DNA from: Isoetes taiwanensis
Taxonomy: Eukaryota; Streptophyta; Lycopodiopsida; Isoetales; Isoetaceae
DNA: 64,000 nucleotides
Reading direction: 5' to 3'
NCBI GenBank assembly: GCA_021234155.1
Contig: JAJEKV010000015.1
Coordinates: 4,222,902 to 4,286,901 of the forward strand
Shown: piece by piece, positions 1 through 64,000 of the stretch
Layout of the letters: each line of letters begins with the position of its first letter
How positions within the stretch are numbered: position 1 is the first letter of the stretch
Notes under the pieces: generated by a model
Database searches by the model: none
The model's input: only the letters and a program-made list of their open reading frames with translations
What the model was told of the DNA's origin: nothing
Translations under genes and position numbers: made by a program

Positions 1-129
1 CTTGACATATACGAAAAATACGTGTGTTCATATCTTGATCCCCTAGCCTTTGGGCACCAGCTATTATTGGTTGTTATGAAAAGCCCTCTCCTTGCCTTTG
101 GCTTCTCTATTACTTGGTGCACCCTTGTT

Positions 130-213
130 AATGCCACATGACCTATTGGTCCCATGACCTATTGGTCTTCGTGGACGTTAAAAAAACTATTCTATTCTAT
201 TCTAATATAGATT
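130..213 (+). mobile_element. 3' tail of pentanucleotide-tailed LINE
   Basis: A short LINE 3' end. The phrase 'gacctattggtc' (present twice), then 'cgtggacgttaaaaaaact', then a (TTCTA)n run matches the 3' termini at 4.3, 7.5, 42.1 and 60.6 kb. No coding sequence survives here. The call rests on the shared terminus only. Confidence 0.7.
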
Positions 214-215
214 TA

Positions 216-2787
216 TCCTCCCTATTATAAGTCTTTTGGGTTTTTTGTTTCTCATTTATTTTCTTCCTTACTAATTAGGCGAGATTGAGGCGTGTCTTGG
301 TTTCAATATTCCAAAATCGTGGAAACCCTAAGTGATGTAGACATTAGACAAAACTTAAGCCTTGCGATTGATATGTGGCAGATCCGGTCTTGGGTATATA
401 TATACACATGGCATATCCACCATTAAGTGTAATGTACAAATTGACATGTGCCTTAATTCATTATTTGAGAATGTACGAATAATTATGGGTTTAAAATGTT
501 GAATTGACACGGCTTGGTATAGATTTATGATGGATTTGTATTGACATGTGCCTTATTTCATTTATGAGAATGATTTTAAATGATTATGCCTATTATACTA
601 ATAATATTAGATATTATATCCATATACATGTGGCTGAAAATACGAACACGTGGCGGAAGAAAGGCAATGACATATGTCGATCGTCTAGATGGACTTCCTT
701 CAACGTAAGTAGATATTGAATTTTTATGATATCGATTTTGAATGGTTATGCCTATAAAAGATATTATACATTATATGTGGCTTAGAATGCAAATAAATGG
801 CGTAAAAAGGGACTTCCACCCTATAAATAGAAGATGTTCCTAGCATTTTATCACATTGAAAGCAATTAAAGTATTAATGTGAGTGCTTCGCCCTTGCTTG
901 ATTCCTCGCATTCAAGGTACATATTTTGCCAATGTGTTATATCGTTGAAGCTTTAATATTAGCTATTTACTGCACTTGCTGAAAGAGAATAGGGGGTCGG
1001 AAAAGATAAATGTTCATGGCAGCCTTGGCCGCCACGAAAAATTTCTTGTATTATAAAGAAAAGGTAAGATAAACTTTTATCGTCGGCCGCTTCATAAGCT
1101 AGGATCAATCATCGAGTTTCATTAGTTTTAGAATTGAATTGAGTTTATCTGATTTTTATGGTCCATGAGAACAAGAGGTTTATGGGACTCAATACAAGAA
1201 AAAGCATACAGGAAGCCCCATTACTATACAAGATTAAAAAATCCCACCCCGTGGAGTTTCGAGGGGAAAACCTTGACAATAGCTCACTAATGATTCTGTA
1301 TATATTAACATGCTGAAGGTGGACATAGTTGGGCTCGTCGATCAAGAACCTCTAGGATATAAGATGCTAATGTCATTTTTGCAGGCGTTTGCAAAAGTAC
1401 ATGTAGTGCTGAGTAGGTATAATCAAAAAAATATTGCATGCTTGGATAGTCGCAAATGCAAGACAAAATTGAAGAATATGGCATCTACAATCGCTCCCAT
1501 CTGGCACATTGACATATCATGGTTTCGTGCAGCTCACAGACCCATTTGCATGTCTCAATTTGGAGACAGGGTGTGCACTAGTGCTGTCCTACACCTCTTC
1601 ATGTGCAAATGTACTAGCGTGTATTGTTGTGGGCCACAGATAACTGTGGGATCGATCTGGCTTTTGTAATGTGTTATCTTGACCAAGGCACCGACATCCC
1701 AAATCTTATGAAGAAGCATGTGTTGAGACAGTACTTCAATAGAGCGTGTTCTTTATTGCTATCGAATCTCGTATACATGCATGTTCCTGCACATTTCATC
1801 TAGAAAAGAAGCCTGTGTGTTTCGCCTTCCAACATGATTTAAGATGTTGTGGTTCCATGGCCATTGTGTAGGTACGGTTTGGATCTCAAGTGTGCCACAT
1901 GTTGACCACCTTCTAACAGTAGAGTATGTGTATTCCAGGTTAGCACCTTGAAGAGGAAGGAATTATGTCTCTTTTGAGGAAAGAATTGGATATGGACCGT
2001 GAATTTGAACTCCAAAAGCTCGAGGTCAAAAGGTTTTTAGATGCGTTCCAAGTCTTCACAAATGGCAAGTGATAGCATTGGAACTCATACTTCAATCCCA
2101 TATAAAAGAACCGGCTCGAACAACTAGAAACAAGTGTGCAGAATGGGTAAACCTTTGCTTTGTGGCAATTGCATTAAGATACAAAGGCATTTTAGACTCA
2201 TGAGAGAGACCTAATTGTGGCATCTTCCCCATAGCTCCTCCCTAGGAATAGTGTATAAAGCCCTTGCAAAATCCACAAGAAACCATAAAATCCAGTCATT
2301 AATTTTGGTTGTCCTTTAGCAAGGTCCGCAAAGTCAAAACATGGTTAACTGTAGAGTGTTTAAGGCTGCTTGGCCAAGCGTTAGAAGGATGAGCACATAA
2401 CTTATCATATTAATTAATTAGGTCATGGTCAACAGTAATTACCTAAGGCGTTGAGCCCAAGATGTTTAGGTGGTCAAAGCGGGTGATTCTTATGTAGCAA
2501 ATGTTTTCAGAGTTAGTTTTGGCCAACCCATGCCATATCATAAATACAAAAGGACCATAGAAGAGGGAAAATGATCAAACAAAGTTTTTGGGAGATCCTG
2601 TTATATTGTTGCCGATCATCGACAAAGCGGCTTGGATTCAATGCCAATGGCTATACATATGAGCTACTCTTAAGAAAAAGCAGTTGATTCTTGAAAGATG
2701 AAATGAAAATACTTTGGGAGGACAAGTTCCACATATTAAAGCTTGATGTGTCCAAATCTTAGGCCCTTCGTTTTTTGTATACATGTT
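216..2787. other. No recognisable gene; AT-rich
   Basis: I see no supported gene. Segments near 586-660 and 738-803 are diverged direct repeats (shared 'ttatgcctat', 'tatatgtggct', 'atggcg'), which could be promoter-like repeats of a decayed element. An open frame at 1310-1669 (119 aa) has no family signature and is probably fortuitous. Confidence 0.5.
821..830 (+). promoter_or_regulatory. TATA box-like promoter
   Basis: CTATAAATAG is a textbook plant TATA box, with a G-box-like CACGTG core about 170 bases upstream (near 647). No recognisable coding region follows, so it may be the promoter of a decayed LTR element. Confidence 0.35.
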
Positions 2788-2850
2788 TTTTTTTTTTTTT
2801 TTTTTTTTTGGGGGGGGCATCAAACTTTATTCCACATTTCAAAGGTACAT
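2788..2850 (-). mobile_element. L1-type LINE 3' end (minus strand)
   Basis: A run of about 22 T then G7 followed by 'catcaaactttattcca' reads on the minus strand as 'tggaataaagtttgatg' plus poly(A). This is a polyadenylation-signal-containing 3' end typical of plant L1 elements. The body of the element is not recognisable. Confidence 0.45.
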
Positions 2851-3929
2851 GTATACTTGCACACGTAAGAATAAAATCTCAGTAGCTAAAGTTGTGATGC
2901 ACCCTCCATATAGGTTTTTATATCGTATAAGATAACATGGATACCTAAATTATCTCTACGTCATCCAAAACTGATAATCGTTTTAAATATTCCTCAGATA
3001 ATGAATTATTATGTGTTTAAGTAAAGAAGCACATGAGTTCTTGCCATCTTGAGCAAGAGACGACTTGTTAATGATGGAGACATTGATATATAAAACTTTG
3101 ATTTAACTCATATGCAGCAAGAATATCGACGTTTTCATGAGTAAGAGACATCTGCCAGTAGAGCTACTAGATAGTACATGCCCAACTACGTCAAAATTTG
3201 GATATGGTTTCCGCTCTCCATGCCAGCTTCTACTTCATTGCCAATATTATGACTCTTGTTATTCCTACTTCTATTACTACATCTTCTATTGGTGCCATCA
3301 CTCTATATCTAGCATAATAACTTGGAACACAATTATTCCAATTGTTGTATTCATATGATGTAATTAAACAATGTTTCTAGAGTGCATCTTGTTTGCCCCT
3401 TTCGTCCACTCTTCTATCTTGCTTCTACAGCCATAGCCTTGATATGTCGATCTCAATTTTCACATCAATACCCATGGACATGCCCATAGATGGGAATGAC
3501 TTTTGACAACCCGAATCTTAGCCATCACATGCAAACATGGCAAACATGGCAGCCAAACTTATACTGGGGGAAATGAAAGGTTCCATCCCCGTCTATAGGA
3601 TGGACCACACAATGAAGGATGACAAGTCTACGATAAGAAAGGAGGCAAGGGCAAGAACACACACAACACGCTTGCCCAGGCAGGTCTATGGATGGCACTC
3701 AAACCTAGCAGTAAGTGTTTTCTAAAGAAGCCCAAATCGGGCATCTGAAGGGCAATAGAGGCATGTTCAAGCAAATGTGAAAACTTAACATCCCCCTTCC
3801 CCCTTCACCCCCACCACCCAAAAAAAAAAAGGGGAGATATCGCCATACATGTGACTTTACCCCCTCCCCAAGTTTTTGTATACATTATATCTCACTCCAC
3901 CAACTTCCTATATCATTCACACCATGCCA
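2851..3929. other. No recognisable gene
   Basis: Small open frames at 3137-3358 and 3537-3725 carry no family signature. I see only AT-rich sequence and a short A run near 3820. Confidence 0.5.
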
Positions 3930-4356
3930 GGACAAGGTTTATCAGTGCTGCCAAGTGCATGAGTCGTTGAAGATGAATGACACACTCTGCAGAGTTGTTC
4001 AAAGATATAAACAAATCAACACGCCACGTGGAGTGGGTCGGGCCCACCGACCCTTTGCATGTGCTATTGAACGTGGCTTTGAATGCGGATCTGCCGGGTC
4101 GTACCTTCAGGAGATCATGGATATGCGGGCTCAGTTATGTCCTTGAATACTCACCTGATATGTATATAGATTTCATGATGTAAATTTGTATAGTTTGTCA
4201 GCATTCTTATTACTGCTATGGTTTCTCCCTCAAAAACCTTCTGGGATTGGAGTTTTTTAATCCTGATAGTAATAAATTTGTTGTGCTCCTTTATTGGGTC
4301 CCGTAGACCGATTGGTCTCCGTGGATGATAAAAACCCTTCAATTCAATTCTTGGAC
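3930..4356 (+). mobile_element. LINE 3' fragment (pentanucleotide-tailed family)
   Basis: A 5'-truncated copy. The segment 'caggacaaggtttatcagtg' onward aligns by eye with 7160-7580 of the longer copy: 'gttgaagatgaatgacacac' corresponds to the region encoding the C-terminal Cys/His motif. It ends with 'ggtctccgtggatgataaaa' and a TTCAA-type tail. It is not translatable as a whole. Confidence 0.8.
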
Positions 4357-5437
4357 CCAATTACATTGTACATATAGAAACACATGCCCCTCTCCGAAAA
4401 ATAAATTGATAAACAAATAAATAATTGATTCAAGTGCATTATTGTTCCCCTCCTCCCCATTGCCTCTCCTAGAACCTATCTAATGGGAATCGAAAGAGCG
4501 TACAAAAAAACATTGATATGCACAAAGTCCTTATTTGTGTAGATGCCCAGATAACCAAGATCCCACGACCGGATCGAAGAAGAGGCCAGTGAAGTAACAA
4601 AGAATAGAACATACAACTAATTGCTCCACATGACGGGGTGAACCTCATGACTGATCTGCACCACAGAGCCCTCAAAGCGCTCTAAGTTTGACCTGCACTC
4701 CTGACCCTCATAAAACATTTCAGCTAGTGGTAACATGATATTCATGGAGTCCTACTTGGCCTGCAACTGCTGAAGATAAGATGCAACTTCTTTCTTGTTA
4801 TTGTCTACCATGGTGGTAACAACCTCTAAGACACGAAGTGAGGTGGCTGGAGATGATCACCTTTGCATAGCGACACTAACTGTATTCCATGTTCACGAGA
4901 CCTAAGTCAACCCAAACTCTAAAATCTCGTAACATAAAGATTGTGACAAACAAAAATCACAAAAGCAACCTTCACTAATTATACACCTCCAACCGTAGGA
5001 CAAATAGCCCCTAACTCAATTTTTTCAAGACTATGGTCATACATTTGAATAATCATTGTTCACTTAACTTGTGCGGATGTTCTCCAAACTATCTATTGCA
5101 GCAAATCTTCCTATCGATTGCATAGTCTTTGGTCTATTGATGCAAATGCTTACTCAGTCCATATGAATATATTAGTTGTATTGGATGCTTGATGAGATAT
5201 GAAGAGCAAGTTAAATTGTTTTTCATTCTTTGTTTGCAATGTTTCTTTAGCAAATGTACCTTACATTACTGAAGGAACCACAGATATTGTAACATGGAAA
5301 AAATAAAATTGTATATATTGATCTTTGAGATCTTCTATTCAATTCCTCTTGTCGCACTTAATTTCCAAAATAGATACATGCTCTTTGTCATTATTACATG
5401 TTGGAATTCATTTCTTTTCCTTATCGTGGTAATAAGG
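4357..5437. other. No recognisable gene
   Basis: AT-rich sequence between two LINE copies. Open frames at 4469-4675 and 5294-5539 have no signature, apart from the last part of the second, which enters the LINE. Confidence 0.5.
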
Positions 5438-7583
5438 CCCGATCTTTGGAAATCACGATTCGGACGTGGAACAAGGCTTGCAGCGTCTTGCCAATGGGAA
5501 AGCCCCAGACTTGGATGGTATGCAGGCAGAATTGCTTAAGTGGGCAGGGCCGTCCATAATACCAGTGCTGACCGCCTTGTTCAACAAGGCATTACAGGAA
5601 GGTTTCCCGCTGCAGTGGACCAATAGCAGAGTTGTTCCCATATATAAGGCAGGTGACCCACTAACGCCCAGCCCAATTATCGAACAATCATGGTCGGATT
5701 CGGTGTTTGCAAAATTGCTTCTTTGGGGATTCTCGGCGGCAGTTGGCGGTCTGGGCGAGGCGGCGAGAGGTCGCGGGCCCTCACCCAGGCGATTCGGACC
5801 TCGGCACTCAACCATTGACCACATCTTCACGTTGCGAACTCTCGATTGAAGATGCGAGGAACCGCGGCGGATCTATATTGTTGCTTTGTGGATTTTTGCG
5901 GCGTTTAACACCGTGCCCTGGGAAAAACTATGGGCAAGGCAAACGGTTGGGGTTCTGTGGAGATTTGCGAGAATCAAAGGTACACGAGCTATCACGAAGA
6001 AGATCTGGTGTCGGTTGGCAGTGAAAGCCAACCATTTGATAGTAGTATCGGGGTTCGTCAAGGGTGCCCTCTCTCCTCAACATTGTTTGGGCTTTACATT
6101 GATCAATTGGAGAGCTAGCTTGCTTGATAATGGGGGCGATGGAGCTCATATTCTCTATCGATCATCGACGGTTAATATATGCCGATGATGTGGACCTCCT
6201 AGCTTACACACCGGCCGGACATGCAAGCGACATCTCGATGCCTGGACACATTCTCGCCAAGCGGCCCGATATGCTTGGCGTCAACCCGCCAAGACTAAGG
6301 TGGTTTTCATATCATCTTCACGCCACCGAGGGTCCCCTCCTTCGATTATCGAGGCCAAAATGTGGAAGTTGCATCCACATACAAATATTTGGGAGTGAAG
6401 TTTCCTTCTACTATGCCTTTGGGACACATCCATACATGGCCACGAGTGACGGCAGTGGAAGGCACTATATGCAATGCAAAACAAAAGTCATAGAGCGGAG
6501 TTGTATGATCGGGCCCATCAGTCACACCTGTTCAAGGTCTTAGTGGAGCCCCGCCCTTTATACGAGGGGTGGAAGGATGGGGCCCGGTAATATCACTTGC
6601 TACTTGAATGACTTGGAGCAGGTCGAGAAAGCCTTCTTAGTAATGAAAGCACTAGGGGTGAAGTCCACAGTCCCATATCAAATTCTACTGCAGAGAGCGG
6701 ATTCTTGCCTCTTCAGAGGGCGGTTGCTGATCGCCACATTGTCTATTTTCGGAAGGTGGTCAATATGAACGCTGCTTTCGTCTCCCTAAACTAGCTTATA
6801 TCATGGCAATGGAGCCATGAGTGCCTCAAGGCCCTGCTTTGGAGGGAAAAGAGAGCTCAATGGTTGGCTAGATGGAATGTGCAGGAGCACGCAGGTGCAT
6901 ACATGTGCAAACAGAGGCGATCGCCATAGCTTGAGGCAATATCTTGACGCTTGCCACACGGCAAGCTTTGGGATGCCAATGCCCTTGAACAGTCAAGACA
7001 AAGACACTACCGAGCCACATAAATCCCACATTGGAGCGAGGCCCGCAATGCTACCTGTGTACCCACTTGCCCATGAAAAGGCGCAGACTCATTGCCTCCA
7101 TTCGCCGCAGGGGCACATCATCTTGAATTGAGGCAGGCGGATGGATTGGTGAGTCACGCCAGGACAGGCTCTGTCAATGCTGCCAAATGGGAGTCATTGA
7201 GGATGAATCTCATACCCTTCAAAGTTGCCCAGCATATGATCAAATTCGGACACGATATATCGAGTTGGTGGGGCCCGCCGGCCGTTACATGTGACATTGA
7301 GCACAAAGATCCGTGACGGGTCTTTGGGATCATATCTTCGGAGGTTATGGACGTCGCGAGATCAGCTATGTCCTCGGGCATACACTTGACATGTATATAT
7401 ACATTGATGTATACTTGTACGGTTTGATAATCATTTCTTTATCGCCACGGTTTTCCCTCGAAAACCCTTCAGGGCGGGGGTTTTTTAACCCGGACAGTAA
7501 TAAGTTTGTTGCGCTCCTTATGGATCCCATAGGCCGATTGGCCTCAGTGGACGATAAAAAATCATTCTCATTCTCATTATAAT
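5438..7583 (+). pseudogene. LINE reverse transcriptase, broken copy A
   Basis: A 5'-truncated non-LTR retrotransposon ORF2. Seen directly: the RT N-terminal part 'LANGKAPDLDGMQAELLKWA' (5484 on), the fingers/palm motif 'GVRQGCPLSSTLFGLYIDQL' (about 6050-6110), the catalytic 'YADDVDLL' (6178-6201, Asp-Asp present), and a C-terminal segment with 'CQCCQMG' and 'DESHTLQSCPAYDQIR' (about 7165-7250), a Cys/His knuckle usual after RT in many LINEs. The frame shifts several times (near 5690, 5900, 6120 and 6220), and stops interrupt the C-terminal part, so it is inactive. The endonuclease domain is missing. The element ends at 'gcctcagtggacgataaaa' plus TCATTC-type repeats. Clade is uncertain; short tandem-repeat tails fit RTE-like elements better than L1. 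Confidence 0.9.
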
Positions 7584-7927
7584 AGTAGCAAAATATTGAA
7601 TCTATTGCATCTTCAGAATATGGTTCAAATGAAACATTTTTTCATGCATGCAATAAGGAATGAGTGAATGTCCAAGGTTCATGCCATATCTACTCAATTC
7701 TATGACTATAATTTTAGTGGAAGGTGAAAATTTTTACTATTTACTATTTTCGACGAGTAAACTACCCAATACGAAGCTAAATCAATGTTTGACCATTGTA
7801 ACTTACTTGGAAATATAAGGTTGTCAAAGAAAGTAGAAGATGCTATTCTACACCATTGGTATTCCAATATGCTCGATGCTCATAAAATGGAACTATAAAT
7901 ATTTATCTTTCCATCCATATAGATTGT

Positions 7928-8062
7928 AAAGATTGAATTGAATTGAATGGGATTTTATCGTCCACGCAGTCCAATGGGAGTATGGGGCCCAATCAAAAAG
8001 CAAATGTATTACTGTCTGCCCGAGAGGGTTTTTGAGGCAAAAACTTTGGCAACAATAAGCTT
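7928..8062 (-). mobile_element. LINE 3' end, antisense
   Basis: Reads on the minus strand as the terminal part of the pentanucleotide-tailed LINE. On the plus strand it begins with (TTGAA)n, then 'ttttatcgtccacg', then the conserved 'gggcccaatcaaaaag' region. Only the last 130 bases or so were inserted. Confidence 0.75.
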
Positions 8063-8329
8063 GCTAATAAGATGTACAATGATACATTTTAAGATAGTGT
8101 CTCATGACATGGGCCACCCAAAATGGGTAGAACATATACATTAGATGACGACATGGAAAAGCTATATAACCCATTCGTTCTAATAAGACGGATGCAAATG
8201 TGAAATTAGACAACATGGGTAAGATGAAAGGGAAAAGGAGTCTCAACCCCTGCTTTTAGCAGCTCCTCTTGATGATGAGTTGCCATTGAAGGGAAATTAA
8301 ATGAGGCTAACAGTGTCACATTTAAGGGT

Positions 8330-8400
8330 CTGAACGGGACTTGAACTCACTACCTGAGTGGTAGAAATTAAATGTGCATCCTAATCGAAAGGCCACGATG
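8330..8400 (-). repeat. Possible tRNA-derived SINE head
   Basis: On the minus strand, 'TGGCCTTTCGATTAGG' resembles a Leu/Ser tRNA A box. About 30 bases later, 'GAGTTCAAGTCCCG' resembles a B box. No full cloverleaf forms. It may be an old SINE or chance resemblance. Confidence 0.3.
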
Positions 8401-8459
8401 ATTTGGATGAAACCAAATCACACGCTCCAGACCTGATAGTTAATCATCACACTATCCTC

Positions 8460-9177
8460 CCCTCAAGGCCCCCTCCCCCTCCTTGAAGGCTTGCAACCGG
8501 GGATTGGGGAAGGGACCAACTCGATCCGCAAGGGATGAAACCGAGGAGTGTGGACGACAACCATCTGGACCCCAACCCTATTGCGGGTTGCCCACACCAC
8601 TAGGGCATGAGTTATCCAAATCATACTGTCACATGACAAACAAGAGAAATGGACGTACTATTAGTCCCGTCCAGGCACTGGACTATTCCTGAGCACCACA
8701 CAGGTCAGAGGCAAGGGACTGGGTCAAGTGTCAGGTAGCAAATCCACGCCCCCGCCGAAAAACATGCAGAAGTCCACGCCTGGCCAAAGAAGAGAACCCG
8801 AGACAAGACAAATGACCGCCTCAGGGGGCACTAATGAATTAGATCTTGCAAAGATTCCCTCAAATCAAGAATATGATCCAGGAGTTGGTGACCGAAATCA
8901 CAAAGGTTCTGTCATATATCTATTCTGGGCCCAAGGCCATTATACTATATATATCAATAGAGTTAGATCTCAAGTTTTTAGATGAGACTTAGCACCGTCT
9001 TGTTTCAGTCTTCTCGTCTTAGCGAGAACTCATGTATTCTTTTTTATATTCAAGGAGTCTTATCTTGGCATACAGTCTCTTTGTTTTTCTTGTTTCACTC
9101 TTTCTGTTCTGATTTCTTACAAAATCCCGTGTGATACTATTGTCTGCTTCATCCAAGGGTCCTCATAGAGGGCTGTC
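8460..9177 (+). mobile_element. Probable LTR/leader of Ty3-type element
   Basis: A pyrimidine-rich stretch (9000-9120) and a TATA-like 'actatatatatc' (about 8944) precede the gag fragment that follows. I could not find matching LTR copies or a clear primer-binding site in the window, so the boundaries are guesses. Confidence 0.3.
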
Positions 9178-10450
9178 TTGCAGGCGATCCCGAACCCAGA
9201 CCCTAAACACTGTAGCCGCAGCCGAGTCTTAGTTCCCTTTTTTCGCCTATACGATGTCCGTTCGTGCTTCAAGACGAGCTCCTCACCAAACTGCGATTCG
9301 ATTGGATTGCCATCTCAGCCTTCGGCTGTGCCTCTAAGATCTGCTTATTCTTATGCCCCACCACTTTACACACAGGTTCCCGTCCCTTCATCCAATGCTC
9401 ACAACCTCAAACTTACCTATCCAGTTTTTGGGAATGCCAAGGGGAAGTCTATCCTTGATCAAAGTGCTCATGCACACATGTAAGGATTTGAAGCTCTGGC
9501 TATCTTAAATGGCCACTCTCAACCCCAGCTCAAGTTTCACATTTTCTCCATCTTTACTTTGCATATGCCCTCATCAATGGCTGATAGCCAATAAAAGTCA
9601 TTGGAAACAGAACTGGCAAGAAATGAAGACCGCCTTTCTGTCACATTATGGTACCACTGATGATGATCAACAACTTCTCAAGCAACTCAATGACGTTCAA
9701 CAATAGCCCACGAAGTCTGCCCGTGATTTTGCTGATCGTCAATATATCTTGGTTAGCAAGCTCAAAGAATATCCCATGCAGAGTCAGATCTTAGTTTGAT
9801 TTCTGCAAGGCCTTCCTCCTGCTATTCGTCTTATGACTGAATACTTGCGACCAAAGATGCTAAACCATGCTATTGAACCGGGTCAATCATTTTGTCAATG
9901 TATCCTCCGTGGAGTTCCTCTCACAAATCTCCCTTTCATTTCTCCTGTTATGGTTCCACAAACCGCGGTTCAACCTCATCAATCTGCGCCACCACAACGA
10001 AGTCAAATTTGGTACCACATCTGTACATGCTGAGATGAATTAACCAATGAAGCTTGACCAGTATTGCATCAACTTGCGCTCTGATTTTTTCACCGAGCTC
10101 GCCATGTTATTGTGTAGGGCCCCATTCTTCCCTTTGCTTCCTCCATTTGTTATTCCTTTCTATCTCACCACTTTTCCTTGTCGGAGCTCATCACTAACAT
10201 TGATTCCACATGCAAAAAATTCTTTAATCCCTCATCAATCAGAGTCGTCCCTGTAATGGGGCTCTGGAATGAAATCCTTTGGCTGCCCAATCTCTCTCCG
10301 AAAATTGAGGCCTTTGCCACATTTGCATTCACCACAGTCAGGCTTGATCTTTGGACGATTTGTGGGGCATAACATGGGCCCCTCGATCGTGGGTGCATCT
10401 GCAGAAGCAGACTAGCCGGCAAAAAAGAACGGCAGCCCATTCCTGCGCCT
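9178..10450 (+). pseudogene. LTR-retrotransposon gag fragment (broken)
   Basis: Resembles the capsid region of a Ty3/gypsy-type Gag. At about 9600-9830 the reading gives 'NWQEMKTAFLSHYG', 'QLLKQLNDVQQ', 'ARDFADRQYILVSKLKEYP' and 'FLQGLPPAIRLMT', which is the usual retrotransposon-gag order (aromatic-rich helix, charged QxL segment, then FxxGL-P). A Pro/Ser-rich N-terminal stretch (about 9290-9400) precedes it. In-frame stops (for example near 9703 and 9797) and frameshifts break it. No protease, RT or integrase follows, so this is a gag remnant. Confidence 0.65.
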
Positions 10451-12202
10451 GCGTCAAAATCGCCACGTCAACGTCTATGATCTCTTCCTAAATGAACTTG
10501 ATCTCTCAGAATAATAATGTAGCCACCATAACCTATAAAAAGCATTCTGAAAAGATATTGTTCAAACAATGTGTATTCAGATTGTCTTGAGTGTATAGAA
10601 TAGAAACTGCAGGTAATGGTAGTAAGTCATGAAATGGAAATGATTAGACCACTTTCTAGGCAATGGTAGTAAGTCATAAAAGAGAAATGGATTAGACAAT
10701 TTTCTTGGCTTCCTTAGCTGTTTGCACAATTCTCATCGTATGATTGCGTAAGCATTGCTAGAGATATCAATATATTGCCAAAATTTATTGAACTTGCATT
10801 GCATAACGGATACTGTTATATCAACATACTACCAAAATTTATTGAACTTAAATTGCAGAACAGATACTGTAGCATCAAACATCTGTTGTAGAATCAAATG
10901 TCTATATATGAACATAACAAGTATGCAAAGTCAATATTATCAACCAGTGGAATATGAAGCATAAAAAAGGCAATAAATGCAATGAAACATATTTGCTATG
11001 TTTATAATGCCTTAAACATTGACATAATAGGCATCAGATTAATTGAAAGAAGGTTGTGATTGGGGATTAAAAGCAAATATATAATGTATCTCGAGAAAAG
11101 GGCTATGATGCTGAGACAATGCTATGACCTTTGATGTGCAACCAAACTAGAGGCCATAATACCATCGAAGCTGTGAGGGAGCTCTGTAAGCATGAAAGAA
11201 CTTGATGCTCAAAAGTTTGTGGATGCAGATAATTAAAAAATCCATCCTTTGCCTTTTCTACCATGCCCTAAAACAACAAAGAAACAATGGATTGCTTTTT
11301 CTAACCTCGATCCATAGGGCCTTCACCATTTTTCGCTTTTATAGCAGAAATCCAGTCTAGAATATGCCCTAACTGTTCAACTCTGCCCAAACTCCGAGAA
11401 TCAATCAAGCTAAACTTACAGATTGAACGTATTTCTCAACACATAAGTAGAAGGCTAGATATGCTGGCACATGCAGAATGCTAGATATTGGCGTCCAGGA
11501 GCAAAAGCAGCAAAATGATGGGCTTTCTGGGAGGCTAAGTCTAGCACCAAATGGAATTGCATTCAACAAAAAATAGTTCAGATTCACGAACTTCGAGGCA
11601 TGAACAACAATATGACATAACTAAAATGAGGCCCATGTATAAGAAACGTCTCCCTCGTAAGTCGCTTCCTCTTCCCCTCAAAAGTTTCAAGATTTTCCTC
11701 TTTTCCCTCCAGCCAGGCACTGGCCGTTGCACCAAACTAAACCTTTTCTCACCTGAACACAAGACGTATACTACATAATGCATAGGAATTGGAACTCTCA
11801 ATTGAAGGCTGCTGAGCCTTGATGTGAAGTAAATTCAATTGTGTATTATTAAGAACTATAATAGAATATAGAAGCATAATTTGCATGTTTTGATTTGCTA
11901 TATGTTGAAAAGCCATGGGTGCAACCATTGAAAAATATCATGAAAATTAGATTGAGTGTATGCGCACTCTAGATGTACGCATTAGTATGTCCCATGAAAT
12001 ATGGCCATCAAATCATAATAAAGCTATAGAAAAAGACGTACGAAAGTACAAAAGGAAACCCCTTGTTATTATGCTTATTCGCACTCGTCGCATCCAATAC
12101 CCCATGCAACCGTCAGATTTGCCCATCCTACGGCTCCCGTAGGTCCACCGCGCGACCAGTGCGAATATGTAGCACAATAACAGAGGGTCCCAGCGAGATT
12201 TG
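10451..12202. other. No recognisable gene
   Basis: AT-rich. Diverged local repeats occur near 10,610-10,690 ('ggtagtaagtcat') and 10,765-10,870 ('ccaaaatttattgaactt'). Open frames at 11,541-11,801 and 11,551-11,778 overlap on opposite strands and have no signature. Confidence 0.5.
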
Positions 12203-12470
12203 ATATGGATCTAAAAATGACAATTCCTGAAAGCAAAGACCACATATATCTCTAAAACAATTGAATGGATTATTATAAAAAGACATAAAATCAAGATAGA
12301 AAATAATCATGTTAGGTCACTTGGTATATTGGTCAAAGTAGTCTTATTAGAATATTGAGTTATTTTGGTAGAGGTTCGAGCCCCTGTACTTCATAGGTTC
12401 GATATTCCCTCAAAAACTTAGGCGAACTCGAATTTCATATTTCAAAATCATAAGTGCCCCCACTCATTTA
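12203..12470 (+). repeat. tRNA-like SINE unit, copy 1 of tandem pair
   Basis: The first of two head-to-tail copies with a 268-base period (both begin 'atatggatctaaaaatgaca'). It contains a Pol III A-box-like TAGGTCACTTGG (12,313-12,324) and an exact B box GGTTCGAGCCC (12,373-12,383), spaced about 50 bases apart. This is the layout of a tRNA-derived SINE head. Confidence 0.55.
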
Positions 12471-12743
12471 ATATGGATCTAAAAATGACAATTCCTGAAA
12501 CCATAAATGATATATATCTCTAAAACAATTGAATGGATTGTTATAAAAAGAAAAAAAAATAATCACGTAAGGTCAGTTGGTATATTGGTCAAAGTGGTCT
12601 TCTTAGGACATTGAGTTACTTTGGTAGAGGTTCAAGCCCATGTACTTCATATTCTAAAATCTTACGCAAAGCCATATAAAGGTTCGATATTCTCTTAAAA
12701 TCTTAGGCGAACTCGTATTTCATATTTCAAAATGAGAGGTGCC
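12471..12743 (+). repeat. tRNA-like SINE unit, copy 2 of tandem pair
   Basis: The second copy of the tandem pair, with A-box-like 'AGGTCAGTTGG' (12,570-12,580) and B box GGTTCAAGCCC (12,629-12,639). It differs from copy 1 by an inserted 'attctaaaatcttacgcaaa' segment before the shared 'aggttcgatattc'. It ends where the LRR fragment begins. Confidence 0.55.
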
Positions 12744-12751
12744 AGAAGCTC

Positions 12752-13140
12752 CAACAGACGGTCTCGGCCATAGAATCAACAAATCCAATGACTGTGGTAA
12801 GCTCCCGAGGAATAGGACCAGCCAAAAGATTGTTTCTTAGTCGGAATGATACAAGAGATGCAATGTTGCCGATGGCGTTGGGGATATTTCCGGTGAGCTT
12901 ATTTCCACTTAGGTCAACCGCAACCAAGGTACCAAGCTCCCCCAACTCTGGTGGTACAACCCCTGACAAAGAGTTCTCTACGAGATTGATGGTTCTTTAA
13001 GGCGTTCTACTGATCCAAGGATATTAAAACCGGCATCACTCGCCGCCTCAAATACTTCATAGAGTCCTTTCTTTTGGTCTCGTTGATTGCTTGAGGTCCG
13101 GGTTCGCCTCATGGGGATCACCATAGCCAGATGCTTGAGG
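12752..13140 (-). pseudogene. Leucine-rich-repeat protein fragment
   Basis: Minus-strand reading from about 13,003 gives 'RTINLVENSLSGVVPPELGE', then 'LGTLVAVDLSGNKLTGNIPN', then 'NIASLVSFRLRNNLLAGPIP'. That is about three plant-type 24-residue LRRs (LxxLxLxxNxLxGxIP), as in extracellular domains of LRR receptor kinases or receptor-like proteins. A stop codon precedes the first repeat, the reading degenerates after about 12,775, and no signal peptide, membrane segment or kinase domain is nearby. Upstream on the same strand (13,005-13,140) a readable stretch 'KGLYEVFEAASDAGFNILGS' might be an extension in another frame. This is a fragment of a larger gene. Confidence 0.7.
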
Positions 13141-14560
13141 TCCGGGTGATTTTTTTCTCCCTGACAACCCGAAAGATAGACTGGAGGATTTATATCCTCC
13201 TATTTCAATCACGAAATTACTATCCAGAAGGGATCATTAAGCAACTTTAATATGATGTTTATTGGATCAATGAAATTCAGAGTTGATACTCACAGCTCTT
13301 CCCTTGATGCAGGGCTTCTCATGGTACTAGTCAGGCGTTTCAAATGGAGAAGGATGGACCTAAGCATTAATCAAAGATGGATGGACTTCTTCGGGCCTCC
13401 AAATAAGCATGAGGAACCGTGCAATTATGACTGTAACTGTGATATGAACCTGCTGAGGAGGGACTATACATGCGAAGCTAAGGATGCCAAGGGGAGATTC
13501 AACATTGCTAAAGCTTCATCCTGTTTGTGCACATGTTTGTGCACATTCTGTACACTTAGCTTTGCTCTGAAAGGAAGAGGGCGAAAGAGGAACCTTAACA
13601 TATTGACATATCATTAGCTGAACACTATCTGCTGCATAATCTTCTGGTTGACTGGTGCTTGGTGCTGGTGCTGTGTTGTTAACAAGAAGAACTAATTTCG
13701 TTTTTTAAGGGTTTATTGCTTCCCTTTTAAAAAAAAAGCACTATCTTTTTGTATCTTCATACACATACTATATCTAATATATAGAAGCTTCAATTAAAAA
13801 AAGAAACGAAAAAAGAAATCCGGTATCACTAACAATACACATGCAAATTTTCTAGTTATATCTCAAATATTTTTCGAACCCTGGCTGTGTCTACTGGAAT
13901 CCCATGTGTCGTGTGATATCGTTTGTTGAAATCATGGCAACTAGGGTATTAATATCTTAAGCTGATAAAACGAGTTGTACCAATTATTATAGAAGATAAC
14001 AAGCTCTTATGCTGCCAAAATCCTCCTTTTAAATAAGAGCCCAACTGATCTATATTAGGGATATGTTTGAAGGAATGTTTATGAAAATGGTGGTGAATAT
14101 AAGGTTGTGAAGTGGTGATCTCACGAGTGAGTGAGTTAGGTAGGTAAAACTTAACTTGTGCAAAAGCACGAAATGGCATTAAAGTCAAATGGATTAAGAT
14201 TGAGGTCGAGATCTGGGCATTTACATAAACCATATGGAAAAAGAAAACACCATGTGGATGGAAATGTATAGCCTATGGGCAAGAACATGTGCAGAATGGT
14301 GGCCTTAATTAAGGGTAGTTAGGTAAAAGGTTAATGCAAATAGATGGGAAATCACAATCATATAAAAGCCCATATAAAATCAATAAAACTGCGGAGAATT
14401 TATAGATAGAGCATATTTGAGGCATGCATTTATAGCAGCTCGAAACATCATTAAGGAGCGAATCTGAGAGCAAAAGAAAGGAGCCAAGTTGAAGGAAGAA
14501 TGCTCGGATACGACAGAAATATGGTCTTTTAAAAAAAAAAAAAAAAAAATGGATACCGTT
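13141..14560. other. No recognisable gene
   Basis: An ORF at 13,252-13,617 (121 aa, Cys-rich near its end) has no family signature I know. A-rich runs occur near 13,728 and 14,530. Confidence 0.4.
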
Positions 14561-14695
14561 TTAGGGGCCGCACTGCCGGCTTGTCATTTTCCGGGCACCT
14601 CGAGATTCTGCTGCGGAATCTGGGGCCGCCGGTCGCTTTCCCGCTGACGGGCCAGGGCCATAGCCCGCATGATCGCCTGCACCTGCAAAGGCTGT
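14561..14695. other. GC-rich patch
   Basis: An abrupt GC-rich island ('ggggccgcactgccggcttg', 'tctggggccgccggtcgctt') in an AT-rich setting, immediately after an A19 run. It looks like an inserted fragment of a GC-richer element, but no reading frame identifies it. Confidence 0.4.
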
Positions 14696-14880
14696 TATAC
14701 AAAATACCTTTGTTTCTGTTTACGAAGGAAAAAAAAAACCTTTGCTTCGAAAAAAAATAAATACTTTTATACCTTTGTTTTGTTTTATGACCAAGAAAAT
14801 ACCTTTGTTTTTTGCTTATCAGAAAAAAAAATACCTTTGTTTTGCTAACACCTTTGATTTCCTTTTTTTTGGGCCTTGTT
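14696..14880. repeat. Degenerate 'atacctttgttt' repeats
   Basis: At least five interspersed copies of 'acctttg(t)ttt' separated by A or T runs. This is a low-order simple repeat. Confidence 0.6.
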
Positions 14881-17800
14881 TATTGCTTCAAACAAAGTAA
14901 AAGGTTTCCTGGGACCATTGTCCCCTGCCCCATGCCCTGCATATGTGCCCCCTTGCTAGTCAAAAAGCTCCCCAGGACCACCCCCATGTGTCCCCCCAAG
15001 CCTTATTCATATGGCTCTTTCTACTTGCCTTTTCCTACCTCCCACCCAGTTCATGTGCAGGCCCAGTTCATGTTCAGGAGACCCCTCGTACTTTTCCTCC
15101 TCATCAACGGATAAATCACCTGTCTAATTGCATGTCGAAACGTCACTCCTGTATCTTGTATCTCTTGCCAGTTTTTTTCCTTCCACTTACACCTGTCGTA
15201 ATAACTTTGAGACTTCTTCTCTTCTGCTGGTCTATAAGTTGTTCTCCTGCAGTCTAATTTCAAGTAAGCCCATCGTTATCTTATCTCTGGGCATTCTCTA
15301 CTTGCCAATTTTCACCTTGCATGTATGTCCCTCGCAGTACAAAGTGGGTATGGCAAGCTGGTAGATATGTTCAGTTATCGCTAATTGCATGTAAACAAGT
15401 CATTATCCACCTACTTGACAATGATACTCATATGTCTTATTCACCTATTGTATCTTTGCATGTTGCTCATATTGGACTTGGGTATGGTAATTGACTCAGA
15501 GATCCAGTAGATTGGTCTTGATAAATAGCTTATAGAGCATTTAGAATCGCATAGTCTACTCTTCCTAGCATATCACCTTGGCTTGATTTAGCCTCCACTA
15601 GATACTTCATAAACTCAATATAATAGATAAATTTTCTAAACTTAGAAATCCAGAAAACAAGTAACTCAACATCAAAAGCACCTACTATATTTATTTTGAA
15701 TTGATTCTACCAGAAATTCACGTAACAATAGTTAGGTATTCTCCTTGCTATCACATCCTTTTTTCTATCTAGTATTTTCAAATATCGAGGAAAATAATCG
15801 ACAACTGTCTTTTGAAACGTCATGTGCTTTGTTGTATTGCATTTCCATAGAGTAAAGTTTTATAATATCAAGATGTAAGTCCTTTTACAATTGTAATGCA
15901 ATTCTATTGTGACGTGGGGGTCAGAGGTTTCATTTTTCTTTCTATGCATTGATTTAGACAACAACAATTATATGAATATCTTTTTGGGCATTTTCAATGA
16001 CTGCAAAAAACAATATTTTAAGTATATTTTCTCTTTTCGAGTGAACGTATTCTCCAATGCACTTATGGCCGATAAGATTCATCATTGTTAACATCATCAT
16101 TAATGTGTATGTTTGAAAGCAAAGAACTCATCCCAACAAAAGTTGTGAATTTTGAGGGATGACAACACACAAAATGAATTTGTTATTTGATTTGCAAGGC
16201 TGTCAAGTCACTTCAATTTTGTCACCTTATTATTCCCATAGGGAATTCTACTCCTTCTTTGCATAGGTTTGTGTTAATTATTTAAGTTTTAGCATTGAAT
16301 GGAATGATAAGATTGTGACACAGTCTTATGACTGCATTCCATATGAAGACTAGGGCATTAACATATTGACAATAATAATATCAACGTAAAGTATAATAGT
16401 TAAATGGATAAAGGTGGAACACTAGAATGATTCAAGAAATTCATAGTACTTTTAATTCTTTCCCTTGACGATTTGATGAGATCATCATTTTGTTGTAGAC
16501 CTTTGGGATTTGAAACTAGTAGTCGATACTATTACCAAGAACTTTCAAGAATATTCTAGGCTATGCAAATATGCGATTAGGAGACGATGGCTGTAAAAGA
16601 AGACAAGATAGTGAATATCGAAGTTAGAATAGCAACTAACATCTCCCATAACATACAAAACAATGTACGTCTAAATTATCTGATTTGATCTTAAATTGAT
16701 TATAAAACTTGTCACGAGGCACACATTTTTTTACAATTGTTAACCTTGAAACTTGCAAGTATGTATGGCATATCCAAATTGTACTATAGTATGGAATAAT
16801 CATGTTCCCGAGGTTAAGAATAGTGAATGTCTGCTTAAGAATAGTGAATGTCTGGTGCATCACATATAATTCTCTAGGCATTTTGTTGTACAATATATAT
16901 GATGCTATATTGTGACAACTTGTTACATGTACTATGATCCCTTGTGGGAGTAGTTACATTCCTAGATGAATTTAATGGCTCCTACATAAAACTGCTTGTT
17001 GAATTGGTACCTTGCATGGGGCACATATACAGTTTTTGTTTGTTGAAAGGACCTAGAACTAGAGACATATCGCGACATTTGAAGAAGTGACATAAATACC
17101 AAAAAGAGCTCTTTTCAAGTGATGGCCATCAAAGCATTAAGTTATGACATCTGGTCATATTACCCAGGTTCCTAAAGCTTAACACTAATCCTAAGAGACC
17201 ATCATACCTACCAATATTGACCCCATACAAATGTCAAGATAACAACTAGAAAAAGTAACGAGAAAAAAATAAAAAGGACAAATAAATGTTGCAACATGGC
17301 CTGGAGGAGAATCTTGCTTTTAGCTCTTATGTTTAGATATTTGTCGTCTAACTTCAAACTATTATCTCAGAACTTGTCATGGGCTTCACCCTCAGTTGTC
17401 CTTTTTTACCCCACAACATGTGCGACAACCCACACCCGTGAATTGCATAGGACAAGGGTTGGGACCTCAATTTAGAGCCTGACATTATTGGGACCAGTTC
17501 CGCACATCTTTTAGACCCCTCAATTACACACACCAACTATTGTTGGGACCAATTTTACACACCTTTTTAGACCACGTTGGGTTTCTGCCTATCTTAATTG
17601 GACCACAACATTCTTTGTTTTAACACAATTTGCCGTATGTCACTCTTGTCATGCTAGGTGTTTGTCACCAAACACCCTTGTATGCTTAGGAAATAGATAT
17701 AAGATTCTCTTGCTTTCTACAATTCTATATTTTTACTATGTTATCCCCTTTAATATGTATTAACTATTGCCTCACTTGTAACACCCATCATGCCCTTAAA

Positions 17801-19120
17801 TGAATGTCTTATCATGTTGTGTCAACACACATTCTTGTTTTTATTCTTCTATGCCAAACGCCGCTCGCGACGGCGTGACCTGCCAGTTTACGGCTAGGGA
17901 AGACGAAATTTGTGAACCTCGGAGCAGGCAACATATCAATTATTCCATCTGCTTGCATTGGATTCAATTATTCTCTCCATCAGCCCTCATAATGCCCTGG
18001 CATTTTTTTTTTTGACTAATTGTGTCTATCCATGATGTATTAAAGGCATGCACTTTCTGCTTTTCCACTTTTGCATTGCTAATAGTGTTGTAGTATAACA
18101 TTGTAACTATACATGCGCCCTCAATTATTCTTTCTGGATTAGGTTGAAGTCAAAATGGTGTTCTTGTACTTCCTCAATGCTTTAATGATCGCCTACTATT
18201 GTCAATTCTCTACACTTGAGATGAGATGTATTCAAATAGAAATTAGAGGCGTGCTAACTTTCTAGCATCACTTTTGATGATGGCTATGCACGCTTTTTCT
18301 ATGCTGCCCTTTGTATACTCCATTGGTGTCCATTCAAACCATAACTTTGAGAACAATGATTTTACGATTTATTTATATAGGCATTATTGACGACTTTAGA
18401 TACATTGGCTTTTCCATTCAACTATTCAACTACAAGGAAAATATAAAGAAAATGCAAAGTTCTACTTGCTTACTTTAAACAGATCATTGTTCATTTAAGT
18501 TAGTATCATTGTTCATTTAAGTTAACATTGTGTACGAATCTATATGATACACTTGTAATTAACTTTATTTGGAAATCTAGAACGAAGCATACCCGATGTT
18601 CTTTCCCTTCACATCTTCTTTATATTTTGTTTGTACACTAAAAGCCTTACAATATTATTTAACTTCCTTTGTTATTTCTTATAACAAGCTTTTTGAATCC
18701 TGATCTGTAGCTTATCTTATATGAGGCAAAGAAATTTTGCATTACCGGCTTGTCTTTGCTTAATGGTTACAAGAAATTTATCGCGCGGCTTCTCTTTTTC
18801 TATCCCACTTATAGGGGGTGGATTTGTGTCAAGCCCCTCCCCTGATAAATTTCTCTTTTTCAACTCACTTATAGGGGTGGAGTTGTGTGATGTTTGTCTT
18901 GGTGTCAGTGGAAATTGCCCCTTTAGTTTTCTCAGGCTGCTGCTAGTAGCTGCTACACCACATAAGCAATAGAGGAGAACACTTCACACTTGTAAAAAAA
19001 GAAGGAAAAACACAACCTAACAATACAAGAATTGTTTTGGATCAGTCCAGCAACAAGCACATGGGGATGCATGCGCATTGGAGATGCAAATGCATTGCCA
19101 AATTACAGCGGCTCTAGATA
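14881..19120. other. No recognisable gene; AT-rich
   Basis: Over 4 kb without a supported gene. I note a 20-base tandem duplication 'ttaagaatagtgaatgtctg' near 16,815-16,855 and a Pro/Ser-rich open frame at 14,812-15,114 lacking any family match. Confidence 0.45.
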
Positions 19121-19129
19121 TAGCCTTGA

Positions 19130-19290
19130 GGTCATTACAGGAGCAAGGGCAAGAGCACATGGCCCAATTTATGGAGCAAGAGCAAGGACACATGCCTCAA
19201 TTTATGGAGCAAGGGCAAGGACATACATCCCAACTTATGGAGCAAGAGCAAGTGCGGAGCAAGAGCAAGAGCAAATGTTCAAAATTATAG
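19130..19290 (+). repeat. 33-base minisatellite (Gln/Glu-rich if translated)
   Basis: Units of about 33 bases built on 'tatggagcaagagcaaggac' repeat four to five times. One frame (19,078-19,290) would encode 'QFMEQEQGHMPQFMEQGQGH'. A coding origin is possible but unproven. Confidence 0.6.
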
Positions 19291-19532
19291 AGCAAGAGAA
19301 AGGCATGCATGAGAGAGAGAGAAGAACATAGAGACACATCTGCATGCGGATATTGATCATTGATGCTAATGTTGATTTACGCTTTATTTGATATTGGAGA
19401 ACTAGATATCATGCCACAAGTAGATGCGAAAAAGACATGGACACACATGCCATGTCTCCGGCTATTTGATAGTGAAAAAATTTAACGGCAATTTTCAAAT
19501 ATGATAAATGAGAATACTTCACCGCACCTACT

Positions 19533-19700
19533 CCCCCTTTTTTTTGAAGGATAAAGAATTATACTATATTGAATAAATGTTACATGACTACACAGCAAAT
19601 AGACATCCTCCTGCACAAGTTCGAAGAGGGGGTAGCTACAGAGTCAACCTACAACCTTATACTTGATGTTGAGGATCCCTAGCCACTAAAGTTTGAAATT
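19533..19700 (-). mobile_element. L1-type LINE 3' end (minus strand)
   Basis: Poly(T) then 'gaaggataaagaattatact' and 'gaataaatgttac' reads on the minus strand as an L1 3' UTR (TTTATT..., ...CCTTC, poly(A)). The 5' limit is unclear. Confidence 0.4.
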
Positions 19701-21850
19701 CCTCCATATTATCTCCTTCATAATTCAATTTTTGCGCTTTTGTGAATCCAAACAGACCAACTTCTTCTTGTTAGAAACTATCATCCAGAGAGAATGACAA
19801 TATCTATTGCACCTGATGCTAATATCAAATGTGTGCCCGTTCGAGATGGGAATCGTAAGTTGTTCTCTCACACGATAGTACATGGGGTGAGGAATAATGT
19901 TTCCTCACAAAAAATCTTGCACCTTATTTAAACACCACTGCTTCACGATATATCCTATATGACATCCTAACACCTCCATCCCCTCCTCCATACACGCATC
20001 TTTTGTGCTCTCAACCATAGCTATAAGCATGTCATTGTCCATTGTTAGCTATTGTGTGATGCCATTGAATGCGAAGTTGGTTCAAAGATCTAAGACTCGC
20101 CTAATTTGATCTAGTTTGAGGATGTGATGACAACCCAATGTTGCACAATATGAATATATGGAACAACAAACAATATGATTGTTATTTTCATCTTATTCTT
20201 ATGTTGTTGATCGACAATGTGAGAATCCATCATATCATCTTATGTGCCTAGTTGCCTACTATCTTTGGGGTAAAAATTAATTAAGTAAGATAAAAGGCTA
20301 AAAGGTAAAAGTCTTAGATAGTGCCAATATATAAAGTAAGTTGTATATGGTAGAAAATACAAAAATAATTACCTAAATCATTAGAAGGCGGGAATACAAA
20401 AGTTAACCGCATTTACATTGGAGCATTAAGGTCTAAAACGTTATATTAGCAAAAATAGGGGAGAAAGATTGAAAAACAAAGGGAGCCTTTTCTCCCGTGG
20501 CTATAGTCGACCCATTAAGCTTCTAACCGTTGTTAGGTGTAATTTTTCTAATCTTTTAGAGGGCTTTTTGTGCATATTATACATTTAGAATCAAAAACAT
20601 TAGAATCCTGGGATATTTGTGCACGAAGTCTCTGTCTATGTCTGCCGGATTTTGATCCTCCTTTCCCTATTTTTTTTCGTGTGAGCTACCTATCGCCATG
20701 AACCCAAAAGTTTTGGATTTACAGCGTGGTGCGGTGCCTTTGCATCTGAGAATGAAGAAGCGGACTCTCTGAATACCGAGAATAATTTCTGGATTTAGAA
20801 ATCTGGGCGTTCTCTGTCATTGCAACCATGAAGCATTCTCTGTCATTGCAGCGGATGGGTGAATACGATGAGGATTTGAAAGGGAAAAGCAGAAGGGGCT
20901 CTATTTGAAGCATTTCGACATAGAACACGCACGTAACCCGGATCAAATCGCTCCACGTATGCGCTACTAAAGAAAATCTACGCTCCAGTCGTGCCGATTC
21001 AAAAATCTACTAAGTATTGCCCCACGATCCTAGCGTGGATCCAGAAGATAAGTGGTGCTCTTAAAATGTTTGAACCTAGGGAGTCTAGAATAGGAAATCG
21101 CTTGATTTTTAAGATAGCGGATGCATTCTTGCGATTTTTTGATTTTTGGCCTTTTGAAATCAATACCACAATAATTTGTTCTTTCCTCACATTATCCATA
21201 GCCATCATTTCGGCCAGAAGCTCGTCTTATTGGCATAATGGCTCTTATAATGTGGTGATTCGGCGATGACCTATGCACCATCTTTAGATGGAATCCTTGT
21301 CCGAATCATTTTGCTTTTCGCGAGAGATATGCCTTGTCCACTGTGCTTTCGTTGCTTTCGCCCGGAATGGGGCGAGCAAGCTGGAAAGCAAAGGATTTGG
21401 CGGAAGCGGAGTAAGCAAAGGCGGCGTCAATCAAAGTTATTATTTATCCACACCGTCTTTGATTGGTAATCTCTATTCAAGTCGAAGGAGGAAGGAGGTG
21501 CAAATAAAAGGCTGAAACACAAACGTGTGTCGGGAGAGCTAATTTCAAAGAAAATGTAGCAAATAAATTATGAACATGCATTATATAAGAGTGATAAACT
21601 CCTTAATGTTGAAGCCTTCTCTAGTTTTCGTATTAAGAGACCACCTCTCTCTACCCTTGCTATAACATCTTCGACCCCTAGCCAAATGTCTCCATTTCCC
21701 TTTGTTCCCTCTGCGCAATCTTAGCAACTTCTATTTTTAGCTATCCCCTGCTGCTTTGCTCTTCACGCAGTTTTAGGCCTAAACACTCCACCATAGACCA
21801 TATTTTTTACATTGCGCCTTATTAGGGGACAATAAAAATAAGCGGCAAGA
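19701..21850. other. No recognisable gene
   Basis: Open frames at 20,719-20,946, 20,991-21,269 and 21,266-21,515 show no family signature. A duplicated 'cattctctgtcattgca' occurs near 20,810-20,850. Confidence 0.45.
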
Positions 21851-21854
21851 TTTG

Positions 21855-22630
21855 TATTCTTGATTGATGAATTTCGTGAAGTTCAACCACGGTCCTTGGA
21901 GAGAGGTACGTGGGAAAAATTAATCACGATTAAGGATCCACCAAGAGTTGCAAAATGCGATTATACAAAATATCTGAAACATGCTCGGTTCGAATGCCAC
22001 CCATATACCATCTTCTCAGCGGTAGTATCGGAGTCTACCAAGGTTCCACTCTCTCCCGCTTGGTTGAACTATACATTGATTAGCTTGAGCACTAACTTGC
22101 TCCGACATGGAGGTGGAGGGGTCGGTTTGCTCACCATATCATCCTTCCCTAATATGCGAAGATGATGTGGATCTCTTCGCACACACCCCGCAAAGTGTGC
22201 ACCTTGATTGCAATGAGGACCGGCCGGGACTGGAATGTGCACCAATTCGATCAAGGCCGGGAGCCTCGGCGTAACATAGACGACCTTGCTTCATTTATCA
22301 AGGTCCGGAATGTGGAACTAGTGCAAACATAAAATTACGTGAGTGGAATGCACTACTACCATATCTTTTGGATCTGGTATCGAGAAATTAGTGGCGACAA
22401 GTTGGAAGACTTTCCTTCTATGAAATGTAGAATAATTGCCACAACGCAGAACTTTCCGACTTGTTCCATCAGCCATAATTGTTCAAGGTTAATTCTTTCT
22501 ATGAAGTAGAGGTATGGAGGCTAGAGATATCACTTGCCACTTGGGAGGACTTGGAACATGTCCAAAAAGTCATTCTTAACTCAAGCACTTAGAGTTAGTT
22601 AGTCCACAATCCCATATCAAACAATTCTAT
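21855..22630 (+). pseudogene. LINE reverse transcriptase, broken copy D
   Basis: A diverged internal fragment of the pentanucleotide-tailed LINE family. The segment 'agtatcggagtctaccaagg' onto 'ccactctctcccgcttggtt' is the GVRQGCPLS-coding region, and 'gatgatgtggatctcttcgc' (near 22,160) is the YADDVDL-coding region with a one-codon disturbance before Asp-Asp. 'gtccacaatcccatatcaaa' (near 22,600) matches the C-terminal part of copies A to C. Multiple frameshifts; no 3' tail. Confidence 0.75.
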
Positions 22631-22830
22631 ACGAGATATGGCTTAGTTCTTCAATGTGCTGCTCTGAAATGTCACAAATATAATGTCAAAAGGTGGTAAA
22701 CATGGGAGACAGTCACCTTCGAAACCTCACCCACACAATGGTCGTAGGTCCACAGTGCCATGCGAGCCATTTGGTTCCCTAGACAGGTGCAGAACAATAA
22801 GGACCACAATCGCTTGAAGCAATACCACAG

Positions 22831-23006
22831 AAATGGGCAGGAAATTGGAGGAGATAATGATAAAGACATTTGACTCAATATATGGTAGAATGGATAGAGA
22901 TAAGAAAATAAGAGGAAGAAATGGGCAAGAAATTGGAGGAGATAATGACAAAGACATTTGACTCAATATATGATAGAATAGATAAAGATAGGGAAATAAA
23001 AGGAAA
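22831..23006. repeat. 88-base tandem duplication
   Basis: Two adjacent copies beginning 'aaatgggcaggaaattggag' (22,831) and 'aaatgggcaagaaattggag' (22,919), about 90 percent alike by eye. This is a simple tandem duplication. Confidence 0.8.
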
Positions 23007-23849
23007 TCCATGCACAATAGTTTCCTCTTTTTCTTGAACTTTGGTGGTGAGGGGGTAGGGGATGTGGTGATGGGAGCTACAAGATTCAGTTAAAGTTGTG
23101 AAGTCTATATATTTTATATTATTTTGAAACTTTGGTATTGGAACATTTGTATGTACCAAGCAAATCATGAAAGCATTTAGGGAACGTTTTGAAAAAGCAT
23201 ATATGAACTTTGATTAGGAATACAATGAGAGCTAAGTACAACATTCTTGAATAAGTGACCCCAGCTTATGCAAAATTTAAAGGAGAACAAAATCAACACA
23301 CCTCCCTGAATTTGTGGCGAACAAATATAATTCAAACTATTGGAAAGCCAAGATCTTTGAAAGGCAAAGAGTAAACTTTAACCCAAATTAATTTAGATGG
23401 CCCCGGTTCATATTGGCTGTTTGCTCGGCTTCACTTAGAAAGATAGACAGAAACAGCCAATGGGAAACTACAGCCATGAGCCCAATGAACGTGTGTCATT
23501 CCACTAGCTGTATTGCCATGTACAATAGCTCAAACATTGCTTTAACAACACATTTCTATAGGCATTGGGCTTACTCAATTCAAGTGGTGAAGTGGCTTCA
23601 ATGTGAATAATCGGGTTGTGAAATGAAGCAAACAAGCAAAGCGAAATGAACAAACTGCCGAGAGAGGATACTTGGTTTTCAAGCAAAATACAAAATAATC
23701 CACTAGATACATCACTTTGAATGGTGTTTGCTACCATATACATGACGGCCTAGAAAAATCCACACGTGTTGTATGAAGAAATCTAGGTGGGTTATGGACC
23801 CCCGATACGAGAAGATTAGGAGGAAATAAAACTTTGATCACTAAGAAGC
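23007..23849. other. No recognisable gene
   Basis: AT-rich spacer. The open frames here overlap each other on both strands and have no signature. Confidence 0.5.
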
Positions 23850-24740
23850 CTCTCTATAGTGGGTAGAGTGACGGTAGCCAATGTTGTGCTTGGATCCCCA
23901 CATGTCTTCTGCTCCTCGGTCCTCGTGGGCCCTAAAACAGTCTACGAGAAGCTCCAGAGGATGATCAGGATGTTCATATGGAATGGTCCCTCTGAACTTG
24001 CATGGTCTGAGGTATGCAGAGACATGAGAGATGGTGGATTGGGCTGCAAGGAGCTCTTTTTTGCAAGCTTCGAGGTCAAAGCAAAAATAATCTGGGAGAT
24101 CTCTTATGGGGAGCAATCACTGCGCTTCACTTTGTTCGATCCTGGCTAGGCAAATGCACCCTTATGCAGGCCATCAGTTCCCATGGAGGAGGTAAGCTCC
24201 TTCTTTTACTCAGTCTCTATGCCACGTGGTGTATCTTCTGTTATGCGAGGTCTACTCAGTGCATGGCAAGAGGTTATAGAGGTTTTCCACCTAAAGCCAC
24301 CCTGGTGGAAGTGGGGGGCCTTAGCATCTTCTAGAACACAACAGTATGGGAAAAGCGTGGGCTACCCCTGGCTCTGGTCCACCCCCGTATATATTCGAGG
24401 TGGAGACAACAAGGGATCCGCCACTTAGCTGATGTGTGGTTGGATGGTCAATGGTTGTCTTGGTCTGAACTCCAAAATCGGCTCAAACAAGCTAGTGTGT
24501 TGGACAAGAGTATATTTAGATGCATTTTGGCTAATGTGCATGACTGGTCAAGGATTGTGCCTTGGTGAGCTCTGGGAGATTGAAGGGCAAGAGGGATACT
24601 CAGTAAGTGGGATTTACAGGCTAAAAACAAAGTTGCGTATTAAATGGGAACAAATCAAAAGCGAGAGCGAAAGGAATATTCCTCAAAGATTCCCCCTTTT
24701 TTTTTTTTTTTACAAAAACGGGGTAAAAAAAAAAAAAAAA
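23850..24740 (+). pseudogene. L1-type LINE ORF2 C-terminal fragment
   Basis: Reads 'MGRVTVANVVLGSPHVFCSS', 'LQRMIRMFIWNGPSELAWSE' and 'VCRDMRDGGLGCKELFFASF' (23,859 on). This is the well-known post-RT region of plant L1 ORF2 ('GR...LV...', 'FLW', 'W..VC.P...GGLG...'). Further on, in another frame, 'HLADVWLDGQWLSWSELQNR' continues the same domain. Frameshifts and stops break it. It ends at a poly(A) run (24,726-24,740), consistent with an L1 3' terminus. It is a different family from the pentanucleotide-tailed LINEs. Confidence 0.8.
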
Positions 24741-24999
24741 GATGCATGAAATTCTATTTTGACCCCCAAAAGTGACTAATTTTTTGTGCAACGAAAGAAT
24801 TGACTTTTTTAAAGTGTCATTTTTCTTAGCAAATAGAATGTTCTTGAAGTATATTTTACGAGAGAAACCCTAATTTCAGAGGATAAAATATTTCACAAAA
24901 AATTGAAGTTAGTCCGTAACTGAAACTGTAGTATTCTCAAAATTTGAAGATAGAATCTTCATATTCACATGCAAAATTCTGATCTTTTTCTAAGACTCA

Positions 25000-27640
25000 G
25001 TTATGTGCAAAGGTATGAGGAGTGATAAAGGAGGGATCCAGGACGTCATCATGTTCATTTATGTAGCATTGCCACCACCTTCTTCATCCTCTTCTTCGTA
25101 ATTACAAGCTTTTTTAAGCAAATTGATAGTCCTCTTGGCGAGGCGATTGTCGATTTCAATTTAAAATCATAGCACAATATAGTCCGTCATTAAGGATCAA
25201 CTCATCCCTATAACCCACCTTCTTGGACTTTCTCCCCTTTCCTTGGCTTCTCATTTCTAACTCATATCTACCTTCAAAAGCATTTTTAAAGGCGTGTTGC
25301 AAGCCAATGAATCTTGAGTTTAGTGACTAAGCCTTCCTCCTTGACGTGTGTCAAGCACTTTTGCTATCGAGAAGGTGGAAGCCTTTGTCATCCTCCTCGG
25401 TTGGAAGAGCAATTAGCATACCCTTGGTAATTTACGTAATATTACCTTGAGGCTCATTCAGCGTCTTGGTCAGGAGGTACATGACTCGATCCTCATCTTC
25501 TTCTACTTGCGGTGCTAATGTAGCATTGCTTGGACACCTTGGTCTTTGGGGTTGATGGAAGGTGTTAGGCCATCCAAATGGTTCTTGCATTTGTCTTAGA
25601 GCTATATTTTTTTCACAACAATTTTCTGTTTAGAAATAAATTACTCCACCACATCCGATCTTCTTCTAAGAAGTACTTAAAGCTCGAGGAAATTCCATTT
25701 TCAATGGCTTTTAAGGATGACTTCACGGGGTACTTTTATTACCTTGGACTCCTTAGGATTTTTTGAGAGGAAGTTGTTACGCACGTTCTATGAAGGAAGT
25801 GTATGCGGAATATATTTAAGGAAGCGTAATCCCTACGGTGGACTCGGTCCTTAGTTGTGGTATACTTCTTCCCTGTAGAAGAAACTCGGCCATCCTTCAA
25901 GTAGAACTTGATGTGATGTTGAAAGGTGAGATCATTCAACTTGTTCCGCGGCTTGTTCTGTCAATGCGAGCGTTGAGAGAAAACAAACTCTCTGAAATCA
26001 GCGATCTCCTTAAGAAGATCGATCCTTGGGGTGGGAGTGTAAGAATCTTCAATAATTCGAATTAGTGTAGGAAAGAGAAAGCCTTCTTCCTTCTAAAAGC
26101 GCCTGAGAAAATCTCTTGAACATTTGGTCAATTTGATCATGAGTGTGGCCTACAAGTAAGAAACCGAGCTTCACTTTTCTAAAGATCCCTAGCTCCACTA
26201 ACATAGCACGGTATGCAAAGAGTGTTTGATTCTTGTTCTCCCTTGTAGTGTTGTCAAGTTGCGGAGTAAAAGCTTGCGGTGGTAATTGCTCTTGCTCGCA
26301 TACGGGACCTTGTTAAGAATTGTAATTGTGAGGTTCGGGTCACCATGCAAGTTTGGATATGTCAAAAATACTTTGCACTTTAGAGTTCCTTTGAAGACCA
26401 TAGCTCCTACAAGGTGGACCTTAACAAAACATTCCTCACGGCACATCTTTAGGAATGTTCAAGAAATGTGGTAGAGTAGTTTTTTTTTTGGTCCATTCCA
26501 TCAATCACAACAGACATATATTGCAGTGGACATTCAAGAGCTTTTTTTCTGTGCTTGGCAAGCTTTCTTCTCTCTGCTGCTTGTTGTTCACGATGTCGGC
26601 AAGGTTACATTGCACAATATATCTGTAGAAGAAATCAGGTCAAAGCATTTTCTTTAAAACAAGTGAGAGATTGGAGAACGTGAGCTTACTTCTTTCGACC
26701 TCTGTCTTTGCAGTTTCTCGTTGACTCTTTAATTCTGCACACCTTGAGCAAACAGACATTCTATGTTTTCCGGGAATTTTCACAAGACCGAATTCACTTT
26801 TCCGATCACGGTGAAGTGTGAGTAAGAGATGTGCTGAGTGCAAGTCTCTTTGTACTCATTGAAAACATCTTTTTGGTGATGTTATCGGTTAAATGATACA
26901 TGTTCTTTGTTAGGTAGCTTCTCACATGTTTCTCTAAAATATTTCTCCATCCATGACATGGCAGTGACAAGGGCATGCATGGTTACAACTCTTCTTGGTC
27001 CACAATGATCATCGATTCTTTGGATTTTTGTCGATCTTTTATGTATTCTAGACATTCGGTGGACCCTAAGCGGTGGACAACCATAAAACATTTACGGCAA
27101 ACTTCTTCACGGTTAATGTAGTGCAAGAAGGTGTTTCTTGATACTGGTCTTACATGATAAGCTAAGTAGGCATTCAGTGCGCCAATGTCATGGGGCTGTA
27201 GTTGTCTCTAAGCGCGTAATTTAGCCCATTAAAATGTTAATGCAACCCAATGAGCAGCATTTAGTTCTCAAGAGTTTCCTCATTTTGTGTTCATCCATAA
27301 GATTTCTTCTTCTTCAGAGGAGCACGCCCTCAAACCAAAATCCACCTTGAATTTCTTGAAGATTGGGTGGAGAACATGTAATCTCTTTGTTCCTCATTGG
27401 GGTTTTCATCTTGATGAAACTTCTACTCTGGGGTGACTTCCTCTATCACGAGTGGTGTGTTTGTAGAGGAAAAGCGGACCCACGTGAAGTTATTCGGAAA
27501 AGGCGGTTAGTACGGTGTTAAATGATGGTGATGGCCCATAAGAGGTTGTGGCATCAATTTGTTCTTGTACCATCTTGAAAAGGAGTTCTTGCAAACATCT
27601 CCTTTAAGCGGACTAGAATTGCGCAAAGCCATGTGTCTAA
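25000..27640 (-). pseudogene. DUF7869-like transposase-type protein, broken
   Basis: Minus-strand reading, N to C: 'AYHVRPVSRNTFLHYINREE' followed by 'VCRKCFMVVHRLGS' (about 27,080-27,180); 'VVTMHALVTAMSWMEKYFRE' followed by 'TCEKLPNKE' (about 26,900-27,000); 'KIPGKHRMSVCSRCAELKSQ' with a CxxC (about 26,720-26,790); 'QLDNTTRENKN' (26,228-26,260); 'FRKVKLGFLLVGHTHDQIDQ' followed by 'MFKRFSQAL' (26,098-26,180); 'LTFQHHIKFYLKDG' (about 25,900); and an acidic tail near 25,050. From memory, this order (CxxC, then LDN...ENKN, then VGHTHxxID) marks a family of large plant and algal proteins annotated DUF7869 that behave like transposases. The Asp of 'LDN' and the His/Asp of 'GHTHDQID' are present here. 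At least four frameshifts or stops make it a pseudogene. It is divergently oriented to the methyltransferase gene that follows. Confidence 0.75.
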
Positions 27641-27699
27641 CCGTTGTGTGAAGAGGAGTGCATCTTTGGAGCATAGTCCTCATTTGTAGTGAAGTCCTG

Positions 27700-27895
27700 G
27701 TGAATACACCTCACTTTGAAGGCGAAGGTGTGATACGGAATTTTCGACTTGGCGTGAAGGCGAAAGTGTATTCAATTACTTTGGCTTACACCCTCGGTCG
27801 AAAGTGTACTCCTTTCGGAGGGGTAAAGCCAAAGTGTATTCCGAATACACCTACGCCTTCCATCAAAGTGTATCTCGAATACACCTTCGCCTTCT
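27700..27895. repeat. Palindromic AAAGTGTATTC motif cluster between divergent genes
   Basis: AAAGTGTATTC or close variants occur at 27,763, 27,801 and 27,831, with inverted partners GAATACACC at 27,843 and 27,868 and a looser one at 27,701. GTGTATTC-C-GAATACAC near 27,834-27,850 is a palindrome. The same motif recurs at 29,836 and three times at 30,209-30,321. Its position between two divergent reading frames suggests shared regulatory or transposase-binding sites. Confidence 0.6.
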
Positions 27896-29816
27896 AGGTT
27901 TGAAAGGTCTTTTCTTGCGCTATTTTTAGGCGTTTTTTAGGCTTTTTAGACTTGTTTAAGCCTATTTTTGTGTCAAGGTTGCACTCTTGTTTTTGCCTTT
28001 TTGACCTGTTTTTGTACTATTTTTGTCTTTTGTTTAAGACATTTTGTATTCTGGAATAGCTTTCTGCCACTGTTTTCACTAAAAAAGTCGTGTTTACACT
28101 TAAATGTGTACAGGCAAGAAAGCGGCAAGAAACATCAGAAGAAGCCCATCAAGATGTCCCAGAAGCCGCACCCACAGAGAAGGGTTGAAGACGATGCTGC
28201 GCCTGCGATTTACGAAAACCCTCAAACGCAGTGGTTCTTTACTAGGGGAACATCTGGAAAGTACAGTACCCTTACCTTCTTGCATGTTTTGTCAGTCTTT
28301 GGGAATAAAAGGTACGATGATCGAGAGAGTTTGTTTGCATGGGCACCATACAAAATACATTAGTGAAATAGCCGGGGAGTTAGGACAACGAGGCAGACTA
28401 TCCTTTGCGACGTCCCAAGGATTTATTCATGTTGATGAAGCCTACTTTAGAATGGTCAAAGTAAACCCGCCGGCACTTTACAAGTATGTGTCTCACTACA
28501 TCAACAAGAAACCGCTCAGTGTGATAATCAATGAGATTCGAAGCACAACAAGCGAAAACTTCGCTTACAGCCCATCAGGGAGCCCATCAGGGAGTCCTTC
28601 AGTGAGCCCAAGAACAAGAAGCAGATGTTCGCCGGTGCGCAAAAAAAAACAAAAGCAGGCCAAGAGCCACCATAGCCGCTAAGGAACCAAAGAAGCGGAA
28701 GGTAAAGCAGCTTGAAGTTGCTGAAATCGACGAGGAACAACCAAAAACGAAGAAGGGAAAGGGCAAGGCTCCTGGGGTGGCCATTAAAGAAAAGAAGGTG
28801 GATAAGACCTCAGAGAGGATGGAACAAATAAATCTTAACAAGTACGTTCAAGGAGTAATATACTTGCCAGTAACTTCCATGAGGTTGCCACCGAAGAATG
28901 AAGCTAGTGGCGCCCCGCCCGGGTTCGAAAAATCTATGCTGATCATTTAAAAATTTAAAGGACGAGGAATAAGGAGCAACCCCAATGCCCATGTTGCTCC
29001 AATTGTTGTTCTTGTTGAGCCGAGAACGCATGAACCCCAAGGACTCACTGACGGAGAAAATCTTGCGACACACTTACATGCACTCGTCCTTGGGGAAACC
29101 CGGTTTCAAAGCAAGGAGACGGTTGTACAAAGAAAAAAATAATCCAAGATATCTCTCGTGCTCTGCGATGTTTCTTCGTGGCACGACGGGGCGAAAAGCC
29201 AAAATCATTGCCAACACGCACAATCTTGAACGAATATAAGTTTGAAAATGAGCTTTGTCGACAAAATCAGGTTCATGCACAGGGGAATATATGATATTCA
29301 AAGAAAAATATGGAGATGATTTGAAGAAACCACAATACTCATTGGAACTAAGGGCGTGTCTTTGTGGAGTCTTTGCCTCAAATCTGACCGACGAGGCTAA
29401 CAAGCGGGGAGTCTCTAATACCACCGACAAGCGGTTCCGGCTAGCCAGCCGAGAGATGGCGAGTAAGTTGTTTTTGTGATACGGAATACCCACGCAGCCC
29501 TCCCAGCGATATCGATTTCTTCTCTCAGATTTGGGACCTCCAAAGCGAAATATTCACCATGTTCGGCGTGGTGATTTGAAAAACAAAGGCAAGGTCTCGA
29601 AAAGAAAAAAGGATCCGGCGTCCCCAAAAAGGAAATGACAATCACATGTGTGGCGAGAAATCACGGGGCTTCTGAGATATGGATATACTAGAAAAGGCTC
29701 TTGCAAAAGGTTGTCGATAAAGAATTTACTCTCGAAGAAATGTCCAAGGAGCTCCACAAGTAAGAATGCCACTTTGGGTTTTTGTTTGGTAGGGAGAAGT
29801 GTAGTTCGAAAAATAC

Positions 29817-30210
29817 TGGCTCACACACGAAAGCCAAAGTGTATTTGAAAACACGCCTGGCGTGAATTCGATTGATTTGAAAACACGCCTGGCGTGAATT
29901 GGTTTGATTTGAAAACACGCCTGGCGTGAATTCAATTTATGAAACCAGGTTGATTTGAAAACACGCCTGGCGTGAATTCAATTGATTTGAAAACACGCAT
30001 GGCGTGAATTGGTTTGATTTGAAAACACGCCTGGCGTGAATTCAATTTATGAAACCAGGCCGCGCGTGAATTCAATTGAATTGAAAGCACGACTGGCGTG
30101 AATATTAAAATGCTAACATCCTAATGCAGTTAGTTACCTTTTGTATAGAAATGTCTTCCCCATTTCATTCAAAGTTGCACTAATCTCAGCTGGCTTTCGT
30201 GTGTGAGCCA
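29817..30210. repeat. Tandem array with 13-bp palindrome, flanked by 20-bp inverted repeats
   Basis: CACGCCTGGCGTG (6-base arms around a T) recurs at 29,852, 29,885, 29,917, 29,962, 29,994 (one change), 30,026 and 30,087 (one change), spaced mostly 32-33 bases and organised into a higher-order unit of about 109 bases. The array is bracketed by TGGCTCACACACGAAAGCCA (29,817-29,836) and its exact reverse complement (30,191-30,210). It lies inside a likely intron of the methyltransferase gene. Confidence 0.85.
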
Positions 30211-30334
30211 AAGTGTATTCTGGAATACACTTTGTCTTTCGCGTGAGGGCCAAAGTGTATTCCAGAATACACTTTGGCTCAAAAAACTGTAAGCCAAAGT
30301 GTATTCTGGAACACACTTTGGCTTACAGTTTTTT
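30209..30334. repeat. Three consecutive hairpins sharing AAAGTGTATTC arms
   Basis: Near-perfect palindromes: 30,209-30,234 (12-base arms), 30,249-30,278 (14-base arms, GCCAAAGTGTATTC) and 30,281-30,334 (26-base arms with one mismatch, starting AAAAAACTGTAAGCC). These are seen directly in the sequence. Confidence 0.9.
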
Positions 30335-32219
30335 GAATAGTTCTTTCTTGTTGCTTTCCTTCTTAGTTTTCTTCCTTCTAACGTTTGTGTGGTATTACAG
30401 CCAGAAAAATGTCATCACATGTCAAACCTGCTTAATGGAGCAATTAAATGTTGGCAATTTGGGAAAGGTGCAAAAAAGAGCTTTATCTGTCGCAACCTCG
30501 GACAAAAGGATTGTCAGTATGCCTCAAATTTTTGAAATTTGGGTATGTTGATTTGTTTTTATATTGTTGTTTTATTGTTACTAAGGCGTTCTTTTTGCGA
30601 GCAAAAGAAAAACAAAGAACTTGGGAGGGCTTCATGCACTTGGTCGGGACGGTGCGCGAAAGAAAGGATATTTGTAGCGGACAAAGCGTGTTACGGATTA
30701 CGAGCCCGCCCGATTCTGAAAAGGTTTACAATGTTCGATCAAAATAACCTATTCTCTATTGTACCGCGGTGATTGCACCAAATTGCAGAATCAATAAAGC
30801 CCCAAGATTTTACCTTGGTAGTAGCTGACCTTCCATATGGATTCAAGCTCAAAGGCAGCCGCTTCGACGACCAGCCATTTAAAACTCTCGAGTTTAATGC
30901 TTTTCGTCGGACGGCATAAAGCGATTACCATGGCAAAACATTGGAGGTTGGTGGTATTTCACTCAAGCATGCAATCCGGCCTTGTGGAAGCCTGGTTTAA
31001 AAATCATTTTGGTTCCCCCTCATGGTGGCTATGAAAACATGGTTTGGTAAGCACTTATTCGGAATACATATGTCCTTATATTTGTTTTAAGTTCTTTTCC
31101 TTTTAGTAACACTGCGAGCAATGTTAGGAGTTTCTATTAGAATCACGTTTCCTTTGGTTTGTACTTAAATCCTCTTTTCTTTTTTGTTCTTAAGGTACAA
31201 GACAAATATAAATTACCATGGCGGAGGCCCTAGTAGACATTGAGTAAAAGTCGAATATCTCCACGCCGCTTATTGGAGTTTTGATGGGAAGCGTACAATG
31301 GAACACTTCAACACGCAGTGAACGTGTCGAACTTTTCGAGCGTGTTGGAGTTTCAGCCGGTTTTTTAAGGCTTGCAGGACCCTAGTGCACAAGGAAGAAT
31401 AGTGAATCACCATCGAAGCCCGCGAAGTTGATTAACCATCTTACGGACATGTTCTCACGTCCGGGAGATTGGGTGCTCGGCGCATTTTCCCGCTCGGTAC
31501 AACTATTGCTTGTGCACTTAAGAAGGGCCGTGAATGTGTAGCCATTGATATTGATAAGGAGGTCGGTTTCATTAAAATGAGACTTCTTTGCTTTACCAAC
31601 TCTACCGGGCGAGAATCAAGAGTTGGGGCAAAGTCTAATTCTGATTTTGCTAAGATGACATCATCGAAATCTGACCTCCCTTTACAAGCTCCGTAGATGA
31701 CGAAGCTACTTTTGCAGAGTTGAAAGAAGTAGCTCTTTGCGCCATACAGGAATCAACTAACGACGCGAGAAGCCTAAGTCACCTTAAAAAGCGGTGAGAA
31801 GATACAAACCCACCAAGCGAGAGAAGCGAAGAAAAATGAAGAAGACTACAATTTAGATCTCGGCCGGACCTTTTCTTTGTGGTTAATTATCGATATTTAT
31901 TATTGATTGCCATTACTGATGTAACAAAAAAACAGTAAAGAAATTATTATTGTTATTTTTACTAAATTTGTGTTTTTTTATACATCCACCTACAAATAAT
32001 TTTGTACTCATGTCTCAATTTTGGTATTTTCACGTGCTTCACTACCAAAAGCGAAAGTCGTGTCCAAAAATACCCCAAAACTAGGCCAAAAAAAAAAACC
32101 GATACTCCACGAAACTTTAAACCTCTCTTAAAAAGCCCACTTTTTTAGAATGACATGTTTTTTCTAAAGGAATCTTTCAAATGGGAGTGCTGCAACACTC
32201 CCGTTTAATTTGCAACCTT

Positions 32220-32970
32220 GTTTAAAAAGGAACCTCTCTCCCTTCAAGGTTCTGGCCAGCCTGAATGTCACAGATGAGGTGTTCCTGCAATTCTTAGTGG
32301 GTTCGGCAATCTTTGGTGCTCCAAGAAGATACAATTGTTACGATGGTTAGCTCTCCAAGATGCAATCGGCACCATGTCTCGGTTGAGAAGGAGGAAAATA
32401 GTGGAATCGGATCTACGCCCACTAGGATGTGGGCAATGTGAATAAGTGGAGCACCTGTTCTTCTGTCCTATGGTGGTACACTTTTGGCACTAGGCTTCAC
32501 CCATACTTCACTTGATCCACGATGAGTGGAAGTGGCCACATATCTTATTGGTTTCGGCTAGATCGGACGAGCTTGGTCATCAACATTGCTCTATGGGCGG
32601 ATCCGAAAAAATGTGTATGATGTTGCAATTGGAAAGTTGATTCTCTCTACCACTTTCGAATCACGCAAGTATGCGTCAATATGGAGGTTGCAATGATAGG
32701 GTTGGGGCACCATAGGAAGTATGGCAGAAATTATGATAAGGAGCTAGATAAGATTGGTAGTATACAAGGCTTCAACATGTTTTTCCGTTGCTCTTGGAGC
32801 ACGGAGGAAGTAGCCATTGGCGACTTAAACTTTGGCGGTTAACCCCTAACTCCCTTGGGAGTAGGCAGGTTCCCCTTGTGCTCATGGATGATATCTGAAC
32901 ATAAGGTTCATCTACGTGTTTTTACTTTCTTATTAATATAATATACATACTTACCTCCAAAAAAAAAAAG
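32220..32970 (+). pseudogene. L1-type LINE 3' end with zinc-binding region
   Basis: Reads 'DAIGTMSRLRRRKIVESDLR' then, after a shift, 'CGQCE' and 'VEHLFFCPMVVHFWH' (about 32,360-32,490). This is the RT-associated zinc-finger region (zf-RVT: CxxC...EHLFF-C...W) at the end of plant L1 ORF2. It ends with an AT-rich 3' UTR and poly(A) at 32,957-32,969. Stops and frameshifts make it dead. Confidence 0.7.
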
Positions 32971-34630
32971 GGAAATCTCCTTCAATGGGATAGACAACGA
33001 GGTTATTAATACTAGAATGCTATCAAGAGCCCGCCACATGAAGCAAGTCATAACTCGTTGCATAAGTTGAGAATGCCTCACACTTGCATTTGAGCACTGC
33101 TTTGCATTAACTATCTTCACATACACTGTAAGAAAATGTCAACAAACTAATCAGTCGTTTAATGTGCCAACTAAACCTTTATTGTATAGAACTCCACATG
33201 TGTTCTTTGCATAGGAGGAGATTATATTCATGACCCATATAGGATCGGCTATAAGTGTTGCTGCAACACCTCCATATTTGATGTTCATGTCTATCACATT
33301 CCTTAATATTCTTTGGTTCTAAGATCGGCAAGACCTTTTTGTAGTGTTATACCGTGTTGCCCACAATTGAGGATCTAGGTCAAAAACGTTTCTAACATTC
33401 TCTCGTAAATAGTCTAAGGCGTTGGGTACTCTAAACAACCACTTCGGCCAAACAAGCAATTGTCCTATTCCACTATTTCTTACAACCTCGGGCTGATGGA
33501 CAACGCAAGTCTCTGTAGCTACATATCTGTCAAGAAAAAGAAAAACGTTAACGAAAGCAACCTTTTAAGGTTCAATATCTAAATGGCTAGTTAAACCTAA
33601 TCAAAATGAGTTTTCAAATAGTGATGTCATCTGCAATTATTTGTTCTAGGACGTTGAAACTACTCACCGTGCGAAATGTGGACTGATGCTATCATTACGT
33701 AGTGATGGTATGCAAGCATTTATTATAGCAGTTATTATTTAGAGGTCTTTGCCATACAACAATATGTTTTTTCATGCATTCTGACTCATAGCACATTTCA
33801 AATAGTAGTTCTTGAATGGCATTCGAATCTACCTTCTGCTCTTCTTTACTACTTGCCCATCCTTATCAATATGTTTCATAACTAACTAGGGGTCCAGAAA
33901 TACCCGAAATCCACCATGCCATGGGTCCTCGATGTTATGGTGTCTCATTTTTAGTGTCCTTTTGTCCACCCACATTAGCACTATTTTTTAGTATTATGGC
34001 AAGAGGGAAATTCAAAATTAACGAGAATATCGGGGGGTGGTTGATTCCCCTTTCGAGGGAATTAACCAAGTCTGCGGGATCTCGATGGGGAGTAGCTATG
34101 TTTCTGAATCCGATCCAAGAAAGAAGAAAAGAAAGAAAGGTTCGATGGTTTAGAATCCCATGGGCGGGATTTAGTGCTAAAATAAAATTTAAAAATTCAA
34201 TTACACCCCGTTAATTAGAGCTATTATTTAGGGCTAAAAATGGCGTCATTTATGCCACCCGTAGCGTGCGAGGACCCCATATGATACGATTTACTTCCAA
34301 CAAGAATGCACCATCTGTTAAAGCAGTCAATTGGAATTCAAAACTTCTTAGCATGTAGTCGATTATGTAAGTCTAAAACATTAATATGATTACTCCTTAC
34401 CATATCGCATCCATGGAATTTAGCATCTTGGCGGTGACCCATGTCAAATGCATTAGCGAGGAAAGAGAGGCATTGTGAGGACAAGATACCAAGCATCCAC
34501 GGAATTCCACATTCTAGGGCAAACTAATCTGAGCTTAATGGTTATCCCTTGCCCATTAGGTTAATAATATTATGTAGTGTTCATATTATTTCCTTTCCTC
34601 CCCCTTTTTTTCTCTCCAAACAAAAAGCGC
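32971..34630. other. No recognisable gene
   Basis: The open frame at 33,921-34,214 (97 aa, basic) has no signature. Otherwise AT-rich, with no repeats that I can delimit. Confidence 0.5.
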
Positions 34631-34631
34631 A

Positions 34632-35118
34632 ACTGTTGGTGGTACTGTATAATAATATTACATACAGCTGCATGAACACCTGTAAAAGAAATGCCTTAGT
34701 TATTATGTTAGGCCTACAGGACTGGCTTAAAAGGTAGAAACTTTAGCAGGTAACACGCTCATTTTATGCACACATCGAAGGCTAGAACAACGTCATTCTG
34801 CAAATAAAAATCAAGTGCAAACAAAACCCTTAAGCCTTACCTTGTATCGTTTACCTCAGAGGCAAAATTGTGCAAATGAAATCATCCATTCATCTTACTG
34901 TTGGTGGTATTGAAAAATAATATTACATACAGCTGGATGAACACCTACAAAAGAAATGCCTTAGTTATTGTGATAAGCCTATAGGACTGGCTTAAATAAA
35001 ATATAGAAACTTTAGCAGATAGCATGACCATTTTATGCATAGATCAAAGGCTTGAACAACATCATTCTGCAGACAAAAACCAAGTGCAAACAAAACTCTT
35101 AAGCTCTTTAAAAAGATT
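34632..35118. repeat. Tandem duplication, period about 265 bases
   Basis: 34,632-34,852 and 34,897-35,118 are diverged copies: both start 'actgttggtggta', share 'aatattacatacagctg' and 'aagaaatgccttagttatt', and end 'caagtgcaaacaaaac'. No coding sequence is evident. Confidence 0.8.
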
Positions 35119-35746
35119 GTCGCAAAGGAAGGGACAAACAAGTTGTCCAAGATGGTACACTCCACACAAACGCACACATCACTTACACCATTTTGCAAAT
35201 TTACCAAAACATTAGTATCTACATTCAGCATGGACTTGGCTGATTGCCCAGTTCATCCTTTTTTCCAAAACCCATAATCCACCACCAAATACATAGCCCC
35301 AGCATTGGTTCTTACTTGGAAGCTGTTGAAAAATAAATATGAGAAGGATGGATACAAAGAATGAAGGATGAGAAGGATGCTGTTGGAGGCAGGTAATGAA
35401 GCACAATTTGGCAGCATGCCGGAGTGAATAGAAGTCGGGTGTAGAAGGCCACGACCACGAAGGACGAAGGATATAAGGAATTACCTAGATTTTTAGGATA
35501 TCCATGACCGTTGGATTGGAAAATATGAAATCCAACATCATGCAATTATTTTGGCTTGTGGCATACAGATGGACACTCTAGAATTGCAACAACATTTGGG
35601 TTAGACAACCCTGCTAAAAAATAAAATAAAATAAAATAAATGAAATAAGTGGGTTGTGGTCTTGTAAACCCCACGTTACAAATCCAATCCGACCCAATGC
35701 CTTTCTAACCAATGCTGAGCAGATATGCGCACCAGCTTTGCTGGAT
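35119..35746. other. Upstream region of PDZ-rubredoxin gene
   Basis: It contains an (AAAAT)n microsatellite (35,616-35,645) and AT-rich sequence. No clear TATA box was identified within 100 bases of the start codon. A promoter must lie here if the downstream gene is expressed. Confidence 0.5.
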
Positions 35747-37070
35747 ATGGCCGCTGCCACCATTTCCATTTCCTCCCTGCCCACACTTTCACAACAAACC
35801 AGGGCATCAAGCATCGCTCCGTCTTCGCCAGTTCTTCTAACTCAGGTATCTAGCATTACACTTACCTTCTGAAATTTAAATCTAATGGCATGCATACCTA
35901 ATTCCTTTCTGCTTCCAATTCCTTGCAGCGGAGCTCTTTTTTCGGATCATCTGTATGCAGAATTCAGTCGAGCAATTTTTGCTCTTTTTCATCTAAAGGT
36001 TTACCGTCTCTGAAGGTGAGTTAACAGCTCACATTTCTAACTGTTGATACAAAACATGTTCATTTTGATTGTAATTAGGGCGTCCATACAGATTAGGGCT
36101 AAAACAGCAGGAGCATCCAAGACATTTGAGACTGAAGTGGACAAGCCGCTTGGTCTGACCCTTGGCCAAAAACCTGGAGGCAGAGTGGTTATTACTGTAA
36201 GTCTGCTGTGGTAGTATGGCAGTTTTTTTTTTTTTTTTGAGCTTTATTAGGCGTAAGTGTTGAACTTAAACATAGTATTGCAGGGCGTAGATGCAGGAGG
36301 CAATGCAGCCAAAGCTGGATTAAAAGCTGGGGACCAGGTTATCTACACTAGCAGTTTTTTTGGAGATGAATTATGGCCAGCTGATAAGCTGGGATTTACC
36401 AAGACAGCCATTCAAGCTAAACCTGATTCTGTTTATTTTGTTGTGAATAGGTATGCTCCAACAATATTTTCAAGCATTCTTAGGGTTTATATGCATGCAA
36501 ACTAATCTTCGCCTTTGTTTTTGCCCTAAAATTATTTTGTATCCAGAGGAGCAGATGTTGATGTAAAGAGGCTACCAAAAAGACCTGCGCCTCCAAGATT
36601 TGGAAGGAAGCTAACTGAGGCTCAAAAGGTATGTGATTTTTCAACCTGCAGTTTAAAAGGATGGCATTAAAATCATCACCAAATACCAACGCACATTACT
36701 ATTTTATATTTGACTTCAACAAGCAAAAGAAACTGACACATGTTTGATGAGATTTTACTTGAACAGTCCAGAGCAACTCATGTATGTCTTGATTGTGGTT
36801 ATATATACACACTTTCCAAGCCCTTTGAGGACCAGGTATTGGTTCTTCATGTTAAATCAATTAAATGGTGTAAACTAACACGTAAGATATTTTGTCTAGT
36901 CTGACAGCTTCGAGTGTCCTCAATGCCAAGCTCCAAAGAAAAGATTTGCTAGATATGATCCAGAAACAGGGAGGGCCCTGGGAGGTGGTGGTCTTCCAAT
37001 ATCAGCCATTTTGGGGGTCCTTGCAGGTGCTATTGCCATAGGAGCTCTAGTTTTCTATGGTCTTCAGTGA
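35747..37070 (+). CDS. ENH1: Plastid PDZ-rubredoxin protein (ENH1-like), seven exons
   Basis: The only intact gene here. Exons: 35,747-35,845; 35,929-36,015; 36,092-36,196; 36,284-36,450; 36,547-36,628; 36,767-36,835; 36,900-37,070. All introns are GT-AG and the frame stays open for 259 residues. Residues 1 to about 62 are Ser-rich, a likely plastid transit peptide. A PDZ-like domain follows (about 68-152; 'GGNAAKAGLKAGDQVIYTSS' is its core), then a rubredoxin fold with CxxC pairs 'CLDCGY' (exon 6) and 'CPQCQAP' (exon 7) to bind one iron, then a C-terminal membrane helix 'ISAILGVLAGAIAIGALVFY'. Architecture and length match Arabidopsis ENH1 (At5g17170), a thylakoid protein linked to salt tolerance and reactive-oxygen control. 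The start was chosen because it opens the transit peptide; an in-frame open stretch upstream lacks a better ATG. Function is inferred by homology. Confidence 0.95.
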
Positions 37071-38615
37071 CAACTCCAAGCTAATGTTAATTACAACCAA
37101 AAAAATAGCTTCAATACCACCAATTCAATGGAAGTACAAAATTTGCAGCTGTGATCTGCCAGGAAAGAAAAACAAACATTACCGTGATTTCATAAGTGAT
37201 AGTGTTAATGGTATAAACATCTATCATCTAAAATAGGCAAAAAGACAGACTGTTCATAAGACAGACTTAAAAGCGGAATCATTCTTGAAATCTACAAGCT
37301 TTCGAGATGGATGTTCTTACCCTGGAGTAGATTAAAAGCTTCACAAGAAGCAAGCAATTGGCTTCCACTCTAAGCTGTTTTCCTCTGCTAGTAGAAGAAT
37401 CTCCAAGAAAAACTGAGTTTTGGAATAAGAAGGGCTTAAGGGGAAAGAATTAGCCACTAGAGAATCCTCAATATAGCAAATCACAAACTAATGGAAAGAT
37501 TGGGCTTAAGAAGAGGCTTTGGGTAATCACAAAAGATGGAAGGATTCTCCAATCCATGAATCCACACGAGTTTAGGCTCAGAAACAATATGATTAAGAAT
37601 GAGAGAGAATGGATAATTGTTGGAGCGGATCATTTGTTGGAGCTCGTTTGCATCGAATTCATTGGCGGTAGATGAACTTCTAGATCTGAATCTGTTGATG
37701 TCTTAGCTGACGTCGCGGCGGTAGTTCGTCCACAAAACCTTGGTCAGCAACCGCGGAGTACTTTCTTTGTTTGCCTTTGAAATAGCAGGACATTACTTCA
37801 CAATGTGGTTTGCTCTACATGCTCCAGGTTGAGATGTAGAGGCCTCACTCTAGATAGCATTACATTGTACTGTACATTTTATATTTAATGGAGGCTTATC
37901 TTTAAAAAAAGGGGGGCGTTTGGGCTCCATCAAATATTCAACACTCTCAACAGCCATCCTATATCTTTTGCTTTCCAATAGGGATATGTAAATAGGTATG
38001 AAACGTATCAAGAATACAATTTTTAATTCTCCCACTAGTATGTATACATTATTATGATTATATTACAAATTCTTAAGAAAAATAACCTAGAGTTTCTTGC
38101 TCGAAAACAGAGGTTTCCTTCATAGTCTTGAAGACTTAACGCATTAAGAGGCTTTGGATTTTATGGTTGAATAAAAAACCTGTACATGCTAATTTAGCCA
38201 CCTTATATCTGGATGTCTTCCAAATTATTAATGACAATTATCATTTTGAATAAGGGAGGAACTGGTAGCCCACCCTGGTTCACCAACAAGGTTTACTAAT
38301 GTGATTACCATTCTCAACCTGCAAAAATAAAAGGAAGTTCTGTTGATGTGTAGAACATAAGAATTAAAGGGGCTATGTTGTTTAGTTGGCCTGAACATAG
38401 TGGCCATTGTGAACTCAAATATGAACCTGCTGCTAACGATTTTGGATTGGTGTCTGTCTTGCCAATGATTGTAAAATGCTCCCATTCCTCCAGATTTTTG
38501 GCGCAGCATTGGAGTATCGTGCCGCCTTCATTACATGCCTGTGAACAACATGCTGGCATACACTCTCAAATAAGTGATGACTGCCAGACCCTCCAGACTT
38601 ATGGTAGGCCGCCAT
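37071..38615. other. 3' flank of rubredoxin gene; no further gene seen
   Basis: The first few hundred bases should hold the 3' UTR. An open frame on each strand at 38,228-38,626 gives only weak, unconvincing PPR-like hints ('PSLHACEQHAGIHSQISDDC'), and I do not call a gene. Confidence 0.45.
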
Positions 38616-38690
38616 GTCTGAAATAGAATAGAATAGAATAGAATAGAATAGAATAGAATTGAATTGAATTTTATCATTATATATGGAACT
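38616..38690 (-). mobile_element. Near-bare LINE tail, antisense
   Basis: (TAGAA)n then (TTGAA)n then 'ttttatca' is, on the minus strand, the last bases of the pentanucleotide-tailed LINE ('gataaaa') plus its TTCAA/TTCTA tail. Almost none of the element body is present: an extremely truncated insertion. Confidence 0.6.
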
Positions 38691-39439
38691 TTATTGCGAT
38701 ACATGTAATGATTGGAAAAAGTGCATGGATGTCAAGAAAGAAGAAACATTTACTTATTGTTCAGACTTATCTTGAAGTTCCCAAACTGCAACCAGCCCAA
38801 TCTTTCGACTTTTCCGGTCTGCCTGAAGAATTTTTCTAGTGGACATATGTTGGAGTCGAATTCGTGTTCCATGTTGTTTGACATATATGGGAGGATGAAA
38901 TAAAGTTACTTTTTGAATTAGAAACAAAAATAAATCACAAAGAGTTTGGTTTGAGTACAGACTCCAAGGACTGGAGACCTGCCAAAGCACCGTCCAAAGC
39001 ACATTGCCATTGCACAATTCTGTTTGTGCTGTGTTTGCGATTCTGCAGCATTTTACAAGGTGCCACATTTCATATATATCATAGGTCATATGGCTTCAAC
39101 ATTTTTCATGGTGTGTTTGCCAAGAAATTGCGCCAAAGCTTCCTTAGTCCACTTTGTATTCTGCAGGTGTTGAAGTAAGAACGATTTGCGTAGCTACCTA
39201 ATAGACAACAAAATACTGCCACGGATTCAACAACCCTGATGGATCTCCGAATGTCCAACAAAAGAAAGGTATTATTTTGTTCCACGTTTTATTTCGTAGT
39301 CAATCAATTAGGTAAGCAAACTTTGAGAGGTTGGTTTGATGTAATATGCCATTTGATGCCGCTTGATGTGTGATTTGCAGATTGCAAAATAGAGCTGCAT
39401 TATTTAGCATAAGTAAGGGGCTCGTTTGTTATCCACTTG
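38691..39439. other. No recognisable gene
   Basis: AT-rich DNA before the LINE copy. Open frames on the two strands overlap and have no signature. Confidence 0.5.
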
Positions 39440-42096
39440 CATGAGGCTGTGTAAGGACTTTTTTCGACTGTCGATTATGATGTTTTTGGATTTGGGGATA
39501 CTCTAAGCTCCTCGTATACCTCACTTGCGATTGGATTATGAGCAGGTAAAGGATTATGCTGATATGCTCATAGATGACCTTTCAGGAATTTTGCAGGCCC
39601 CCACGCCTAGAAAGCGACAAAGCAGGTCACGGTGATTGAGCTACCCGTCTTGTCCTTGAGAAAGATGTTTTGGGATAGCATGCGAAAGTATCACGAGGGG
39701 ACTGCAACATTCCCGCGTAATCGGTGGTTTGATGCTGAGTGTAAGGAATACAAATGCCGGCTCCGCCAGATCACAGATCCTGCAATGCGCCCACATGCCA
39801 CCACACAGTATCGTGCTTTTTTGAAAGCAAAGAAATCTCAGTACATTGCACATCATCAAAGGGAAATGTTTTACATGTTGGAAAGCCATCCTAGAACCTT
39901 TTGGTGCAAGGTTCTTGAGAAAGCCAGCCCGACCCTCACGGGGAACATCACTAATGGCGATTGGGAACAATACTTGCGGCAACTCTATGATCCTCAAGGG
40001 ACACGAGCACTCATACCCCCCACAGATTGGTCCGACATTAGAAATCACTGAAGAGGATGATGTTACCCAGGGTTTGCATCGTTTGGCCAATGGGAAAGCA
40101 ACGGACTGGATGGTATGCGGCGAGTTGCTCAAGTGGGCGGGGAGCCTATGGTACCCAGTCCTAACCACTATGTTCAGCGAGCACTACGGGAAGGATTCCC
40201 CGCCCGGTGGACCACAAGTAGAGTTGTCACCATTTACAAGGCGGGGAGATCCACATAGTCCAACCAATTACCGAACAATCATGGTCAGTTCGGTGTTTGC
40301 CAAACTGCTACCAGGCATTATTGAGCAATGATTGACGGTGGGGCGAAGCAATAGGAGTCGCGACCTCTCATGCAAGCGGGGGTCGGACCACGGCATTCAA
40401 CCATTGATCATATCTTCACATTGAGGACTTTGGTTGAGGATAGTAAACCGTCGCCCGGGACTGTATTGTTGCTTTGTTGACTTTTGCGAAGGCTTTTAAC
40501 AACGCGTGCCTCGAGAAAAGTTATGGGAAAGATTGTGGTAACCGGAGGTTCTGTGGATATGCAAAATGCGACGATTATCTGGGTTATGCGAGAGTTGTTA
40601 GGTCGGATGCGGATGGCGAGACAACCATTCACTAGCGGTATTGGGGTCCGCCCGGATGTCCTCTTTCCCCAACATTGTTTGATACGTACATTGACCGGTT
40701 GAAACGGCTCATGGACAATGGGGTGGCGGGACCCAACTTTTGCATCAGGGTCATCGAGGCAACTCATCTATGCGGATGATGTTGACCTCTTAGCTCACAC
40801 TCTAGAGGATATGCGGTCTCACCTAGATGCTCTGGATACATTACGCCAACCCCCACGGGCATGAGCGTCAATCGGCCAAGACTAAGGTGGTCCTAATCTC
40901 ATCCTCGCGCCATCAAGGCCCCTTCATTCACTTATCGAGGGGCAACAAGTGGAGGTGACACCCACTTACAAGTATCACGGGAGTGGAGTTTCCTTTTCTA
41001 CTATCTTTGGGACACTTCCATAAGATTGCGTGTAGCGGCAGGCTGGAAAGCACAATAACCCAGAGCAGAATTGTATGATTGGGGACGGCGGGCACATCTG
41101 TTGGGGTATTGATAGAGCGTTCTTTTGTATGGGGTTGATATCACGGGGCCCAATGGTGTCCCTTGCTACTTGGGCGACTTAGAACAGTGCGAAGGCCTTC
41201 TTAACACGGGCACTCGGAGTGAAATCCACGGTCCCATATCAAATTTTGTTGCGGGGAGGCGGGTTTCGCCACCCGGCAATGACCCTTGATAGACACATCG
41301 TCTATTTTGAGAAGGTGGTAAATATGGATGATGATCGTCTACCGCGACTTGGCTTATGCGGTGGCAATGGGACCACAACGACTCAAGAATTGTTGGAAGG
41401 ATAAAAGAGTGCGGTGGCTAACTAGATGGAATGTCCGGGGAGCACATGTGCATCGGTAGAAAGCAGGCGGTCAGCGGACGGCTGAGATGTTACCTTGATG
41501 CTTGTTTCTCCAGCAAGCTTTGGGATTCAGGGCCACGGAGCAAGTCAAAACAACACATTACAAGCGGCACATAAATCCCACATTAGAGCGAGGCCCACAT
41601 CGCTACCTACGTTCACATCGCCCATGAAATATACGGGCATATCGCCTCCATTCGCCCGCAGGTGCCCACCATATCAGATTGAGGCAGGTCAATGAATTGG
41701 GGAACCCACGTCGGGATAGGGTTTGTCGGTCTTTGCCGGGCGGGGCTGTTGAGGATGAGTGTCACACTTTCGAGCTGCGGGGATATGATCGGTCGAGACG
41801 CGCTATGTTCGATTGATTAGACGATGAGCGCTACACATGATGCGGGGCGCGACCGATTCGCTCACTTTCGGATCATACATTTCAGGAAATCTTGGACTTG
41901 AGGGCTCGGATATGCCCCGATCCAACTATTTAATCGTTGTCCGCCGATCTTATTTGCGCCCGCGGTTTTCCCTCGAAAACCCGCCGGCGAGGGTTTTTAA
42001 TCCGGGCAGTAATGTGACTGCTGCGCTTTTTGTATTGGGTCCCATAGGCCGATTGGTCTCCGTGGACGATAAAAACAATTCTATTCTATTCTGAGT
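39440..42096 (+). pseudogene. LINE reverse transcriptase, broken copy B (longest)
   Basis: The longest copy of the family, starting in the linker between endonuclease and RT. A readable stretch at 39,632-40,051 includes 'NRWFDAECKEYKCRLRQITD' and 'RAFLKAKKSQYIAHHQREMF', typical of LINE ORF2 inter-domain sequence. RT follows: 'GLHRLANGKATDWM' (40,071 on), 'YADDVDLLAHTLED' (40,769 on; catalytic Asp-Asp intact), and C-terminal matches to copies A and C. It ends with 'ggtctccgtggacgataaaa' and TTCTA repeats. Many frameshifts, so it is inactive. The 5' end, with endonuclease, is missing or unreadable. Confidence 0.9.
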
Positions 42097-42779
42097 GTGA
42101 TCTTTTGTGTAGAAGGCTATATGTTTGTGTTTTATGGTGTATGGCGGCTAGATATCAATGGACTTCACGAGCTCTTGGCGCCTTTGGCCATCAATTTAAA
42201 TTATCCATAAGGTATTTCTAGAACCGTGATTACATTTAGTGGACTACATAAGTCCATGTGCAACAAATCAAGGATCTCTTTTGCCCTCTTGAGTGACTTC
42301 CTAAAGGGCAGCCTACTATGCTTTCCAAGAATGCAGCATGCACACATATAATCTTCCACCTTATTTCTGCAGCGTTGATTAGTCCCTTCTTAATCAATAA
42401 TTCAATTGTTTTTTTCATTCCCATTGACACAACCTTTCTATGCCAAGTTCTAATGGATGGGCAAGCAATGTGATTAATGCTTGGATTGTGATCCTTAAGT
42501 AGTCCATAGTTTTCCCAACTCTTTTCTCAATAAATTTAATATCATTATTGTAGAACACTTTACATTCAGTCTTTTTAAAGACCACTTTTTAGCTCAGATC
42601 TATAAGTTGGCATACTAAAATTAAATTTCTAACTAATCACGGTACACACAATACATTTTCACACAAAGGCAAGCACTTTGTCGGATCGATATATCGCCTT
42701 CTTTTAGCACCACTGACCCCTCCGGTTGCGGATGGGTGGCACCCTCTGGGTTCCACACCACTTTGTATTGTATATGGCG

Positions 42780-43275
42780 ATAGCTTTGGGATAGGTTGCT
42801 CCACCCTAAAGTCTATGTACTATGGTGGCAGGTTATCCACAGGTGCCTGCGGGTTAATGCCTTCCAGCATCGCTATGATCCTCGAATATCTGCAGTATGT
42901 CCGCTCTGTCTTTCAGACGTTGAGACTCTTGAGCAGTCTCTTTGATTGTCATGAGGTTCAACTAGCGTGGTCCTGGCTACAAGGTTTGTTTAACAGTACA
43001 CTGGACTGTCGATGCATGCTCTTGGCGTCCTATCCCAACGCATGGCCTGCAGCTAAACAAAGGGCATTCCATCTTGGTTCCGATTGGCTTCTATGGTCCA
43101 TATGGGAGAGTCACAGACACATCTTTCAGGGCATTAATTCATCTGCACGTGGTGTTATTACGGTGGCCCAGAAAAAGATATTGACAGCCTACAAGTGTTC
43201 CTCCCTTGAATCAGAATTGATGGAACGCATCTGGATTCAGGATCTTCAAATTGACTTACCGTTAGTCTCCTAACA
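42780..43275 (+). pseudogene. L1-type LINE zinc-finger tail fragment
   Basis: Reads 'ISAVCPLCLSDVETLEQSLF' and 'DCHEVQLAWSWLQGLFNSTL' (42,886 on), then 'SDWLLWSIWESHRHIFQG'. This is the zf-RVT domain (CPLC...E...F-C) and following Trp-rich segment of plant L1 ORF2. A frameshift lies near 42,930. No poly(A) tail is evident. Confidence 0.75.
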
Positions 43276-43668
43276 TATGCATATGCATGGACATTAGAAA
43301 GTGAAGGTTACGTATTTGCACGTTGGAAAGGCACAGATTATTTCATGCTTTTAGAAAGAAGATCATAGGAGTTTTCAAACAGATCTAGGTGCGACTATAG
43401 AGAACATTTGGAGGCTTTTCAAAGATATGTTAACCAATATTTTTGTCATACACTCATAGCTCAATGTTAAATATATTCTTGCTATCTTTATATCACGGAC
43501 AAATTGCATGTTCCTCTTGAACTAATCCATGTTCTAGCATGAACCATGCCCTCTTATACATGTGTTCAACTAGAATATCCAAGCTTCTTAGTAATTAATA
43601 TATAGATTGTTAAAGTTTACCTATGTTTGCTTTTGTTAGGGCCTGAAGGGCCCAAATGTTTTTTTAGT

Positions 43669-44102
43669 ATAACAACCAACATATAACTACCATTAACATT
43701 AATTAAACCAAACCATTGGGCCCAACACATTTAAATTAAAATCCCCTTAAACCCCTTTGGTTTGGGTGCATATTCACAGGGGGTGGCGTAGAGGCGGCGA
43801 GAGCCCTTATAATTATGTTTTTTGCATTACAAAATCAACACCATATAGTATATTGCACGAAATCTTATAGTATTTTGCAAATCTTGTTATATAGTATAAC
43901 AAAATCGTACATCCATACCCCACAAACGAGGAACTTTTTGTGTACAAGGGGTGAATATGCCTATCCAACGACTCGTTGCGGGAGTCACCCAGGTGTGAAT
44001 ATGCACCCAAACCAAAGGGGTTTAAGGGGATTTTAATTTAAATGCGTTGGGCCCAATGGTTTGTGTTAATTAATGTTAATGGTAGTTTGTGTTGGTTGTT
44101 AT
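43669..44102. mobile_element. MITE with about 110-bp terminal inverted repeats
   Basis: The left arm (43,669-43,780) and right arm (43,991-44,102) are nearly perfect inverted repeats ('ataacaaccaaca' at the outer end, 'ccccttaaacccctttggtt' inside). They enclose a 210-base non-coding core. No target duplication is obvious. Confidence 0.85.
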
Positions 44103-46380
44103 GTGAAATATTGTAGGTTTATAGAGTGCATCATAAACTTACAACTTCGAAAGTATTTGTTAACATGCCACGATAGTCTCAATATAAATAAGTACCAATC
44201 ACTATATATTAGAATCTTTATGACATACATATTAGGTTGAAAAGGTGCGGGGGTATATGGGGATGTGTTAAGGAATATGATTGATATTCTTGTAGCTTAG
44301 CTTATTTTAAAGCTTGGGAGGACTTTTTACATCTGCCCGCGATGAGTGAATTTATAATAGAGTTTGGATCGGGAAGATCAAAAGAAAAACAACAAGAGTG
44401 AGGCATAGACTAATTAAAACTAGACACGGGTTTAAATGTATATGAATTTTAGCTCAAAGCGAACCAAGAGAGACCGAGCAGGAGGGGCCAGATTCAGCGG
44501 ATGGGGAAAATCGTTGACAAGGAACACAAACTCACAGTAGCGGCAATTTTAAAATTTGAAATACGATCCGTTGAGAAATAAGGATAAATTTGGTAGATAA
44601 ATTTACTTACCAAAATTTAAAATTTAACTAGTCAAAAGCACGTTTGATTACTTAAGCTTAGAAAGTTAGTTGGTAGAATAATTTCAGTGTTTCAGCAATG
44701 CAAGAGAAAAAGTATAATTATTTTGGTCTAGAAATACAACCAACCATATAGTAGCCTCCACTTGTTATGTAACCTTCACTTGTTATGCAATCCATTTAAG
44801 CATTATCTATCTATCAAAACAACTATCTATCTATCTATTATCTGAGGCTCAAGCGTATGCAAAATATTCTTACTAATAAAGGCATGCATAGATGCTCTTC
44901 TTACTATGTCACTTCTTAATCCATGCCGTATTCCCATTTTTGAACACTTCAATTAAATCATGCAACCATGACTTTCATCTCTTGCTACATGGATCCAAAG
45001 AATCATCACTGCATCCTCTGGTTGCAGCAATATACTTGTTCATGAACTGGTGGAAGTTGTGCCTTTAAGAGAAGCTACTGCTATGAACGCTGCAAGTTTG
45101 CATATAATAACATCTGCTGCAACATTTCCTCTCTTATTCATGGTAGGGATGACCAGGAATGACGGAACATGAAAAGGAATTTACCTGACAATGGTTGTGA
45201 ATGCCTTCTCTAAATGCTGAAACAATTAGAAGAATGTCAAACCATTAACTATAATTGATCATTTTGTAGCAAAAGCACTGCTTGTACCATGTAAAGTACA
45301 ATGCGACTACCACAAAACTCGATCCAACAGATTGCTTTTGCAGGAAAGCACCGAAGCAGTCTTTGGTGGGAGAAAGACGAATTTCATATTATTGAAACCT
45401 TAGAGGAAAGAGCACTTACCTAAAACATAAGCCTCTTATAGAGCAATATTTGGTTGAAGTATGTGTCCCATGCTTATTTGGTAGTACCTTAAGAAGCTAG
45501 GAGAGACAAAAAAATAACTATCAGCACGAAAAAAAAAAAGAAGGAAAAATGATGGACCGAGGAAGAATAAATGAATGGAGGAAGGATCGAGGTGAGAAAA
45601 TGAGAAGGGACCTTGGGTTAAGAAAATTGTTAAAAAGCAAAGATTACTAGGGAGCAATAGAAACAACCATTGAAAGGAAACTTAAAAAGGAATTGTTAAC
45701 AAAAGGAAAATTGATGGACGAAACGGAATTGTTAAACGAAAAGAAACTTCTTGAATGTTGACATGCACGAAAAAGCCATGGCCAAATCTGTGTATGCATG
45801 TCGATTCCTTTTAAAATACTTGAGACTTTCAATTATATGCCAAGGACTTCTTTGATAAGTCGAAAATATGTAGCCAGATTTCATCATTAAATTCGATTTA
45901 CCAAATAAAAGTTTGCTTGCATCGAACATCTCCATGACTCATCTTGCTGAAATACTCTGTCATGCCGTTCCTAATTTGAATTACTCAGATTCACGTGGAG
46001 CAATGCTTCACTAACGATTGTCAACGAATTGGTTACCGGGATTGATCAAATTATAAGAATTCTTGCTGAAATTACATCTATGCATAGTGTTCTGTTTTAA
46101 GGTCTGCAGATTGATGCCTGAGACTGCTTCATCAAGTTTGAATTATCAACCTGGTGCTTGAACCAGCCTTATGGTGACCGACAAGCCACCTAGAATTTCC
46201 TTAAATTTTCATAGCACTAGATGATATCAGACACTTGTAAGTGATCCACGTGAACAAAAGCCCTAGCTGGCAGCAACGACTGGATACACTAAAATTGCTT
46301 CAAAGTCTCATTCCACAATAGCATTGCCACGAACCCTTTGCCTCTCCTTGTTGCCCAAACTAAAGAAAAAAAGAAACATT
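44103..46380. other. No recognisable gene
   Basis: AT-rich. A (CTAT)n microsatellite lies at about 44,808-44,840. The open frames on the minus strand at 45,436-45,935 have no signature. Confidence 0.5.
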
Positions 46381-46384
46381 ATTC

Positions 46385-46712
46385 GTGATAGCAAGACAAC
46401 CTACATAAAAACCAAGACAACTTGCATAATCATCAAGGCAACCTGCATATGAGTAAGAACATGCATATCTTTATGACATGATGTAGCTGGCAACCTGCAT
46501 ATGAGTAGAACATGCATACGTTTTAGACATGATATAGCTGGCCTACAAGAACAATTGAATTTGGTATATCTTTTTGACATGATATACCTGGCCTACAGGA
46601 ACAATTGAATTTGGCACCTCAGTGAATCGTGCAGTAAATGGTCTTCAAGGAAAATGCCTAGCAAAAATCCAGAATCGTGCAAAAAATGGTCTTCAAGAAG
46701 AATACCTGGCAG
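46385..46712. repeat. Cluster of short tandem duplications
   Basis: Three adjacent duplications: a 51-base unit starting 'caacctgcatatgagta' (two copies from about 46,440), a unit starting 'ctacaagaacaattgaattt' (two copies), and a unit starting 'gaatcgtgcagtaaatggtc' (two copies from about 46,625). Confidence 0.75.
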
Positions 46713-47269
46713 CCAGCAGTGTACACGTGCTACTGTATGTAGCTTCGGAGTCAACAATGTATTGGTTGATTTCCCATGGTTCAGGTGATCCTAAAAAATA
46801 AAGCCATGAAGGCGTTTGACCCCATTACACGCCTGCATGAGGGCCCAAATCTTGCATCGTGGCATATCCCCAATCCAAGGGCCCAAGATTTAGGATACAA
46901 TCGTTTATCAATAAATAGGCGATCTTGATATTGATCATGGTTTGCACATTCGGGTTCAATGTGGTACCTTTCCAGCTTCTAACCATCAAATTTCTATCTG
47001 ACTAGACAAAATTACAGATTTAAAGACTTCCCTGCTTTCTCACAACCTTTCCCTGCTATTTGATCTTCCCTGAAGCAACAACTTGGCAAGTTTGGAACAA
47101 TTTCTTGGACAATGCTTGAACAAATATAACTGCAACATCAATCAACCTAGCAACTTCCATAAAGACTTTGGGGCAATAAGTCTACTGTGATGAAATTCTT
47201 CTTCACTCCATTGTTCCTCCAGAACTCATCCTGCTCTTCCAAGAAAGTACCTTATCAACCTTGTGTCCT

Positions 47270-48090
47270 TCAATAACTGATCCATTAAAATTGTTGAAAC
47301 CTTGAAAATTCAAATGTTACTGCATGTGAATTACAGCACCACCATCCTGCAATATCCCAGCTTAGTTCACTAGCTATGTACAAAATTTGGAAGCTTGAAA
47401 GTAAGCAAAGCAAGGGCATTGGATACAACAGCTTTCTTGAGATGTCTTTGTTTGGCCAATCCTTTAAGCATAGTTGTCTAAGAGAATATATTTTATGAGG
47501 CATTTGTTCAAAAGAGCTGGAAGGCTTGTTCATATTTTCCTTGTGACACATATCCTGAAACCATAGCAGTCCATGATACAACATTCGGATTAGGCATAGC
47601 TTGAAAGAGTTGAAAAGCCTTATTTATTAGTCCCTTCCCAGCAAAACCCGAGATCAAAGCTGTCCATGAGACAATGAGTCTTCTCTGCCATTCGGCTTAA
47701 AAGATTAATAGCTTCAGTAAGCTCTCCTGCTGAGCAAAAGCAGCAAGCATTGTATTCCACAATACTGCATTTTTTTCTAATATTTGTTCAAATATACATC
47801 GAGCCTCTTTAGGCTGTCCTTTTCTAATATATAATGAAAGGATAATATTCCAGGAGAAAGAACTTCGCTCATTTAATTGATCAAATACTCATCTGGCATC
47901 ACCCAAAGCTCCACAATTTCCATACATTTGCATAAGCAAAGTAAGCCTAATATACGACATCCTGAAGCCCAATTCTTAAAATATGATCATGAATAGATCA
48001 GAGCATATGTACGCGTAACTTCACAAACTAATACTTCATCCAAAATACTTTTATGAGAATGTGAAACTGGAATACCTCGTTCTAAACTGT
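47270..48090 (-). pseudogene. Pentatricopeptide-repeat (PPR) protein fragment
   Basis: Minus-strand reading with frameshifts: 'TLLMQMYGNCGALGDA' and 'VFDQLNERSSFSWNIILSLY', 'IRKGQPKEARCIFEQI', 'WNTMLAAFAQQ', 'GELTEAINLLSRM', 'VSWTALISGFAGKGLINKAF', then 'NPNVVSWTAMVSGYVSQGKY'. These are consecutive PLS-type PPR motifs (the 'VSWTAMVSGY...G...A..LF..M' rhythm) from the organelle RNA-editing family. At least four frameshifts and stops (for example at 47,518 and 47,690) disable it, and no E/DYW end remains. It begins right after a VPS4-like fragment. Confidence 0.8.
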
Positions 48091-48094
48091 TTAC

Positions 48095-48264
48095 GAAAAG
48101 TTCAAAGTCAAACAAAATGTAGGTACTATTTGCACATGCTTTTCCCATCAAGCCATCAGTTGCATGACAGTTTTCATTGGCGTGATCACATCAAGGTAGG
48201 ATTTCCCTGTCCCAAGTGGTCCATACAACAAAAAAGTCCTCCAAGGTTTCCTTATCCCTGCATC
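48095..48264 (-). pseudogene. VPS4/SKD1-like AAA ATPase exon fragment
   Basis: Minus-strand reading 'DAGIRKPWRTFLLYGPLGTG' then 'KSYLDV' (48,264 down to 48,187). This matches the Walker A region of the ESCRT ATPase VPS4/SKD1, whose hallmark is '...[22 protein letters not shown]'; the second Pro of GPPGTGKS is Leu here. The frame then slips, and 'ACANSTYILFDFEL' resembles the next stretch. Only about 55 codons are seen, with no Walker B. It is joined without a visible gap to the PPR fragment. Intact VPS4 acts on endosomal membranes; this piece cannot. Confidence 0.65.
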
Positions 48265-49139
48265 AAACATAATGATGATAAGTAGGCATTGGTCAATGCA
48301 AATGCCGATATTCTAATTAAAGAGCAACCAGGAACAAACCAGTCATGTCCCTTCAGGCATTCCTCTCAGCAAAGATATTTACCACAGAAGAGGGCGTTTA
48401 CAGTCTTGGAAAGGTTGAGGAACGTGGAAGCGCGCTCCAGCGGTGTGAGAGCTTTGGTAGAATCAGTGGTACAATTGTTGAGAACTAGGGTCGCCATAGC
48501 CAGGACGGTGCCGCCATAGCCAGGGCGCTGATGCTGCCATAGCTCGGCGCTCAGTGAGTCAGGCTGCACAAGCGGGAAGGGGAGGATGCGAGAGAGGAAC
48601 AGTTTCAAGAAAAAATTTATGGCATAACTTCCAACGCTACCCTGGCCATGCTGGAATTTCCAATTTTTTTTCTTCACCGTAGATCAAATCTAACGGCTAT
48701 GAGGCTCTCCACGTGCACAATAATCCCAGCTGGCTGCAACGTGGATAGCCTTAAATTGCTCCAAAGTCTCTACCCTCGTTTGTGCAAACATGCGAAAAAT
48801 TGATAAAACAAAATTGTAAAATCGTTAAATAAGATAGACGTCGTGGCAAAATCAGGGGGTGGTAAAAATCAAGAATAATAAAATAAAATAAAAGCGTGTA
48901 CGATCAGCCCGAAGCGTCACGATAATCACGATAATCAAGATAATCAATATACCTAGGAAAATGGTATTAATGAGGGGCTACAGAGAAGGGGAGGATATGG
49001 TATGGGTGTCAGAACAGTGACAGTAGGAGGCTTCTGGCATACACATACGAAAACCCGTAGGACAGGATAAGACAAGACCGGTAATTAAGAAGGGCGAGCG
49101 TAATAGAGGAGCGGGAATGTAGATTCGTTGAACACTTTA
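48265..49139. other. No recognisable gene
   Basis: An open frame on the minus strand (48,366-48,677, 103 aa) has no signature, although it could be a leader exon of the fragment above. The rest is AT-rich. Confidence 0.4.
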
Positions 49140-49524
49140 TAACAAGGGGAAGATGAAGAGGGGAGCTCCGCCCTCAGAATTTCTGGCCGCTCTGGCTTCG
49201 CATTGCGCCGATCAAAGCATCAACATAGTCATCTCGATTTCACCTCTTGCACATGGACAAAGGGAAGAAGATCGTCGAAGAACAGGTAGTCGAAGAACAT
49301 GTCGTCAAGAAGCGTCTAAGGGCTGGCGTCCCGGGCAACCTAACAGTGCCATGGAACCCGAAGTTAGAAGATCTCTGCCCACTGGAGTAAGTACATTGTG
49401 CTCCAGGCTCGTGCTCCTGTGGCATCTTTTTGTGCTTACACAATTAGATGAGACATGTAAATTTTGTATTTTTTATTTGATTAATAAACTTTTTGGCTTT
49501 CGTCCTTCCAAAAAAAAAAAAAAA
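49140..49524 (+). mobile_element. Retroposed 3' end with poly(A)
   Basis: A short readable stretch 'KIVEEQVVEEHVVKKRLRAG' is followed by a 3' UTR-like region with 'ttgattaataaact' and 'cgtccttcc' plus A15 (about 49,510-49,524). The terminus resembles the other L1 3' ends in this window, but a processed pseudogene is also possible. Confidence 0.45.
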
Positions 49525-49589
49525 CAATACATTTTCAAGTTGCACACTCTTCCCTTCAAGGTCAAATAATTCCAACATTTCTACATCTT

Positions 49590-49985
49590 CTATTTCTTGC
49601 AAATCTCCATTTCCAAGCTGCACGCTAAGTTCATCAAGTCATAGTTATTTTTCATTTGTCCTAAGGCATGCAATTCTGAAATTCTTACCTCAGTATATTC
49701 ATTTTGTTCGTCTTCTTCTATTTGGGATTCTCGAGCAAGGTTGACAGATGGATTGCCCCTTGTAGCTCCCCTTCCCCTATTTTCAAAACCTCCTCGATTC
49801 TGTGCACTTCTTTCTTTGCCTCTGCTTCTAGTTCCTTGCCCTTTAGGGCTTGAGCACTTGTTGGCTAAATGACCCTTTCCTTCACAATTGTAGCGGATAA
49901 CTTCCTTAACAAGGTTTGGGCAGCCTGTTTTGAGGTGCCCGAAACTATCAAAATTGTAACATGGTCCAATTCCTCTTTTATTATC
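49590..49985 (-). pseudogene. LTR-retrotransposon gag zinc-knuckle fragment
   Basis: Minus-strand reading 'CYNFDSFGHLKTGCPNLVKE' then 'CYNCEGKGHLANKCSSPKGQ', followed by a Gly/Arg-rich tail 'RGGFENRGRGATRGNPSVNL'. The second unit is an intact CCHC zinc knuckle (CX2CX4HX4C); the first has Phe instead of the second Cys. This is the nucleocapsid part of a Gag protein. The reading stays open for about 120 codons. No protease or RT follows within the window. Confidence 0.75.
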
Positions 49986-52102
49986 CTATTGTTTAAGTTC
50001 GGTTTTTCCGGTTTGGAGAAAACCTTTTTAGATTTTTTTTAAGTCATTTGCCTAAGGTTTTGGGCCTTCTTAGACGCCGGAAAGTTTTCCGATCATCGAA
50101 AAATCGGGAAACTTTTTTTTTTAATGATTTTAGGGTTTCTGGTTTTGCTGATAAAAATTTCTAAACAGGTGCCAGATTGGGCTTGAGTAAACCATGTCGG
50201 CATGCATGCCACGATTCGGACTTGAAAATCACCACAATTAAAGTAGTTAGAACTTAAACAATAGGATAGAAAGAGCTTGAAGATTTTGAAGTCGGAGATT
50301 GCATCTGTCGGAACATGCATGCCACGATTTACTGCATCATGTTTTGGAGCTTGGAAACACCTATGGTTGCCAAAACCTGTGGATTCAGGCTTCTGGGTTG
50401 TAAAGCTTGGTTTAATGGCTCTTGCTGTTGCTGTTGGCATTTCGAAAGCCAGAAAACGGCTACCATGTTAATCTAATGCTTCAAGAAATGTGATGAAGAG
50501 CCTTTGATGCTTATGCTGAGGAGGCTGAATTTGTTATTTATGGCTATTTGTCTGTCTATGATGCAAGCTTTGAAGGGTTTAATGAAATGCATGGCTCATT
50601 CTTTTCTAGATTTCAATCCAAAATGGCATGTTTAGGGTTTTAATTTGCCAAATGTGCTTGATCATTTTGTATGTCTTTCGCTGCTTTGATTTCGTTGGGC
50701 CTATGCTTTACAGGTTTGGGTCTTTGAGAGAACTTTCGAATATGACTGTATATTTGCAACAAACTCAAACTCTAAGAGCCAGTTCTGAGAGAAACCGCCT
50801 GATTCAATTCCACGGGATTCAAGGAGTTCCTTTGCCATTTTTCATCTATGCTCATTAGATTCATGTTTGGTTTAATCTTCTATCATCACAGTTTGGCTGC
50901 ATCATCTAATGATCCAAAGTATTCAGGGATGTTGCAGGTTAGATCCATGTACTGTTCAAATGTTTCTATTCGTATGGTATGCAAGGGTTCAATTCTATGT
51001 CCTCCCTTTCAGGTTTATGTACTTTCACATTCTTCTATCTTGCTATATTCATGTCGACCAGCCAAGATTCTGAGATGGAACTCTTCCATCACATGCCATA
51101 AGTGATGTAAGATGAATAGGGAACTGAAGCATCTTACATCAAATGCATGTACAAATTCAACAATCCAACAACTGGATTCCTTCTGCTTCAACTTATATTG
51201 CAAAGCTAGGTCCCTTTGGTGCACATGGTAAATAATGACAATAGATTTGCTTCTTTTCTAACTGACCGACCTACATCAGCAACATCACATGGGTATTAGA
51301 GTTGAAGGTAATTCATTTTGGTAGAACAAGAAGAAGATAGCCATCGATAAAAAAGTAGCTTTGTGAAGAGTGCGGGGCTGGCATTTGCATGAAGCCGGAT
51401 ACTAGGTTAGTTGTTTCTTATTTGCTAGGCATTCATTATTTGACAAAAGTAGCACTGTGAAGAGTGCGGGGAAATTGGCATTGAGATTGCACAGATATTC
51501 ATTATTTTGCTAGATGTTCTGCACTACAGATCTGCATATAGCGTTGTATCAGAAGAACTTGGCACAAACGTCTTCATGTTTTACATGTTTTGATTCATAT
51601 AAGTCCTAGATACAATAACTCTGAATTTTTTTATATTTTGAATATGCCGTCAGCTTCTTTTGATATTCAGAATCCAGCTTTACATCCTCTTATGATGTAA
51701 AGATACTGATTGATGCCAGCAGGTCATGGGGGACATCTAATAAATTCTACGGCAACTATGAGATTCACATTCAAACATGGCAGAAGCATCGGGCTTATGT
51801 GCTCTTTGGAATGTAATACATGCAAATGTAAGGGTATAAAAGATGTGAAATATATTGTACTTAAATTTCCGTCTTATACTTCCTATGCTGTAATGAAACA
51901 TGTAAACATATCGTATTTTACATAGTTCTGTTTCGTGGATGCTTCTTGAGGTGTATTAATTTAGTCTAATAACTTTAATCATTGTTAAAGAACAAGTGAC
52001 GTTGGTCTGCATTTTCTTCACATAAGCGATTGGTGCCCTTTTGGCAAAGCTTACAGGTTCCACTTCTATTATGTGGCTTCTGAACTTGGACCTGCTTCAC
52101 AG
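49986..52102. other. No recognisable gene
   Basis: No supported gene, although this is where upstream exons of the multicopper oxidase would lie if that gene were whole. I found no cupredoxin motif in it. Two related stretches, 'gtgaagagtgcgggg', occur near 51,364 and 51,459. Confidence 0.5.
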
Positions 52103-52338
52103 GGCCGCCAGTTGCGCCCGGAGTAGATGAGATTGGCTGGAAAGATATAGTGAGGGCAATGCCAAGAAATGTTACTAAAATTTTCATCAGCTTTACTACC
52201 CAGAATGGCTCCCAATACCCTTTTGACCCAACTGTCGGTCCAGGTTATGTTTGGCATTGCCACATCTTGGAGCATGAAGATAATGACATGATGAGGCCCT
52301 TCTTTGTGGTTGAGGAAACCTCCATTTTTACTAGCTAA
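52103..52338 (+). pseudogene. Multicopper oxidase (LPR/CotA-like) terminal exon
   Basis: Begins at a plausible 3' splice site ('cctgcttcacag', AG at 52,101-52,102). It reads 'IGWKDIVRAMPRNVTKIFIS', then 'FDPTVGPGYVWHCHILEHED', then 'NDMMRPFFVVEE', then a stop. 'HCHxxxHxxxxM' holds copper ligands of the type 1 and type 2/3 sites with axial Met. The 'GWKD.VR..P..VT.I' and 'GYV(W/Y)HCHILEHEDN.MMRP' phrases fit the bacterial CotA/plant LPR1 branch (ferroxidases, cell wall, phosphate-starvation root response) rather than plant laccases. No upstream cupredoxin domains are visible in the preceding 2 kb, so it is either the last exon of a gene with very long introns or an orphan fragment. The oxidase call is firm; LPR identity is likely. 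Confidence 0.75.
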
Positions 52339-52466
52339 ATAGAGCTATCCCATAGCGACTACTGAACCACGTATAATTATTATCATTTAGCTGCTGCAAG
52401 TAGTCTAATGGTTACTAGAGTACGGGCTTTATACATTTTCAAACTTAAGAGTAATACATTTTGCAT

Positions 52467-52833
52467 GAGACACCGGCATAAATGGGTAGAAGCGACTACT
52501 CATAAACGTCTAGACAGTTTTCGTCCAGTTGGTTAAGGGCATGTCGGTTAGGAACGTTATATTTGGTATCAGAGCAGGGCTCGAGTTCGAGTCTCCATGG
52601 GGGCAAGTATGACCCGGAATACCGTTGGACGGTAGGTCATGACTTGGTTTGTGATGCTCGAGGACGAGCATAATCTAGTAGGAGAGATTGTAACGGACCC
52701 ATGGGAGATCGCTCGAGTGGATCTTGGTGTTGTGTTCCCGAGACACCGGCATAAATGGGTAGAAGCGACTACTCATAAACGTCTAGACAGTTTTGCCCAG
52801 TTGGTTAAGGGCATGTCGGTTAGGAACGTTACA
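52467..52833 (+). mobile_element. TRIM-like miniature LTR element
   Basis: The downstream LTR (52,689-52,833) begins TGTAACGGAC and ends GGAACGTTACA, giving inverted TGTAACG/CGTTACA ends. The upstream LTR (52,467-52,561) is its 3' two-thirds, truncated at its 5' side. Immediately inside it lies TGGTATCAGAGC (52,564-52,575), complementary to the 3' end of initiator tRNA-Met, a primer-binding site. A purine tract 'aggagagat' abuts the second LTR. The internal part is only about 127 bases and non-coding. Confidence 0.8.
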
Positions 52834-52927
52834 TTTTGTTTGTTTTTTTCCTGCTTATATTTGCCAGCATATAAAACCTCATCATCATCATCTTGGCCCA
52901 TCTTATCTCGCTCAAACTCAGTTCTCC

Positions 52928-53110
52928 CCCTTTTTTTATTTTTTTTGGAAGGACTTGAGCATTTATTATCCGGAGAAGGTTACAAAGTACAATGGGGACT
53001 AAAAACTCAGTGGAGAGAATGTCCACCAGAGCAAATCCACCCCACTCAAATACAACATCTAAACAATATGAGGAGCAAGCAAAATCTCATGAGTAAGTTT
53101 GTATCTAAAG
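52928..53110 (-). mobile_element. L1-type LINE 3' end (minus strand)
   Basis: A T-rich run then 'ggaaggacttgagcatttat' reads on the minus strand as 'ataaatgctcaagtccttcc' plus poly(A), the same style of terminus as the other L1 tails. The body is not identifiable. Confidence 0.45.
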
Positions 53111-54534
53111 ATAATGTTCTCAAATATGGCTCTTGACCTCTTTAGCAATTGATGAGCACCTGAATGCTTTGACAATTTGTTGTTGGGCATCAAGAAGGAC
53201 CTGTGCATCTGAACAAGCAAGACCTTTGAATATGAGAAGATTCCTTCTTTTTCAAATGGACCAAATGATCGATGTAGCATGGTTACTTTCGGGCTGGAGC
53301 GGGGCAAAGCGACATCCCAAAAAGCGGGCCGGGCAGGGAACACTTTTGGAATGGGAACATCCAACTTTGGAAAAAATAAATTCTGAAATCAGATTTGGCA
53401 TTCCCATGGGCTAATTAATCTATTGAACTAGTCTTCAAGTTTAAAATGTCAAAGGGTGATGTATAATAATGGCCAAATGGAAATAAGACTCTACCGTGTT
53501 ACATTTTATTATAAATATATGAAAAAACATCAGATAATTTGTGTTTTATGACAAATGTTTCTTCGAAATTAAATCATCATCATAAAGAGCACTTTTACTG
53601 TTATAGCAAATGCTTATATGGCATGACAGCTTTAAAACATACTAAAAATAAAGTAGCATTGCTTATATAAAGCATCAACAAAAAATATTTTTATAGTTTT
53701 CAAATAGTAATTTCATGACAATGCTATTAAAAGTAGTAGTATTAACTAATCAGTTATAGCTGCAGCAATAAGCACATCATCAGTATCACCATTACCTTCT
53801 TCAACATCACTTTCTTCGTCCTTACAATGTTCGACATCATTGTCATTGTCATTGTCATTGCCATTGTTGTCATCATCTTCACATGCTCACATGCCTTGTT
53901 ACCTGCTGCTGGAGTCTGAAGTATGGATTGTTGCAAGGGCCGGGCTGCTGTTGCTCCTCCTGGCCGACCGGGCATGGACGAATCGAGCTAGAGAGATGGT
54001 CGTGTCTTTGCCAGATAGAAACAGAAAGAGAAGAGTCTGCCTTATTGCGAATCAGAAAGGAGCCAAAAAAAAATCGAGACTTCCAAAAATAACAGGGAAA
54101 ATAAAAAAAAAAATCTGAAAAAAAGGGGCAAAAAATATTTGATAGTTAGAAACAATGTTCCCAACTTACCGGAACATTCTCGGAATGTCGTTCTGAGTAG
54201 CATGCATTCGGAATGGGAACAAAAGTTCCCAGAACGTGGCATGCCCCGGAACGTGTTCGGAACGGGAACAGTGTTCGGAACGCCGTTCCCAGTAACCATG
54301 CCATGCAGAAGCCAAACTTTCATTTGAACTAGAACCATTTCCCCCTGCACTTGATACTCCTGCATTCAAGTAACACTAGGGCATTTTATAGTATTTGCAT
54401 CAACCAAATACCACATATTCTCAAACTCCAATACTTGTCTAATGCTTTGCTTTCAAATTTGGAAGCCATTTTCACCCTTAAACACTTCAATGGAATTCAA
54501 CAAATTAACACCAAATCTAGTTGATATGTTTTAC
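53111..54534. other. No recognisable gene; simple repeats
   Basis: It contains (ATTGTC)n at about 53,839-53,868 and a stretch rich in 'ggaac'/'gttcc' (54,160-54,300) whose repeated 'cggaac' and 'gttcccag' units could fold back. The open frames are products of these repeats. Confidence 0.5.
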
Positions 54535-54960
54535 AACCTGGGTCTGATACCAGTGATAAATTTCTCTTGTCACTATGATGCTAATATTTCGCTCACAATA
54601 TAGCTTATTACACTAGTATTGATCAACTCTAGTTGCAATACAATGATCCTAGTGATATAGCAAGTGCACTTAGCTTGTAACAATTGAAAGAGTTTAATTA
54701 TTCATTCATAACCATTGATGCTACAGTGCACAAGTTAGGATTGACTATTATCTTATACCAGAGAGGAAGCTCGATCTCTATTACTTAGAGATCACTCCCC
54801 TTCGAAGATGCATTAGCCAAATCAACTATTGCGTGATCTACCAAAGTCGATATGGCCGTTGTGCCAGACCAGCGTTCGAATTTGGTTCCCTCTAAGATCT
54901 AGCCAGAGAGCCTAGGGCACATCGTGTCGTACTATTTAATAAACTTATAATTCTATCTTA
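54535..54960 (-). mobile_element. Possible LTR and primer-binding site (minus strand)
   Basis: 'GGTCTGATACCAG' (about 54,541-54,553) is the reverse complement of a TGGTATCAGACC primer-binding site, followed on the plus strand by TGATAAA, as expected for the inner end of an LTR. No second LTR copy or coding region is seen. Confidence 0.35.
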
Positions 54961-56639
54961 CACCCTTCAATGGTTCTTTAATATCAACAACCATGACTTT
55001 TTTCTAATCATCACAACTAACCTGTATGGGGTTGTATTTTTAGATCTAACAGAAACTCGAGTTGTATCTGGCGAACAAGTTTGGATACGACCAGTCCTTC
55101 CTTTGTTACTTCTAAGAGCCTAATGCAGGATTCACATTAGCCCCTAAATTTGCAGCAACGAGGGAGGTGGGTGTAACTAGCGGTGCAACAACCCTCTAGC
55201 TACAACAGTTCCACTAATAGGTGTACGCGGGGTTGCTTGAAAATATGCAGTGCTGCCCAGGATGTCATGCCCTCGTGCAATGGCTTTTTGTGCATGTGAA
55301 TCTGCTATAATGGTGTTGCCCAGGTTCGAATCCTTAAGTTTTTTATTTTTTACTTGAGGGTTTGTGCATCCAAAAACCCCAGATTATTAATGCCAGGAAT
55401 ATTCTAGGTACCAATGGGGCAGATTTAAGCATAGAATGTAATTGCATTGAATAAGTATTAAGATTTTATGTAAAAAGCTTACGACCGAGCAAACAAGCTG
55501 CATAAATATTGGGCCATTGTCATGTTGGAATCATGAATATATTAATTGCATATTTTGATATATATATATGGCATATTCTATAAACATGTATTTATTCATG
55601 TTTCACGTCGTTCTAGGTCCAGTTGGCTTAAAGCTAAGTCTTATGATGTGGCTTCAAAGCTAATAGCTTTAAATCGCCATCATTTGGCAGTTTTTATATC
55701 CAACAACTCAAAACAAGGACGCTTCCTTCCATAAGCTATGATTTTAGTTCTCATGGCTTAAATCCGCCATGAATGCTAGTTATAAGAATTTGATAAGCAC
55801 TATAGTATCTTGTCATTTAATCCTTTGTACACGGCATAAAATACAAGCTGCGGCTTACACATCACGAATTTTCTGGGCAAACTAGCTTAGCCTAGAATAG
55901 GGTAGCTTTATGGTGTAAAGGTTATGTCTACTATGTCTAGTAATCGCACATAAAACATAAATTATTCTTTTCCAAATCTTTGATTTGATCCAAATTTAAA
56001 TATTTAACCACAATCTTTGGTTCCCCCAAAAAAATAAAAACCACCATTGATTTCTCAAACATTGGAATGCAACAAAGAGCATGGTCCATACGTGGCACCA
56101 TACACCCGAGGAGTATACGCCTTGTTCCAATCCAGGCAAGGGAGAGAGGGAGAAGATTCATTTTGCAAGTCGCGGGTGATTCCTTGCAAGTCTGCGAGGT
56201 CCCTTTGGAATGGATGTGATTTAGTAGACTTCTGACTATAACGGGCAAGATCAAAAAGAATATGAAATCTGAAACATTGAGAATCGGCCGAGGAGAAGAT
56301 TAGGCTTGTGCAATTTTGAAAAATTTGAGATGAAACAAAACCAAGCTTGTGGCTAGTCCCTCGACAATCAATCTTCAAAGCAAAGAAGAAAATGAAATGC
56401 AAAATTGTTCTTTTGTTGTAGCCGCCTTAACAAAAAACTGAACCCTCCTTATCTGCCATAGCCAAATATAAATTCCAAAATAATGCACCGCCATAGCCCT
56501 CTCAAATGAGTCAAATCTGCGGAGTGGAAGAACCATTTGGAGATTGAACATGTAACATATTTCTGATCTGCCAACATTTTATAAAGAAATTTTTGTACCG
56601 GTTGAGCCAAGTATGTTGCTTTGAATTTAAACATTAAAG
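54961..56639. other. No recognisable gene
   Basis: AT-rich. A B-box-like GGTTCGAATCC at 55,323 has no convincing A box. The open frames around 55,937-56,402 overlap on both strands and lack a signature. Confidence 0.5.
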
Positions 56640-58607
56640 CTTTATGACATATTCAACAAAACTTAGGCTTATTTAGGTTTGATTAATAGCATTTCAAGGA
56701 TGCCATTATAAGAATATATGCATTGTTTGATTCTTCTTGTTTGTTATAATATTTATAAATTTTAATTATAAACGGTCATCTTAAAATTAAAACTATAAAG
56801 ACTAAAATTGCTTTTCAAACTCGTTTTCACTTGTATCTATTTACAATTAGACCTTTCAAGAATATAAAATTTCAGTTTTAGTGATTTAACAAATTTAAAA
56901 TTTGGCAATGATAATTTCTAAATGAAACCTTATGGGCGTGATAAGGATTGATTTAAAACTATTATGAAATTTTCACAATTTACAAACTTTTGCACTTTCA
57001 AAAATACTTTAAGAAAAGTTATAGGTTGAGTTTATTATTGATTAATTTTCAATATGTTTTATTTCATCAAAAATGAACTATTCAATAGTTATCATTAAAC
57101 AATAAATGTATTTAATTTCAATCTAAAAGTATCTTCTTTAAATATTAAAAAAAAAAATAACAATTTAATCATACAGAGTCTATCTTATATGAGAATTTAT
57201 TTTTAAATAGATTAAAATAAATATTAGTTTAGAAAACAACCTTATACTTTAATTTCTATCATACTAATTTTCACAGACCTTGAGTACTGATGAAGCAATG
57301 AAAAGGAGTAAGATCACTGGTGAAAATCAAGTGGAATTAAAAGAGGTCGTGATATCACTCCATGACCTCGACCTTTTAGAATAAGGTAAAATATGGAAAA
57401 TCCGGCATCAGATGTATGCATCGATGCAGGTAACATACATTTAGCGTAGGTTGGGCATACACGTGGCGGATTTTTGGTAGATTCTATTTAGAATACATGA
57501 ATCATATGCCCCAGGCGGATGATTGAGTCTTCCCATGCATATATCAGCATCAGCGTTTTCTTTAATTTCTTTTGTGTTTATTTCCTAGAAATTTTATCTC
57601 TGCTCTATTATGAATGATCTGCCAGAAGCATGGTCCAATTATTCAGTTAATGGTGGAAATTTAATCAGATACTCCTCAAAAGCTTCAGTTTAACATGGCT
57701 CCACTAATGCTTGAAGAAAGAAAGGCGCAAACAACACCCATTTATTCCCACTAGATTTTTTCGTTGGAGCATGCTTAGAATGGCATTTTTTTCTTGAAAG
57801 TTTGGGCATCATGACATATTTAACAAAATTTGGACTTATTCAAGTCTAATAAATATACTTCAAGAATCCCATGATAAAATTTTATAAATTTTTAACTCTC
57901 ATTGATTTTAATAATTTGTCTCAATTATCTTTAGATCAAAAGTATAATGGTTACTAAAGTATAAAATTGCTTTCTAAACTAATTTTCCCTTTCATCTATT
58001 TACAATTAAATTTTCATCTAAGAAAAGCTACGTATAATTAAATGTTATTTTTCAAAATACCTAAAAAGAAAATTTTAAATTTGAAATTAATTAAATGATT
58101 ACACTTATGCATTAATAAAACAAGAAATTGAAAAGCTTTTTATTGATGAATTTTCAATATATCTTCAATGATTTATAGTTATAATTAAAACCTTAACTTT
58201 ATCATTTAATTAATTTCAAATTAAAAGTTTTCATAAAGTGTTTTTAAAAGTGGTTAAGCTTGTAAATTGTGAAATTGTCATAGTTTCAAGTCATCCTTAT
58301 CAAACCATCATATTTTTTTTTAGAAATTATCATGATTGTTAAATATAAAAATTTGTTAAATCACTGAAATTAAATTGAAATTTTATATTCTTGAAATGTC
58401 TAATTTTTAGATAAATTCGAGTGAAAGTTTTGAAATCAATTTTATGCTTAGATAATCGTTAGGTTGTAACTTAAGGGTAAACTTATATAATTAAAACTTA
58501 TAAATAATATAACAATGAAGAAGAATTAAACAATACATATATTCTTATAATGGTATTCTTGAAGTGCTATCTATTAAATCGATTAAGTCCAAGTTTTTGT
58601 TGAATAT
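56640..58607. mobile_element. AT-rich foldback element(s) with long inverted repeats
   Basis: The left arm from about 56,643 ('atgacatattcaacaaaac') and the right arm ending about 58,607 are inverted copies several hundred bases long. They share, for example, 'ccattataagaatatatg' and 'tttcaagaatataaaatttc'. A third copy of the outer end, in left-arm orientation, starts near 57,806. The structure could be two elements, one nested or adjacent (57,806-58,607 about 800 bases). It is non-coding, with no clear target duplication. Confidence 0.75.
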
Positions 58608-59515
58608 GTCATCATCCTTTTCTTTGTGTTTTTGGAATTCGGTTGCTTGGTGAAATATCTTGCTATGGGAACTAATGCCCTTGTATACTTTCAGATACAC
58701 TCACTTTCCAGGCAGTAATATTCTCTTCAAGAGAAAGTACCACAATTGCAGACATCTTAACACTAGAGTTGTCCCTTGATAGACCATAAATGGTTCATTT
58801 GTACAGTTCGCTTTAAAATTCATATAAAATCAAGGCATAAAATTCAGTTAAACCCTTTCTACCTATTAATATATGGCAGTCATGTTGCACAAAAAAAATA
58901 GTTAAAAATGCATATACCCCTAAAATTGAAAGTTATGCTTAGGTGAATCAGGGGGGGTCAAGTCCAGTTTGCTTCATGTTTACATAATGTAAAACTGTCT
59001 CAACAAAAGGATTTTTTTGATTTTTTTCATTATAATGGTATTTTTCTACATGAGATAAGGATAAATACACAAAAAACCTTGTTCCAATTCGAAGTCTAGA
59101 AAGGAAGATATAGTCAGTCAAACATGGCAGGGTCAAAATAGTTTTACATCTTACGTGGACCAATAATGGTTCGAAAGAACATTTCAAATAAAATTCTATA
59201 ACTTTTGCATGAAAATGATTTTTTACTTCAAATTTGGTATATAAGTAGTTGACTAATTACCGTTGCATAAAAATATTTGTTGGCTGTAATTTGAAGGTTC
59301 AGCTTTGACATATGAAAAAACAAGTAAAGAAAAAGAGCTAAAGGCACGATCATGATAAATCAATAAAGATTTACGTACCTAAGACCATTCTTTGGTCCCA
59401 CGGGTTTATTTTAAATCAATAACTTCTTTACCTTAGTAGATCTCAATTTGAATTTTAGGATATCGGTATTTCATGAGCTCCCTCTATCCATCTGACTCTG
59501 AGGTTCGGTTTGCTG
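58608..59515. other. No recognisable gene
   Basis: AT-rich. A short stretch near 58,768 ('actagagttgtccctt', 'gaccataaatgg') is an inverted, diverged match to 62,370-62,430. Confidence 0.5.
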
Positions 59516-59516
59516 G

Positions 59517-60655
59517 AAAGCACTATATGCAATGCAAAACAATAGTCATAGGCGGAGTTGTATGATTGGACCCATCGATCACACTGTTCAAAGTCTTAGT
59601 GGAGCTGTCCTTTTATACGGGGTGGAAGTATGGGGCCCAGTAGTATCCCTCGCTACTTGGGGAATGACTTGGGCGGGCGAGAAAGCCTTCTTGATACGAG
59701 CACTAGGGGTGAAGTCCACAGTCCCATATCAAATTCTCTGCGGGAAACAAGATTCTTGCCTCTTGGAGGCGGCCCTTGTCGCCACATTGTCTGACCACGG
59801 AAGGTGGTCAACATGGACGATGCTCGTCTCCCAAAACTAGCTTATATCATGGCAATGGGGCCACAGCGCCTCAAGGCCTGCTTTGGAGGGAAAAAAGGCT
59901 CAATGGATGGCTAGATGGAATGTGCGAGAACGCGAGGTGCATACATGTGCAAAGCGAGGCGGGTCGCCATAGCTTGAGGCAATATCTTGGCGGCTTGCTT
60001 CATCGACCAAGCTTTGGGATGCCGGCGCCCTTGAGCGAGGTCAAAGGCGGACACACTACGGCGCCACATAAATCCCACATTGGAGCAGGGCCCACAATGC
60101 TACTGCGCACCCACTTGCCCATGAAAAGGCAGACTCATTGCCTCCATTACGCCGCAGGGGGCACATCATCTTGGAATTGAGGCGGCGGATGGATTGGTGA
60201 GCCACGTCGGGGCCGGGCTCTCATCAATCTTTGCCAAATGGGAGTCGTGAGGATGAATCCCATACCCTTCAAAGGTTGCCCGGCATATGATCAAATGCGG
60301 GCTGGCGCTATCTTGAGTTGGTCGGGCTGGGCGCCGCTACATGTGACGTGAGCCGCGGCATCCGTGCGGATGCTTAGGATCGCTACAACCCGGAGGTCAT
60401 AGACATGCGAGATCAGCTATGTCCTCGAGACGCCTTGCCCGACATGTACATACACATTTATTTCATGATGATGTATACTTATACGGTTTGGCTTGACATT
60501 CTTATGCGCCCGCGGGTTTTCCCTCGAAAACCCTTTGGGGCGGGGTTTTAACCGGACGGTAATAAGTTTCTGCGGCTCCTCCCCGGGTCCCATAGGCCGT
60601 AGATTGGTCTCGGTGGACGATAAAAAACTATTCTATTCTATTCTATTCTATCAAT
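59517..60655 (+). pseudogene. LINE 3' half, copy C
   Basis: Starts abruptly at 'ggaaagcactatatgcaatg', matching copy A from about 6,458, and runs through the C-terminal region: 'RALGVKSTVPYQIL' (59,697 on) and 'KSHIGAGPTML' (about 60,070). It ends in 'ttggtctcggtggacgataa' and (TTCTA)n. Frameshifts break it. It is closely similar to copy A, so probably relatively young. Confidence 0.85.
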
Positions 60656-63600
60656 AAAAATATCTATTGCTAGGTTTGGGCTAAAACTTTTAGTATTAGT
60701 TCAAGTTATCATCAAATGTTTTCCATATTAGATCTCTAGATTTATGCCTTGAAAATGAACTTCAAACACCATATTTCAAAGCTTCCCAAAGTTAAGAAAG
60801 CAATGCAAGATGAACCAAGTAAAAATATGAAAATGTTTGACTAAAGAAGATCAAGATAATTTGTTATGTCGATGCCAATTATTGGTCCACATGACCTCTC
60901 ATTTAAAAGTCAAGAACATCATTATCTTAATCAATTCTTTAGCATATAGTTTATATCACATTATGTATGATAATAATAGTTGATTAGGGAGGATTGTCTA
61001 TCTAAAAAGGTGATATCGAAGCACAAAATTAAATAGTTAAAGGGCTACTTTGAATGTATGAGAATGTCCACTTACACCTTTCAAAGATTATCTTATAGAC
61101 GATGAGAAATCATAATATCATTGAAGGTGACAAAATGAATAAATGACATAAATAAATAGAGAAATTTTCTCAATCTAGTTGGTTTAATCCTGGACCTATA
61201 AATAGTCCATGCTTATTTATATTCAAATCTTGTATATAATATATTATTCTAACATGAAATTTGAGATATATATTGCCAACAAAGGTTCAAATTTACAAAA
61301 GTTATAGCCTATAATAAAAGTAGATCTACATGTACTATGGTCCGATTTAGACTACAACACTTTGGAGCAGCCTCACATTGACTAACCTTATAATAGTGGA
61401 AAGTAAGTAGGTTTCTTCATTTTTTTTTCTAATAAGACCACATCAAGGACCTCAATATCCCCTTTTATCATATATTATGCCATTTAAAAGGCTTATGGGA
61501 GAAATGTAGTGCAATAAGTTAATATTTTAGATAAGTCAGAAAAACAGGTACAGAAAGTCTTTTGATCTATTTATTTATAGTCATGGCTAAACTTCGTGAT
61601 ATTGTCCTCCATAGCACTACCTACATCATTGTTGAGTTTTAAATCAACGCACTTTGGAACCTTTCTTTGTGTTCATCCTGTTATATTAGATCTTGTTTAG
61701 ATCTAGATAATGCATGGTTATACCCTAATTACACTATATTTATGTTGACAAAGTAAATTCCTATATAGAGTTAATTAGAATGCATCATTTACTATCTTTA
61801 TGAGACTTATAGATGGGGTTTATTGGAGCATTTTAATCTATATTTTTATTTTGAATTCTGTACAATAATTTCTTTAGTTAATAACGATACTAATATAACA
61901 TATAAACATCTAAAAAAATCCTTGGACTATAGCTTGTCTAGTTAAGGACTCATTGTCACAAAAATTAAGTCAAAACTTGTAATAATAAGAGAGAAATAAT
62001 TCTTGAACCTCATGCAGCATTTTTAAGCAAAATAGGGTTTGGCGGCTTCAATTGATATCAAATGATAGCGGCCAAGCATGGAAACATGCAAATCAATACG
62101 TTTTATTATAATATATCAATTAATTTCATATTTAGCAAGATTTAGACACTTTTATGCTAGAAAATTGAAGCGGGTTCTAGAGTCTTTGTAAAAACTGCCA
62201 AATTCTTCAAAGTTTGAACAATCATACCAATATAAAGGTGAATTCGATGGTGGTCATGAAATTTTCACAGTTTATTAAGAATCAAGTGAAGACTCAAACA
62301 GTGGTGATATATTTTAAAATTAAAATTTCTCTTGTGAGATATATGGGTTTAAGTGGCAGGGAGTATGGTGGACCATTTATGGTCCATGGACCCGAAAATG
62401 GTCCCAAAGGGACAACTCTAGTGTTCGGGGAAATTTTTGCAATAGTGCGGTGGGTTCATTTCTTGTGGATATTTATGATTTTTGATGGAATATGTAGTGG
62501 CGAGGATCCAAAATGTGGCATAGTCCGCGAGAGACAATTAAGCCATGCTCTTTTCGCTTTTTATTGCATTGGGGGATAGAGAGGATTCACTTTCATTTCC
62601 ATGCTTTTTCCTCTGCAAGTTATCCAAGATAAGAGATGAATTCCAATAGGGATGAGCTTTTTGCATGTAGAAATATAAAGTCACCTTTTTTCCGGAAAGG
62701 AAATGTGTGAAACGACGGCCATAGAAGCTTCGACTCTAGCACGTGTTTGGTTCTATATGATGTGATTGAAGGGGCAGTTTCATGTCATTTGGATTCCTAG
62801 ACATTTTACCTAAAATCGACAAAATAAAATTGAGGAGGTATTTTTTTTGATAAATGATGATATCAATGCCACATTATTCTGAAGGAAATTTTTGATTTAT
62901 CTCGGCTTGAGCTAATCTCATGCTGGGTGACGGAAGTTGAGGGATTGTTTTTTTATAGGAGATGCCTCATGTAGCTGTGGAGGTGGATTTGCAGGTTTGA
63001 TTGTGGATATATTTCTAGGAAAAAGAAACATGGGAGCTATCAAGCGAAGTTAAATGTTTTGAAATTGTGCAAAGGTTTGATGCGGTAAAGATGGTGCACC
63101 CTACTGCCGGTGATAATATGGTTCATGTCCACAGACATGAAATTGAGCATTCTGAGAATGCATTGATTTTGGAAGGAGATTTTATAATTCTGAGCTCCAT
63201 TGGGTATTCCGGATTAGTATGTGACATGTTGATTTGCGAAAAATCTCATAAGAAGTAACTTCTACATTCGTATGATGATTATGTACAAGTTGTTTTGAGA
63301 CTGAAGGCTGCCAAGAAGTTATTGTTTCTTTCTCTAGGAAATATTCAGCATAAAAAATGCCTCATTCATTGTAGATTGTAGAAAGTTTTCTTGCTTTTCA
63401 GGTCACAAGTTAACTAGCATCTCTCTATTTTCTTTGTTGCTTGACCCGATCGTTTTATAGCCCATGTGAGAAGGTTCCCAAAAGATTCAATCTCCTGCAA
63501 AAGAAGTATATGTTATTTGCATTTCATTGCTAAGGAGTCACCTTAAAATCCAAGGCTCAATGTTTGAACAACTCTCACTTGAAAAATGGTCATAAAAATG

Positions 63601-64000
63601 GTCTGAGACATTTTAGCAGATTGATTCAATGCTGAACGAATACCTGGTGTAATGACTTTATTATAGAAGACTTGACTACATGGAAGGGAATGAAAATTAT
63701 AATAGCATTCCAGGAATGACTGAAAAATAACGGGCATGGGCAAACACATTTTGTCTTCCCAGATTATGGGATACCTATGATACTCTAGTTATTAAAAGCG
63801 GCTGCTTGAGCTATGAATTAGGTGTAATGCTATCTTGATGAAAGAAAATTTTGAAATTCCGCTTCCCTCGAGTTAAGCGAGAGAGTATATTATACGATAT
63901 GAACCGTTGTCACTTGATTTGGAAAAGGTATTGTGATTGTTTTATTCGGCATAAGCCAAATGTGCCTCATTGTTGAAACCCGAACATTGGGATCTTCCTT
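60656..64000. other. No recognisable gene
   Basis: Over 3 kb of AT-rich sequence. Open frames at 62,214-62,579 (121 aa) and 63,067-63,258 have no signature that I know. No repeats were delimited apart from the short match to 58.77 kb. Confidence 0.45.

Follow-up and report, generated by a model that had tools for sequence, protein, structure and literature searches.

A high-copy DNA transposon of Isoetes taiwanensis with a presumed DUF7869 transposase and a predicted ParB-fold DNA methyltransferase

Two broken genes start back to back in the 64,000-nucleotide stretch of Isoetes taiwanensis DNA analysed here (the window), one of them DUF7869-like and the other ending in a DNA methyltransferase domain, which raises the question of whether they belong to one mobile element and what such an element would gain from a modification enzyme. 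According to sharp homology ends against other copies, terminal inverted repeats (TIRs), the target-site duplication and an empty site, the locus holds a decayed member of a DNA transposon family with a high copy number. This copy occupies positions 24626-32222 (7,597 bp, no strand assigned), and the limits 25000-31860 of the original prediction were wrong. The left TIR (AACAAAGTTGCGTATTAAATGGGAA, 24626-24650, plus strand) lies on the side of the presumed transposase, and the right one (AACAAGGTTGCAAATTAAACGGGAG, 32198-32222, minus strand) on that of the methyltransferase. Both are about 25 bp long and are flanked by identical unstranded 4-bp target duplications, TAAA, at 24622-24625 and 32223-32226. 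The insertion target is a LINE-like repeat, which is found uninterrupted elsewhere (37 of the 40 scored matches, from 66 candidates, span the junction). Together with the divergent pairs in TIR-picked copies, the TIRs, target duplications and empty site bear out the earlier suggestion that both broken genes represent a single insertion.

In the same genome (G000), the TIR pattern has 717 + 690 matches, with 0 for the reversed control. Matching duplications of 4 bp flank each of the 15 copies for which both ends were seen (ACAT, ATAT, GACC, CATT, ATAT, AAAC, and TAAA in the first 7; CAAT, CCAC, GACA, CTCT, TAGC, TGAG, ATAC, and AAAG in the further 8), and the copy alignment proposed as a check on the locus yielded both common ends and target duplications. 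The TIRs and the fixed-length target duplication place the element among the TIR (class II) transposons. Duplications of 4 bp are made by Sola and other named superfamilies. Kolobok and piggyBac were rejected, as TTAA, given as their target duplication in the consulted part of PMC9587614, is absent from the 15 observed duplications. Full-length copies retrieved by TIRs alone contain both genes in divergent orientation (4 of 4), and in 7 both-ended copies and 4 long TIR-picked ones the two genes lie together inside a single TIR pair flanked by one matching duplication. Short gene-less relatives bear the same ends as the full copies. Among the 150 best-scoring methyltransferase and 150 best DUF7869 matches in this genome, 24 pairs lie within 15 kb versus 0.41 expected, so the pairing goes beyond chance; 22 of the 24 are divergent. 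A second family (L014 and L015), with about 50% DUF7869 identity, has the same divergent layout.

The minus-strand gene is broken in both of its exons, which were placed by tblastn with exons of the related locus L013. The C-terminal exon (25000-26588) has a DUF7869 match (PF25273, E 2.8e-25) at 26049-26312 that includes the LDN..RENKN and VGHTHDQID motifs, and is preceded on this strand by the N-terminal exon (26643-27711). DUF7869 is the only Pfam family above its cut-off in the transposase exons, and its conserved acidic residues fall in IDG.DQ, LDN..RENKN, and GHTHDQID. The structure model of the DUF7869 exon (pLDDT 37.9) is too poor for a fold search, and a profile search of solved structures with DUF7869 gave no useful relative. 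Because the model is unusable, we infer catalysis, and the motifs suggest a putative DDE/D fold. The protein is presumably the transposase, moving both full and gene-less copies, and this function is suggested here for an unannotated domain.

Exons of the plus-strand gene, all broken, were placed approximately by tblastn with less decayed relatives: the N-terminal domain (28112-28508, with the L010 exon), the ParB/sulfiredoxin-fold exon (28654-29473, with the L013 exon and the fold of the relative L002), the exon with motif IV, DLPYG (30588-31019, also from the alignment of relatives), and the exon with motif I, which reads FSGSG in relatives (31193-31861). The divergent gene pair is real, with both genes broken across frames, and the back-to-back starts are matched by homology limits at 27711 (minus) and 28112 (plus), which leave 0.4 kb between them. 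Two relatives, L002 and L012, match the methyltransferase profile PF01555 with E 5.3e-18 and 7.6e-18, respectively, and the motif IV exon precedes the motif I exon; profile and motif order point to a beta-class DNA amino-methyltransferase. The DPPY motif ascribed to it earlier does not hold, since aligned relatives read DLPYG or DIPYG at motif IV: D.PYG is invariant across 12 aligned rows with L or I as the second residue, the usual tetrapeptide being DPPY/SPPY. The nearest solved chains are MboIIA (1.1e-11), CcrM (7e-9), and RsrI (2.9e-8), and an N4-cytosine enzyme is a weaker match (2.3e-3). The target base would more likely be adenine N6 than cytosine N4.

Between the N-terminus and the methyltransferase lies a predicted ParB-like domain, which was absent from the original prediction. 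The model of this part in L002 matches 6sdk with Z 10.8 and rmsd 2.4 over 97 residues, and 21 of the first 28 matches listed in the fold comparison are ParB-type or sulfiredoxin chains. The NCBIfam ParB match (E 1.8e-4) is under its curated cut-off, Foldseek with the ParB model found nothing at E 0.001 or better (best 3.2e-3, a sulfiredoxin), and a profile search of solved structures with the ParB exon sequence found nothing useful. The modelled domain has the features of a ParB-N/Srx fold, and at the level of sequence or fold a ParB/sulfiredoxin-fold domain is combined in the second protein with a beta-class amino-methyltransferase. Foldseek with the whole model gives weak SAWADEE, SH3, and PH-domain matches (E about 0.6 or more), on which no claim is built. 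As for a cognate endonuclease, no third gene was recognised in the frames covered of the elements looked at.

In pairs with a finite dS, the catalytic methyltransferase exon has dN/dS values of 0.01-0.05; many pairs are saturated in dS, among them all 15 for the ParB exon. These estimates use 7 of 12 rows of alignment A5, 7 of 12 of A4, 6 of 15 of A3, and 7 of 12 of A2, frameshifted, short or near-duplicate rows having been omitted beforehand. Judged by codon comparison, the methyltransferase of the better-preserved relatives is under strong purifying selection, and at the sequence level the suggested mobile element carrying a modification enzyme of its own is borne out. The stronger claim that the methyltransferase is conserved no less strictly than the transposase was dropped, as deep comparisons disagree: over the deep split that separates L014 and L015, dN is 0.33-0.57 in the methyltransferase exons versus 0.24-0.27 in the DUF7869 core.

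Sequence relationships shift between or inside the two genes, and the methyltransferase modules are, by these relationships, reassorted between elements (AU-test clades were named after the identity tables had been viewed, and the p-values are exploratory). Since all 4 full-length TIR-picked copies retain both genes, the shifts in the first family look like an exchange of methyltransferase versions. The original prediction that the genes travel together, with no copy boundary between them, is contradicted in part on both points. No methyltransferase was recognised within the ~10 kb retrieved at 2 of the 6 rank-picked DUF7869 loci (L030 and L032) and at 2 of 4 picked earlier (L016 and L017). 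The six represent ranks 20, 45, 70, 95, 120, and 145, all from the 150 best of about 9,908 candidates; the earlier ones (L014-L017; ranks 1, 22, 5, and 12) are an unfair sample, because they were chosen for having no top-150 methyltransferase match nearby. As for boundaries, relationships do change between the genes, but the full-length TIR-picked copies of the first family hold both. Given the loci that lack it, the methyltransferase may not be strictly required by the element. Locus L017 contains a further ORF (403-1983, plus strand) in which visual inspection suggests a methyltransferase-like motif I; Pfam gave just an unrelated match (E 0.13) and phrog_3008 scored E 0.023, so this ORF was set aside.

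In both families examined, arrays of a perfect palindrome particular to the family separate the genes, and in the first family the methyltransferase intron contains them as well; the two palindromes occur together in 0 of the 32 loci plus window. In the window, a degraded array of the GTGTATTC..GAATACAC type separates the divergent genes (27719-27894), and a second family-palindrome array lies in the intron (30202-30330). The shared palindrome described previously is indeed present, as GTGTATTCnnGAATACAC at 30213 and 30255 in the second gene and at 27834 between the genes, the last copy having one central base versus two. The intron also contains a tandem array with the CACGCCTGGCGTG palindrome (29845-30103, period mostly 32), which among the 32 loci plus window is restricted to the window and its duplicate L026. 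None of the three arrays is assigned a strand. In total, GTGTATTCCGGAATACAC has 2,585 occurrences (control 0); CGGTATAAATTTATACCG is named alongside it as candidate binding DNA. Gene-less copies retain the palindromes, and in full-length copies the conserved ones lie mainly mid-element, away from the tips; the earlier suggestion would have the enzyme mark the ends of the element or counter silencing. Neither exact palindrome is found in L002, L018, L025, L030, and L032.

What the enzyme may do for the element can be compared with the ParB-parS system. Clusters of short perfect palindromes form parS, and the element likewise combines such clusters with a modelled ParB/Srx fold; it differs in that the ParB-like domain is joined to a methyltransferase within a transposon, its binding and CTP use being putative. 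We favour a DNA transposon whose ParB-type methyltransferase would be guided to its own DNA, perhaps countering silencing or timing transposition, a reading that seems to us about evenly balanced between right and wrong. If the ParB-like part loads at the palindromes as ParB does at parS, the methyltransferase would therefore mark the element's own DNA. Such a mark could aid spread in one of two ways: it could hold the element's promoters or ends open within silenced chromatin, or it could restrict transposition to freshly replicated DNA. A more far-reaching version, which we regard as rather doubtful, is a self-labelling epigenetic system, where a ParB-type clamp-methyltransferase would load at centromere-like arrays, spread, and write 6mA/4mC, with modules exchanged as in a host-silencing arms race. 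Arrays are also present on gene-less relatives, and the mark would be one that the host 5mC machinery does not make.

Subterminal repeats of En/Spm-type elements are transposase binding sites, and the palindromes might likewise be bound by the DUF7869 transposase, with the methyltransferase acting elsewhere, e.g., on host silencing targets. This is a real possibility, if short of an even chance: gene-less copies retain the palindromes, and the DUF7869 N-terminal part, intergenic array, and methyltransferase N-terminal domain show the same relationships in L010, L007, and L013. However, arrays also sit in the methyltransferase intron, and, by analogy, a ParB-fold domain would be a natural binder of palindrome clusters. 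We consider it unlikely that the enzyme adds a repressive mark, limiting the element's own copy number or silencing competitors. Rotifer N4CMT puts 4mC on transposons and is tied to silencing (in the consulted part of PMC8885841), and the methyltransferase modules are diverse and reassorted, but one would expect successful copies to have shed a self-limiting enzyme, and dN/dS between lineages is very low. Purifying selection across lineages with high or saturated dS also disfavours the view that the methyltransferase plays no part in mobility, as a passenger or a decayed host gene, as do the divergent layout of the second family at ~50% DUF7869 identity and a stop-free matched stretch in 124 of 150 scored exon matches (best-scoring, and so biased). 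The broken window copy and the enzyme missing from ~10 kb at 2 of 6 rank-picked loci speak for this view, which we hold to be very improbable. Finally, two single-gene elements inserted side by side by chance might explain why relationships change between and inside the genes, but can be practically dismissed, being refuted for the TIR family by the one TIR pair and one matching duplication around both genes (7 + 4 copies).

Among known systems, the preferred self-marking transposon resembles DNA transposons of fungi with a gene for a TET/JBP dioxygenase: as described in the portion of PMC12730594 consulted, they too have a DNA-modification gene beside the transposase, and it too passes between transposon lineages. 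Their enzyme oxidises 5-methylcytosine, whereas the Isoetes one would methylate an amino position, and the predicted ParB-like domain and palindrome arrays set the Isoetes element apart from what that portion describes. Mariner elements of giant viruses, whose hosts are viruses of eukaryotes, are likewise DNA transposons with a methyltransferase gene, but by the excerpt of PMC3627910 their transposase is of the Mariner type, their methyltransferases belong to other types and have an endonuclease as partner, and no ParB domain is mentioned. Bdelloid rotifer N4CMT is also a prokaryotic-type N6_N4_Mtase in a eukaryotic nucleus; it differs as a horizontally acquired host enzyme with a chromodomain that makes 4mC, and transposon carriage is not described in the consulted text of PMC8885841.

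Among phage families, phrog_67 (PHROG 67) matches the methyltransferase exon best (E 1.9e-20), and phage methyltransferases reach tblastn identities of 28-43% over 35-54% of the exon among the 15 of 86 matches listed. A phage search with the L014 ParB exon gave no match. No relatives outside G000 came from viral contigs (alignment A2 and single proteins) or genome contigs (alignment A5). The host is a large photosynthetic genome, and among the open-licence papers listed in literature searches no high-copy transposon of a photosynthetic organism with a bacterial-type methyltransferase, partition-type domain, and palindromic arrays appeared.

Transposons with enzymes acting on methylated cytosine are already known in fungi (consulted part of PMC12730594). 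If the enzyme of the Isoetes element is active, it would give such a nucleus a tangible, mobile origin of amino-methylation, against which 6mA or 4mC reports could be checked.

Comparison of the window copy with copies elsewhere in the 1.66-Gb genome searched for relatives (G000), which belongs to a photosynthetic organism judging by its 66 matches to the chlorophyll a/b-binding family, reveals sharp common ends, namely inverted repeats of ~25 bp (AACAAGRTTGCRWATTAAACGGGAG) with 4-bp direct repeats on the flanks. The copy in the window spans 24626-32222 between two TAAA repeats, and both of its genes are broken: the DUF7869 gene on the minus strand (match at 26049-26312, Pfam, E 2.8e-25) and the methyltransferase gene on the plus strand (exons at 30588-31019 and 31193-31861, located by tblastn with relatives). 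In an end scan of 14 sequences (fetched loci L001-L013 and the window), the 4-bp flanks match in all 7 with both ends visible, the remaining 7 having one end or none within the piece available. The flanks also match in 8 of 8 further loci selected by facing pairs of terminal inverted repeats (TIRs). When the window flanks fused with a single TAAA were used as a query against G000, 40 places were scored among 66 candidates. Of these, 37 are continuous across the junction at 80-92% identity and are the empty site, within a LINE-like repeat; the other 3 are the two window halves and one extra left half at sequence C1051. The matching flanks and the empty site bear out the original prediction that both broken genes derive from one insertion, and the window copy is almost certainly a mobile element. 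The surrounding LINE-like repeat occupies 23838-24621 and 32227-32500, its nature being judged by eye from the frames. Locus L026 (C1051:2483000-2492999) has the same insertion and is 93.5-93.7% identical to the window over the element and available flank, a figure that leaves outside ~130 unaligned bases. Since insertion and flank are shared, L026 appears to be either a diverged duplicate of the window region, formed after the insertion, or a diverged haplotype.

According to the 150 best PF01555 (DNA methyltransferase profile) and 150 best PF25273 (DUF7869) matches in G000, 24 pairs lie ≤15 kb apart versus 0.41 expected; 22 of the 24 are divergent, with a separation of 4.7-5.6 kb in 17 of these. 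A rank sample of six DUF7869 loci (every 25th of the top 150, 10 kb fetched each) contains the ParB-methyltransferase in four cases (L027, L028, L029, and L031) and lacks it within the 10 kb fetched in two (L030 and L032). Among four other DUF7869 loci, chosen for having no nearby top-150 methyltransferase match, the enzyme is present in L014 and L015 and absent from the ~10 kb fetched of L016 and L017. The divergent partnership originally proposed is upheld, and DUF7869 loci with no recognised methyltransferase in the stretch fetched also occur. In L030 and L032 a second DUF7869 copy is matched on the side expected for the methyltransferase, so nesting may account for the missing gene. Rough first-look candidate counts (9,908 for DUF7869 versus 1,444 for PF01555) suggest that many DUF7869 copies may have no enzyme. 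L017 carries at 403-1983, on the strand of its DUF7869 gene and in the expected ParB-methyltransferase place, an ORF of 527 aa that includes the motif LDFFSGG. It looks methyltransferase-like by eye (phrog_3008 at an E of only 0.023), and possibly represents another methyltransferase type swapped in.

The TIR pattern, searched with degenerate positions and zero mismatches, has 717 + 690 matches in G000 and 0 for the control. Among the first 100 of 1,407 places listed there are 27 facing pairs <20 kb, of which 13 span 8.2-8.7 kb and 7 span 2.8-4.3 kb. Both genes are present and divergent in all 4 long copies fetched (of the 13, selected as missing from the top-150 gene lists), and no coding match was found in any of the 4 short copies fetched (of the 7). 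At the left end the short copies retain ~255 bp, and at the right end at least 62 bp; 3 of 4 also keep palindrome arrays, with a single 16-bp palindrome in L025. Because gene-less copies have these ends in common and the element yielded no further recognisable gene, DUF7869, a word absent from the open-licence literature searched, is probably the transposase. Its conserved C-terminal region (KGMLVAV..FWLAKVLDV..LKVHW; residues ~415-500 of L014 1643-3442, minus strand) seems by eye to resemble a small beta-barrel chromatin reader.

The second protein is encoded in the order N-terminal domain, ParB-like exon, ADLPYG/ADIPYG exon, and FSGSGTT exon. The ParB-like region matches NCBIfam ParB under the family cut-off (E 1.8e-4, 21 bits). 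In the structure predicted for the first two exons of L002 (464 aa, overall pLDDT 52.5), residues 253-391 mostly reach pLDDT 70-90. The top VIA-align match is ParB-CDP 6sdk (Z 10.8, rmsd 2.4, 97 residues), with ParB-type or sulfiredoxin chains in 21 of the first 28 rows, and the top Foldseek match is a sulfiredoxin (E 3.2e-3). The last exon matches PF01555 with E 5.3e-18 and 7.6e-18. Motif IV precedes motif I, as in the beta class. Compared with solved chains, the last exon scores better against the adenine enzymes MboIIA, CcrM, and RsrI than against N4-cytosine enzymes, and N6-adenine methylation is the likelier product. The protein is predicted, with fair confidence, to be an active DNA methyltransferase. 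In L002 what reads by eye as a Ty3-type retroelement polymerase frame (1702-3648, minus strand) lies near the methyltransferase end.

Palindromes of the first family (copies with the window TIRs) are GTGTATTCCGGAATACAC and close variants, extend to at least 24 bp in many copies, and are spaced ~41-44 bp in two clusters, one intergenic and one in the methyltransferase intron. The 18-mer has 2,585 copies in G000 (control 0). The second family (L014/L015 type) has (CG)GTATAAATTTATAC(CG) or GGTATRAATTYATACC instead, with up to 18 core copies per fetched locus (L014-L017, L027, and L031). Across the 32 loci and the window, no locus has both kinds, and L002, L018, L025, L030, and L032 lack the exact form of either, near forms being present in the first three. 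This distribution fits a candidate family-specific binding site. Given its ParB fold, the methyltransferase is an obvious candidate binder, and guidance of the enzyme by the palindromes is tentatively proposed. A different palindrome, CACGCCTGGCGTG, forms an array of period mostly 32 at window 29845-30103, among fetched loci confined to the window copy and its duplicate L026.

Copies also appear as mosaics. L010 and L013 are 96.9% identical in the DUF7869 gene versus 79.9% in the methyltransferase, and L010 and L020 89.8% versus 87.2%; windows along L010 place the switch near element position 4,700, within the methyltransferase gene. Trees of 13 copies conflict with high support. With groups named after data inspection, grouping L006, L007, L010, and L013 is rejected for the right part (p-AU 4e-66), and grouping L010, L020, the window, and L009 for the left and middle parts (2e-5 and 6e-5, respectively); the former group without the window is not rejected for the left part (0.059). 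The second-family loci L015, L016, and L017 are 89-98% identical on the DUF7869 side and diverge near the L015 palindrome array.

Between first-family lineages, dN of the catalytic exon is 0.010-0.062 and its dS ranges from 0.19 up to saturation; dN/dS is 0.01-0.05 for all finite dS. The motif IV exon shows 0.03-0.20 (four finite pairs), and the ParB exon dN 0.057-0.120 with dS saturated in all pairs. For the DUF7869 core, dN/dS is 0.05-0.08 in most finite pairs, with 0.20 and 0.68 in two close pairs. These ratios clearly point to purifying selection on the methyltransferase. Uniformly stronger constraint than on the presumed transposase is ruled out by higher dN against L014/L015 (methyltransferase parts 0.33-0.57, including 0.38-0.43 for the ParB exon, versus 0.24-0.27 for the DUF7869 core). 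DUF7869 of these two loci is ~50% identical to the first family, and the divergent layout is repeated.

The closest precedents for the window element are fungal transposons carrying TET/JBP (PMC12730594), giant-virus Mariner elements with methyltransferases (PMC3627910), and rotifer N4CMT (PMC8885841). The methyltransferase may benefit the element through escape from silencing or the timing of transposition.
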